Below, piece after piece: positions 1-64,000 of a stretch of DNA of 64,000 nucleotides. Origin of the DNA: Shewanella sp. UCD-KL21 (GTDB lineage: Bacteria; Pseudomonadota; Gammaproteobacteria; Enterobacterales; Shewanellaceae); assembly GCF_001957135.1 (NCBI RefSeq), contig NZ_MPHK01000016.1:1-64000 (forward strand). Reading direction: 5' to 3'. The translations under genes and the position numbers were made by a program. Within the stretch, counting starts at the first letter, position 1. Every line of letters starts with the position of its first letter. The notes below the pieces were generated by a model that was not told the DNA's origin, made no database searches, and was given only the letters and a program-made list of their open reading frames with translations.

Positions 1-172
1 ATTAGCAGTCGTTTCCAACTGTTATCCCCCTCGACTGGGCAGATCCCTAGGCATTACTCACCCGTCCGCCGCTCGTCAGCAAATTAGCAAGCTAATTCCT
101 GTTACCGCTCGACTTGCATGTGTTAGGCCTGCCGCCAGCGTTCAATCTGAGCCATGATCAAACTCTTCAATT
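1..172 (-). rRNA. rrs: 16S ribosomal RNA, 5' end (partial)
   Basis: Read on the minus strand, the sequence begins at about position 172 with the conserved bacterial 16S start (TTGAAGAGTTTGATCATGGC) and continues through the region carrying the AACACATGCAAGTCGAGCG signature used for universal primers. Only about the first 170 nucleotides are present; the rest of the rRNA operon lies beyond the window start. The exact mature 5' end is inferred by comparison with E. coli 16S and could be off by a few bases. Confidence 0.97.
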
Positions 173-390
173 AAAGTTTTGTTGAAACATCCACTCTTAT
201 AAATAAAAGCTTCGTTTCGGCTCAATGAATTCTGATTTCGATTTAAAGACTCGGAAGAATCTCTAAAACGTTTGTTACATATTGCTATGAACACTCATTG
301 TTACATTGAGTAATAATTTTGATTGCATCCTAAGATGCAATTTCGATTAACTTAATGCCTGTGAATGTCCACACAGATTTCTTGTTTGAT

Positions 391-403
391 TTGTTAAAGA
401 GCG
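391..403 (-). promoter_or_regulatory. rRNA leader boxA antitermination element
   Basis: The minus strand reads CGCTCTTTAACAA, close to the E. coli rrn boxA (TGCTCTTTAACAA). It lies in the leader between the P2 promoter and the 16S gene. BoxA is bound by NusB/NusE in the rRNA antitermination complex; this role is inferred from family knowledge. Confidence 0.8.
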
Positions 404-462
404 TTGATATCAATTTTTCAGATACCGCCGTTAGACGCTAGGTCGTTGGCTTGAGGAGGCGT

Positions 463-490
463 ATTTTACACTTCCCGCTGTTGGCGTCAA
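463..490 (-). promoter_or_regulatory. rrn promoter P2
   Basis: On the minus strand a TTGACG -35 (485-490) is separated by 16 bp from a TAAAAT -10 (463-468), followed by GC-rich sequence. An AT-rich stretch lies directly upstream (about 491-530), consistent with an UP element. Position downstream of a second, stronger-looking promoter fits the tandem P1/P2 layout of gammaproteobacterial rRNA operons. Confidence 0.8.
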
Positions 491-609
491 GTCATTTTTA
501 AAGTTAATTTAAAATGCTTTTCAACCGGTTAATTATGATGCTTTAAAAGCAGCTTAATTAACGCTAACACCTTGAGGCTATTGGCCTGTCGCCGTGTCAG
601 TGGATGCGC

Positions 610-637
610 ATTATAGGGAAGTTAAGATTTAGCGCAA
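610..637 (-). promoter_or_regulatory. rrn promoter P1
   Basis: On the minus strand a TTGCGC -35 (632-637), 16-bp spacer and perfect TATAAT -10 (610-615) are followed by the GC-rich discriminator GCGCATCC. This combination (16-bp spacing and GC-rich discriminator) is typical of stringently and growth-rate controlled rrn P1 promoters. It would direct the rRNA operon leaving the window at its left end. Confidence 0.85.
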
Positions 638-778
638 GGGCTTTTATGAAGAAAAATGCCTTTACCTGTTCGCTTGCTGAGATTTTAAACTAATCAGCTA
701 GTTTTTATGCATTTTTAGGCGCCAACAGCGACTTTTTGGCTTTATACTGGGTGCAATTAAACAAATCAGGGATTTTAT

Positions 779-1330
779 ATGTTTAGCTCTATTCGTTCTT
801 ATCAAGGTATTCACCCTCAATTGGCAGATAATGTCTATGTAGATAGTGCAGCAGTTTTAGTGGGTGATATCGCCCTAGATCATGATGCGAGTATTTGGCC
901 TATGGTCGCTGCCCGTGGTGACGTGAACATTATTCGTATTGGCAAGCGTAGTAATGTGCAGGATGGATCAGTACTTCATGTGACCCGTAAGTCTCCATCA
1001 AAGCCTGAGGGTAATCCGCTGATCATTGGTGATGATGTCACGATTGGCCATAAAGCGATGTTACATGGTTGCACGGTTGGTAATCGGGTCTTGGTTGGCA
1101 TGGGAGCCATTTTATTGGATGACGCGATTGTTGAGGATGATGTGATTATCGGCGCAGGTTCTTTAGTGCCACCAGGGAAAGTACTGCAAAGTGGTTTTCT
1201 GTATGTAGGAAGCCCTTGTAAACAGGTTCGCCCTTTAACTGATAATGAAATGGCTTTCTTACCACAATCAGCTGATAACTATGTCAGATTGAAAAATGAA
1301 TACTTAGTGGATCTGCAGACTACAAGATAA
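779..1330 (+). CDS. yrdA: gamma-carbonic anhydrase-like hexapeptide-repeat protein YrdA
   Basis: A 183-aa protein of the gamma-class carbonic anhydrase family. The repeated hexapeptide pattern of a left-handed beta-helix runs through roughly residues 15-150. Three histidines that match the zinc ligands of the family are visible: H67 (VLHVT), H91 and H96 (IGHKAMLHGC); the RGD near residue 47 is also conserved. These proteins form trimers with metal sites between subunits. Many YrdA homologues have little or no measured carbonic anhydrase activity, so the activity is uncertain. The ATG follows an AGGGAT ribosome-binding site. It diverges from the rRNA promoters and faces yrdB-aroE, an arrangement known from E. 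coli. Confidence 0.93.
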   Translation: MFSSIRSYQGIHPQLADNVYVDSAAVLVGDIALDHDASIWPMVAARGDVNIIRIGKRSNVQDGSVLHVTRKSPSKPEGNPLIIGDDVTIGHKAMLHGCTVGNRVLVGMGAILLDDAIVEDDVIIGAGSLVPPGKVLQSGFLYVGSPCKQVRPLTDNEMAFLPQSADNYVRLKNEYLVDLQTTR

Positions 1331-1443
1331 TTCTAATTGTGCCCTACTCATGTGATACAAATATAAGTAGGGCTATTATGCTAGAAATATTGCTTGGGCG
1401 ATGCTTGAGTGTATAAAGCGATAAGACTCTTATGATGAGACTC

Positions 1444-1719
1444 TTATATAGTAATGTTTCCCTGCTGATCAAAGTCTTCTGCTTCTATCATCTCTTCGGC
1501 TATATCTTCTAGATCAAAACGTACTCGCTCGAATAATGCAAATGCTTGTTCTGCTTGCATGGATTGCTCAGTTGCGGTTTGTTGACCGCTTAGCTGTAAC
1601 AACCTTTCCTTGCTAACAATGCAATTGATATTCATGCCTTGTACTTGACCAATAAACAGCATTGTTTGTTGTTGAGTATTCCATTCAACGAGATCGGTAA
1701 ATATTACACTTTGGTTCAT
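1444..1719 (-). CDS. yrdB: DUF1488 family protein YrdB
   Basis: A 91-aa acidic protein directly downstream of aroE on the same strand, with 40 bp between them. Size, position and sequence fit the DUF1488/YrdB family found next to aroE in many enterobacteria and Shewanella. No catalytic motif or membrane segment is visible, and the function of the family is not known to me. Probably cotranscribed with aroE. Confidence 0.85.
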   Translation of the reverse strand: MNQSVIFTDLVEWNTQQQTMLFIGQVQGMNINCIVSKERLLQLSGQQTATEQSMQAEQAFALFERVRFDLEDIAEEMIEAEDFDQQGNITI

Positions 1720-1759
1720 CTTAAATACTCGGTGTTTTAAGTGGTTTACTTAAGTAGTT

Positions 1760-2575
1760 TTACTTGAGTTGTGCTCTTAGGGTTTCATGGATAGCCTGAG
1801 TAGCCGGTTTAACACCACGCCAAATATAAAAGCTTTGGGCAGCCTGTCCCACCAGCATTCCCAAACCATCGGCCACGGATTGTGCGCCATTTGCTAATGC
1901 CCATTGGTTAAATAAGGTAGTCTCGGCACCATATGACATATCATAGCAGCAGGTGTGACTTGCTATGATCTGCTCTGGTAATTTAATCAACTCACCAGCT
2001 AATCCGGCTGAGGTTGAGTTGATGACAATATCAAATGCTTCATTTAAGTCATCAATGGGTTTAGCATCTACCTTGCCATATCCAGTAAAAATACTTTGCA
2101 AGGTTTGTGCTTTAGCATAGGTGCGATTACAAATAGTGACTTCTGCTTGCGACTCCAGCAGAGGTTTAAGGCAACCTCGTGCTGCACCACCCGCTCCAAT
2201 TAACAATACACGCTTACCCTTTAAATCACCAAAGTGCTGCATAACATCACTGACTAAACCAATGCCATCGGTATTATCACCACGGATGCGTCCATCAGCT
2301 AAATAGATAAGGGTATTCACGGCACCTGCCAGTTTTGCAAGATCGCTTAACTCATCACATATGGCATAAGCTTGCTCTTTAAAAGGCGCGGTGACATTGG
2401 CGCCTTTACCACCGTCATTGAAAAAAGCCATTAGGGATTGAGAGAACTGATCCACAGGTGCAAGAATTGCTTGATAGCTAATGTCCTGCCCAGTTTGACG
2501 CGCAAACTCAGTATGAATGAATGGCGATTTACTTTGAGCAATTGGATTGCCAAATACAGCATACTTATCGGTCAT
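1760..2575 (-). CDS. aroE: shikimate dehydrogenase (NADP+)
   Basis: A 271-aa cytoplasmic enzyme that reduces 3-dehydroshikimate to shikimate with NADPH in chorismate (aromatic amino acid) synthesis. The N-terminal substrate domain starts with the family motif [13 protein letters not shown]; catalytic Lys66 sits in NVTAPFK, and the catalytic Asp follows in GDNTDG. The NADP-binding glycine-rich loop IGAGGAARG is near residue 127. Length matches E. coli AroE (272 aa). Likely the first gene of an aroE-yrdB unit. Confidence 0.97.
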
Positions 2576-2621
2576 TAACTTTCTCTATTCCCTAATGATT
2601 AATTCAACTTATGTGCATGGC

Positions 2622-3875
2622 TTATTGCGTATAAGCTTGTGGCATAGTCGACTTCTGGATATAGCGGTCGCGAAGCTCATCTTGGCGACTTTGCATGTTT
2701 TGTACTTCACCGTTAATCCACATTGTTTGAATCGCACTACTGTATTCAAATGGGTCGCCGCTCCAAAGCACCATATCTGCTGGTTTTCCTGTGGCAATTC
2801 GGCCAGCATCTAGATGGAAGATATCGGCCACGTTAGCCGTTATTGATGCCATCGCTTGATTATAATCCATGCCATTGGCAACCGCATTACCTGCTGCGTA
2901 ACGTAAGCCATAAATGCCATGGGCATCACCCGGTGTCGCCAGTATCACTTTGACCCCAGCTTTACTTAATTTTCCGGCGTTATCCAGTGAATTATGTAAA
3001 GAGTCAAAACTTTCAGGTAAATTGCGCATCGCATCCATAACCACAGGAATATTAGCTGCCGCCAATTGCTCAGCAACCACAACGGCATCGGCAGCTTCAA
3101 GTAATACCAAATCGAGGTTAAAGCGAGCTTTTAAGTCAATTAGCTGCAAGATGTCACTGGCTCTGTCGACATCAACCACCATGGTTATCTCACCAGCAAG
3201 CACTGCGTTAAGGAGTAACTCTTCTTTGCTTGGCGGTTTTGTTGCATCGGCTTGTTTGTCCGCAGTTAATGCTGTTTGCCTTGCTTCCAGTTTATTGATC
3301 AGTTGCTGCATACCGATAATACGTGAGCCTTCATGCACTGCACCTAACTGTACTAGCACGGCTTTTTCAGTTGCAACCACACTATCCCAGTTTCCTGTTA
3401 GCTCGACTTCAATAGCTTGGCCTGAAAAAATAGACTCTCCACCACCTGGTACCACGATATTACGGGTAATGCCGCCTTTGCGGGCAAAGGCGATTGCGCT
3501 ACTTTTAGGGTTAAAGGCTAAACTTGGGTCGAAGGTGATATCTGCGTCTTTAGCATTGACGTCACGGGTTATTTTTTCTTGACCAATTTCTACCAAACCT
3601 AAGTAGTTCATTGAGCCAATAAAGCCTGGGGTTAACACACTGCCCTTGGCATCAATAATATTATCCGCAATAACAGCTGAGTCATTGGGCTGCTTGGCAT
3701 TTACAGCGATGATGTTGCCATCTTCAATGACAACCGTAGCACTATCAAGCACGCCTTGTTCTGTTGAGGTATATACCTTAACGTTAGTAATTGCCGTGGT
3801 TGCAGCAGACGCGATGATTGGGGTCAAACTCGCGAGCATAGCGCCAACGACCAGTGATTGGTTAAACTTTTTCAT
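2622..3875 (-). CDS. secreted amidohydrolase-like protein lacking the HxH metal motif
   Basis: A 417-aa protein with a Sec signal peptide (residues 1-24, cleavage after ASA). The fold is that of the amidohydrolase superfamily: beta-sandwich segments at both ends (residues 28-75 and 360-395, with GKPADMVLWSGDPF) around a TIM-barrel. Where active members read TPGxxDxHxH, this one reads TPGFIGSMNYLGL, so the two first metal-ligand histidines are missing, and I see no clear replacement histidines on later strands. It lies 11 bp downstream of a second, apparently intact amidohydrolase on the same strand. It may be a non-catalytic partner, or use different chemistry. Substrate unknown. Confidence 0.85.
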   Translation of the reverse strand: MKKFNQSLVVGAMLASLTPIIASAATTAITNVKVYTSTEQGVLDSATVVIEDGNIIAVNAKQPNDSAVIADNIIDAKGSVLTPGFIGSMNYLGLVEIGQEKITRDVNAKDADITFDPSLAFNPKSSAIAFARKGGITRNIVVPGGGESIFSGQAIEVELTGNWDSVVATEKAVLVQLGAVHEGSRIIGMQQLINKLEARQTALTADKQADATKPPSKEELLLNAVLAGEITMVVDVDRASDILQLIDLKARFNLDLVLLEAADAVVVAEQLAAANIPVVMDAMRNLPESFDSLHNSLDNAGKLSKAGVKVILATPGDAHGIYGLRYAAGNAVANGMDYNQAMASITANVADIFHLDAGRIATGKPADMVLWSGDPFEYSSAIQTMWINGEVQNMQSRQDELRDRYIQKSTMPQAYTQ

Positions 3876-3886
3876 TGTATTGCTCC

Positions 3887-5269
3887 TTATTGTTGACCTA
3901 GCATGAAATCACTTTTAGCGCGGTAAGCATCGTCTTGATGATCAAACACTTTGGCGCCATCGATAAACACTTGCTCAGCTTTGGCATACACACTAAATGG
4001 ATTGCTATTCCAAATTACCACATCGGCGTTTTTACCCACTTCAAGGGAACCGGTTTTATCTGCAATACCTAATGACTTGGCCGCATTCGAGGTGATCCAA
4101 CCAATAACGTGTTCTTCTTTTAGATCAAAACCGTTTTGATTAGCACTATGCATAATTTTGGCGGTTTCTTGGTTAAGGCGCTGAATGGTCACGCTAGAGT
4201 CGGAATGCACCACAGCGCAGGAGTTGTTAACCGCATCTACGATGGCTGCATTTTCAACCACCATGTCATAGGCTTCCATTTTAAAGCCCCACCAATCAGG
4301 CCACATTGCGGCGCAGTTACCATTTTCAGCTAACAACTCAGCTATTTTATAACCTTCAATTGCATGGTGGAATGTACCGGAGTGATAGTTAAACTCTTTG
4401 CCTAAATCCACCATCATCGCCATTTCTTCCGCTTTATAACAATGGTTATGAATTAAAATGTCACCCTCTAACACGCCGCGTAAAGTGTCTTTGGTAAGAT
4501 CTCGCTCTGGCGCTGATGGGTTTAAACCAGCAGCATAATCCGCATCATATTTATCCCAAGCTCGCTTGTACTCAGTGCCCTCAATGAAAGCTTGACGATA
4601 ACCCGCCATATTACCCATTCGGGTCATGGGCGCTTCTTTACGCTTTCTGCCATAGGCACCTTTAGGGTTTTCACCACAGGCCATTTTCAATCCATAAGGG
4701 GCTTGGGGGAACTTCATGCCTTGCATGGTGGTTGCTGGGATGTTTTTTAAGGTCACCCCGCGACCACCAATTAAATTGGCAGAGCCAGGTAAGATTTGTA
4801 AAGTGGTGATACCACCTTCACGGGCACGATTAAACCCCGGATCTTGCGGCCATACGCTATGCTCTGCCCACACTTCAGCGGTATTGGGAGAGGTCACTTC
4901 GTTGCCATCGCCATGGGCATCTGCGCTAGGGCTTGGATACACGCCAAGGTGGGAGTGAACATCTACAATACCTGGGGTTATCCATTTACCGCTAGCATCA
5001 ATCACAGTGACATTGTCTTGACTTAATTGCCTGCCAACCGCATTAATTTTGCCATCCATCATTAGGACATCAGCGCCGTCGATTCTTTCACCTGTACCTG
5101 TTAGCACAGTAGCATTAATCAGCAAGGTCGATGTTCTTGGCATCACTTGGTAAGTACTTGGGTAGGGATTTTTATTAATACTAACTTTAGGGTCTTGCTG
5201 GGCTGAGTTACAGCCAAGCAGGGCTGTTGAAATCGCAATTACAATTAATCTTGGTGCCATCTTGGCCAT
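3887..5269 (-). CDS. amidohydrolase family lipoprotein (imidazolonepropionase-like)
   Basis: A 460-aa protein with a lipoprotein signal: hydrophobic stretch followed by the lipobox LLGC with Cys20, so it is probably anchored in the membrane facing the periplasm. The metal-binding motif TPGIVDVHSH (about residues 95-104) is present, as are later histidines in IHNHCYKAEE, FHHAIEG and VVHSDSS. The C-terminus has the usual GKNADVVIWNSNPF motif. Related Alteromonadales proteins are annotated as amidohydrolases or possible dipeptidases; the substrate cannot be told from sequence. It is the first gene of a two-gene unit with the degenerate amidohydrolase. Confidence 0.9.
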   Translation of the reverse strand: MAKMAPRLIVIAISTALLGCNSAQQDPKVSINKNPYPSTYQVMPRTSTLLINATVLTGTGERIDGADVLMMDGKINAVGRQLSQDNVTVIDASGKWITPGIVDVHSHLGVYPSPSADAHGDGNEVTSPNTAEVWAEHSVWPQDPGFNRAREGGITTLQILPGSANLIGGRGVTLKNIPATTMQGMKFPQAPYGLKMACGENPKGAYGRKRKEAPMTRMGNMAGYRQAFIEGTEYKRAWDKYDADYAAGLNPSAPERDLTKDTLRGVLEGDILIHNHCYKAEEMAMMVDLGKEFNYHSGTFHHAIEGYKIAELLAENGNCAAMWPDWWGFKMEAYDMVVENAAIVDAVNNSCAVVHSDSSVTIQRLNQETAKIMHSANQNGFDLKEEHVIGWITSNAAKSLGIADKTGSLEVGKNADVVIWNSNPFSVYAKAEQVFIDGAKVFDHQDDAYRAKSDFMLGQQ

Positions 5270-5412
5270 GATCTCGGTCCTCGTTATTATTGTTATTAGA
5301 ACGCCTAAGTTATCCGATAAGCATCTGACATCACAACAGATAAATTTAGCAAAACATTAACAAAATATGTTTATGGCTTAGTAAAGCGAGAGATATAAAC
5401 GGGATTAATCGT

Positions 5413-5418
5413 TATAAT
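5413..5418 (+). promoter_or_regulatory. possible -10 element for the globin gene
   Basis: A perfect TATAAT lies 38 bp upstream of the globin start codon. I see no good -35 at the usual distance, so it would be a weak or activator-dependent promoter. The 186-bp gap between the divergent amidohydrolase and globin genes should hold promoters for both. Confidence 0.4.
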
Positions 5419-5455
5419 CAAGCCACTTTCATTACTTGTACTCAGTGTCGATACC

Positions 5456-5893
5456 ATGAATTGGTTAAAAAAACTTTTTAGCAATAAGGCGCAACCTGAT
5501 GACCGAGATCCAAATCAGTCCAATGCCTATGATTTAATTGGTGGCGAGAAGACCATTCGCTTAATTGCCCAAAACTTTTACCAGCAGATGCAAAGCCGTG
5601 AAGACACACAGCCGCTACTAGCTATTCATCGCGCTCCAATTAAAGATTCACAACAAAAGTTATTTGAGTTTTTAAGTGGCTGGTTAGGTGGGCCACAGCT
5701 TTATCAGCAAAAGTATGGCCACCCGGCATTACGGGCACGGCATATGCCGTTTGATATTGACCAAACGATGGTTGATCAATGGTTAACCTGTATGGAGCAA
5801 GCCATTGCTGAGGTAATAAAAAAGCCTGAACATCAACAAGTGATATTTCAGGCTGTTTCGCAGCTGGCTAATAATATGCGCAACAAAGACTAA
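5456..5893 (+). CDS. group II truncated haemoglobin
   Basis: A 145-aa small globin of the bacterial truncated haemoglobin (2-on-2) type, group II. Visible features are the N-terminal YDLIGGEKTIR helix segment, the GWLGGP turn, the proximal haem-ligand histidine in ARHMPF (residue about 99) and the conserved Trp of helix G in DQWLTCM. Family members bind O2, NO or peroxide, often in nitrosative or oxidative stress protection; the role here is not shown. It ends close to, and converges on, hemF, the aerobic haem-synthesis gene. Confidence 0.9.
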   Translation: MNWLKKLFSNKAQPDDRDPNQSNAYDLIGGEKTIRLIAQNFYQQMQSREDTQPLLAIHRAPIKDSQQKLFEFLSGWLGGPQLYQQKYGHPALRARHMPFDIDQTMVDQWLTCMEQAIAEVIKKPEHQQVIFQAVSQLANNMRNKD

Positions 5894-5930
5894 CTTTCGA
5901 GCTTTAACTAATTTGTTGGCTAAATAAAGA

Positions 5931-6890
<960 letters not shown>

Positions 6891-7457
6891 TTACTGTCCG
6901 TTACGTAATATTTTGCCGCTACGAGCATCGATAATGGTTGAAGGCTGACGCTGAGCGCCAAGCTCACCGGTTATCACAGCCGCAACACTGCTTGTAAAAG
7001 TCTCTTGAATTTCAGCGATGGTCAGTGCGGGCGCATGACCGGCTAAGTTAGCACTGGTGGAAACAATGGCTTTATTAGTGGCATCACATAATGCTTTTAC
7101 CACTGGATGAGCCGAAACTCGCACCGCAATGGAGTCAAACTCGCCGCATAATAATTGGCTAACCTCAGACTTAATTGGCATTACAAAAGTAAAAGGCCCG
7201 GGCCATTTACTAAAAGCGAAGGCAAGTTGTGCATCTGTGAGTTGTGATTCATCAATATAGGGCTGCAGTTGCTTGTAATCGCTGGCAACCAGAATAACGC
7301 CCTTCTGCCAAGGACGTTGTTTGATTTCAAGTAACTTTTGAATAGCTGATAGGTTATCAGGATCGCACCCAAGGCCATAAACGGCTTCAGTGGGGTAAGC
7401 GAACACTTCTCCTTGCTCAAACACTTCAGTAACATCTGCTGGATGCAACAACTGCAT
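6891..7457 (-). CDS. tsaC: threonylcarbamoyl-AMP synthase
   Basis: A 188-aa YrdC/RimN-type protein that makes threonylcarbamoyl-adenylate from threonine, bicarbonate and ATP for the t6A37 modification of ANN-decoding tRNAs. Family motifs include [14 protein letters not shown] near the N-terminus, the lysine-arginine motif KQRPWQKG, and the SANLAGHAP segment. I chose the ATG at 7457, which has AAAGGG eight bases upstream. The in-frame TTG at 7490 lies at the presumed transcription start of the promoter at 7491-7518 and would be leaderless. Gene order (yrdD-tsaC near aroE and hemF) fits related bacteria. Confidence 0.95.
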
Positions 7458-7490
7458 GAAATACCCTTTAATCTTATAAATTATCGACAA

Positions 7491-7518
7491 ATTATACAGA
7501 CAATAAGGATATGAACAA
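7491..7518 (-). promoter_or_regulatory. promoter for tsaC (hemF)
   Basis: Minus-strand -35 TTGTTC (7513-7518), 16-bp spacer and perfect -10 TATAAT (7491-7496). Transcription would begin near 7484, leaving a leader of roughly 27 nt before the ATG at 7457. Confidence 0.65.
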
Positions 7519-7550
7519 ATACTGATATAAGGCGGATATAGCCAAAAAAG

Positions 7551-8114
7551 TTATATTGGACGCTTATATTTACATGATTTTTGCGGGCATTCTAAGCGGC
7601 TTCCGGCAGCGCCTTTGCGCTCAACTAAAATACCAAAATCACACTCAGGGCAAGATTCATTATGGGGCGGGAAATTCACCAAGTACTTACATTTAGGGTA
7701 AGTGTTGCAGGCAAAAAAGGTTTTACCAAAGCGACTGGTACGAGATTCTAAATGGCCTTTTTTACAATGGGGGCAGTTGATAACCTCTGCATTTTCATCG
7801 TGATCGTGTTTTTCAATGTGAGTGCACTGTGGATAGTGAGTACAGCCAATAAAAATACCAAAGCGGCCAGACTTAACGGCTAACTCATTGCCACACTCTG
7901 GACATTCAGAGCCTTCAATTACTTGAGTTTCAATGGACTCATGTTGAACCAGAGGTCGCGTGAAGTCACAAGTGGGATAATTATTACAGCCTATGAATCC
8001 ACCATGTTTACTATTTTTAACTGATAACTCACAGCCACACTTAGGGCAGAGTTCAAACTCTTTTTCCAAAGCATGCTCGTGCACAGTAAACAATTGCTGA
8101 TCGATTTTAGACAT
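7551..8114 (-). CDS. yrdD: topoisomerase I-type zinc-finger protein YrdD
   Basis: A 187-aa protein made almost entirely of C4 zinc ribbons like those at the C-terminus of topoisomerase I. Four repeats are visible, with the patterns CPKCGCEL...GCNNYPTC, CPECGNEL...GCTHYPQC, CPHCKKG...CNTYPKC and CPECDFG...CPQKSC. It has no topoisomerase catalytic domain, so it probably binds DNA or RNA without cutting. The ATG at 8114 has GAGAG just upstream; a longer reading frame starts at TTG 8192 inside the terminator of the upstream gene and is unlikely. It sits between smg and tsaC as in E. coli. Confidence 0.9.
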   Translation of the reverse strand: MSKIDQQLFTVHEHALEKEFELCPKCGCELSVKNSKHGGFIGCNNYPTCDFTRPLVQHESIETQVIEGSECPECGNELAVKSGRFGIFIGCTHYPQCTHIEKHDHDENAEVINCPHCKKGHLESRTSRFGKTFFACNTYPKCKYLVNFPPHNESCPECDFGILVERKGAAGSRLECPQKSCKYKRPI

Positions 8115-8191
8115 TTTACTCTCAATATTACATAAAGGTGTCACCCTATTCAGGTTACACAGGGATGACAAAATAGCCAAGCTGACGATCA

Positions 8192-8216
8192 AAAAAGGAG
8201 GCCTAGCCTCCTTTTT
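8192..8216 (-). terminator. intrinsic terminator after smg
   Basis: An 11-bp perfect stem of AAAAAGGAGGC with its complement around a CTA loop, with a T-run on either strand. It lies 30 bp after the smg stop codon and upstream of yrdD, so it probably ends the LysM-dprA-smg transcript. Confidence 0.85.
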
Positions 8217-8245
8217 AGTTAACTCATCACAATCGGTTTAAAGAC

Positions 8246-8719
8246 TTAAGAATGTAACCGCCCATCAGGCTGTTCAAAAATAAGATCTTCCATTTGCTCA
8301 TAAGCAGACTCGTTGCCTGGTACATTAAATAACACCATCAACACCACCCACTTTAAATCTTCCAAGATTAGGGTGGTTTCATCTAACGCCATCACGCGTT
8401 CGATGACCATTTCACGGGTTTCAACACTAAGCACTTGGATTTGTTCAAGGAACAATAAAAACCCTCGACACTCAACATCCAATTTATCCATTTCGTCTTT
8501 GGTATAAATACGGAAAGACTGCTGGGCGTGATTGCACAAGTATGGTTTATCGCCTTCTTGTAAATCAGCCAGTCGTTCTAGCCAAGACAGGGCTTTCAAA
8601 ATATCTGCTTGATGAAAACCTGCTCGGGTTAACTCTTTGGTAAGCTCATCTTCGTCAACTAATAGCTCTACTTCGCTATGAACATAGTTTTCAAAAAGGT
8701 ACATGAGGATATCAAACAT
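8246..8719 (-). CDS. smg: Smg family protein
   Basis: A 157-aa acidic protein ([16 protein letters not shown] start) that matches the Smg/DUF494 family found next to dprA in many proteobacteria. It starts 3 bp from the dprA stop codon, so the two are likely translationally linked. The molecular function of Smg is not established. An intrinsic terminator follows. Confidence 0.93.
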
Positions 8720-8721
8720 GG

Positions 8722-9735
8722 CTATCTCCTCTCTAATCTGACGTAACCACCAGGCACTTGTGCCACCTGGCCCTGTAATTCAAGTTCAAGCATTTCAACT
8801 AACACCAGATCTATCGGCTTTCCACTATGCTCGACTACCGCATCTAAACTAGTAGCCTCATAACCTACACTAGCTAACAGCGCAGAAAATGGCAAATTTG
8901 TTGTATTATCTGCTATATGGTGACGATTAGCGACATTTTCAAGGTGAAACTGCGTCAATGGGGACAATTCTTCAACAACATCTGTTGCACATTCTACCAA
9001 TTTAGCGCCATTTTTTAACAAGTCATGGCATCCTTGGTTATAGCCACCGATCACCGAGCCGGGCACAGCAAACACTTCTCGATTTTGCTCCATCGCCAAG
9101 CGCGCACTGATCAACGAGCCACTTTTGCGTGTTGCCTCCACCACAATCGTGCCCAGTGATAAACCACTAATAATGCGATTTCGCCGCGGAAAATTACCTG
9201 CATAAGGGCCAATCTGTGGCCAAAACTCACTTAGTACACAACCTTGTTGCTGAATTTGATGATACAGATTGCTATGGCGTTTGGGGTAAATACATTCAAC
9301 CCCTGTACCTAACACCGCAAGGGTTGCGCCATTACTATCTACTGCCCCTTTATGGGCCGCGCCGTCAATCCCAGCCGCCATACCGCTGGTTATTGCAAAG
9401 CCCATCTGAACCAGCTCTGTGGCTAACGCCTTTGCCATATTCAAACCGCCAACGGATGCATTGCGACTGCCTACCATGCCAATTGAAGGTCGTAGCAGCG
9501 CTTCGAGCTGGCCTTTAATAAATAACACTCCTGGAGGATCTGATATTTGTTGTAGTAGTGCAGGATAGTCAGGGTCTGACAAAGTAATGATGTGATGTTG
9601 CGGGGATTGATTAAGCCACTCAATGGCCAAATCAACTTTATCAAAATCAATTTGGCATTGAGACAGCAGCTTTGCCGATAATGGCAAAGACTGCTTTTCA
9701 AACTCTAAACGTTGCCGTAATTCCTCAACATCCAT
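8722..9735 (-). CDS. dprA: DNA-processing protein DprA (start codon uncertain)
   Basis: A 337-aa DprA/Smf protein, which binds incoming single-stranded DNA in natural transformation and loads RecA. The Rossmann-like core is clear: [52 protein letters not shown] and [24 protein letters not shown]-terminal winged-helix-like domain follows. The first conventional start is ATG 9735, but the reading frame continues upstream without a stop to 9834 and encodes a helix-hairpin-helix segment (VSGLGPARIQQLL) usual at the DprA N-terminus. No ATG, GTG or TTG exists there; an ATC at 9817-9819 overlaps the stop of the preceding gene as TAATC. The real protein may therefore be about 28 residues longer. Confidence 0.93.
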
Positions 9736-9818
9736 TTGAGTTAATAATTGTTGAATCCGGGCGGGTCCTAGCCCGGATACTGCACAAACAACTAGCCAGT
9801 CGACCAGTTTATTATCGA

Positions 9819-10922
9819 TTACTCGCCTTTTAACTCAGTCGTCTTAGGGGTGACTAACTTATCGTCAACTCGCACAGGACGCTCATTGGCAATAATAATC
9901 GCCATACTGGTCTTTTCGAAAACTTTAAACACCATTAACTTGCCATGGAAAATATCAGGCATGGTAATCGCATTATCGTCAGATATTTTGGCTTTTAAGT
10001 TGTCGTAAGCACTGCGGTCAATGGTTGATACCGGCATACCGTCGCTATTAATAACAATGGTTTCACCGTTGCGATAAATACCAAACACATGGCCGGTGTC
10101 GATACCATCAACAGCCCCTTTATCAAGGTAAACAATATCTAACTTGCCAACTTCACGAATATCTTTCTCAATGGCTAACACGTTAGCAGGCACTGTTTCT
10201 GGCGCCGCTTTAGGGATAAAGTAAGCTGACATCAGCGCTTCATCTTCTACTGGTGCTACTTTAAAACCGGCTTTCGATTCGCGTAAGTTACTCAGTAATT
10301 GCACTTTCGAAATGTCGCCAGATTCAATCACTCGACCACTGGCAGTCAAAATAATTTCTTGTCCTAGTAAGTCGCTATTTTCTTTATCAAAAAACTCTCG
10401 ACCTTCTTGGTATACCGCCAGCTTTTCGCCCACAGGTAAATTGGCATTGATATAAACCACATCACCTACTGTATGATGACGCGATGGGCTTTCACCAGCA
10501 AGGATCATTGGCAAGCCATCAAGCCACTCTGGGTCTACGATTCGGTTTTGCACCAAATAAGGCTGGATCAGTGATAAATCAATCGCAGGGATTGGACCAC
10601 CTTTGTCGCTAATGCGCCCTTCAGGGCCTTTTTTGATATGCTGCTTTAATACTAATCGTGGTTGTCCATCGATAAACACTAAGGTGAGTCGATCGCCAGG
10701 ATAAATTAAATGCGGGTTCGCAATCTGTGGATTTGCGCCCCATAATTTAGGCCAGCGCCAAGGATCTTCTAAGAAAAAAGCTGATATATCCCACAGCGTA
10801 TCGCCTTTTTTAACGATATAAGAGTCGGGGTGACCAGACTTTAATGTTAACTTATCCGCCAAAACCAAGGTTGAGGCTATGGTACTTAGTGTCAAAAACG
10901 CGAGTAAAAATATCCGTTTCAT
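9819..10922 (-). CDS. LysM peptidoglycan-binding protein
   Basis: A 367-aa exported protein: signal peptide at residues 1-22 (cleavage after VLA), then a single LysM domain (about residues 35-85; YIVKKGDTLWDISAFF ... NPHLIYPGDRLTL). The remaining roughly 280 residues have no motif I recognise. Genes of this type lie directly upstream of dprA in Shewanella and Vibrio. LysM binds peptidoglycan, so a cell-wall role is likely, but the exact function is unknown. It diverges from def. Confidence 0.9.
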   Translation of the reverse strand: MKRIFLLAFLTLSTIASTLVLADKLTLKSGHPDSYIVKKGDTLWDISAFFLEDPWRWPKLWGANPQIANPHLIYPGDRLTLVFIDGQPRLVLKQHIKKGPEGRISDKGGPIPAIDLSLIQPYLVQNRIVDPEWLDGLPMILAGESPSRHHTVGDVVYINANLPVGEKLAVYQEGREFFDKENSDLLGQEIILTASGRVIESGDISKVQLLSNLRESKAGFKVAPVEDEALMSAYFIPKAAPETVPANVLAIEKDIREVGKLDIVYLDKGAVDGIDTGHVFGIYRNGETIVINSDGMPVSTIDRSAYDNLKAKISDDNAITMPDIFHGKLMVFKVFEKTSMAIIIANERPVRVDDKLVTPKTTELKGE

Positions 10923-11057
10923 GGTTCATTCCATGTGTTTAGCTCTTTATTAGAGCTTTTGCTGTTATTGATAGTCAGTAAGGATTAAAATTAACCCATT
11001 AACCAAGCCAGTATAGCTAACTGGCTGAAATTTGACAGACTTGTTAAGAGTTTATAT

Positions 11058-11570
11058 ATGCCATTATTAAAAGTTTTACGTTTTCCAGATGAAAGATTAC
11101 GCACAGTTGCTAAGCCTGTCACCGATTTTGGTGAGGTTTTGCAAACCCAAATAGATAACATGCTTGAAACAATGAACGAGGAAAAAGGCATTGGACTTGC
11201 GGCAACGCAGGTAGATTTCCATCAACAATTAATTGTGATGGACCTACAGGATGAAGTTGAGCGTCCGACTATTTTCATTAACCCTGAGATTGTCAGCAAA
11301 AGCGGCGAGTTCACTAATGAAGAAGGCTGCCTTTCGGTTCCGGGCATTTACGCCAAAGTTGATCGTGCTGAATTTGTTACCTTAAAAGCCCTAGACCGTC
11401 ACGGTAAAGAGTTTACGGTTGAAGCGGATGAGCTATTTGCTATCTGTCTGCAGCACGAAATGGATCATTTAAAAGGCAAGTTGTTCGTCGATTACTTGTC
11501 AAAAATGAAACGTGACCGTATCAAGACTAAACTTGAGAAAGAAGCCCGTTTAGAAGCAAAAGAAGCATAG
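11058..11570 (+). CDS. def: peptide deformylase
   Basis: A 170-aa metalloenzyme that removes the formyl group from nascent protein N-termini. All three family motifs are present: GIGLAATQ (residues 44-51), EGCLSVPG with metal-ligand Cys91, and QHEMDH with the two histidine ligands and catalytic glutamate (about residues 132-137). It is followed after 8 bp by fmt, the partner enzyme that adds the formyl group to initiator tRNA. Confidence 0.98.
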
Positions 11571-11578
11571 GACTCCAT

Positions 11579-12574
11579 TTGAAACCGTTAAATATTATCT
11601 TTGCTGGCACGCCAGACTTTGCCGCTTTACATTTGCAGGCACTTATTAATTCCGACCACAATGTGATTGCGGTGTATTCGCAGCCTGATAGACCTGCGGG
11701 CCGTGGTAAAAAGCTGCAAGCTAGCCCGGTAAAGCAGCTTGCTGTTGCCAACGATATCCCGGTATATCAGCCGCCATCATTACGCAAAGAGGATGCTCAA
11801 GCTGAGCTTGCTGCCTTAAACGCTGACATTATGGTAGTAGTGGCATACGGGTTAATCCTGCCAAAGATAGTATTAGATACGCCAAAACTGGGTTGTATTA
11901 ATGTGCACGGCTCTATATTGCCTCGCTGGCGTGGCGCCGCGCCAATCCAGCGCGCACTTTGGGCTGGTGACAGCGAAACTGGCGTCACCATTATGCAAAT
12001 GGATATCGGTTTAGATACTGGTGACATGTTGCTAAAAACCTCGCTTAAAATTGAAGACACCGACACTTCTGCAAGCCTGTATAGCAAGCTAGCCGAGCAA
12101 GGCCCACAAGCATTAATCGAAGCGCTTGAAGGTATTAGTGATGGTAGCTTAACCCCAGAGAAGCAAGATGAGTCTTTAGCCAACTATGCTGAAAAGCTAT
12201 CTAAAGAAGAAGCTCAAATAGATTGGACTAAGCCTGCGAAGCAATTATGGCAAGAAATTCGCGCCTTTAATCCTTGGCCTGCCAGTCACTTCGAGCATCA
12301 AGGTAATACCATCAAAGTATGGCAAGCGAGCTACAGTCATGATGTCGATAGTCAGCATGCAAACGCTCAGGCCACACCAGGTACTGTGCTAGAAAGCAAT
12401 AAACAAGGCGTCACCGTCGCTACGGGCGAAGGCACTTTGCAGCTGCAAGTCATGCAATTACCGGGTAAAAAGCAAATGCCTGTCGCTGATATTCTTAACT
12501 CACGCGCAGACTGGTTTGCCCCCGGGGTAAACTTTAACCCTGTCGCTAAAGAAGACAATGAGGCACAGTCATAA
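11579..12574 (+). CDS. fmt: methionyl-tRNA formyltransferase
   Basis: A 331-aa enzyme that formylates Met-tRNAfMet using 10-formyl-tetrahydrofolate. Diagnostic motifs are [11 protein letters not shown] at the N-terminus, the catalytic region [19 protein letters not shown] and the DTGDML motif; the C-terminal tRNA-binding OB-fold-like domain starts near residue 205. Translation starts at TTG, 8 bp after the def stop; no ATG is available without losing the nucleotide-fold start. Its stop overlaps the rsmB start codon in TAATG. Confidence 0.97.
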
Positions 12575-13857
12575 TGAATGTTAGAGCGCTCGCAGCCAAA
12601 GCCATTTTCAATGTACTTGAGAAAGGCATTTCACTATCGGTGGCCTTGCCAGATCAACAACAGCATCTCGAAAATGGTAAAGACAAAGCCCTATTAGCAG
12701 AACTTTGTTATGGCGTAATGCGTCAACTGCCACAACTGGATAAATGTGTCAGCGACTGTTTAAGCAAGCCCTTTAAAGGTAAGCAGCGTATATTGCACCA
12801 ATTATTATTGGTGGGTTGTTATCAGCTTTACTTCACTCGAATTCCTGCCCACGCGGCCATTTCAGAAACCGCTGAAGCTTGCAGACAAATGAAATTTGAT
12901 GGCTTAGTTAAAGTGGTTAATGGTGTATTACGCACAATTCAGCGTAAAGAAGCACCACTAAATACTGACAACGATACCCTAAAATACAACACCCCAGCCT
13001 GGTTTATTAAACGCCTAAAATCGGCCTACCCCGATCAATGGCAACAGGTTATTGAGCAAAGTCATCAACGCCCACCAATGTGGCTGCGTAACAATCAACT
13101 ATCACAAACTCGTGAGCAGTACTTAGCCCTACTTGCTGAACAAGAAGTAGAAGCCAGTGCTGGCGAAAGTGATGATGCAATTTTACTTGCTAGTCCAACA
13201 GATGTAATGCGATTACCCGCTTTTGCAGAAGGTGCAGCCTCAGTACAAGATGGCGCCGCGCAGTGGGCAGCAACGCTATTAGCACCAGAAAGTAATGAAC
13301 TGGTTCTTGATGCCTGTGCAGCACCTGGCGGAAAAACCTGTCATCTAATAGAAACTGCGCCCAACATTAGCTTAGTCGCGGTTGATTTTGATGAAAAACG
13401 CTTAGAGCGTGTGCAACAAAATCTGGACAGATTACAATTAAAAGCGCAAGTTATTCATGGTGATGCAGCCAATATTGATACTTGGTGGCAAGGTGAAAAG
13501 TTTGACCGGATCTTATTAGATGCCCCTTGCTCTGCAACCGGTGTCATTCGTCGCCACCCTGACATTAAGTGGCTACGTAAAAACAGCGATATTGATGAAT
13601 TGGCTTTACTGCAACAACAAATCATTGATCATTGCTGGAAATGGCTCAAACCCGGCGGCACCATGCTTTATGCCACTTGCTCAATTTTGCCAGAAGAAAA
13701 CAGCCAGCAAATAGAGCAATTTTTACAACGAACAACCGATGCGACATTAGTACCAATCGCCCAACAATCATCTGCTGATGATATTGGTTGGCAATTGCTA
13801 CCAGGCCAAAACAATTGTGATGGCTTTTACTACGCACGTTTAGTTAAAGCGCTTTAA
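12574..13857 (+). CDS. rsmB: 16S rRNA (cytosine-967-C5)-methyltransferase
   Basis: A 427-aa SAM-dependent rRNA methyltransferase (Sun/RsmB). The N-terminal NusB-like domain (about residues 1-140) precedes a Rossmann methyltransferase domain with the SAM motif [10 protein letters not shown], the DAPCSATG motif and the catalytic cysteine motif [11 protein letters not shown]. Length matches E. coli RsmB (429 aa). Translationally coupled to fmt by a TAATG overlap. Confidence 0.97.
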
Positions 13858-13886
13858 GCTCGTTTAGTAGGGATACCAGCACAGCA

Positions 13887-15296
13887 ATGAAAATTATTAT
13901 TTTGGGCGCAGGCCAAGTTGGCGGCACACTGGCTGAAAACCTGGTCGGTGAGAATAACGACATCACCTTAGTGGATAATAACCGCGCCAGAGTTAAATAC
14001 TTACAAGATAAATTCGATTTGCAAACCGTCATCGGCCATGGTGCTCACCCGAGCACCTTAAAAAGGGCCGGCGCCGAAGATGCTGATATGCTAATTGCCG
14101 TCACCAACAGTGATGAATGCAATATGGCGGCATGCCATATTGCATACAGCTTATTTGGCACGCCAACCAAAATTGCCCGAATCCGCTCAGAAGCTTACCT
14201 TGAGCAGCGCGACAAATTGTTCATCAATACCGAAGTTAAAAACAGTGACACCAAATTACGTGGTGGCTTTGTTATTGACGAATTGATTGCCCCAGAGCAA
14301 CTAGTTACTGCCTATATTGAACGTTTAGTGCAATACCCTGGCGCACTGCAAGTACTGGAGTTTGCTAAAGGCAAATTAAGCCTAGTGGCCATTAAGGCTT
14401 ATTATGGTGGCCCACTCGTGGGGAATGCACTGGCAACGCTACGTGAACATATGCCCAATATTGATACCCGGGTGGCGGCCATTTTCCGTAAAGGTAAAGC
14501 TATCATGCCCCGAGGCACCACCATTATCGAGGCCGATGATGAAGTGTTTTTCGTTGCCGATACTCGTCACGTTCGCGCAGTAATGAGTGAAATGCAAAAG
14601 CTGGATAATTCCTACCGTAATATCATGATCGCCGGCGGTGGTAATATTGGTTATGGCCTTGCAAAAAGATTACAAAAAAAGCACTCAGTCAAACTCATTG
14701 AACACAGTTTAGAGCGCGCCGAAAGCCTGTCAGAAAGGTTAGAAAACTGCACCGTATTTAACGGTGATGCATCGGATCAAGAATTACTGCAAGAAGAACA
14801 CATTGACCAAACGGATGTGTTTATTGCGGTGACTAACGATGATGAAGCTAACATTATGTCGGCGCTGCTGGCCAAGCGAATGGGCGCTAAAAAAGTTATG
14901 GTGCTTATCCAGCGTGAAGCCTATGTGGATATTGTCCAGGAAGCCAATATCGATATTGCTATTTCGCCGCAGCAAACCACCATTTCAGCTTTACTGACCC
15001 ATATCCGCCAAGGCGATATTTGTAATGTTTACTCATTACGTCGCGGCGCAGCTGAAGCTATCGAAGCCATTGCCCATGGCAGTTCTTCCACCTCAAAAGT
15101 GGTCGGCAAGCAAATCAGCGACATAAAATTACCCCCAGGAACGACCATTGGCGCTATCGTTAGAAATGATGAAGTGATTATGGGTCATGATAAAACCGTC
15201 ATTGAAGAAGGAGATCATGTGATTCTATTTTTAGTAAATAAAAAGTTCATTGGCGATGTAGAAAAGCTGTTCCAACCGAGCGCGTTTTTCTTCTAG
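13887..15296 (+). CDS. trkA: Trk potassium uptake regulatory protein TrkA
   Basis: A 469-aa peripheral membrane protein that gates TrkH/TrkG potassium channels in response to NAD(H)/ATP. It consists of two tandem RCK halves: the first nucleotide-binding site [13 protein letters not shown] at residue 2 and the second [13 protein letters not shown] near residue 236, each followed by a C-terminal RCK subdomain. Slightly longer than E. coli TrkA (458 aa). It is followed after 19 bp by a trkH that carries frameshifts; the intact trkH elsewhere in the window could supply its partner. Confidence 0.97.
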
Positions 15297-15315
15297 CGTC
15301 ACCATTAATGGCACT

Positions 15316-16758
15316 ATGCTGAATTTAAAACCGCTACTGTTTGTCATTGGCGCTTTTTTATCTATTCTCACTGGCTTCATGCTGGTGCCAATGGCTTTTG
15401 CGCTGTTTTATCATGAAGAAACTATCGGCGCATTTATGATGTCCGGGTTGTTTAGCGGCTTAGTCGCGATTTTATGTATTCAAGCAGGCCGTAGCAGCGA
15501 CGTTAATCTTAATATCCGCGATATGTTTTTTCTCACCAGCATTACTTGGCTGGTAGTCAGTTTATTTGCCGCCTTACCTTTCACCCTTTACCACGGCATT
15601 AATTATACCGACGCCTTTTTCGAAACCATGTCCGGCATCACCACCACAGGTTCAACTGTGTTGTCGGGCTTAGACGACATGGACCACAGCATTTTAATCT
15701 GGCGCTCCCTATTACAATGGCTTGGTGGTATCGGTTTTATTGTTATGGCAGTGGCCATTCTGCCTTTTCTTAATGTGGGTGGGATGCGCCTGTTTCGCAC
15801 CGAGTCGTCAGATTGGAGCGACAAAACTCCCCCCCCGTACCCTACATATGGCCAAGTACCTTTTTGAAGTCTATGTGGCGCTGACCGTGTTATGTGCCTT
15901 GGCCTATCACTTGGCGGGGATGCATTGGTTTGAAGCCATAAACCATGCCATGACCACACTGTCTACTGGCGGCTATTCAACCTCTGATAGCTCAATGTCA
16001 GCTTTCAGTCCAGCTGCCCATTGGGTGGCCATAGTGTTTATGGCGGCGGGAGGTTTACCACTGCTGATGTTTGTGCAAAGCATTCAGCAAAAAACCTTAA
16101 AGATATGGAATGACGAACAAGTTAAAGGCTTTATAAAATTTATCATCTTGGTGTCGCTAACCCTTGGCTTCTGGCTTTGGCTCAAATCAGATATGGCACT
16201 GCTCGACGCCATGCGCCTATCTGGGTTTAACGTCATCTCGGTGGTCACCACCACGGGCTACGGTTTGACCGATTATCAGGCATGGGGCGCTTTTGCCAGT
16301 ATCTGTTTTTTATTTCTGATGTTTGCTGGTAGCTGCTCCGGCTCGACTTCTGGTGGGATTAAAATATTTCGCTTTCAGATTTCACTTAAAGTCATGCATC
16401 AGCAATTAATTCAGCAAGTTCACCCTCAAGCGGTTGTCAGTAAGCGCTATAATAATCGCGTCATTGATAATGATATTATTCGCTCAATTATGGCCTTTAT
16501 CATGCTGTTTTTGATTGTGATTATATTACTTGCGGTGACCTTGGTACTTACAGGCTTAGATCCTGTAACCAGTATTTCAGGCGCCATTACTGCAGTAACC
16601 AAGTCGGCCCAGGTCTTGGGCCTGTTATTGGGCCTGCGGGTAATTTTGCCAGTTTACCGGATACTGCTAAATGGGCGCTGGCTTTTGGAATGTTATTGGG
16701 GCGATTGGAAATTATTACCGTGGCGGTACTGTTCGCCCCAAAATTCTGGAAGTATTAA
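15316..16758 (+). pseudogene. trkH: TrkH potassium transporter, disrupted by two frameshifts
   Basis: Similarity to TrkH runs through the whole interval, but in three pieces. The first frame reads well up to SSDWSDKT and then meets a run of eight Cs (15829-15836). It terminates at 15867, while the TrkH sequence (PRTLHMAKYLFEVYVAL) continues in the next frame; removing one C restores it. Near 16602 the frame breaks again: AACCAAGTCGG would read TNVGPGLGP if one base were inserted. Beyond that point the original frame gives FASLPDTAKWALAFGMLLGRLE and ends at TAA 16756-16758. Corrected, the protein would be about 480 aa, the usual length. It may be a pseudogene, a slippage-switched gene, or contain sequencing errors. 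A second trkH at 18432-19889 is intact. Confidence 0.85.
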
Positions 16759-16780
16759 TTAGGCTTGCTAACTCAAAGAG

Positions 16781-17335
16781 CTAGCTGGCGACCGCGGTCT
16801 CCCCAAGGCTGACAACATGATCGGCATACACTTTCACATCTTCCCAGTCAGTATAATCAATCACGCTCTTAGGATCGGTCGGGCCGTCAGTCATTTTCAT
16901 AATTAAACGAATCGCCAAGCTGTCATACCAAGTCCATGATGGGTAATTCACCTTACCTGCGATGATTTTCACATCTTGTGGTTGCCAAGGTGAAAGCTCA
17001 ATGAACTTTTGTAGGTATTTATTATTTTCTGGAATGCGTTTTTCAGGCTTACGTGCCACAACGTTGACACAGAAAAAGCTATTGGGCTTGCTGCTCAATT
17101 GTTGTTGGTAGCGATTAACAAATTCAAATACCGACTTATGATAAGAACCATATAAAACACAAGCGCCTAACGCAATAATATCATAGCTTGCCCAATCAAT
17201 GTCAGCATGGTTATTATCAAGAATATTGACCACATCACACTGATGACCGTTATGGACAATCTGCTCTGCAATTGCACGACTAATTTGTGCAGTATGCCCA
17301 CCTCTTGAATAATAAATAACTAAAGTTTTTGCCAT
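16781..17335 (-). CDS. flavodoxin-domain HemG-like protein (copy 1)
   Basis: A 184-aa flavodoxin-fold protein. The FMN phosphate loop is YYSRGGHT (residues 8-15); the HemG-type motifs VNVVARKPEKR and KMTDGPTD are present. It resembles menaquinone-dependent protoporphyrinogen IX oxidase, but the second copy at 17823-18359 keeps more of the E. coli HemG features (TVDGQT loop, IGASIRYG). This copy may have a shifted role, for example a general flavodoxin-type reductase. It converges on the damaged trkH and diverges from the ArsR regulator, 172 bp apart. Confidence 0.8.
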   Translation of the reverse strand: MAKTLVIYYSRGGHTAQISRAIAEQIVHNGHQCDVVNILDNNHADIDWASYDIIALGACVLYGSYHKSVFEFVNRYQQQLSSKPNSFFCVNVVARKPEKRIPENNKYLQKFIELSPWQPQDVKIIAGKVNYPSWTWYDSLAIRLIMKMTDGPTDPKSVIDYTDWEDVKVYADHVVSLGETAVAS

Positions 17336-17507
17336 TTCAACACCGATTGTTGCTTGAATAAGCAGCCATTGTTACAAAAAAGGCTATTATAATCGTGCTC
17401 TTTGATCACAAATTAGAAACGTCTCATATAATTAGATGATAAAATTGAGATCTAAGTTCGCCAGCAGTATGATGAATCTGAGTATTAAATCAGTAATAGG
17501 TAAATAA

Positions 17508-17816
17508 ATGTCTAAAAATATTGATGTAGAGTCGATGCTAGGTAATGCCGAGATGGCAGCCAAATGGCTAAAAGCGATTGCTAATCCTTATCGATTAATG
17601 ATTTTGTGTTTACTGCTGGAAAAAGAACGCAGTGTCACTGAATTAAACGAAACGGTGCCATTAAGCCAATCTGCATTATCTCAACACCTTGCAGTAATTC
17701 GTGCCCAAGATTTAGTCAATACCCGTAAAAGCTCGCAGAACGTGTATTACACCCTAAAAAATGCTGAAGTGACTGAAGTTATCTCAATTTTGCATCGTTT
17801 ATATTGCGCAGCTTAA
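17508..17816 (+). CDS. ArsR/SmtB-family regulator, HlyU/SqrR/BigR-like thiol sensor
   Basis: A 102-aa winged-helix repressor. The recognition helix region is LSQSALSQHLAVIR, typical of ArsR proteins. It has only two cysteines, Cys34 (MILCLL) at the end of helix 2 and Cys100 (RLYCAA) in the last helix. The spacing of 66 residues is the same as in HlyU (Cys38/Cys104) and SqrR (Cys41/Cys107), which sense reactive sulfur or redox state through these residues. No ArsR-type CVC metal site is seen. It lies between the two HemG-like genes, divergent from the first and convergent with the second, so control of one or both is plausible but not shown. Confidence 0.88.
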   Translation: MSKNIDVESMLGNAEMAAKWLKAIANPYRLMILCLLLEKERSVTELNETVPLSQSALSQHLAVIRAQDLVNTRKSSQNVYYTLKNAEVTEVISILHRLYCAA

Positions 17817-17822
17817 TAAGCC

Positions 17823-18359
17823 TTAACGGCTATTAAGCTGAATAAAGTCATTGGCAAACTCATCAACTTTATTCCAATCGGTAAACTCATAAGTCCCCGT
17901 TATATCTGTTGGCCCTTTGGTCATCCACATGATAAAGCGGATCATCACTCGATCCATGGTGCGATATTTAGGGTAATCAATTTTGCCGGCAAACACGCCT
18001 AACAACTGCGGTTGCCACTGAGAAAGCTGTAAAAACTTTCGCATATACGGATTGGTGTCTGGGGTATTTTTAAGGGGTTTTCGAGCAACAACATTTACCG
18101 TAAAAAATGCGCTTTTCATTGAGGATAAGCAGCTCAGGTTTGCCTGTATGAACTCATATAGCTCAGGTCGATGTTTGCCATAACGAATGCTGGCGCCAAT
18201 TAAGACTTTATCAAAATAAGTAAGTGGCAATGATTTAGCCTCTGTGACAGAAACCAAAGTCACCATTTCGCCTGCCTCTTCTAGTAGCAACTTAATCTTG
18301 TTGCAAATAGACAAGGTTTGCCCATCAACTGTCGAATATATCATGATGCTTTTATGCAT
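17823..18359 (-). CDS. hemG: menaquinone-dependent protoporphyrinogen IX oxidase
   Basis: A 178-aa flavodoxin-fold enzyme that oxidises protoporphyrinogen IX to protoporphyrin IX and passes electrons to the respiratory quinone pool. It matches E. coli HemG along its length: the FMN loop STVDGQT, VLIGASIRYGKH, FFTVNVVARKPLKNTP, FAGKIDYPKY and IMWMTKGPTD. It follows the intact trkH on the same strand, the same order as pepQ-yigZ-trkH-hemG in E. coli. With hemF at 5931 the window carries the last two aerobic or anaerobic porphyrinogen oxidation steps. Confidence 0.92.
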   Translation of the reverse strand: MHKSIMIYSTVDGQTLSICNKIKLLLEEAGEMVTLVSVTEAKSLPLTYFDKVLIGASIRYGKHRPELYEFIQANLSCLSSMKSAFFTVNVVARKPLKNTPDTNPYMRKFLQLSQWQPQLLGVFAGKIDYPKYRTMDRVMIRFIMWMTKGPTDITGTYEFTDWNKVDEFANDFIQLNSR

Positions 18360-18431
18360 AACTCTTCCTTTGAAGCGACGATTTCCTCAACAGCAATAAG
18401 CGCTAAATGCCCATTGAAGATAGCTAGGTCA

Positions 18432-19889
18432 TTAGTTTTTCCAAAACGTCGGCGTAAATAACACTAACAAGGTAAACACCTCTAAACGGCCAAATAGCAT
18501 GGCCAGTACCAACACCCATTTAGCGCCATCAGTAACACTGGCATAGTTACTGGCCACCTCTCCTAAGCCTGGGCCGAGGTTATTTATACTGGCAGCAGTT
18601 GCACTAAAGGCGGTAATGGCGTCCATCTCCATTGCCATTAATAACACCATGCAAATGACAAACACTAAGGCATAGGCAGAGAAAAAGCCCCACACCGCAT
18701 CAATGACACGATCAGGCAAAGCAGACTTACCAATTCTAATCGAGTACATGGCCTTAGGGTGTATTAAGCGTTTCATTTCTCGGGAGCCTTGCAGCAGCAA
18801 TAGCACAAAGCGGATCACTTTCATGCCGCCGCCGGTAGAGCCAGCGCAGCCACCAATAAAACTAGAAAAGATTAATAATATAGGCAAAAACAATGGCCAA
18901 GAGTTAAAACTTTCAGTGCCAAAACCAGCCGTAGTGGATATCGACACTACTTGGAAAAAAGCATAATCCAAGGTCTGCTCTGGCGAATCATATAAACCTG
19001 CATTATATAAAGTCGCGAAACAAATAGCGGTTAATACCAATTGAATGCCAATCAAGGCTTTAAATTCAGCATCTCGAAAATAGACTTTAAAATTAATCCC
19101 TCGCCAACTAAATGCGGCGAAATGCAGGCTAAAGTTAACCGCCGCAATCAGTAAAAACACCGCACAAATCACATTGATAAGCGGGCTATTAAAATAGCCA
19201 ATACTGGCATCATGCGTTGAGAAACCACCAATAGCAATGGTCGAAAATGAATGACAAATAGCATCAAAGGCGCTCATGCCAGCAAAATAAAATGCTGTCG
19301 CACAAGCCACAGTTAATAATAAGTAGATATACCAAAGCGCCTTGGCGGTCTCAGCAATTCGCGGTTTCATCTTACTGTCTTTAACCGGCCCGGGTATTTC
19401 AGCTTTATAGAGCTGCATACCACCAATACCTAACAGCGGCAAAATGGCTACCGCTAGCACAATGATCCCCATGCCGCCCATCCACTGCAGCAGATGGCGA
19501 TAAAACAATATCGCTTTGGGCAAATCATCGAGGCCGACAATCACGGTGGCCCCTGTGGTGGTCAACGCTGAAAAGGATTCAAAGAAGCTGTCTGTCCAAC
19601 TTAAGTCGGGTTCGGTAGAAAAGATAAATGGCAGTGCTCCGATGGAGCCCAGTACCGTCCAAAACATCACCACAATCAAAAAGCCTTCGCGGGTGCGTAA
19701 ATCGCCTTTTTGAGACCGGTTTGGATACCAGAGTAAAAAACCTAAAAATAAACTGACGCAAAACGCCTGAATAAATGCAGTACCGCCGCCATCTTTATAA
19801 AAAATGGCAACTAATGCGGGTGGCAGCATAGTGATAGAAAATAATCCCATCAGCAGGCCAGTGATTCTAATAATTGTTTTATATTGCAC
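18432..19889 (-). CDS. trkH: Trk potassium transport membrane protein TrkH (intact copy)
   Basis: A 485-aa integral membrane protein with the four membrane-pore-membrane repeats of K+ channels evolved into a transporter. Selectivity-filter regions are visible as ALTTTGATV, TIAIGGFST, STTAGFGTE and NNLGPGLGE. It ends FTPTFWKN, as TrkH proteins do. Translation appears to start at GTG 19889. TrkH needs TrkA, encoded at 13887-15296. Gene order with yigZ, pepQ and hemG is the canonical one. This copy is probably functional. Confidence 0.95.
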   Translation of the reverse strand: MQYKTIIRITGLLMGLFSITMLPPALVAIFYKDGGGTAFIQAFCVSLFLGFLLWYPNRSQKGDLRTREGFLIVVMFWTVLGSIGALPFIFSTEPDLSWTDSFFESFSALTTTGATVIVGLDDLPKAILFYRHLLQWMGGMGIIVLAVAILPLLGIGGMQLYKAEIPGPVKDSKMKPRIAETAKALWYIYLLLTVACATAFYFAGMSAFDAICHSFSTIAIGGFSTHDASIGYFNSPLINVICAVFLLIAAVNFSLHFAAFSWRGINFKVYFRDAEFKALIGIQLVLTAICFATLYNAGLYDSPEQTLDYAFFQVVSISTTAGFGTESFNSWPLFLPILLIFSSFIGGCAGSTGGGMKVIRFVLLLLQGSREMKRLIHPKAMYSIRIGKSALPDRVIDAVWGFFSAYALVFVICMVLLMAMEMDAITAFSATAASINNLGPGLGEVASNYASVTDGAKWVLVLAMLFGRLEVFTLLVLFTPTFWKN

Positions 19890-20072
19890 TGTGTTTATAT
19901 CGCATAGGTTTTATTTTGCACTAATTTGAGAGCATCGATGTTAATGCCGCCCAAGACTCGGGCGCGCTAATAAGCCATAACGCCTCGGCTAATCACATAT
20001 TTAAAGATCAGCGATTAACAATTAAGCTTATTATCGTTATGACTTTGTATTTTGGCATACTTTTTACACGCA

Positions 20073-22086
<2,014 letters not shown>

Positions 22087-22088
22087 TT

Positions 22089-22108
22089 ATTTAAACGGAC
22101 GTTTAAAT
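22089..22108. promoter_or_regulatory. PsrA-like palindromic operator upstream of fadB
   Basis: A perfect 20-bp inverted repeat, ATTTAAACG-GA-CGTTTAAAT, lies in the pepQ/fadB intergenic region 143 bp before fadB. It fits the AAAC-N4-GTTT type of site bound by the TetR-family fatty-acid sensor PsrA, known to repress beta-oxidation genes in Shewanella and Pseudomonas. Assignment to PsrA is inference from motif and neighbour. Confidence 0.6.
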
Positions 22109-22250
22109 TGGGTGTTGTATTTTATTTCATTTCGTCGCACACTGTTTGGCAACTGGTCAAATGATGGCCGTCGCTGCTGTGAAAACAAAGCTAGATAACA
22201 ACACAGTGATTGTGATGTAGAAGTCGCTTTTAGCAAAAAGGAAGCAAGCA

Positions 22251-24401
22251 ATGATCTACCAAAGTCCTACGATTCAAGTTGAGTTATTAGAGGATAATAT
22301 TGCCAAGCTGTGCTTTAACGCACCAGGTTCGGTAAACAAATTCGATAAAGAAACTCTTTCTTCATTAGATGCTGCATTAGAAAGCATCAAGCAAAACACC
22401 AACATACAAGGCCTACTGGTTACCTCTGGTAAAAGTACCTTTATCGTTGGCGCTGATATCACAGAATTTTTAGGTTTATTTGAGCAAGATGACGCCACGT
22501 TATTATCTTGGGTCGAACAAGCCAGCGCAGTATTTGATAAACTTGAAGACTTACCATTCCCAACAGCTTCTGCTGTAAATGGTTTTGCATTAGGTGGCGG
22601 TTGTGAAGCTATCCTTGCGACTGACTTACGCATCGCAGACACCAACGCCCGTATCGGCTTACCAGAAACCAAGCTTGGTTTAATCCCAGGTTTTGGTGGT
22701 ACTGTGCGCTTACCTCGTGTGATTGGTGCTGACAATGCACTGGAATGGATCACCACAGGTAAAGATCAACGCCCAGAGGCGGCTTTAGAAGTTGGCGCTA
22801 TTGATGCAGTTGTTGCACCTGAAAACCTAGAAGCTGCAGCTCTGCAAATGCTAAAAGATGCCATTAACGAAAAGTTAGACTGGCAGTCTCGCCGCGCACG
22901 TAAACTTAAACCACTTACATTGCCAAAGCTTGAAGCTATGATGTCGTTTGCAACGGCTAAAGGCATGGTCTTTAAAGTTGCAGGTAAACATTACCCTGCA
23001 CCTATGATGGCAGTTAACGTTATTGAACAAGCTGCAACATTGGATCGCGCTGAAGCACTAAAAGTAGAAAACAAAGCGTTCATCAAGTTAGCGAAAACTG
23101 AAGTGGCCACGGCATTAATTGGCATTTTCTTAAACGATCAGTTCGTTAAAGGCAAAGCTAAGAAAGCCGGTAAACTGGCTAAGAAAGTAGACAGTGCCGC
23201 CGTATTAGGCGCTGGCATCATGGGCGGCGGTATCGCTTACCAAAGTGCTAGTAAAGGTACACCGATTGTCATGAAAGACATCGCTCAACCTGCATTAGAT
23301 TTAGGTCTTGGCGAAGCCGCTAAATTGCTAACAGCGCAAGTTAAACGTGGCCGTTCTACGCCAGCTAAAATGGCTGCAGTGTTAAACAACATCACTCCAG
23401 CGTTAGATTATGCCCCTATTAAAGATGCTGATGTTATCGTTGAGGCTGTAGTTGAGCACCCTAAAGTAAAAGCGTCAGTATTAGCTGAAGTTGAAGGTTA
23501 TGTTGCAGATGATGCCATCATTGCATCAAACACCTCGACTATCTCAATCAACTTGTTAGCGAAGAGCATGAAAAAGCCAGAGCGCTTCTGCGGCATGCAC
23601 TTCTTTAACCCAGTACATAAAATGCCATTAGTTGAAGTCATTCGTGGCGAAAACAGCTCAGAAGAAACTATTGCTTCTGTTGTGGCATACGCCAGCAAAA
23701 TGGGTAAAACCCCAATCGTTGTTAATGATTGTCCAGGCTTCTTTGTTAACCGCGTATTGTTCCCTTACTTTGCCGGCTTCAGTGGTTTACTTGCTGACGG
23801 TGCTGATTTTGCCAAAGTAGATAAAGTAATGGAAAAACAATTCGGTTGGCCAATGGGCCCAGCATACTTACTTGACGTTGTTGGTCTAGATACTGGTCAT
23901 CATGCACAAGCAGTTATGGCTGAAGGTTTCCCTGACCGCATGGGTAAAAATGGCAAAGATGCTATCGACATCATGTTTGAAAGCGAGCGCTTTGGTCAGA
24001 AGAATACTAAAGGTTTCTACTCTTACTCTGTTGACCGTCGTGGTAAGCCGAAGAAAGATTTAGATCCAACCAGCTATGAATTGTTAGGTAAAGAATTTGG
24101 TGAGCTAAAAGAATTCGAAGCTGATGAAGTTATCGCTCGTTGTATGATCCCAATGATTATCGAAACGGTTCGTTGTTTAGAAGAAGGCATTATTGCTTCT
24201 CCTGCTGAAGGCGATATGGGTCTGGTTTACGGTATTGGTTTCCCACCATTTAGAGGCGGTGTATTCCGTTACCTAGATACCATGGGTGTGGCTAACTTTG
24301 TTGCACTTGCTGACAAGTTTGCTCACTTAGGTGGTTTATATCAAGTGACTGATGCAATGCGTGAGCTTGCAGCCAATAACGGTACTTACTACCCAGCCTA
24401 A
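22251..24401 (+). CDS. fadB: fatty acid oxidation complex subunit alpha
   Basis: A 716-aa multifunctional enzyme. The N-terminal crotonase domain (about residues 15-200) gives enoyl-CoA hydratase and isomerase activity, with [15 protein letters not shown] and [16 protein letters not shown] holding the two catalytic glutamates. The 3-hydroxyacyl-CoA dehydrogenase domain begins near residue 310 with the NAD site [14 protein letters not shown], followed by IASNTSTI and [11 protein letters not shown]. Length equals E. coli FadB (729 aa) within the normal range. AAAAGGAAGC precedes the ATG. It forms an operon with fadA, whose product joins it in an alpha2beta2 complex. Confidence 0.98.
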
Positions 24402-24411
24402 TTAGCAGTAA

Positions 24412-25593
<1,182 letters not shown>

Positions 25594-25636
25594 ATCTAAT
25601 TTACTATCACAGCTGCATTAGTAGCATCTAAATTAA

Positions 25637-25665
25637 AAACCGAGCTATCTAGCTCGGTTTTTTTA
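25637..25665 (+). terminator. intrinsic terminator after fadBA
   Basis: AAAACCGAGCTA and TAGCTCGGTTTT pair as a long stem around a very small loop, followed by a run of Ts, 45 bp after the fadA stop codon. Confidence 0.9.
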
Positions 25666-25682
25666 TCGCTGCTTTACAGCAA

Positions 25683-25698
25683 TGTTTCACGTGGAACA
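25683..25698. promoter_or_regulatory. parS centromere site 1
   Basis: TGTTTCACGTGGAACA matches the universal chromosomal parS consensus (TGTTNCACGTGAAACA and its symmetric variants) in all core positions. ParB, encoded at 55354-56253, should bind it. It lies between the fadA terminator and tusA. Confidence 0.9.
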
Positions 25699-25809
25699 TC
25701 ATATTTCTGTGAGCATAACATCACGCTTTACTAATAAAGCGAGCATCGGTGTTGCATCAAACTTTAACCAGAGTAAAATTAGCGCAATTGTTGAGTAAGA
25801 AGAATTGAT

Positions 25810-26055
25810 ATGACTAAAGATTTTACTGCCGCAGACCACCACTTAGATGCGCTTGGTTTACGTTGCCCAGAACCTGTAATGATGATCCGTAAAACTGTGC
25901 GTAAAATGGCAGAAGGTGAAAGCCTATTAATTACTGCAGATGATCCGGCAACCACCCGCGATATTCCAAGCTTTTGTGAGTTTATGGATCACACTCTTCT
26001 TGCAAGCGATACCAAGCAAACCCCATACAAATACTTGATTAAAAAAGGCCTCTAA
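25810..26055 (+). CDS. tusA: sulfurtransferase TusA
   Basis: An 81-aa sulfur carrier. The active Cys19 is in the family motif [10 protein letters not shown]. TusA accepts persulfide sulfur from IscS and passes it to TusBCD for 2-thiouridine formation at tRNA position 34; it also influences sulfur flow to molybdenum cofactor. Its stop codon overlaps the start of the downstream MOSC gene (TAATG). Confidence 0.95.
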
Positions 26056-26504
26056 TGATGATTTCGTTACGCGCTATTGCTTACAAAACGGCTAAAAAAG
26101 GGCCGATGAAGCCAGTATTTTGTGCCAAGGTAAGTTTATTAACAGGCGTTGAAAACGATATTTTTGGAAAGCCCGGGAAACGCCAAGTGACCGTCATGTC
26201 GCAACAACAGTGGCAATTGGCCTGTAATGAAATTAATGCCGATTTAGACTGGTTAACCCGAAGAGCCAATATATTAATTGATGGCTATGAGTTTAGCGCC
26301 GCAGATGTTGGTAAAGTCATTAAACTTGGTAATGATGTTAGCTTACTGATCACTGGTGAAACCGACCCATGTAAAAAAATGGAGCAGTCACATCAAGGTC
26401 TTGAAAAAGCCCTTACCCCAGATTGGCGTGGTGGCGTAACCTGTAAAGTGATTACTGAAGGCCTGATCCAAATTGATGATCAGGTTTCAATAATAACCAT
26501 ATAA
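26055..26504 (+). CDS. MOSC domain protein
   Basis: A 149-aa stand-alone MOSC (molybdenum cofactor sulfurase C-terminal) domain. Supporting features are the early KGPMKP motif, the DIFGKPGKRQVTVMS segment, and GETDPCKKM with the conserved cysteine (about residue 122), followed by DWRGGVTCKVI. MOSC proteins are thought to carry sulfur for metal-sulfur clusters. It is translationally coupled to tusA by a TAATG overlap, which suggests a shared sulfur-transfer function. Substrate unknown. Confidence 0.85.
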   Translation: MMISLRAIAYKTAKKGPMKPVFCAKVSLLTGVENDIFGKPGKRQVTVMSQQQWQLACNEINADLDWLTRRANILIDGYEFSAADVGKVIKLGNDVSLLITGETDPCKKMEQSHQGLEKALTPDWRGGVTCKVITEGLIQIDDQVSIITI

Positions 26505-26916
26505 GTAAGCCTATTGAGTTTTATCGTTAATGGGCGCAGCACTGAGCAAAAATGAATAACTGTTCAGTGCTTTATTACACTAATCAAACTAGCGAAATTA
26601 GGTACATACTCACGTATTTTCATAGGACTTAATTACAACTCAAGCTCTCAGTTTCACTCCCCAATTTAACCAACACACAGCAAGTTATCAGATTAAAAAT
26701 GGCAAAACTCCTAGCTTCATATCGCTGAGCTGCAAATAATTATGCTGCAGCCAAACAGTCACCAGATAGCTGTCATTATTTGAAACAGAATATCTATTTA
26801 GTTATTGGCTAATATATGCGATAAATGTCATCAGATTTGCAACTCGCCAATAACACCAAGCAACATAAAAAGTGTTAACGCGACCTATAACAATAATGAC
26901 GACCAATGGACTGTGC
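26505..26916. other. intergenic region before the propeller-amidohydrolase
   Basis: About 410 bp, AT-rich, between the MOSC gene and the next coding sequence. I see no RNA gene, convincing terminator or strong promoter. Short in-frame extensions of the downstream gene (GTG 26872, ATG 26896) lie at its right end. It must contain the promoter for the following gene, but I could not identify it. Confidence 0.5.
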
Positions 26917-29900
26917 ATGCTAACTTCAAAAATAAAACCGCTCTACACCGCGATAGCGTTAAGCTTAGCGAGTGTTTCACTCACTGCTAATGCCTCTGAT
27001 GATACAGCTAAAGAAACAGAAAAATGGCAAGTTAATGCCCCAGCAAACGCGCCACTAGAAAAACTCTCTATTGATGTCACCGAAGGCACATGGATGAATG
27101 TCAGCGTTTCCCCTGACGGTAAAACCATAGTGTTTGACTTACTGGGTGATATCTATCAAATGCCCATAAAAGGTGGCGAGGCAACAAAACTTGCTTCTGG
27201 CATCGCTTGGCAAATGCAGCCAGTTTATAGCCCAGATGGCAAATACATTGCCTTCACCTCTGATGAAGACGGTGGCGACAATATTTGGGTAATGAATGCC
27301 GATGGCTCAAACCCACATCCAGTGACCAGTGAAACCTTCCGTTTACTCAACAGCCCTGCTTGGAGTCCTGATTCTCAATACTTAGTGGCCCGTAAACATT
27401 TTACCGGTAGTCGCAGTTTAGGTGCTGGTGAAGTGTGGATGTATCACGTGGCAGGCGGTGAAGGGGTAAAATTAACAGAGCGTCCGAACGAACAAAAAGA
27501 TTTAGGCGAGCCTGCCTACTCACCTGATGGCAGATATATTTATTTCAGCCAAGATGCCACTCCAGGTAAAACCTTTCACTACTCAAAAGACTCTGTCAAA
27601 GGTATCTACAAAATTAAACGCTACGATACTCAGTCTGGTGATATAGAAGTATTACTTGAAGGCACTGGCGGCGCCATTCGTCCAACACCTAGCCCTGATG
27701 GCACCAAGTTAGCTTATATCAAACGTGATGGCTTCCAATCTTCGCTGTATTTACTCGATTTAAAATCAGGTGAGCAAACTAAGCTTTATGGCGATTTAGA
27801 TCGTGATATGCAAGAGACATGGGCAATTCATGGTGTTTACCCAACCATGTCTTGGACCCAAGATAATGAAGAAATTGTTTTTTGGGCCAAAGGTAAAATT
27901 AATAAACTGAGCCTTGAAGACAAGTCTGTGGAGAATATTCCTTTCAGCGTTAAAACTGAATTAGAAGTGCAACCATCAGTACGCTTCAGCCAAAATCTAG
28001 ATCAGGATAATTTTGACGTAAAAATGCTGCGTATGGCCCAAGTGTCACCAAATGGTGAAAAAGTGGTATTTGAAGCATTAGGCAAACTTTGGATCCGTGA
28101 TATTGAAGATGGTAAACAAAAACGCTTAACTCGACTTGATGATGACGTTAATGAGCTATTCCCACAATGGTCACGGGACGGCAAGAATATCGTCTTTACC
28201 ACTTGGAATGATCAAGACCAAGGCACTGTCAGTATTGTGAGTAGCAAAGGTGGCCGCAGTAAACAACTGACATCCCTGCCAGGCAAATATGTCGAACCGA
28301 CCTTTTCGCCAGATGGTAAAACCGTGGTCTACCGTAAAGCGAAAGGCGGATTTGTCACTCCAAGAACTTGGTCACAAGAACCGGGTTTATATAAAGTTGA
28401 TTTAAAGAATAAGCAAAATACCAAAGTTTCAGCTAGCGGTTATCAGCCACAATTTGGCGCTGATAATAATCGCGTATTCTTTATGGATCATGGAAAAACC
28501 CCAGAGCTGGCATCAATCAGTTTAGATGGCTTTGAAAAACGTACTCACTACACCAGCGAGCATGCTACTGAATTTAGAGTATCGCCAAATGGTGAGCACC
28601 TAGCCTTTGCTGAACGCTTTAGAGTTTATGTCACCCCATTTGCCAAACATGGCGAAACCATCAAGATCAGCCCGAAAGCGAAAAACTTACCTGTTAAGCA
28701 ATTAAGTGCCCGCGCAGGTGAAAGCATTAGCTGGAACAGTAACAATGAAGAAATTTATTGGACTTTAGGCCCAGACCTTTATCAAGCTAAAGTTGATACT
28801 GACTACAACAGCGATGAAGAAGCTAAACCTGAAGTTACTGCGATTGGTTTCACTAAAAAAGCAGATGTTCCACGTGGAACAATCGCATTTGTTGGTGGCA
28901 AAATCATAACCATGGAAAATGACCAAGTTATTGATAATGGTGTTGTCATCGTTAAAGATAATAAAATTGTCAGTGTTGGCGATGCTAACTTAACCATTCC
29001 TAGTGACGCACAAATCATCGACATTAAAGGTAAAAGCTTAATGCCGGGTTTATTTGATGCCCATGCCCATGGTAGCCAAGCAGATGATGAAATTACCCCA
29101 CAGCAAAACTGGCAGTTATACTCAGCACTGTCATTAGGCGTAACGGCAATACATGATCCGTCAAATGATACCACTGAGATTTTTGCTGCATCAGAGCAAC
29201 AAAAAGCAGGTAACATTGTTGGCCCACGTATATTCTCAACCGGGACTATTTTATACGGCGCCAATGCACCGGGTTACACATCCCATGTAGATTCACTGGA
29301 TGATGCTAAATTCCATTTAGAGCGCCTGAAAAAAGTTGGCGCTTTCAGTGTGAAAAGTTACAACCAACCGCGTCGTAACCAACGCCAACAAGTGATTCAA
29401 GCTGCTCGTGAATTAGAAATGATGGTGGTTCCCGAAGGTGGTAGTTTGCTGCAGCATAACTTGTCGATGATTGCTGATGGCCATACCACTGTCGAACACT
29501 CATTACCCGTTGGCTCTATCTATAGCGATATTAAACAGTTCTGGAGTCAAACCAAAGTCGGTTATACCCCAACACTGGTTGTCGCATATGGCGGTATTTC
29601 TGGCGAGCATTATTGGTACGATAAAACTGATGTTTGGGCACACCCTCGCTTAAGCATGTATGTACCGTCTGATATTCTTAATGCGCGCTCAATGAGAAGA
29701 ACAACGGCACCGGATGAGCATTACAACCATTTCAATGTGGTACGGGTTGCCAATGAGCTAAATGATATTGGCATCAAACCTAATATTGGTGCTCATGGTC
29801 AACGTGAAGGTTTAGCGGCCCATTGGGAAATGTGGATGTTTGCCCAAGGTGGCATGAGCAATATGGAGGTACTAAAAACCGCAACCATCAACCCTGCAAC

Positions 29901-30114
29901 CACCTTCGGCATGGACCATCAAATCGGCTCGATTAAAGCCGGCAAACTTGCTGATATTATTGTGATTGATGGCGACCCATTAGCTGATATCCGTGTGACT
30001 GATAAAGTCACTTACACCATGGTCAATGGTAAGTTATTTAATTCAGAAACCATGGATCAGTTAAATGGTGAAGAAGTAAAACGTAAGCCATTTTTCTTTG
30101 AGAAAAAAGATTAA
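26917..30114 (+). CDS. secreted TolB-like beta-propeller / amidohydrolase fusion protein
   Basis: About 1065 aa. After a signal peptide (cleavage after TANA), roughly residues 40-640 form PD40/TolB-type propeller repeats, seen as recurrent SPDGKxxxF or SPDGxxIxF units. A metal-dependent amidohydrolase domain follows, with LMPGLFDAHAHGS as the HxH motif, HTTVEHSLP and the C-terminal GKLADIIVIDGDPL. Related Alteromonadales proteins are called amidohydrolases; the substrate, possibly a peptide, is unknown. I prefer ATG 26917, which begins directly at the signal peptide and has GGA six bases upstream; ATG 26896 and GTG 26872 are alternatives. A parS site lies inside the coding sequence at 28866-28881. 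Confidence 0.88.
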   Translation: MLTSKIKPLYTAIALSLASVSLTANASDDTAKETEKWQVNAPANAPLEKLSIDVTEGTWMNVSVSPDGKTIVFDLLGDIYQMPIKGGEATKLASGIAWQMQPVYSPDGKYIAFTSDEDGGDNIWVMNADGSNPHPVTSETFRLLNSPAWSPDSQYLVARKHFTGSRSLGAGEVWMYHVAGGEGVKLTERPNEQKDLGEPAYSPDGRYIYFSQDATPGKTFHYSKDSVKGIYKIKRYDTQSGDIEVLLEGTGGAIRPTPSPDGTKLAYIKRDGFQSSLYLLDLKSGEQTKLYGDLDRDMQETWAIHGVYPTMSWTQDNEEIVFWAKGKINKLSLEDKSVENIPFSVKTELEVQPSVRFSQNLDQDNFDVKMLRMAQVSPNGEKVVFEALGKLWIRDIEDGKQKRLTRLDDDVNELFPQWSRDGKNIVFTTWNDQDQGTVSIVSSKGGRSKQLTSLPGKYVEPTFSPDGKTVVYRKAKGGFVTPRTWSQEPGLYKVDLKNKQNTKVSASGYQPQFGADNNRVFFMDHGKTPELASISLDGFEKRTHYTSEHATEFRVSPNGEHLAFAERFRVYVTPFAKHGETIKISPKAKNLPVKQLSARAGESISWNSNNEEIYWTLGPDLYQAKVDTDYNSDEEAKPEVTAIGFTKKADVPRGTIAFVGGKIITMENDQVIDNGVVIVKDNKIVSVGDANLTIPSDAQIIDIKGKSLMPGLFDAHAHGSQADDEITPQQNWQLYSALSLGVTAIHDPSNDTTEIFAASEQQKAGNIVGPRIFSTGTILYGANAPGYTSHVDSLDDAKFHLERLKKVGAFSVKSYNQPRRNQRQQVIQAARELEMMVVPEGGSLLQHNLSMIADGHTTVEHSLPVGSIYSDIKQFWSQTKVGYTPTLVVAYGGISGEHYWYDKTDVWAHPRLSMYVPSDILNARSMRRTTAPDEHYNHFNVVRVANELNDIGIKPNIGAHGQREGLAAHWEMWMFAQGGMSNMEVLKTATINPATTFGMDHQIGSIKAGKLADIIVIDGDPLADIRVTDKVTYTMVNGKLFNSETMDQLNGEEVKRKPFFFEKKD
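28866..28881. promoter_or_regulatory. parS centromere site 2 (inside a coding sequence)
   Basis: TGTTCCACGTGGAACA, a perfect 16-bp palindrome and exact parS form, embedded in the propeller-amidohydrolase gene, where it encodes DVPRGT between the two domains. Confidence 0.93.
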
Positions 30115-30156
30115 TATTGAGCTAATAAGCTTAGGTTAATCGAAAACGGTTGAGCA

Positions 30157-30192
30157 AAAAAAAGGATGTTCCACGTGGAACATCCTTTTTTT
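30157..30192. terminator. bidirectional intrinsic terminator whose stem contains parS site 3
   Basis: A 36-bp perfect palindrome: seven As, GGA, the parS sequence TGTTCCACGTGGAACA (30167-30182), TCC, and seven Ts. It lies between two convergent genes, the propeller-amidohydrolase (stop 30114) and tag (stop 30210). The A/T runs on both sides make it a terminator in both directions, while the core is a perfect ParB-binding site. Confidence 0.85.
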
Positions 30193-30209
30193 ATTTTCTA
30201 AAAGCTGCG

Positions 30210-30779
30210 TTAAACAAACTCGCTTCCATAACAAAAACAATCTGTTGTATGGTCATTAACCATACCTACCGCTTGCATGAATGCATAACAAATTGTCGGG
30301 CCAACAAAGTTAAACCCAAGCTGTTTAAGTGCTTTAGACATGGCCACTGACTCTGCTGTTTGAGCTGGTAAATCCGCCGAAGTTGAATAGTGATTGACCA
30401 CAGGTTTCCCCCCGACAAACTGCCAAAGAAATTCAGAAAAATCATTGCCCTGCTCTACAAAGGCTAAATAGGCTTTGGCATTACGAATAATAGAATTAAC
30501 CTTTAAACGATTCCTGACGATTCCAGGATTGAGTAATAACTCTTCGACTTTGGCGTCATCAAATGTGGCAATAATTTTAGGGTCAAAATTGGCAAACAAG
30601 GCTTGGTAATTATGCTGCTTTTTTAAAATGGTGATCCAAGACAACCCTGCTTGCTGGCCATCTAAGCAAAGCTTTTCAAATAACTCAAGTGGATCATAAA
30701 CTGGCCGCCCCCAAACGTTATCATGATAGTCTTGATATATGGGGTCATCACTGACCCAAGCACAGCGTTGTTGATCCAT
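30210..30779 (-). CDS. tag: DNA-3-methyladenine glycosylase I
   Basis: A 189-aa base-excision repair enzyme that removes 3-methyladenine from alkylated DNA. It matches E. coli Tag throughout: RCAWVSDDPIYQDYHDNVWG with the first zinc ligands (Cys6 and the His of YHD), GQQAGLSWITILKK, and the C-terminal ligands in NDHTTDCFC. HhH-type DNA-binding region LLLNPGIVRNRLKV is present. It diverges from glyQ. Confidence 0.96.
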   Translation of the reverse strand: MDQQRCAWVSDDPIYQDYHDNVWGRPVYDPLELFEKLCLDGQQAGLSWITILKKQHNYQALFANFDPKIIATFDDAKVEELLLNPGIVRNRLKVNSIIRNAKAYLAFVEQGNDFSEFLWQFVGGKPVVNHYSTSADLPAQTAESVAMSKALKQLGFNFVGPTICYAFMQAVGMVNDHTTDCFCYGSEFV

Positions 30780-30848
30780 TTATTGAGTCCTTTACTATTT
30801 TTAGTCTCTACGTTAAAAAATAACCTACATAAGCCTTTATCTACAAGG

Positions 30849-30854
30849 TATAAT
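30849..30854 (+). promoter_or_regulatory. possible -10 element for glyQS
   Basis: TATAAT 44 bp upstream of the glyQ start codon in the tag/glyQ divergent region. No good -35 element is seen at the usual distance. Confidence 0.4.
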
Positions 30855-30898
30855 CAAAACCATTTTCTATTTATAGCCTAACCAGTAGATAAGCGGAC

Positions 30899-31804
30899 AT
30901 GACGACGAAATACGACGTAAAAACATTCCAGGGCTTTATTATGACCCTGCAGGAATTCTGGGCGCAGCAAGGTTGCGCAATAGTTCAACCATTAGACATG
31001 GAAGTTGGTGCTGGTACATTCCACCCAATGACATTCTTGCGCTCATTAGGCCCAGAGCCAATGAGTAGTGCTTATGTTCAGCCATGTCGCCGCCCTACCG
31101 ATGGCCGTTACGGTGAAAACCCTAACCGTCTGCAACACTACTATCAATTTCAAGTAGTGCTTAAGCCTTCTCCTAGCAATATTCAAGAGCTATATCTTGG
31201 TTCTTTAGAAGCACTAGGCGTAGATATGGGTGTCCATGATGTTCGCTTCGTAGAAGACAACTGGGAATCACCTACATTAGGTGCTTGGGGTCTTGGTTGG
31301 GAAGTGTGGTTAAACGGTATGGAAGTATCGCAATTTACCTATTTCCAACAAGTAGGCGGTTTAGAGTGTAAGCCTGTCACTGGTGAAATCACTTACGGCC
31401 TTGAACGTCTTGCGATGTATATTCAAGAAGTAGATAGCGTATACGACCTAGTATGGACAGACGGTCCAATGGGTAAAGTGATGTATGGTGATATTTTCCA
31501 TCAGAACGAAGTTGAGCAATCAACCTATAACTTTGAACATGCCAATGTCGAAGTGCTATTCAAACAGTTCGATGATTGTGAAATTGCTTGTCAAAAACTA
31601 CTTGGACTTGAAAAGCCATTGCCTCTTCCTGCATACGAGCAAGTAATGAAAGCATCTCATGCCTTTAACTTACTTGATGCTCGCCACGCGATTTCGGTTA
31701 CTGAACGTCAACGTTATATTTTACGTGTTCGTACTATGGCCAAAGGTGTTGCAGAATCTTACTACCAAGCCCGTGAAGCGCTTGGTTTCCCAATGTGTAA
31801 GTAG
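30899..31804 (+). CDS. glyQ: glycyl-tRNA synthetase alpha subunit
   Basis: A 301-aa catalytic subunit of the heterotetrameric alpha2beta2 glycyl-tRNA synthetase. Strong family sequence: [51 protein letters not shown], and [19 protein letters not shown]. Same length as E. coli GlyQ (303 aa). glyS follows after 11 bp, giving a glyQS operon that ends in a terminator. Confidence 0.99.
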
Positions 31805-31815
31805 AGGTAAATAGA

Positions 31816-33885
31816 ATGAATGTTGAAAACTTACTCATTGAAGTGGGTACTGAAGAATTACCGCCAAAAGCATTACGTAAATTAGCTGAATCATTTTTAG
31901 CTAACTTCACCGAAGAGCTAACCAAAGCTGAGCTGGCCTTTGAAACAGCCACTTGGTACGCCGCGCCGCGCCGTTTAGCTATTAGCATTGAACACCTTGC
32001 TGTAGCGCAAGCAGACAAAGTGGTTGAAAAACGTGGCCCTGCTGTTGCCCAAGCATTTGATGCTGATGGCAACCCAACGAAAGCAGCTATGGGCTGGGCT
32101 CGTGGTAACGGCATTACTGTGGAACAAGCTGAGCGCTTGAAAACAGATAAAGGCGAATGGTTATTACACCAAGCTAAAGTGGTAGGCGTAGAAACTAAAT
32201 CACTGATCGCAGCCATGGCGCAAAAATCATTAGATAAGTTACCTATTCCAAAGCCAATGCGCTGGGGAAGTAACACCACACAATTTATCCGTCCGGTTCA
32301 TACTGTCACTATGTTGTTAGGTGAAGAGTTAGTTGAAGGTGAATTGTTAGGTATTCAATCTGCACGCACAATTCGTGGTCACCGCTTTATGGGCGTTGAT
32401 ACCTTCGAGTTAGATCATGCTGACAACTACTTAACCGCTCTTGAGCAGCAAGGTAAAGTTTTAGCTGATTACCAACGTCGTAAAGGTATTATCAAGACTA
32501 ACGCTGAAGCTGCAGCAAAAGATATTGGCGGTGTAGCAGAACTTGAAGATGACCTACTTGAAGAAGTCACCTCTTTAGTTGAATGGCCTGTGGTATTGAC
32601 TGCAAGCTTTGAAGAAAAGTTCTTAGACGTTCCAGCTGAAGCCTTGGTTTACACTATGAAAGGCGATCAAAAATACTTCCCAGTATTTGATCAAACTGGA
32701 CAACTATTACCTAACTTTATCTTCGTTACTAACATCGAATCTAAAGATCCACAGCAAATTATTTCAGGTAATGAAAAAGTGGTTCGTCCACGTTTAGCTG
32801 ATGCTGAGTTCTTCTTTGAAACAGATAAGAAAGACAGTTTAGAGTCGCGCCTTGCGAGCTTAGAAACAGTGGTATTCCAAAAGCAATTGGGCACCATTAA
32901 GCAACGTGTTGAACGCATCTCTGCAATGGCTGGCTTTATTGCCACTAGCATTGATGCCAACAGCGAAGAAGCAAGCCGTGCTGGTTTGCTGTCAAAATCT
33001 GACTTAATGACCAATATGGTGATGGAGTTTACTGATCTTCAAGGCACTATGGGCATGCACTACGCGCGCTTAAATGGTGAAACAGAAGCGGTTGCCCTTG
33101 CCTTAGCTGAGCAATACAAACCTAAGTTCTCTGGCGATACCGTTCCGACGGCACCGATTTCAATCTGTGTAGCATTAGCTGAAAAGCTTGATACCTTAGT
33201 GGGTATTTTTGGTATTGGCCAAGCACCAAAAGGCGCGGCGGATCCATTTGCACTGCGCCGTGCAGCGATTGGTATTTTGCGTATATGTTTAGAAAACAAC
33301 TTACCATTAGACTTGGTGGATTTGATTGCTAAAGCAAAACAATTACACGGTGAAAACCTCACTAATGACAATGTGTCTGAGCAAGTGCTTGAATTCTTCA
33401 TGGGTCGTTTCCGCTCTTGGTATCAAGATCAAGGCGTCAGCGTTGACGTTATTCTTGCCGTGCTTGCACGCAAGCCTACCGCACCTGCTGACTTTGAAAG
33501 CCGTATTAAAGCTGTGGCGCACTTCAGAAGCTTAGAACAAGCATCTTCGCTGGCTGCGGCTAACAAGCGTGTTTCAAATATTCTAGCCAAAGTTGAAGGC
33601 GAGATTGCCACTAGCATTGATGCCAGTTTATTGGTTGAACCTGCTGAAAAAGCCTTAGCTGAAAAGTTAGCTGAACTGCAACCGCAACTTGCGCCATTGT
33701 TTGCTGCCGCCAACTATCAAGAAGCGTTAGCATTGCTAGCCAATCTGCGTGAAAGCGTTGATGCCTTCTTTGAAGGTGTCATGGTGATGGCTGATGATGA
33801 AGCCCTTAAGAATAACCGCTTGGCATTACTAAATAGCCTGCGTGAGCAATTCTTACATGCTGCCGATATCTCACTACTCCAATAA
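31816..33885 (+). CDS. glyS: glycyl-tRNA synthetase beta subunit
   Basis: A 689-aa beta subunit, essential for tRNA recognition. The N-terminus [24 protein letters not shown] and HRFMG motifs, and [25 protein letters not shown] later on, are characteristic; the last part contains the anticodon-binding-like domain. Length equals that of E. coli GlyS (689 aa). Confidence 0.99.
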
Positions 33886-33907
33886 TAGTTAACCCTATTA
33901 AGTTGTA

Positions 33908-33943
33908 AAAAAACGCGCTTAACATCAGTTAAGCGCGTTTTTT
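33908..33943 (+). terminator. intrinsic terminator after glyQS
   Basis: AAACGCGCTTAAC pairs with GTTAAGCGCGTTT around an ATCA loop, with A-run before and T-run after. It also faces the convergent HDOD gene and could serve both directions. Confidence 0.92.
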
Positions 33944-33987
33944 ATTGGCTGGTTTTTAGGAGGTTATTGTTAATCGAGAATTGAGTC

Positions 33988-35091
33988 TTAGAAACAGATC
34001 AACTTTTGATGAATAACCTCAAACTCAGATTGATTAAGCCCCACTTGCTGCAATAGCTGCTGCAAATCATCTTGTTTAAGTTTATCTTTTTGCCGCAACA
34101 TAGAACACTCACTAATGATATTAGCCCGCCATACAGCCAATGCCATCGCGTCTGTTGGACGATAATCAGAATTAGTTAATTGTGCTAGCTGAAACTCAAA
34201 CTGCGCTGGCAGCTGCCAATGCTTAGCCAGTAACGCACTTAGCCCTAACGACTTAGTGGTCATCACTTGCTTAAACAATGCCGAACTTGGTTGCTCACCC
34301 GGCTCGGCTTTTTCAAAGGCATCCAGCAGCATTTTGAAAATGGCGATTTTGCCCACATCATGAAGTAATCCCAGCAAAAATACTGTATCAGCATCTTCTT
34401 CAGCTAAGTCACTGGCAATAAAAGCCACTTGCATTGAATGACGCCAAATTTCAGCGCCAAAACGCCTAAAGTAAATCGGCTTAATATCAATCATTTCTTT
34501 CACCAAACAACTGCGAACAAACTGACGTAATTGCGCTCGCCCTAGCTGCACAATGGCTTGCTGTAGATTAGTAATATCTTTGTCTGAACGCTTAAAAGCA
34601 CTTGAGTTGCATAACTTTAACACTTCGACGCTCAGTACCGGATCTTGCTCAATTAACCGCAGTACTTGTTTGGTTTCAATCCCATCTTGGGATAGTTGAT
34701 GGTCAAGCTCGGTTATGCGCCTTGGCAGTTTTAATACTTTGGCAGCAATGTCTTGAGGTGCACTAAAAGCAATATTGATTTCGGCTAATATGCTACGTTC
34801 AAGATTATTCGCCATGCCACCATTTTTGTGGCTACTCATAGGAAAAAGCAGGCTATAAAACAGCGCGGATAAATCTATTTGTTGCGCCTCTTCCGCTGTT
34901 TCATTTGAGTTGCTTAAGTGTGATTTGGCCTGCCTTACATATGAGTCGCTTGAGCGCAGTTTCGACTCTGTAGCGCTTGGCTCTTGGATGTTAGCCGATA
35001 GCAATGAGTGCTGCTCATTTAATGCTTTGGCTTGTTTGACCTCAACGGCCGGTCTTAAATTAAAAATCTTATTGAATAGCTTTTTAAACAC
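33988..35091 (-). CDS. HDOD domain protein
   Basis: A 367-aa protein with an N-terminal low-complexity region (about residues 15-75) and a central HDOD domain (about residues 115-310), recognised by LPRRITELDHQLSQD, VLKLCNSSAF, AIVQLGRAQLRQ and the FLLGLLHDVGKIAIF helix with the HD pair. HDOD proteins are linked to signalling, motility and stress control and generally lack the full metal site of HD phosphohydrolases. Translation seems to start at GTG. Genomic position next to gyrB and glyS gives no clear functional hint. Confidence 0.9.
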   Translation of the reverse strand: MFKKLFNKIFNLRPAVEVKQAKALNEQHSLLSANIQEPSATESKLRSSDSYVRQAKSHLSNSNETAEEAQQIDLSALFYSLLFPMSSHKNGGMANNLERSILAEINIAFSAPQDIAAKVLKLPRRITELDHQLSQDGIETKQVLRLIEQDPVLSVEVLKLCNSSAFKRSDKDITNLQQAIVQLGRAQLRQFVRSCLVKEMIDIKPIYFRRFGAEIWRHSMQVAFIASDLAEEDADTVFLLGLLHDVGKIAIFKMLLDAFEKAEPGEQPSSALFKQVMTTKSLGLSALLAKHWQLPAQFEFQLAQLTNSDYRPTDAMALAVWRANIISECSMLRQKDKLKQDDLQQLLQQVGLNQSEFEVIHQKLICF

Positions 35092-35157
35092 AATAAATTA
35101 CCTACACTTCAGGTAAATATACAACAGTGACAAGATGAGTTTGTAGAGATTACCGAT

Positions 35158-35188
35158 AAAAAAATGGGCGCCTTAAGGCACCCATTTA
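35158..35188 (-). terminator. intrinsic terminator after gyrB
   Basis: On the minus strand AAATGGGTGCC pairs with GGCGCCCATTT (one G-U pair) around TTAA, followed by seven Ts, 18 bp after the gyrB stop. It closes the dnaA-dnaN-recF-gyrB cluster. Confidence 0.85.
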
Positions 35189-35205
35189 ATGTCTTTTAAA
35201 CTCGA

Positions 35206-37638
<2,433 letters not shown>

Positions 37639-38721
37639 TTATTCAACTACCGTGACTTGCCCATGTTCCACATGAAACATCTTACTTGGTGGGCTAGCCA
37701 GCGAATCGACTATTGCAACAGGATCAATCGCTGTGACAAAAATTTGTGCACCGGTTTCGGTTAACTGTTTTAGTAATAGTTGCCTATGCTGAGCATCTAA
37801 CTCAGATGGAAGATCATCCACTAGGTAAATACTATGCTTGTTTTGCTGTTTTTGAAGCAATTTACCCTGTGCAAGGCGCAGTGCACAGACTAATAATTTT
37901 AACTGTCCTCGGGATAACGCATCCTGTACCGGTAAGCTGCCAACGCGTAATCGTAAATCCGCTTTATGTGGTCCACTGCCGGTATTTCCCGATGCTAAAT
38001 CTCGGTGATATTGAGTTTTAAGTAACTCGGCAAATTCCGTTTTGCTATCCCAGCCACGGGTAAAGGAAACCTTAATATCAACCCGTGGTAAAAACTCTTC
38101 GATTATACCCTTAAGTAGCTCATTTAACGAGTCCACATATTGATTTCGTATCGAAGTAACCTGCTCAGCATAACGCAACAATTCTTTATCCCAAAATTGT
38201 ATATTTGAGTAAGAGGCGCCGTCTCTAAGAAGCTGATTTCTTTGCTTTAAAATTCTTCTGGTATTCACCCATGCCGTATAAAAATGACTGTCTGCATGAA
38301 AAGCGCCCCAGTCGATAAACTGCCGACGTGCTTTTGGGCCTTCAAATAGTAAAGAAAAACTTTCAGGGGTGATAACTTGGATCGGTAAGGTTTCAGCCAA
38401 CACCGATAATCGCTTCACATTATCGCCATTAAATTTAACATCAATGTCGCCATTGCGGAACCGTCTAAGGCCTAATTTAGCTTCGCCATTAGGCATATCG
38501 AGCTTGGCAAACAAGGTCAGCTGATCTTGCTCAATATTGATAACCCGCTGAGACAGATGGCTGCGAAAAGAGCGTCCCATGCCGAGAAAATAAATGGCTT
38601 CTAAAATGCTGGTTTTACCACTGCCATTTTCGCCATAAATTAAATTAAGCCCATCACTTGGCGCTAATGTCGCTGACAAAATATTGCGGAAATGTTCGAT
38701 ATTGAGGCGGGTTAAACTCAT
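37639..38721 (-). CDS. recF: DNA replication and repair protein RecF
   Basis: A 360-aa SMC-like ATPase that, with RecO and RecR, loads RecA at gapped DNA. Walker A is GENGSGKTS (about residues 30-38), the ABC-type signature is LSRGQLKLL, and Walker B is [11 protein letters not shown]. The C-terminus reads MFHVEHGQ, and the DNA encoding it is a near-match to parS. It lies between dnaN and gyrB in the usual order. Confidence 0.98.
37664..37679. promoter_or_regulatory. degenerate parS-like site in recF
   Basis: TGTTCCACATGAAACA differs from parS (TGTTCCACGTGAAACA) by a single A for G in the centre, which breaks the CACGTG core. It lies in the 3' end of recF. ParB binding would probably be weakened; it may be a decayed or low-affinity site. 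Confidence 0.5.
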
Positions 38722-38760
38722 GGAAGATAAACAGACCCTAATTTAAAAAGAGTGAAACGA

Positions 38761-38789
38761 AAGAAGGTGCCTTAATGTAGCACCTTCTT
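38761..38789 (-). terminator. hairpin between dnaN and recF
   Basis: A perfect 10-bp stem AAGAAGGTGC/GCACCTTCTT with a 9-nt loop in the 122-bp dnaN-recF gap. On the minus strand it is followed by a T-rich but interrupted tract, so it could reduce readthrough from dnaN into recF instead of ending transcription fully. Confidence 0.55.
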
Positions 38790-38843
38790 GGGGTAAAACG
38801 TTATAGTTAAACAGCGCTTAATCGAGTTTAAGCGACTATTTAC

Positions 38844-39944
38844 TTATAAGCGCATTGGCATAACCACGTACATAGAATCTTCTTCTGCGTGGTTTTCAAT
38901 TAGCGCGCTTGAGTTACCGTCTATTAAGGTAATTCTAACATCATCACTGGCTAAATTATTTAATACGTCCAATAGATAACTGACGTTAAAGCCAATTTCG
39001 AGGTTATCTGAGTTGTATTCAACATCGATAATCTCTTCTGCTTCTTCTTGCTCTGGGTTATTGGCGGTAATGCGCAGTAATCCCGGCTCAAGCTGAATAC
39101 GCACACCTCTGAACTTCTCATTCGACAAAATAGAAGCACGGGTTAACGCTTGTTTTAATTGGTTACGGCTAGCCACCACAATTTTGGTGCCGCCTTTAGG
39201 TAATACCCGGCGATAATCAGGGAAACGACCATCAACTAATTTACTGGTGAATACCGCATTGGCAGTAATTGCGCGAATCGCACTGTCACCAATCGCAATG
39301 GTAATGTCACTGTCTTCGCTTTCAAGTAAACGCGCCATTTCAACCACGCCTTTACGCGGCACAATCACTTGCTTCTCAGGTAAGCTGGTTTCAATTTGAC
39401 GATGACTTAATGCTAAGCGATGACCATCTGTGGCAATGGCCTTTAAAGTGTTACCTGCGGTTTCAAATAACAAGCCATTTAGATAATAACGCACATCTTG
39501 GTTTGCCATTGAAAATTGCGTTGAGTCAATAATCGACTTCAAGGTGCCCTGCTTTAAGCTAAATTCAATTTCAGCTTCAAAGGCTTCAACATTGGGGTAA
39601 TCTGATGCTGGCAAGGTCGCCAGTGAAAAACGGCTACGGCCTGAACGTAATAACCATTTGTTCTCTTGCTGCTCAATTTTAATTTCAACTTGCTCAGGAA
39701 GAGATTTAACAATATCTAATAATTTTTTAGCCGGAACTGTGGTGCGTCCCACTTCAACTTCACCTTGGATGGGAGCTTGACCAACAAGCTCAACCTCTAA
39801 GTCCGTACCTGTTAGCTTAAGTGAGTCCTCACTAACTTCAACAAGTAGATTAGATAAAATAGGCAAGTTGTGGCGTCTTTCTACTGCGCCACAAACCAAC
39901 TGAAGTGGTTTTAATAGGGCATCCCTATCAATTGAAAATTTCAT
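38844..39944 (-). CDS. dnaN: DNA polymerase III beta sliding clamp
   Basis: A 366-aa ring-forming processivity factor for DNA polymerase III. Family sequence includes MKFSIDRDALLKPLQLVCG, RRHNLPILSNLL, ATDGHRLALSHR and the C-terminal YVVMPMRL. ATG 39944 is used because the resulting N-terminus is the E. coli one; a TTG three codons upstream is less likely. Between dnaA and recF on the same strand. Confidence 0.99.
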   Translation of the reverse strand: MKFSIDRDALLKPLQLVCGAVERRHNLPILSNLLVEVSEDSLKLTGTDLEVELVGQAPIQGEVEVGRTTVPAKKLLDIVKSLPEQVEIKIEQQENKWLLRSGRSRFSLATLPASDYPNVEAFEAEIEFSLKQGTLKSIIDSTQFSMANQDVRYYLNGLLFETAGNTLKAIATDGHRLALSHRQIETSLPEKQVIVPRKGVVEMARLLESEDSDITIAIGDSAIRAITANAVFTSKLVDGRFPDYRRVLPKGGTKIVVASRNQLKQALTRASILSNEKFRGVRIQLEPGLLRITANNPEQEEAEEIIDVEYNSDNLEIGFNVSYLLDVLNNLASDDVRITLIDGNSSALIENHAEEDSMYVVMPMRL

Positions 39945-39963
39945 TCGTCTCAATTTCCCGATA

Positions 39964-41352
39964 TTAAGAAGATAAAGTACGTATCAAGTTAGCATAATCT
40001 TCTTTAATGTCATGACTTTCTTCACGTAACTGAGCAATTTTTCTGCATGCATGTAATACGGTAGTATGATCACGACCACCAAATGCGTCACCAATTTCAG
40101 GCAAGCTTTGGTTAGTTAACTCTTTTGATAATGCCATCGCCACTTGGCGTGGTCTGGCAACACTGCGCGAACGGCGCTTAGATAACATGTCAGCCATTTT
40201 AATTTTGTAATATTCAGCAACGGTTTTCTGAATATTATCAATAGTGACTAACTTTTCTTGTAACGCCAGTAAATCACGTAATGCTTCACGGACAAAATCA
40301 ATGGTAATGGGTCTACCAGTAAAATTCGCATTCGCAATAACGCGATTTAATGCGCCTTCTAATTCACGCACGTTTGAGCGTAAACGCTTAGCAATAAAGA
40401 ATGCCACTTCATCAGGCAGATTAATGCCGCTCTCTTGTGCTTTACGCATTAAGATCGCCACACGGGTTTCAAGTTCTGGTGGTTCAATGGCAACGGTTAG
40501 GCCCCAACCAAAACGAGATTTTAAGCGATCTTCAACACCATCGATTTCCTTGGGATATTTATCCGAAGTTAAAATAACTTGATGGTTACCTTCAAGCAAA
40601 GCGTTAAAGGTATGGAAAAATTCTTCTTGAGAACGATCTTTATTGGCAAAAAATTGAATGTCATCAATAAATAATGCATCAACACTGCGGTAGTAACGTT
40701 TGAAATCTTCAATGGCGTTATTTTGCAGTGCTTTAACCATGTCCTGAACAAAGCGCTCAGAATGCATGTAAACCACTTTGGCATTGGGATTATTTTTGAT
40801 GATCCCATTACCAACAGCGTGTAATAAATGGGTTTTACCTAAACCAGTGCCACCATATAAAAATAGTGGGTTATAAGCGCCACCTGGATTTTCAGCCACT
40901 TGTAGTGCAGCCGCTTTACCCAGTTGGTTTGATTTACCTTCAACAAAATTATCAAACTGGTAAGTCGGATTAATGTTACTGCGATGGTTAGCATGCTCAA
41001 CCGGTTCAGCTTGAGTATTAAACGAAGTACTAACGCGCGCTTTAGTATGGGTATTTTGAGGTTTCTTTATTTCAGCAATCACTGGCGCCGCAGGTTTAGC
41101 TGCAGACGGACGACTACCAATATCAAAACGCAGCTTAGGCGCATTGCCACCTAACTGTTCAGTGAAAAATTGATTAATGATATTGATGTACTTATCGCGA
41201 ACCCAATCGAGTACAAAACGATTCGGCGCATAAAGTACCAAGGTATCACCATCCATTTCAGCTTGCAGCGGACGGATCCACATACTGAATTGCTGCGCAG
41301 ACAATTCGTCTTGCAGTCTGCCGATACATTGTTGCCACAGTGAAACCGCCAC
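39964..41352 (-). CDS. dnaA: chromosomal replication initiator DnaA
   Basis: A 462-aa AAA+ protein that binds DnaA boxes and opens oriC. Domain I (about residues 1-90) begins [26 protein letters not shown]; a variable linker follows. Domain III has Walker [17 protein letters not shown] and Walker [12 protein letters not shown]. Domain IV ends with the box-recognition motif [15 protein letters not shown]. It starts at GTG with AAGGA upstream. DnaA boxes in the upstream region suggest autoregulation. Confidence 0.99.
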
Positions 41353-41388
41353 TAAAAATCCTTAAATACCGTTTGTTGAAGGAGGGGT

Positions 41389-41660
41389 ATTCTATCGTTA
41401 GATCTCAATGATCGCTATCGATAAAAAAAATTTTATCCCCAAGCTGATCATTGTATGTGGATATCTGTGATCTTTGAAGATCAAAATCGATCTATTTATT
41501 ATGAATTGTTCATAGATCCTGCTTTATTAACCGATCAACATTGATCTATAATAACGCGGCTTTGATCTAGTAAAACTATCTTAGATCCACTACATATTGT
41601 GTTGGTACACAGAGTTATCCACATCCTGTGGTAGATTTTTAGGGTACTGATCAAAGTTAA
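41389..41660. promoter_or_regulatory. dnaA-rpmH origin-like region: GATC cluster, DnaA boxes and AT-rich 13-mer
   Basis: This intergenic stretch (41353-41800) holds 12 GATC sites between 41401 and 41652, about ten times more than chance. A perfect DnaA box TTATCCACA is at 41615-41623; near-matches are TTATCCCCA (41433-41441) and the minus-strand ATATCCACA (41456-41464). GATCTATTTATTA at 41489-41501 differs in one base from an E. coli oriC 13-mer. In Pseudomonas the origin lies at this dnaA-rpmH position; here a second candidate lies between mioC and mnmG. At minimum it is likely the Dam/SeqA- and DnaA-regulated promoter region of dnaA. Confidence 0.7.
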
Positions 41661-41695
41661 ATTGGTAAAAATTGTTCATATAGTCATTTTCCTAG

Positions 41696-41724
41696 TTGAC
41701 GGTAGTGATTAAAGTGATTACAAT
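41696..41724 (+). promoter_or_regulatory. rpmH promoter
   Basis: -35 TTGACG (41696-41701), 17-bp spacer, -10 TACAAT (41719-41724), giving a leader of about 70 nt before rpmH. A near-consensus sigma-70 promoter, as expected for ribosomal protein L34. Confidence 0.8.
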
Positions 41725-41800
41725 TCGGCCTCTTTTTTGTCCTTGCGTCTTATTTCAAGAATGTAAGGTTTATTAACTACTAAATATACGGATTGCCAAA

Positions 41801-41938
41801 ATGAGTAAACGTACTTTTCAACCAAGCAACCTGAAGCGTAAGCGTTCTCACGGCTTCCGCGCACGTATGGCCACTGTAGGCGGCCGTAAAGTGATTGCAC
41901 GTCGTCGTGCAAAAGGTCGCGCTCGTTTATCTGCTTAA
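41801..41938 (+). CDS. rpmH: 50S ribosomal protein L34
   Basis: A 45-aa, very basic protein: [31 protein letters not shown] and [13 protein letters not shown] segments are those of L34. It begins the rpmH-rnpA-yidD-yidC cluster, which points away from dnaA, the order conserved near most bacterial origins. A strong promoter lies upstream. Confidence 0.98.
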
Positions 41939-41954
41939 TCAGTAGATATTCATA

Positions 41955-42311
41955 GTGACTAGCTATGCTTTTACGCGGGAGTTGCGTTTGCTAACTCCCG
42001 CGCAATTCAAATCTGTATTTTCAAATCCCATCAAAGCATCTTCTGCTGAAATAACTCTGCTTGCTATTCCAAATTCAGAGCAACATCCTCGTATTGGATT
42101 AACTGTCGCAAAACGTTTTGTTAAAAATGCCAGTGACCGAAATCGTATTAAACGAGTGATAAGAACTAATTTCCGTTTACACCAGCATGATATTCCAGAC
42201 CTTGATATAGTTGTCTTGGTAAGAAATGGCGTGGTCGATATGGAAAATGCAGACTTACATAAATTAATAGAGAAGTTATGGCGCAAACTCAGTCGCCGTT
42301 ACAATGGTTAG
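41955..42311 (+). CDS. rnpA: ribonuclease P protein component
   Basis: A 118-aa basic protein cofactor of RNase P, which matures tRNA 5' ends. RNP-A motifs: [26 protein letters not shown], written here as [15 protein letters not shown] and RNRIKRVIR, near the centre. It starts at GTG 16 bp after rpmH and overlaps yidD by 34 bp. Confidence 0.97.
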
Positions 42312-42532
42312 CCACAAAGGCTATTCGTGGCTACCAACTCTTTATCAGCCCTATGCTGGGACCCCGCTGTAGATTCAATCCAACGTGCTCTTATTATGCA
42401 ATTGATGCAATAAAAACGCATGGAACTGCGAAAGGTTGTTGGCTTGCGGCGAAACGCATACTAAAATGTCACCCTTTACATCCCGGCGGAAGTGATCCCG
42501 TCCCCCCTAAAAACGACAGGTGTAACAAATAG
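42278..42532 (+). CDS. yidD: membrane protein insertion efficiency factor YidD
   Basis: An 84-aa member of the YidD/haemolytic domain family. The motif [21 protein letters not shown], with its cysteines, and [12 protein letters not shown] are diagnostic. YidD assists YidC-dependent membrane protein insertion and is placed between rnpA and yidC. It overlaps the end of rnpA in another frame and ends 3 bp before yidC, so expression is tightly coupled. Confidence 0.97.
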
Positions 42533-42535
42533 GCT

Positions 42536-44164
42536 ATGGAATCTCAACGTAATTTAATGCTTATCGCTCTGCTTTTTGTCAGCTTTTTAATGTGGCAAGC
42601 ATGGCAAGACGATAAAGCCCCGCAACCAGTAGCGGCCCAAACAACGTCACAGACTACTAATGTTGCGTCACAAAACGTTAGCGATGTACCAGAGGCTGAT
42701 GCAGGCATGCCTGTTCAATTACCTGCTACACAAAATTTAATTACTGTGAAAACAGATCAACTAGACATTAAAATCAGCCCAGTAGGCGGTGATATTGTTT
42801 ATGCAGCATTAGTTGATCATAAAGTTGAAATCGACAGTGATGACCCATTCGTAATACTTGAACAAAATGGTTCATTTAATTACATCTCACAAAGTGGTCT
42901 TATTGGCCGCGATGGTATTGATAGCAGCCGCCATGGTCGCGCTCAATTTTCAGCAGAATCTGAAAATTATGTGTTAGCCGATGGCCAAGACTCTTTATCA
43001 GTACAGCTTAATTATGTTGACGCTAACGGCGCAGCATATACCAAAGTATTTACCTTCACCCGTGGTCAATTTGATGTGACTGTTGATTACAATGTAAACA
43101 ACACCACTTCAGCACCGCTGCAAATGCAAATGTATGGTCAAATAAAACAAACTGTACAAGCATCTGAAAGCAGCATGATGATGCCTACTTACCGTGGTGC
43201 AGCATTCTCGACTAGCGATGTGCGTTACGAAAAGTATGACTTTGATGACATAGCAAAAAGTAACCTTAACCAACAGACACTCGGTGGTTGGGCTGCAATG
43301 CTACAACACTACTTTGTATCAGCTTGGGTGCCACCTGCAGCTGATTCAAATACTATTTTTACCAGTATGAGTGCTGGCGGCCAAGCCAATGTTGGTTTCC
43401 GCGGCGCAGTACATGATATTGCACCAGGTGCACAGCAAACCATTAGTGCCCAATTCTATGTTGGCCCTAAAAACCAAGAAGCTTTATCTAAAATTTCTGA
43501 AACATTAAACCTTGTTGTAGATTATGGTTTCCTTTGGTGGTTAGCGATTCCAATTCACTGGTTATTGATGTTCTATCAATCATTTGTGGGTAACTGGGGT
43601 GTGGCAATTATTTTAATTACCCTAACCGTGCGTGGTCTTTTATACCCGCTAACCAAAGCACAATACTCGTCAATGGCTAAAATGCGTAACTTGCAGCCTA
43701 AACTGACTGAGATGAAAGAACGCTTAGGTGATGACCGCCAGAAAATGGGTCAAGCCATGATGGAGCTGTATAAGAAAGAGAAAGTTAACCCTATGGGTGG
43801 CTGTCTTCCTATCTTGCTGCAAATGCCTATTTTCATCGCCTTATATTGGGTATTACTAGAAAGCTATGAATTACGCCATGCGCCATTCATGCTTTGGATT
43901 ACCGATTTATCGGTTCAAGATCCTTACTATGTATTACCATTATTAATGGGTGTGTCTATGTGGTTAATGCAAAGAATGCAACCAATGGCACCGACTATGG
44001 ATCCGATGCAAGTGAAAATGATGCAGTGGATGCCAGTTATCTTTACCGTGTTCTTCCTATGGTTCCCAGCCGGTCTAGTTCTATACTGGTTAGTAGGTAA
44101 CTTAGTCGCCATTACACAACAAAAGATTATTTATGCAGGTTTAGAGAAAAAAGGCTTAAAATAA
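42536..44164 (+). CDS. yidC: membrane protein insertase YidC
   Basis: A 542-aa inner-membrane insertase/foldase that works alone or with SecYEG, inserting among others the ATP synthase c subunit. N-terminal signal anchor ([18 protein letters not shown]), a large periplasmic domain (about residues 60-340), and the C-terminal five-helix core with [45 protein letters not shown] (broken here as [12 protein letters not shown] and [13 protein letters not shown]) and [15 protein letters not shown]. Similar in length to E. coli YidC (548 aa). Confidence 0.98.
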
Positions 44165-44191
44165 GTCATAGCTCAAACTGATATAATCAAC

Positions 44192-44217
44192 AAAGGCGGC
44201 TATTAAGCCGCCTTTTC
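44192..44217 (+). terminator. intrinsic terminator after yidC
   Basis: AAAGGCGGCT pairs with AGCCGCCTTT around ATTA, followed by a short T-rich tract, between yidC and mnmE. Confidence 0.8.
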
Positions 44218-44246
44218 CTTTACTATTTTCAACAAGGTTTTCCTCA

Positions 44247-45605
44247 ATGACAGACACTATCGTGGCACAAGCAACCGCACCAGGTCGTGGCGGCGTAGGT
44301 ATCATTCGTATTTCAGGCGATAAAGCCACGGCAGTCGCACATAGCGTATTAGGCCATTTACCTAAAACCCGTTATGCCGATTACTGTGATTTTAAAAGCG
44401 CGTCAGGCGAGGTCATTGATCAGGGAATCGCACTGTTTTTTAAAGGACCTAACTCCTTTACCGGTGAAGATGTATTAGAGCTTCAAGGCCATGGCGGCCA
44501 AATTGTGCTTGATATGCTGATCAAACGCGTAATGGAAGTTGATGGACTGCGTATCGCCAAGCCAGGTGAATTCAGTGAACAAGCTTTTATGAACGACAAG
44601 CTGGATTTAACCCAAGCTGAAGCTATTGCCGATTTGATTGATGCCACCAGTGAACAAGCCGCTAAGAGCGCGTTAAACTCACTTCAGGGCGAGTTTTCTG
44701 ATGAAGTGCATCAATTAGTCGAGCAAGTGACTAATTTGCGCTTATACGTGGAAGCAGCCATTGATTTCCCTGATGAAGAAGTCGACTTTTTATCTGACGG
44801 TAAAATTGCTAACTCACTGTATAACATCATCGCCAAATTAGACTTAGTGCAAGCCAGTGCCAAACAAGGCTCAATTATTCGTGAAGGCATGAAAGTGGTG
44901 ATTGCTGGTCGTCCAAATGCCGGTAAATCAAGCCTATTAAATGCCCTAGCAGGTAAAGAGTCTGCTATTGTCACTGAAATTGCGGGGACTACCCGTGATG
45001 TGCTGCGCGAGCATATTCACCTTGATGGCATGCCACTGCATATTATTGATACTGCAGGTTTACGTGACACCGCTGATACCGTTGAAAAAATCGGTATTGA
45101 GCGTGCGTGGGATGAGATAGCAACCGCCGATAGAGTGTTATTTATGGTTGATGGCACCACCACCACCGATGTAAATCCTCACGATATTTGGCCAGATTTT
45201 ATTGACCGTTTACCGAAAAAACTCGGTGTCACGGTTATTCGTAACAAAGCTGACTTAACCGGTGAACCAGTAATGACCACCGATGAACATGGCTACAGCG
45301 TTTACCGCATATCAGCGAAAACAGGCCTCGGGGTTGAAGAGCTCAAACAGCACCTTAAATCATTAATGGGTTATCAAAGTAACCTTGAAGGCGGTTTTAT
45401 TGCCCGTCGTCGCCATTTAGAAGCGTTAGATTTAGCTGCAAGTCACTTACAACTGGGTAAAGAGCAATTAGAAGTGTATTTAGCCGGTGAGTTATTAGCC
45501 GAAGAATTACGTATGTGCCAAATGGCGCTATCTGAAATTACCGGTAAGTTCACCTCTGATGATCTACTGGGTAAAATCTTTAGCTCATTCTGTATTGGTA
45601 AATAG
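44247..45605 (+). CDS. mnmE: tRNA modification GTPase MnmE
   Basis: A 452-aa GTPase that with MnmG forms the cmnm5 modification of wobble uridine in certain tRNAs. Domains: N-terminal tetrahydrofolate-binding domain ([21 protein letters not shown]), a helical domain interrupted by the G domain with G1 [13 protein letters not shown]2/G3 GTTRDV and DTAGLRDT, G4 NKAD, and the C-terminal CIGK with the essential cysteine. Its partner mnmG lies at 51858-53747. Confidence 0.98.
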
Positions 45606-45613
45606 GATCGCTC

Positions 45614-46225
45614 ATGACATTGGCAAATAAAGTTATCGTGCTCGATTTCGAAACCACAGGCTTATCACCTAATAATGCAGATCGCGCCATCGAAATTGGT
45701 GCGGTAAAACTGATTGATGGTGAGATCGTCGATAGCTTTCAAGAATTAATGAATCCCGGCCGATCGGTAAACAGCTTTATTGAAAACTACACAGGCATCA
45801 CCAATGCCATGCTTAAAGAGGCAGATTCTTGTGAAGCAGTCATGACTCGCTTTGCCAATTTTATTGAAGACTTTAACTTAGTGGCCCATAACGCCAGCTT
45901 TGATAAGAAGTTTTTAGATGCCGAGTTTGAGCATTGTCAGCAACAATATTCTGGTCAATTTGCCTGTTCATTATTATTGTCGCGCCGCATTAGCCAAGAT
46001 GCGCCCAACCATAAATTAGGCACCTTAGTTGAATATCATCAACTACCCAATGATGGCGTTTTTCACCGCGCATTAGCCGATGCCACCATGACGGCGCATT
46101 TATGGAATCATCAACTGCAGCTGCTGCAACAGCAACTCCCCCATAAAGCGATTACTTTTGAGCTGATTAACCAGATTTCAAAGCGCCCTAAAGCCCAAGT
46201 TAGTGGTTACTTACAATCTTTATAA
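45614..46225 (+). CDS. DnaQ-like 3'-5' exonuclease
   Basis: A 203-aa DEDDh-type exonuclease domain protein. Exo I is VLDFETTGL with the metal-binding Asp and Glu, Exo II is LVAHNASFDKKFL, and Exo III is FHRALADATMTAHLW with the catalytic His and Asp. It resembles the DnaQ epsilon/PolC exonuclease family; the role could be DNA proofreading-like repair or RNA processing. It starts 8 bp after mnmE and is probably cotranscribed with it. Not dnaQ itself, which is longer and lies elsewhere in related genomes. Confidence 0.88.
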   Translation: MTLANKVIVLDFETTGLSPNNADRAIEIGAVKLIDGEIVDSFQELMNPGRSVNSFIENYTGITNAMLKEADSCEAVMTRFANFIEDFNLVAHNASFDKKFLDAEFEHCQQQYSGQFACSLLLSRRISQDAPNHKLGTLVEYHQLPNDGVFHRALADATMTAHLWNHQLQLLQQQLPHKAITFELINQISKRPKAQVSGYLQSL

Positions 46226-46256
46226 CGGCTAACTTATTAACGCATTATACGGCTCG

Positions 46257-47126
46257 TTAAGGCAATTCTGCGGCGAGCTTATCCACCAGTAACCTCACTT
46301 TGGGTGACAAATGCCGATTGTGAGGATACAAAGCCCAAATCCCCTCTTGTTGCTGCTTATAAGATTCTAAAATAACCGAAAGCTGACCCGCTGCTATCGC
46401 CTCTGCCACGTAATAACCTGGCAATTGCACAATCCCCAAGCCTTTAATGGCCGCATTAAGCAAACTAATACCGCTACTGCACTGCAAATTCCCCTGCACT
46501 TTAATACTTCTTACTTGGCCCTGTTCATTAAAATGCCAGTGCGGCTGCGAGCCAACTAAACAATTGTGCTGCGTTAACTCTGATAATGAATACGGCGCGC
46601 CGAAACGATTAATGTAATCAGGGGCTGCGCAAACAAACTGCTCACGGCTGGTTAAACGCTTTGCCATCATGCTCGAATCAGGTAAGCGCCCTAACCTAAT
46701 CGCTAAATCATAGCCGCCTTCCACTAAATCTAACTGCCTGTTCGTTAACTCACAAATCACTTCAACATCTGGGTGTTGCTGCATATAGTCAGTCACTATC
46801 GGCATCACAAATGACTCACCATAGGTCACAGGCGCAGTAAGTTTAATTAACCCTTGGGGTTTATTTTGCAAACTACTAATTGCCCGCTCAGCTTCTTCAA
46901 GACCATCAATAACCTGACGACAATGACGATAAAATATTTGCCCTTCTTCAGTTAACGACACTTTACGGGTAGTGCGATAAAACAATTTGGTGCTTAATCT
47001 GTTTTCAATTTGACTGATTTGGCGACTGACTTGGGCGGTCGAAATCGCTAAACGCTTACCCGCTGCGGTAAAACTGTCGGTTTCAGCCACAGCCACAAAC
47101 TCGTAAACCCCTTCCCATGGCAACAT
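46257..47126 (-). CDS. LysR-family transcriptional regulator
   Basis: A 289-aa LysR regulator. The N-terminal winged helix (residues 1-62) reads FVAVAETDSFTAAGKRLAIS, followed by the dimerisation helix; the rest is a periplasmic-binding-like effector domain. ATG 47126 has AGGTGG 5 bases upstream; GTG 47135 is the alternative. It diverges from adhC. A dyad at 47217-47233 fits a LysR site, so it probably controls the formaldehyde-detoxification genes. Confidence 0.9.
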   Translation of the reverse strand: MLPWEGVYEFVAVAETDSFTAAGKRLAISTAQVSRQISQIENRLSTKLFYRTTRKVSLTEEGQIFYRHCRQVIDGLEEAERAISSLQNKPQGLIKLTAPVTYGESFVMPIVTDYMQQHPDVEVICELTNRQLDLVEGGYDLAIRLGRLPDSSMMAKRLTSREQFVCAAPDYINRFGAPYSLSELTQHNCLVGSQPHWHFNEQGQVRSIKVQGNLQCSSGISLLNAAIKGLGIVQLPGYYVAEAIAAGQLSVILESYKQQQEGIWALYPHNRHLSPKVRLLVDKLAAELP

Positions 47127-47211
47127 TATTACCACCTCGTAAAAGTAATTTGCATTTATAGCCCATTATCAACTGACAGAAAATAAATACAATAGATCCA
47201 TCATCTACTGA

Positions 47212-48399
<1,188 letters not shown>

Positions 48400-48426
48400 A
48401 TCTTATTGTTGTATGGGATTAATATC

Positions 48427-48457
48427 ATGCCCTTAACCTTAGGCTAAGGGCATTTTT
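48427..48457 (+). terminator. hairpin with T-tract between adhC and fghA
   Basis: ATGCCCTTA pairs with TAAGGGCAT, followed by five Ts, 28 bp after adhC and 20 bp before fghA. It may end adhC transcription or lower fghA expression as an attenuator. Confidence 0.7.
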
Positions 48458-48476
48458 ATCATAAGCGATCAATCAA

Positions 48477-49319
48477 ATGACTTTAGAAAACGTCAGTAGT
48501 AATAAAATGTTCGGTGGCTGGTTAAAACAATATAGCCATCATTCCGATACGCTAAATTGCCAAATGCGCTTTGCTATTTACCTGCCGCCACAAGCGGCAT
48601 CGCAAAAAGTGCCAGTTCTATATTGGTTGTCAGGCCTCACCTGCACCGACGAAAACGTGATGCAAAAATCTGGCATTCAACGAGTTGCTGCAGAGCTTGG
48701 TATTGCTATTGTGGCTCCAGACACCAGCCCGCGCGGCGAAAATGTCGCAGATGATGCCAATGGCGCTTATGATTTTGGTTTAGGCGCCGGATTTTATCTC
48801 AATGCCAGCCAAGCGCCCTTTAATACCCACTATCAAATGTATGACTATGTGGTAAAAGAATTGCCAGCCTTTATTGAGCAGCATTTTCCGGTATCGAGTA
48901 TGCGCAGCATCAGTGGCCACTCTATGGGCGGTCATGGCGCAATAACCATAGGACTTAAAAATCCGCAGCAATATCAATCTATTTCAGCGTTTAGTCCGAT
49001 CTGTAATCCGATAAATTGCCCTTGGGGACAAAAGGCCTTTAACGGTTATTTAGGAGCAGATCAAACAAGCTGGGCTGAATATGACAGCAGCGAGTTAATG
49101 AAAAGCTCGATGGTTAAAGTACCTATGCTGGTGGATCAAGGCACTGAAGATAACTTTCTAGTTGAACAACTAAAACCTGAAAGCTTAATTGAAGCCGCTA
49201 AAGCTCAGCAATACCCGCTGACATTACGTATGCAGGAAGGCTATGATCACAGTTACTTCTTTATCAGTAGCTTTATTGAAGATCATTTACGCTTTCACGC
49301 AAAGCACTTAATAAAGTAA
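48477..49319 (+). CDS. fghA: S-formylglutathione hydrolase
   Basis: A 280-aa alpha/beta-hydrolase that splits S-formylglutathione into formate and glutathione, the second step after adhC in formaldehyde detoxification. The nucleophile elbow GHSMGGHGA holds the catalytic Ser (about residue 148); YWLSGLTCTDEN and the Asp of LVDQGTEDNFL and His of GYDHSYFF complete the triad. Length agrees with esterase D/FrmB family. Confidence 0.96.
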   Translation: MTLENVSSNKMFGGWLKQYSHHSDTLNCQMRFAIYLPPQAASQKVPVLYWLSGLTCTDENVMQKSGIQRVAAELGIAIVAPDTSPRGENVADDANGAYDFGLGAGFYLNASQAPFNTHYQMYDYVVKELPAFIEQHFPVSSMRSISGHSMGGHGAITIGLKNPQQYQSISAFSPICNPINCPWGQKAFNGYLGADQTSWAEYDSSELMKSSMVKVPMLVDQGTEDNFLVEQLKPESLIEAAKAQQYPLTLRMQEGYDHSYFFISSFIEDHLRFHAKHLIK

Positions 49320-49372
49320 CCAATAAGCCCACAAGTCGTAAATAAGTCACCTTGTATTATGACCGGACATAA

Positions 49373-49400
49373 AAAAGGGAGTGATCATTCACTCCCTTTT
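49373..49400. terminator. bidirectional intrinsic terminator between fghA and the symporter gene
   Basis: GGGAGTGA pairs with TCACTCCC around TCAT, with A- and T-runs on either side. The two flanking genes converge on it. Confidence 0.9.
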
Positions 49401-49438
49401 CTTATCTATTTTATTCAAATTCAACTTGTTAGTTAATT

Positions 49439-50800
49439 TTATGCCGCAAGTTTAGCAAAATACTTCTTTGCTGCAGCTCTGACTTTAGGCGCCAATAAAA
49501 TTGCCGAAGTCATGGTTGGTATTGCCATTAAGGCATAGGCAGCATCAATAATATTGACGATTTCTTGAATGGTTGCAGTGGCAGCAAACAAAATAGCTAA
49601 TAAGAAAAACAGCTGATAAAAGCGTAATCGCTTACGTCCAAATAGAAATGCAAAGCACTGACCACCATAAAATGCTTGGGTAAATATGGTACTAATACTA
49701 AAAAATACCACACAAAGGATCAGTAAATACGGGCCAACACCGGGCATAGTAGCCTCAAAAGCTTGCGCAGATAAATTTACTCCCTCGGCTTCACTTCCTT
49801 GCCACACCCCCGAGATTAAAATGATCATTGCCGTCGCGGTGCACACCAATAAGGTATCAATAGCAGGGCCCAGCATGGCCACTAAGCCTTCTTTTACCGG
49901 TTCATTGGTTTTGGCACTACCATGCGCCATTACCTCAGTGCCAATACCCGCTTCATTTGAAAAAGCCGCTCGGCGAATACCGATCAACATGGTTCCCAAT
50001 ATGCCACCACCAACCGAATTAAGTGAAAATGCTTCAGTGATGATCAACTTAAAATAACTCGGTATATCAGCAATATTGACAGCAATAACATAAAAAGCGC
50101 AGCCCATATAAATCAGGATCATTAACGGCACCACTTTTGTTGCCACCGAAGCAATACGTTTAATGCCACCTAAGATGACGCTGGCAACGATCAACATCAC
50201 CACAATCCCTAAGCTTAAATCCACCCAAAAAGTGGATTGATCACTGGGGAAATAGCCAGGTTTGACAATTAGCCACTCACGAATAATCTGCACTAATTGA
50301 TTTGCATTGAATAATGGAAAATTACCAACAAGGCCAACAACACAAAAAAATACCGCTAAAAAGTGCCATTTTTTGCTTAAACCTTGGGTGATGATGTACA
50401 TGGGACCGCCCTGCACATCACCATTTTCGTCCTTGCCGCGATACATAATGGCTAAGGTACAGGTGAAAAATTTAGTCGCCATTCCCACAATCGCGCTAAT
50501 CCACATCCAAAAAATGGCACCGGGCCCACCCACCATAATCGCCACGGCAACACTGCCAATATTCCCCATACCAACGGTGCCGGCCATGGCACTGGATAAC
50601 GCCCCTGCGTGACTAATATGTCCCACAGCGCCTTTATCAGGATGTTTACCACGGACAATATTGATGGCGTGGCCAATGTAGCGAAAAGGAATAAAACGTG
50701 AATAAATCAGGAAGAAAAGCCCACCACCTACCAGTAAAACCAGCATGTGAGGCCCCCATGCTAAATCAGCCATTTGAGCCGTTATTGAAACCAGAGACAT
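49439..50800 (-). CDS. alanine or glycine:cation symporter family protein (AGCS)
   Basis: A 453-aa inner-membrane protein with about 10-11 hydrophobic segments. AGCS family hallmarks: GGPGAIFWMWISAIVGMATKF, VQGGPMYII, and AFSNEAGIGTEVMAH. These carriers take up alanine or glycine with Na+ or H+; the exact substrate cannot be told. In the Shewanella gene order it lies next to mioC, with which it diverges, and here separated from mnmE by the exonuclease and formaldehyde genes. Confidence 0.93.
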   Translation of the reverse strand: MSLVSITAQMADLAWGPHMLVLLVGGGLFFLIYSRFIPFRYIGHAINIVRGKHPDKGAVGHISHAGALSSAMAGTVGMGNIGSVAVAIMVGGPGAIFWMWISAIVGMATKFFTCTLAIMYRGKDENGDVQGGPMYIITQGLSKKWHFLAVFFCVVGLVGNFPLFNANQLVQIIREWLIVKPGYFPSDQSTFWVDLSLGIVVMLIVASVILGGIKRIASVATKVVPLMILIYMGCAFYVIAVNIADIPSYFKLIITEAFSLNSVGGGILGTMLIGIRRAAFSNEAGIGTEVMAHGSAKTNEPVKEGLVAMLGPAIDTLLVCTATAMIILISGVWQGSEAEGVNLSAQAFEATMPGVGPYLLILCVVFFSISTIFTQAFYGGQCFAFLFGRKRLRFYQLFFLLAILFAATATIQEIVNIIDAAYALMAIPTMTSAILLAPKVRAAAKKYFAKLAA

Positions 50801-50926
50801 AATAAAAGTTAATTTTTTGTTAATTGTAATTATTGAAAATACGGATAAAAACCACTTTGTGCAATGCTAAATAGGCGTAAACTAAGCCTATAAGTAGCGT
50901 TTAACAGTAATAATCTAGGATAAAAC

Positions 50927-51367
50927 ATGGCAAAAATAGACATTTTAGTGGGCTCAACTCAAGGCGGAACCGAATATGTGGCCGACGATATGGCGGCTCA
51001 GCTTAACGAAATAGGCCACCAAAGCTGCATTCATTTAGCCGCAAACTTGGATGATCTTGACCCTAAATCACTGTGGATCATTGTCAGTTCAACTCATGGC
51101 GCAGGCGATCTTCCAGACAATTTAGCGCCTTTTTATCAGCAGTTATTGGCCTCAAATAGCGATCTCAGTGAGCTAAAATTTGCTTTGTGCGCAATTGGCG
51201 ACTCAAGTTACGACACTTTTTGTCTTGGGCCTGAAAAAATAATTTCAAGACTCGATCAGTTAGGTGCCAAACCGTTTGTGAATAAGATCCAAATTGATGT
51301 TCAAAAGGATCCTGTTCCAGAAGATCCGGCACTAGCTTGGCTTTCAGAGTGGCAATCTTCTATTTAG
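50927..51367 (+). CDS. mioC: flavodoxin MioC
   Basis: A 146-aa FMN flavodoxin next to the chromosomal origin, as in E. coli. The FMN phosphate loop is GSTQGGTEYVADD (residues 8-20), followed by VSSTHGAGDLPDN and ALCAIGDSSYDTFC. E. coli MioC supports biotin synthase in vitro; its transcription runs toward oriC and was once thought to affect initiation. The oriC region begins right after its stop codon. Confidence 0.95.
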   Translation: MAKIDILVGSTQGGTEYVADDMAAQLNEIGHQSCIHLAANLDDLDPKSLWIIVSSTHGAGDLPDNLAPFYQQLLASNSDLSELKFALCAIGDSSYDTFCLGPEKIISRLDQLGAKPFVNKIQIDVQKDPVPEDPALAWLSEWQSSI

Positions 51368-51857
51368 ATCCCTAAAAAACCAGATAACTTGGTTAACATC
51401 TTTATTTATACCCACAATAACAACCTATCTTATCCACAAAAAGCAAAATACGATCATAACTTTGTGGATAAGCTATTATTTTTACCGATCATAACGCTGT
51501 ACAGATCTTAAGGTGATCTGCTCGAAGATCACCCCTGTGGATAACTAGTCGATCTATCCCCAAGTTATATTGAGTTTGATCCTTCATTGATCACAGGATC
51601 GTTTTGTCGTTAACCCATGAAAATAAACAGATAAATGAGTTACCCACAGAAAAGTGCGATCCTAATAGTAATAGTAATAAAAAGATCTATTTAAAGATCT
51701 TAAGATCTATTAAGCCAAGCCCGTTAGATCGAAACTAGAAAATTGATCATTCCCGAAAAGCAAACCAAGTGCTAAAATACTCGGCTCAAGCAAGCCCTAG
51801 ATTTGAAATCTAGTTAAAAATTGCAATATCAAATTTACTTTTATCCAAGGTCACAAA
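51368..51857. other. oriC: chromosomal replication origin oriC (mioC-mnmG)
   Basis: The 490-bp gap between mioC and mnmG has 15 GATC sites (51452-51748). DnaA boxes: TTATCCACA at 51430-51438 (plus), minus-strand copies at 51463-51471 and 51536-51544, and TTACCCACA at 51640-51648 (one mismatch). Three AT-rich 13-mer-like repeats that start with GATC, at 51684, 51696 and 51704, form the probable unwinding element on the mnmG side, the layout of E. coli oriC. Duplex melting, Dam/SeqA control and DnaA binding are inferred from this. IHF and Fis sites were not identified. Confidence 0.9.
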
Positions 51858-53747
51858 ATGCATTTTCATGAACGGTTTGATGTAATTGTTGTTGGTGGTG
51901 GTCATGCCGGAACTGAAGCTGCCCTAGCAGCGGCAAGAATGGGATCAAAAACATTATTGTTAACACATAACATTGATACTTTAGGTCAAATGTCGTGTAA
52001 CCCTGCCATCGGTGGTATTGGAAAAGGTCATTTAGTTAAAGAAATTGATGCTCTTGGTGGTGCAATGGCCACTGCAACCGATTTTGCAGGTATCCAATTT
52101 CGAACATTAAATTCCAGTAAGGGCCCTGCAGTCAGAGCCACTCGTGCTCAAGCTGACCGAGCGCTTTACCGTCAAAAAATCCAACAGATTTTACAACACC
52201 AGCCTAATTTACGTATTTTCCAACAAGCGGTAGACGACTTAGTTGTTGAAAATAATACTGTAATTGGCGTAGTCACTCAGATGGGTCTCGCTTTTGAAGC
52301 GCCAAGCGTAGTGTTAACTACAGGCACTTTCCTCAGTGGTAAAATCCATATTGGTTTAGAAAATTACAGTGGTGGCCGAGCAGGTGATCCGCCAGCGATT
52401 GCCTTAGCAAATCGATTAAAAGAATTGCCTATTCGTGTGGGACGTTTAAAAACCGGTACTCCACCACGAATTGACGCCAATAGCATTGATTTTTCCAAGA
52501 TGGCTGAGCAAAAAGGTGATTCACCTTTACCAGTTATGTCGTTTATTGGTGATGTCAGTCAACACCCTGAACAAGTCTCTTGTTATATCACTCATACCAA
52601 TGAAAAAACTCACGATATTATTCGTGGAGGTATGGATCGTAGCCCAATGTATTCAGGGGTGATCGAAGGCATTGGACCACGTTATTGTCCATCGATCGAA
52701 GATAAAATTAATCGCTTTGCAGATAAGTCATCACATCAGATCTTTATCGAACCTGAAGGCTTAACCACCAATGAGATCTATCCCAATGGGATCTCAACCA
52801 GTTTGCCATTTGATGTGCAATTGAATTTGGTGCGATCAATTCAAGGTATGGAGAATGCAGAAATCATTCGTCCTGGTTACGCTATTGAATATGATTATTT
52901 TGATCCAAGAGATTTAAAAAACTCACTTGAGACTAAAAATATCAATGGTTTGTTCTTTGCTGGACAAATTAACGGTACAACCGGTTATGAAGAAGCCGGT
53001 GCTCAAGGATTACTCGCCGGTATGAACGCGTCATTGCAAGTTCAAGGCAAAGAGACTTGGTGCCCACGCCGCGACCAAGCTTACCTTGGGGTGTTAGTTG
53101 ATGACTTATCAACCTTAGGTACCAAAGAACCTTACCGTATGTTCACCAGTCGTGCTGAATATCGTTTGCTACTGCGTGAAGACAATGCTGATTTACGTTT
53201 GACTGAAAAAGGCCGTGAATTAGGTTTAGTTGATGATCATCGCTGGGCATTATTCAGTGAAAAGATGGAGTCCATTGAAACTGAGCTGCAACGCTTACGT
53301 GGTCAGTGGGTTCATAATAATTCACCTTTGCTTGATGTATTAAACCCTGAGCTTAATACCCCTATTTCTCGTGAAGCATCATTTGAAGATCTACTTCGTC
53401 GTCCTGAAATGGATTATAAAAAATTAATGAGTTTGGAAGGTTTTGGACCGGGGATTGAAGATCCACGTGCTGCAGAGCAAGTTCAAATTCAAGTGAAGTA
53501 CTCTGGTTACATTCAAAGACAGCAAGGTGAAATTGATAAAGCGATTCGTCATGAAACCACCATGTTGCCGCTTGATCTTGATTATCAAGAAGTACCAGGC
53601 CTTTCAAATGAAGTGATCGCCAAGATGAATGAGCATAAACCTGAAACCATTGGTCAAGCATCAAGAATTTCAGGAATGACCCCAGCTGCGATCTCAATCT
53701 TGCTGGTTCATCTTAAAAAGCGTGGTTTATTGCGTAAAAGCGCATAA
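51858..53747 (+). CDS. mnmG: tRNA uridine 5-carboxymethylaminomethyl modification enzyme MnmG
   Basis: A 629-aa FAD enzyme (GidA) that with MnmE modifies wobble U34. The dinucleotide fold is [23 protein letters not shown] at the N-terminus (GGGHAG core); other family marks are [28 protein letters not shown], and [17 protein letters not shown]. Same length as E. coli MnmG (629 aa). First gene to the right of oriC, transcribed away from it. Confidence 0.99.
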
Positions 53748-53777
53748 ATCCCAGCAAAAAGTTGTCTTTTGACCAAT

Positions 53778-53810
53778 AAGGGAAGCTTTGAGGCTTCCCT
53801 TAGTCATTTT
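53778..53810 (+). terminator. probable terminator after mnmG
   Basis: AAGGGAAGC pairs with GCTTCCCTT around TTTGAG, followed by TAGTCATTTT. The T-tract is weak, so termination may be partial, and rsmG might be partly cotranscribed. Confidence 0.65.
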
Positions 53811-53868
53811 CGCCATTCATAATACCCGATGATTTTATTATTCCCATTGCTTTTCGAGGTCACTCAGC

Positions 53869-54492
53869 GTGCTAGCAACTCAACTTAAAACCTATTTAGC
53901 TGAAACAAATATTTCAGCCACAGAGACACAGCAAAAACAACTGGTTGATTTTGTTGCCATGCTGAATAAGTGGAATAAAGCCTATAACTTGACCTCGGTT
54001 AGAGATCCTGAACAGATGTTAATCCGACATGTGATGGACAGTTTGGTGGTTTCTCCTTATCTTAAGGGACAACGCTTTATTGATGTAGGAACCGGACCCG
54101 GTTTACCAGGGATCCCATTGGCCATTTTAAATCCGGATAAAGAGTTTGTATTACTCGATAGTTTAGGTAAACGGATCCGTTTTCAAAAACAGGTTCAATT
54201 TGAATTAAAAATAAATAACATCACTTCAATTGAAAGTCGTGTTGAAGCGTATGAGCCTGAGCAAAAATTTGATGGCGTCATCAGCCGCGCCTTTGCATCA
54301 ATCGAAGATATGCTCAGCTGGTGTCATCATCTTCCTGCTGCTGATGGTATTTTTTACGCCCTTAAAGGTCAGCTTAGTGATACTGAGTTAGCGACAATTC
54401 CTCAGGGTTTTGAAATAGCAGAAACGATAGTGCTTAATGTGCCAAAGCTAGATGAACAAAGACATCTATTAAAGCTGGTTAATAAAAAATAA
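53869..54492 (+). CDS. rsmG: 16S rRNA (guanine-527-N7)-methyltransferase
   Basis: A 207-aa SAM-dependent methyltransferase (GidB) that modifies G527; its loss gives low-level streptomycin resistance in other bacteria. SAM motif [17 protein letters not shown] and [14 protein letters not shown] are typical. Starts at GTG with GAGGT upstream. Followed by parA-parB, the usual order. Confidence 0.97.
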
Positions 54493-54548
54493 CCATAGCT
54501 AATAATTTATATTATCGGACATCGTAAATCAGTCATTAGGGTGAACTT

Positions 54549-55331
54549 GTGGGTAAAGTAATTGCCGTTGCCAATCAAAAAGGTGGCGTAGGAAAAACAA
54601 CAACTTGTGTAAATTTAGCAGCATCACTTGCAGCCACAAAGCGCAAAGTGTTGTTAATTGATCTTGATCCACAAGGTAATGCCACTATGGGCAGTGGCGT
54701 CGATAAATACGATGTTGAAAACACCGCTTATGAATTATTAGTCGAAGAAAAGCCCTTCGATGACATAGTGATCAAAAACACGTCAGGTAAATACGATCTG
54801 ATCGCAGCCAATGGTGATGTTACCGCTGCCGAAATCAAATTAATGGAGTTTTTTGCCCGAGAAATTCGTTTAAAAAATGCCATTGCAGCTGTTAAAGATG
54901 ATTACGATTACATTTTTATTGATTGCCCGCCTTCATTGAATATGTTGACCGTTAATGCCATGTCAGCGGCTGACTCGGTACTGGTACCAATGCAATGTGA
55001 GTATTATGCATTGGAAGGCTTAACTGCCTTAATTGATACCATCACTAAACTGGGCGCCATGGTTAATCCTAGCCTTAGTATCGAAGGGATTTTACGCACC
55101 ATGTACGATCCGCGAAATCGTTTATCCAATGACGTGTCTGATCAATTAAAACAACATTTTGGTGAAAAAGTGTATCGCACGGTTATTCCAAGAAATATCC
55201 GTCTTGCAGAAGCGCCAAGTTTTGGGGCGCCAGCAATGTATTACGATAAATCCAGTGCTGGGGCCAAAGCCTATTTAGCACTGGCTGGCGAAATCATTCG
55301 CCGTGCTGAGCAACAAACAGAATCTAAGTAA
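54549..55331 (+). CDS. parA: chromosome partitioning ATPase ParA
   Basis: A 260-aa deviant Walker A ATPase (Soj/ParA) that moves or separates ParB-bound origins. Walker A is NQKGGVGKTTTCVNLA, Walker A' is LLIDLDPQGNAT, and Walker B is YIFIDCPPSLN. Starts at GTG with AGGGTGA upstream. parB follows after 22 bp. Confidence 0.98.
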   Translation: MGKVIAVANQKGGVGKTTTCVNLAASLAATKRKVLLIDLDPQGNATMGSGVDKYDVENTAYELLVEEKPFDDIVIKNTSGKYDLIAANGDVTAAEIKLMEFFAREIRLKNAIAAVKDDYDYIFIDCPPSLNMLTVNAMSAADSVLVPMQCEYYALEGLTALIDTITKLGAMVNPSLSIEGILRTMYDPRNRLSNDVSDQLKQHFGEKVYRTVIPRNIRLAEAPSFGAPAMYYDKSSAGAKAYLALAGEIIRRAEQQTESK

Positions 55332-55353
55332 GTATTAAGTGTAAGGGAATAAA

Positions 55354-56253
55354 ATGACGTTAAAAAAACGCGGTTTAGGAAAAGGCTTAGATGCATTATT
55401 GAGTAACAGTAGTGCTGCCAGTCGCAAAGCTGAACTTACACAACCTAAAGCTGAAGTCAGTGAGCCACAAGTGGTTGCTGAAGACGGTTTACTGATGCTT
55501 GATCTCGATTTGCTGCAATCAGGTAAATATCAGCCTCGTAAAGATATGTCACCTGAAGCACTCGATGAACTGGCTGAGTCGATCCGCTCACAAGGGGTTA
55601 TTCAACCGATTGTAGTGCGTAAGGTTGATGATACCAAGTATGAGATTATTGCCGGCGAACGTCGCTGGAGAGCCGCTCAAATAGCTCAATTAGACAAAGT
55701 ACCTTGTATCGTTAAACAAGTTGCAGATGAAGCTGCGGTTGCCATCGCCTTGATTGAGAACATTCAACGTGAAGACTTAAATGCCATGGAAGAAGCCATT
55801 GCATTACAACGTTTACTCGAAGAATTTGAACTGACCCATCAACAAACGGCTGATGCCGTCGGAAAGTCTAGAGCAAGTGTGTCTAACTTATTACGCTTAA
55901 ACAGTTTAAATGAGCCAGTAAAACGTTTACTGGAATATGGCGATATTGATATGGGTCATGCCAGAGCCTTGCTTGCCATTGAAGGTGAAGAGCAAACTAG
56001 CTTAGCTCGATTGGTCGCATCTAAAGAAATGACAGTTCGTGAAACTGAACGATTAGTCAATAAAGCCCTAAATCCGGCTAAAGAGCCTGAAAAAGTAACT
56101 CAAGATCATGATGTAAGCCGCTTAGAGCAACAGTTAATTGATCGATTAGGCGCAAAAGTTGCCATTAATCATGGCAGTAAAGGCAAGGGTAAGATTGTAA
56201 TAAACTACCAAGATCTTGCTGAGTTAGATGGTATTATCAGTAAAATTCATTAA
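55354..56253 (+). CDS. parB: chromosome partitioning protein ParB
   Basis: A 299-aa CTP-dependent DNA-binding clamp that loads at parS. N-terminal KRGLGKGLDALL motif (ParA-interacting), CTPase motifs GERRWRAAQ and ENIQREDLNAMEEA, and the helix-turn-helix QTADAVGKSRASVSNLLRL. Targets in the window are parS at 25683, 28866 and 30167, roughly 25-30 kb away on the other side of dnaA. Confidence 0.98.
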   Translation: MTLKKRGLGKGLDALLSNSSAASRKAELTQPKAEVSEPQVVAEDGLLMLDLDLLQSGKYQPRKDMSPEALDELAESIRSQGVIQPIVVRKVDDTKYEIIAGERRWRAAQIAQLDKVPCIVKQVADEAAVAIALIENIQREDLNAMEEAIALQRLLEEFELTHQQTADAVGKSRASVSNLLRLNSLNEPVKRLLEYGDIDMGHARALLAIEGEEQTSLARLVASKEMTVRETERLVNKALNPAKEPEKVTQDHDVSRLEQQLIDRLGAKVAINHGSKGKGKIVINYQDLAELDGIISKIH

Positions 56254-56375
56254 ATTCCTCAACAAAATCATTTCAAAGGTAACTTAGTAACAAGGCGTAT
56301 TTTTAACTTTTAGAGTAATTAACGTTAAATCTCGCCTTATATCACTGATAAACCTCTTATCAAAGTTGCAAACAA

Positions 56376-56403
56376 GGTGTGAAAAGGTATACTTTGCATG
56401 CTT
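56376..56403 (+). promoter_or_regulatory. promoter of the atp operon
   Basis: -35 TTGCAA (56376-56381), 16-bp spacer, -10 TATACT (56398-56403), in the 226-bp gap between parB and atpI. A leader of about 70 nt follows. It contains a four-codon open frame, ATG CGG AGA TAA at 56464-56475, over the ribosome-binding site of atpI. Confidence 0.7.
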
Positions 56404-56479
56404 TTTTTTCCCAATAGATTTATTAATAAATACATTAATAATTTAAGGAAAAATTAAGTATTAATGCGGAGATAAAAAA

Positions 56480-56863
56480 TTGAGTAAGGTTTTAGCGCGT
56501 CGTGGCCGATGGTCAGCCTATCGAATAGTGTTGCTACAGGCGGCGATAGCTGGGGGAACTTCAATTTTCTTTTTCGCTCTGTGGGGAGCTCAGTACGGAT
56601 TTTCTGCGTTAGCAGGAGGTCTTATTGCTGTACTCCCTAATTTTGTATTCGCAACCCTTGCTTTCTCTCATGCGGGAGCTAGAGCATCAAGAAAAGTCGT
56701 TTGGTCGTTTTTCTTGGGGGAAGCGGTAAAGTTGCTGCTAACCATAGTGTTATTTGCCTGTGCATTTGGCCTGTTAAATACGTCATTTATGCCGTTATTC
56801 ATCAGCTATCTGTTGGCATTATTAATACCTTGGACGGCCCCTTTATACTTCAAGCAAAATTAA
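56480..56863 (+). CDS. atpI: ATP synthase accessory protein AtpI
   Basis: A 127-aa membrane protein with four hydrophobic helices, first gene of the atp operon as in E. coli. AtpI helps assemble the c-ring or may support Mg2+/Ca2+ uptake; it is not part of the final complex. Translation starts at TTG with CGGAGA upstream. GGLIAVLPNFVFA is family-typical. Confidence 0.92.
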   Translation: MSKVLARRGRWSAYRIVLLQAAIAGGTSIFFFALWGAQYGFSALAGGLIAVLPNFVFATLAFSHAGARASRKVVWSFFLGEAVKLLLTIVLFACAFGLLNTSFMPLFISYLLALLIPWTAPLYFKQN

Positions 56864-57697
<834 letters not shown>

Positions 57698-57711
57698 TTT
57701 AATAAAATTAG

Positions 57712-57993
<282 letters not shown>

Positions 57994-58021
57994 TCGTCCC
58001 TCTTAGTAAGGAGTTGTCGTT

Positions 58022-58492
58022 ATGAGTATTAACGCTACCCTGCTAGGCCAAGCGATTTCTTTTGCTCTCTTCGTGTGGTTTTGCATGAAGTTTGTATGGC
58101 CACCATTGATGAACGCTATCGAAGAACGCCAGAAGAAAATTGCCGATGGACTAGCTGATGCAGGACGTGCTGCAAAAGATCTAGAGTTAGCTCAAGCGAA
58201 AGCAAATGAGCAACTAAAAGAAGCGAAGGCGACTGCTAACGAAATTATTGAGCAAGCTAATAAGCGCAAAGCTCAAATAGTTGAAGAAGCAAAAATGGAA
58301 GCTGATACAGAGCGTGCGAAAATCATTGCTCAAGGTCAAGCTGAAATTGAAAACGAACGTAATCGCGTTAAAGATGACTTGCGTAAGCAAGTTGCTACTC
58401 TTGCCATCACTGGTGCAGAGAAGATTCTTCAACGTTCGATTGACCCAGAAGCTCACAGTGACATAGTTAATAAACTTGTTGCTGAAATTTAA
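58022..58492 (+). CDS. atpF: ATP synthase Fo subunit b
   Basis: A 156-aa subunit with one N-terminal membrane helix (about residues 5-27) and a long charged coiled coil, forming the peripheral stalk. Same length as E. coli subunit b (156 aa). Starts 28 bp after atpE and ends 16 bp before atpH. Confidence 0.98.
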
Positions 58493-58508
58493 TTAAGGAA
58501 GCGGAGTT

Positions 58509-59042
58509 ATGGCTGAAATAAGCACCATTGCTCGTCCTTATGCAAAGGCAGCTTTTGATTTCGCTGTTGAGCACAAAGCAATTGAAGCTTGGGCAGAAAT
58601 GCTTAACTTCGCGGCATTGGTAAGTGAAAACGAATCAATTAAGCCGTTGCTAGGTGGCTCATTAGCGAGTGCCAAGCTTGCATCATTATTCATAGAAATA
58701 TGTGGTGATCAAGTGAACGCGCAAGGTCAAAACCTTTTGAAGGTTATGGCCGAAAACGGTCGTTTAGAGATACTACCTACAGTATCGCTACTTTTTGCTG
58801 AATATCGCAATGAGTGGGCAAAAGAAGTTGAAGCAACTGTTGTTTCAGCGACTGAGCTAAGCTCTGAGCAACAAACGCAAATTAGTGTTTCTCTTGAGAA
58901 ACGTCTCGCACGCAAAGTAAAGCTGAATTGTAGCGTAGATGCATCACTGATTGGTGGTGTAATTATTAAATCAGGCGACTTAGTCATTGACGGCTCTGTT
59001 AGCGGTAATTTATCGCGCTTGTCTGATAAGCTACAATCGTAA
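58509..59042 (+). CDS. atpH: ATP synthase F1 subunit delta
   Basis: A 177-aa subunit linking the peripheral stalk to F1. N-terminal helical domain starting [16 protein letters not shown]-terminal part with the family motif [21 protein letters not shown]. Length identical to the E. coli protein (177 aa). Confidence 0.97.
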
Positions 59043-59056
59043 TTGGGAGTTTGAGC

Positions 59057-60598
59057 ATGCAACTGAATTCCACTGAAATCAGCGATCTGATTAAGCAGCG
59101 GATCGAGCAGTTCGACGTCGTTAGTGAAGCTCGCAACGAAGGTACAATCGTTGCAGTAAGTGACGGCATCATTCGCATTCACGGCCTAGCCGATGTAATG
59201 CAAGGTGAAATGATCGAACTGCCTGGTGGCCGTTTTGCAATCGCGTTGAACTTAGAACGTGATTCTGTCGGTGCCGTAGTAATGGGCCCTTATGCTAATT
59301 TAGCAGAAGGCGCAAAAGTTAAGACCACTGGTCGTATTCTTGAAGTACCAGTAGGTCGTGGTTTATTAGGCCGCGTTGTTAACACTCTTGGTGAGCCAAT
59401 TGACGGAAAAGGACCTATCGACAACGATGGTTTCTCTCCTGTTGAAGTAATTGCTCCTGGTGTTATTGAACGTCAGTCAGTAGATCAACCTATTCAAACT
59501 GGTTATAAAGCCGTTGATTCAATGATCCCAATCGGTCGTGGACAACGTGAACTAGTAATTGGTGACCGTCAGACTGGTAAAACAGCGATGGCTATCGATG
59601 CTATTATCAACCAGAAAGATTCAGGCATTAAATGTGTATACGTAGCGGTAGGGCAAAAAGCTTCTACAATCGCTAACGTAGTGCGCAAGCTTGAAGAGCA
59701 CGGTGCATTAGCTAACACTATCGTTGTAGTTGCAACAGCTTCTGAAGCTGCAGCATTACAATACTTAGCACCTTACTCAGGTTGTTCTATGGGTGAATAC
59801 TTCCGTGACCGCGGTGAAGATTCTTTAATCGTATATGATGATCTATCTAAGCAAGCAGTTGCTTACCGTCAGATCTCGTTACTATTGAAGCGTCCACCAG
59901 GACGTGAAGCATACCCAGGTGATGTATTCTATCTACATTCTCGTTTATTAGAGCGTGCTTCACGTGTAAACGAAAACTATGTAGAAAAGTTCACTAACGG
60001 TGAAGTAAAAGGTCAAACCGGTTCTTTAACTGCGTTACCTATTATTGAAACCCAAGCTGGTGACGTATCTGCATTCGTACCGACCAACGTAATTTCTATT
60101 ACAGATGGTCAGATCTTCCTTGAGACTGACTTGTTTAACTCAGGACTACGTCCTGCTGTTAACCCAGGTATTTCTGTTTCTCGTGTTGGTGGTGCGGCTC
60201 AGACTAAGATCATCAAGAAACTGTCTGGTGGTATTCGTACCGCGTTAGCACAGTATCGAGAGCTTGCTGCGTTCTCACAATTTGCATCTGACTTAGATGA
60301 TGCAACTCGTGCTCAACTTGAGCATGGTGAGCGTGTTACCGAACTTATGAAGCAAAAGCAATATGCTCCAATGAGCGTTGCTGATCAAGCTATCTCAATC
60401 TTCTCAGCTGAAAAAGGCTACTTGAAGACTGTAGAATTAAGTAAAATCGGTAGCTTTGAAGCCGCTCTGCTTTCATATATGAACAGCGAACATGCTGAGC
60501 TTATTAAAACTATCAATGCAACTGGCAACTACAATGCAGACATTGAAAGTGAATTAAAAGCGGGCATGGACAAGTTCATTGAAACCCAAACCTGGTAA
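59057..60598 (+). CDS. atpA: ATP synthase F1 subunit alpha
   Basis: A 513-aa non-catalytic nucleotide-binding subunit. Walker [14 protein letters not shown] (about residues 169-181), Walker B region [12 protein letters not shown], and the signature [17 protein letters not shown]. Begins at ATG 59057, preceded by GGGAG; length equals E. coli (513 aa). Confidence 0.99.
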
Positions 60599-60647
60599 TG
60601 AATAGAGGTGTCGTAAGACACCTCCGGTCCAGAATTGGAGAGTAAAG

Positions 60648-62934
<2,287 letters not shown>

Positions 62935-62967
62935 CTGAGCATTAGCTTAGTATTTTAGGAGAACTTG

Positions 62968-63396
62968 ATGGCAGCCATGACAGTCCAACTTGATATAGTA
63001 AGTGCTGAAAACAGCATGTTCAGCGGTGAAGTAAGCTTCTTAGAAGTGAGCGGCACCGAGGGTGAGTTAGGTATTATGCCTAACCATGCTCCATTACTTA
63101 CTAGAATCAAACCTGGCATGGCGCGCATGATCAAGCAAGATGGTAGTGAAGAAGTGATGTATCTTTCAGGTGGAATCCTGGAAGTACAACCTGCTTCAAT
63201 CTCTGTTCTTGCTGACGTCGCTTTGCGTGCCGATGATATTGATGAGCAAGCTGCATTAGAAGCTAAGCAAAAGGCTGAAGCGAATATCGCTAATGCTGGT
63301 GCTGACTTTGATTATGAAGCTGCAACAATTGAATTAGCTAAATCATTAGCTCAACTTCGTGTTGTTGAAACCATCAAAAAGAACATTGCCAGATAA
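62968..63396 (+). CDS. atpC: ATP synthase F1 subunit epsilon
   Basis: A 142-aa shaft-associated, regulatory subunit. N-terminal beta-sandwich (about residues 1-90; [17 protein letters not shown]) and a C-terminal two-helix domain that can inhibit ATP hydrolysis. ATG 62968 has AGGAGAA upstream. Last gene of the operon. Confidence 0.97.
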
Positions 63397-63410
63397 AGGT
63401 TATTGTTTTG

Positions 63411-63438
63411 AAAAGGCGACCCTAGGGTCGCCTTTTTT
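63411..63438 (+). terminator. intrinsic terminator after the atp operon
   Basis: GGCGACCC pairs with GGGTCGCC around TA, extended by A-T pairs and followed by six Ts, 15 bp after the atpC stop. Confidence 0.93.
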
Positions 63439-63607
63439 GTATCTAGAATTTGAATTAATTGCATCATAATAGTCGTGCTTATGCGCCAATTTTTGACTGA
63501 TAGTGTAATAATTTCCATGCTGATTTCCTGTCACCCATAATCTAGGTTAAAATCAGCCTCAATAAACTGCATTAGCCAGAATTGAATACTTGTATAAAGG
63601 AATCCCG

Positions 63608-64000
63608 ATGTCATTAAATGTTGTAATTTTAGCTGCTGGTAAAGGAACACGGATGCGTTCAGACTTGCCAAAGGTACTGCACCCTATTGCCCACAAAAGC
63701 ATGGTGCAACATGTTATTGATACTGCAAACTCATTAGGCTCAAACGCTATTCAATTGGTTTATGGCTATGGCGCAGACAAGCTGCAAGCTTCTTTAGGTG
63801 AGCAAGCGGTTAATTGGGTATTGCAAGCTGAGCAATTGGGTACAGGCCACGCCGTCGCGCAAGCCAATCCAAACATTAACGATGATGACACTGTGCTGAT
63901 TTTATACGGTGATGTGCCGTTAATTCAGCAATCAACTTTAGAAAGTTTACTTGCTGCTCGCCCTGAAAATGGTTTAGCAATATTAACGGTTAATTTAGCT
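63608..64000 (+). CDS. glmU: bifunctional N-acetylglucosamine-1-phosphate uridyltransferase/acetyltransferase (partial, N-terminus)
   Basis: The first 131 codons of GlmU, which makes UDP-N-acetylglucosamine for peptidoglycan and lipopolysaccharide. The nucleotidyltransferase signature [20 protein letters not shown] (residues 8-27), LGTGHAV and the metal-binding LYGDVPL are visible. The gene runs off the window end. Its place after atpC is the same as in E. coli. Confidence 0.97.

Follow-up and report, generated by a model that had tools for sequence, protein, structure and literature searches.

The GATC-rich spacer between dnaA and rpmH of Shewanella: very probably a sequestered, autoregulated dnaA promoter rather than a second origin

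The intergenic DNA between dnaA and rpmH of Shewanella sp. UCD-KL21 combines a dense array of GATC sites with DnaA boxes. We consider it very probable that this stretch is a dnaA promoter of the kind known from Escherichia coli, sequestered by way of Dam and SeqA and autoregulated by DnaA, rather than a second origin of replication. The window, i.e., the whole stretch of 64,000 nucleotides that was analysed, belongs to a 4.6-Mb assembly of 84 contigs. Left of the spacer, gyrB, recF, dnaN and dnaA are encoded on the minus strand; to the right, rpmH, rnpA, yidD, yidC and mnmE follow on the plus strand, gyrB and yidD being named from their position and the usual gene order. mioC, oriC and mnmG are found 10 kb beyond the spacer. 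The features are compiled in Table 1. Between positions 34000 and 60000, no Rfam family for an RNA element was found at its gathering score.

Table 1. Features of the dnaA-rpmH spacer and of oriC in the window
Feature	Position	Strand	Remarks
dnaA	39964..41352	-	TIGR00362, 621 bits
dnaA-rpmH intergenic control region, 448 bp	41353..41800		439-448 bp in 76/85 Shewanella/Parashewanella spacers; the remaining 9 measure 460-590 bp
Candidate -10 TAGAAT, dnaA-proximal promoter	41389..41394	-	in 83/85 aligned spacers
GATC array, 12 sites in 252 bp	41401..41652		includes 10-bp-phased 41469/41479/41489 and 41533/41543
One-mismatch DnaA box TTATCCCCA	41433-41441	+	exact in 83/85 spacers
One-mismatch DnaA box ATATCCACA	41456-41464	-	only 27/85 spacers have a box within one mismatch at this site
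13-mer-like stretch GATCTATTTATTA	41489-41501	+	two mismatches to consensus GATCTNTTNTTTT
Perfect DnaA box TTATCCACA	41615-41623	+	exact in 85/85 spacers
rpmH promoter TTGACG-17-TACAAT	41696..41724	+	-35 TTGACG in 80/85, -10 TACAAT in 85/85
rpmH	41801..41938	+	TIGR01030, 85.5 bits
oriC proper, mioC-mnmG spacer, 15 GATC	51368..51857		three perfect DnaA boxes at 51430, 51463, 51536
Likely unwinding element of oriC	51663..51712		least stable 50 bp of the mioC-mnmG spacer

The spacer would be divergent regulatory DNA of dnaA and rpmH that is specialised for the cell-cycle control of dnaA. Dam would methylate the GATC array; the fork coming from oriC, 10 kb off, would leave it hemimethylated on its passage, and SeqA would then bind. 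SeqA on the array would keep the dnaA promoter silent during part of the cycle and thereafter be released. At other times DnaA, bound to TTATCCACA at 41615 and to TTATCCCCA at 41433, would repress its own promoter. By homology with E. coli we infer methylation, the binding of SeqA and DnaA and the consequence for transcription; directly observed are the sites, their conservation, the Dam and SeqA genes and the array's correlation with SeqA.

The E. coli precedent is well described. As stated in a passage of PMC5835720, the dnaA promoter region of E. coli contains 9 GATC sites in 225 bp; DnaA represses it, and SeqA sequesters it after replication. Its DnaA box sits between two dnaA promoters. 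SeqA control of dnaA also appears in parts of PMC4285127 and PMC5295017; a passage of PMC5295017 that mentions Shewanella concerns the crystal structure of Hda. The effect of such control on dnaA may be modest, because, in work cited in a section of PMC5145175, the synchrony phenotype survived the mutation of GATC sites in the dnaA promoter of E. coli. In E. coli K-12, which has Dam and SeqA, the region likewise lies between divergent dnaA and rpmH. The E. coli spacer of 606 bp contains 9 GATC sites and one perfect box, that of Shewanella 12 and one in 448 bp; the numbers of GATC expected are 2.35 and 1.35, respectively. Both spacers display a GATC triple at 10-11-bp steps. They differ in that 9 of the 12 GATC sites of Shewanella lie between the boxes at 41433 and 41615, and in that we see one candidate dnaA promoter as compared with the two of E. 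coli. The layout of the E. coli dnaA promoter can be extended to Shewanella as a conserved element.

The array consists of GATC sites at 41401, 41410, 41446, 41469, 41479, 41489, 41515, 41533, 41543, 41564, 41584 and 41649, in line with the twelve sites in about 250 bp that had been counted in a first-pass annotation of this DNA. Chance or a general richness in GATC is ruled out as the cause. A first-order Markov model of the spacer yielded a mean of 1.97 sites and a maximum of 9, twelve being reached in none of 5000 simulations, and a 400-kb sample of the same genome (about 9% of it) contained 2.51 GATC per kb, with 7 per 252 bp in the densest cluster. The pattern GATC-N6-GATC-N6-GATC occurs once in the entire 4.6-Mb assembly, at 41469-41492. 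The sole comparable cluster of the 400-kb sample, the one with 7 sites, is located on contig C2 (L267:7283-7340); its 9-bp steps mimic a SeqA array and belong to an apparently coding tandem repeat that would be read as VDP or STG according to the strand.

Conservation was assessed in 85 dnaA-rpmH spacers of Shewanella and Parashewanella, of which 83 are distinct and two pairs are identical. They comprise that of the window, 9 further spacers and 75 from the best 80 of 428 loci that encode a relative of MnmE (77 of Shewanella/Parashewanella, 3 of Aeromonas); the three Aeromonas loci and two without dnaA or rpmH were left aside. The nearest relative among these best 80 is a Shewanella sp. with 99% identity. 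The spacers contain 7-14 GATC sites, with a median of 12. Eight sites (41410, 41446, 41469, 41479, 41489, 41533, 41543, 41564) are kept in place in 79-85 of the 85 spacers and that at 41401 in 67; conservation is lower at 41515, 41584 and 41649. The eight conserved sites, the box at 41615 and TTATCCCCA at 41433 are embedded in sequence of which much varies. A set of 40 stretches yielded 32 dnaA-rpmH spacers and 39 oriC regions; each of the 8 stretches without dnaA ended at a contig end.

The DnaA boxes are likewise as first annotated: one is perfect (41615), two deviate by one mismatch (41433 and 41456). A further TTATCCCCA near the dnaA start (window column 41356) occurs in 69/85 spacers and is absent in the window species. 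With up to one mismatch allowed, the spacers hold a mean of 3.89 boxes each, compared with 0.66 in shuffled sequences. Given these frequent weak boxes, DnaA likely binds to the spacer, which would fit autoregulation and initiation equally well. The minus-strand TAGAAT is the best candidate for the -10 element of dnaA, with GATC 41401 and 41410 a short way upstream. A clear -35 was not found for this candidate promoter, and TAGAAT was also missed by a consensus promoter scan, whose single minus-strand match (41478-41450) falls on a poorly conserved stretch of the alignment. Together with the genes for Dam and SeqA and the link between SeqA and GATC described below, the conserved GATC and DnaA sites beside the candidate -10 lend support to the earlier idea of a dnaA promoter under heavy SeqA and DnaA control.

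The genome encodes both SeqA (135 bits) and Dam (314 bits), each above its curated cut-off. Of 108 genomes of the order Enterobacterales, 77 had SeqA; among 158 drawn from the class there were 2 with SeqA, both belonging to the order. Dam, searched in the order only, was present in 101 of the 108. From 180 rpmH loci 112 dnaA-rpmH spacers were obtained, the remaining 68 having either no dnaA in reach (50) or a contig end (18). Outside the order, an rpmH match was present in 150 class genomes, of which 71 were taken and 53 gave a spacer. In four of the 112 spacers the dnaA match begins at residue 69 or later, and their length is therefore rough.

Over these 112 spacers, the enrichment of GATC beside dnaA largely follows SeqA. 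The median ratio of observed to expected sites was 4.20 in 38 SeqA-positive genomes (E. coli included), 1.50 in 19 genomes of the order with Dam and without SeqA, 1.28 in the 2 of the order lacking both, and 0.47 in 53 SeqA-negative genomes of the class. An at least three-fold enrichment was seen in 33/38, 3/19, 0/2 and 2/53 of them, respectively. The contrast with the class cannot separate SeqA from Dam, because Dam was searched in the order only; the contrast within the order can. There, the median of family means was 4.2 in 11 SeqA-positive and 1.55 in 8 SeqA-negative families (Mann-Whitney p 0.0012, phylogeny ignored). SeqA-negative, Dam-positive genomes of the order are somewhat more enriched than those of the class (p 0.0007); Dam alone, relatedness or undetected SeqA may add to the enrichment.

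Exceptions exist on either side. Five of the 38 SeqA-positive genomes remain below three-fold: all three of family f152, one of f160 and one of f2. In f152 (L170, L190, L191; family mean 0.67), small genomes with SeqA and Dam, the spacer contains 0-1 GATC, and sequestration of dnaA may have been lost in this family. Conversely, three genomes with Dam and without detected SeqA, L194 (G242), L188 (G208) and L197 (G222), are at least three-fold enriched, with 14, 10 and 3 sites; perhaps their SeqA has diverged, or hemimethylation is recognised by another reader.

The spacing of the sites is suggestive only. In one genome from each of 10 SeqA-positive families, 14 of 92 adjacent spacings measure 10-11 bp, as against 5.0 ± 2.1 under uniform placement (0/2000). 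The range had been picked after viewing the data, each family was represented by its genome with the most sites (that of the window by the window itself), those below five sites were omitted, and the families share ancestry. In vitro, SeqA binding prefers two to three helical turns, not one, according to a passage of PMC5145175.

A full enteric-type oriC at mioC-mnmG, 10 kb away, had also been proposed, and it is indeed there. It resembles the dnaA spacer in having a GATC array with DnaA boxes. What sets it apart is the skew minimum, together with three perfect boxes and an unstable element that is conserved. The oriC comparison set comprises 72 mioC-mnmG spacers; Shewanella/Parashewanella oriC was obtained from 44 of the 80 MnmE loci. 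The boxes at 51430, 51463 and 51536 read TTATCCACA in 65, 70 and 72 of the 72 relatives, respectively, and GATCTTAAGATCTATTA at 51696 is found in at least 58 of them (its two commonest variants counted). Perfect boxes average 3.03 per spacer at oriC and 1.02 at dnaA-rpmH; within one mismatch, oriC reaches 4.79 compared with the 3.89 mentioned above.

It is against this standard that a dormant or conditional second origin has to be judged, at which DnaA would assemble on the spacer and open it when oriC is unavailable. We regard it as very unlikely. The ancestral gene order of a dnaA-rpmH origin and the excess of DnaA sites over shuffled sequence speak in its favour, as does the stability minimum of the spacer over 50 bp, which at 54.7 is under the 1st percentile of the window (55.8). 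Yet oriC offers three perfect boxes instead of one and is much less stable: its minimum, 48.3, is below the 0.1 percentile (51.8), which the dnaA spacer does not reach. Over the relatives this minimum averages 48.9 at oriC and 55.0 at dnaA-rpmH, with single dnaA-rpmH spacers as low as 46.7. The dnaA spacer thus holds a fairly weak stretch, unlike that of oriC. An unwinding element with repeated AT-rich 13-mers was not found in it; there is a single 13-mer-like stretch, and this one is not conserved. The first-pass annotation had described GATCTATTTATTA as a 12/13 match to an oriC 13-mer. The match holds for one E. coli 13-mer, and over the 85 spacers only the GATC within the stretch is conserved. 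13-mer-like stretches with up to two mismatches number 0.55 per dnaA-rpmH spacer (0.34 when shuffled) and 1.79 per oriC (0.43 when shuffled).

Strand composition also turns at mioC-mnmG. The cumulative GC skew, calculated for the 64-kb window only, has its minimum of -634 at 51867, as compared with -489 at 41576, and a switch at the dnaA spacer was not seen in the window. At third codon positions, the skew in the window is -0.008 for leading genes on the left, -0.160 for lagging genes on the left and -0.026 for genes right of oriC. Between the dnaA spacer and oriC it is -0.176 for plus-strand genes and +0.170 for minus-strand genes, the latter amounting to 2.2 kb only. Since the plus-strand genes there are skewed like the lagging genes further left, replication of this interval from mioC-mnmG is presumably of long standing. 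In 75 of 76 loci (out of the 80, Aeromonas included), yidC and mnmE together are below the presumed leading genes. This multi-genome test is weak and gene-dependent: the effect comes mainly from mnmE (mean -0.254), whereas yidC alone (-0.020) is not below gyrB (-0.036) or mnmG (-0.085). Because mnmE drives it, we rely on the calibration within the window. The dormant or auxiliary origin considered in the first-pass annotation therefore finds no support and is rejected as the best reading on the number of perfect boxes, the weaker unwinding candidate, the unconserved 13-mer and strand composition.

The strongest point for a second origin comes from E. coli itself. In rnhA and rnhAB mutants, a DnaA-dependent, UV-induced initiation zone called oriK-3850 borders dnaA, as stated in a section of PMC12000880, whose authors take the DnaA boxes in the promoter of dnaA into consideration. 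By analogy, the Shewanella spacer, which lies in the same neighbourhood beside dnaA, might retain a latent capacity for DnaA-dependent initiation. SeqA and the absence of a strong unwinding element would normally mask it, and it would come into play upon impairment of oriC or RNase H. To this we give very little credence. oriK-3850 differs in that it pertains to RNase H mutants, was mapped as a zone and, according to the same section of PMC12000880, depends on oriC for its strong UV induction. The GATC-rich spacer illustrates a trap for sequence-only origin calling in Enterobacterales: GATC sites plus DnaA boxes alone do not mark an origin.

Pseudomonas origins are not known to be rich in GATC. 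The Pseudomonas-type origin shares with the Shewanella spacer the dnaA-rpmH neighbourhood and a DnaA box; in P. aeruginosa it has five boxes, as given in a part of PMC4285127, compared with one perfect and two one-mismatch boxes here. Two autonomously replicating elements were obtained from P. aeruginosa, as cited in a passage of PMC4403523. The first-pass annotation had spoken of autonomous replication from both locations in Pseudomonas.

The spacer may also be a relic of an ancestral dnaA-rpmH origin, retained as the autoregulatory part of the promoter once initiation had moved to mioC-mnmG. This we hold for quite possible, while leaning slightly against it; the estimate concerns history, is compatible with the sequestered dnaA promoter, and the odds are not additive. 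The order rnpA-rpmH-dnaA-dnaN-recF is retained, which passages of PMC4285127 and PMC5295017 give as the usual neighbourhood of oriC, and perfect DnaA boxes are present in the dnaA-rpmH spacer of many SeqA-negative genomes, too. A relic, however, leaves the GATC array unexplained, which is near background in most SeqA-negative genomes; an array that tracks SeqA is more in keeping with a target of SeqA than with the signal of an ancestral origin. It had also been suggested that the dnaA promoter titrates the initiator. Some titration by the two conserved boxes is possible; it is probably minor, since the dnaA promoter region of E. coli accounts for no more than 3-4 DnaA molecules by the estimate in a passage of PMC5835720. 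That titration is the main function of the spacer is extremely unlikely, the GATC array being unnecessary for such a site.

The three Aeromonas species (L357, L358, L359) deviate from the compact layout. Their dnaA-rpmH spacers extend over 2.75-2.83 kb, enclose long open frames and contain no perfect DnaA box. All three have a tight cluster of five GATC sites 59-127 bp from dnaA, and eight or nine more in the 400 bp before rpmH.
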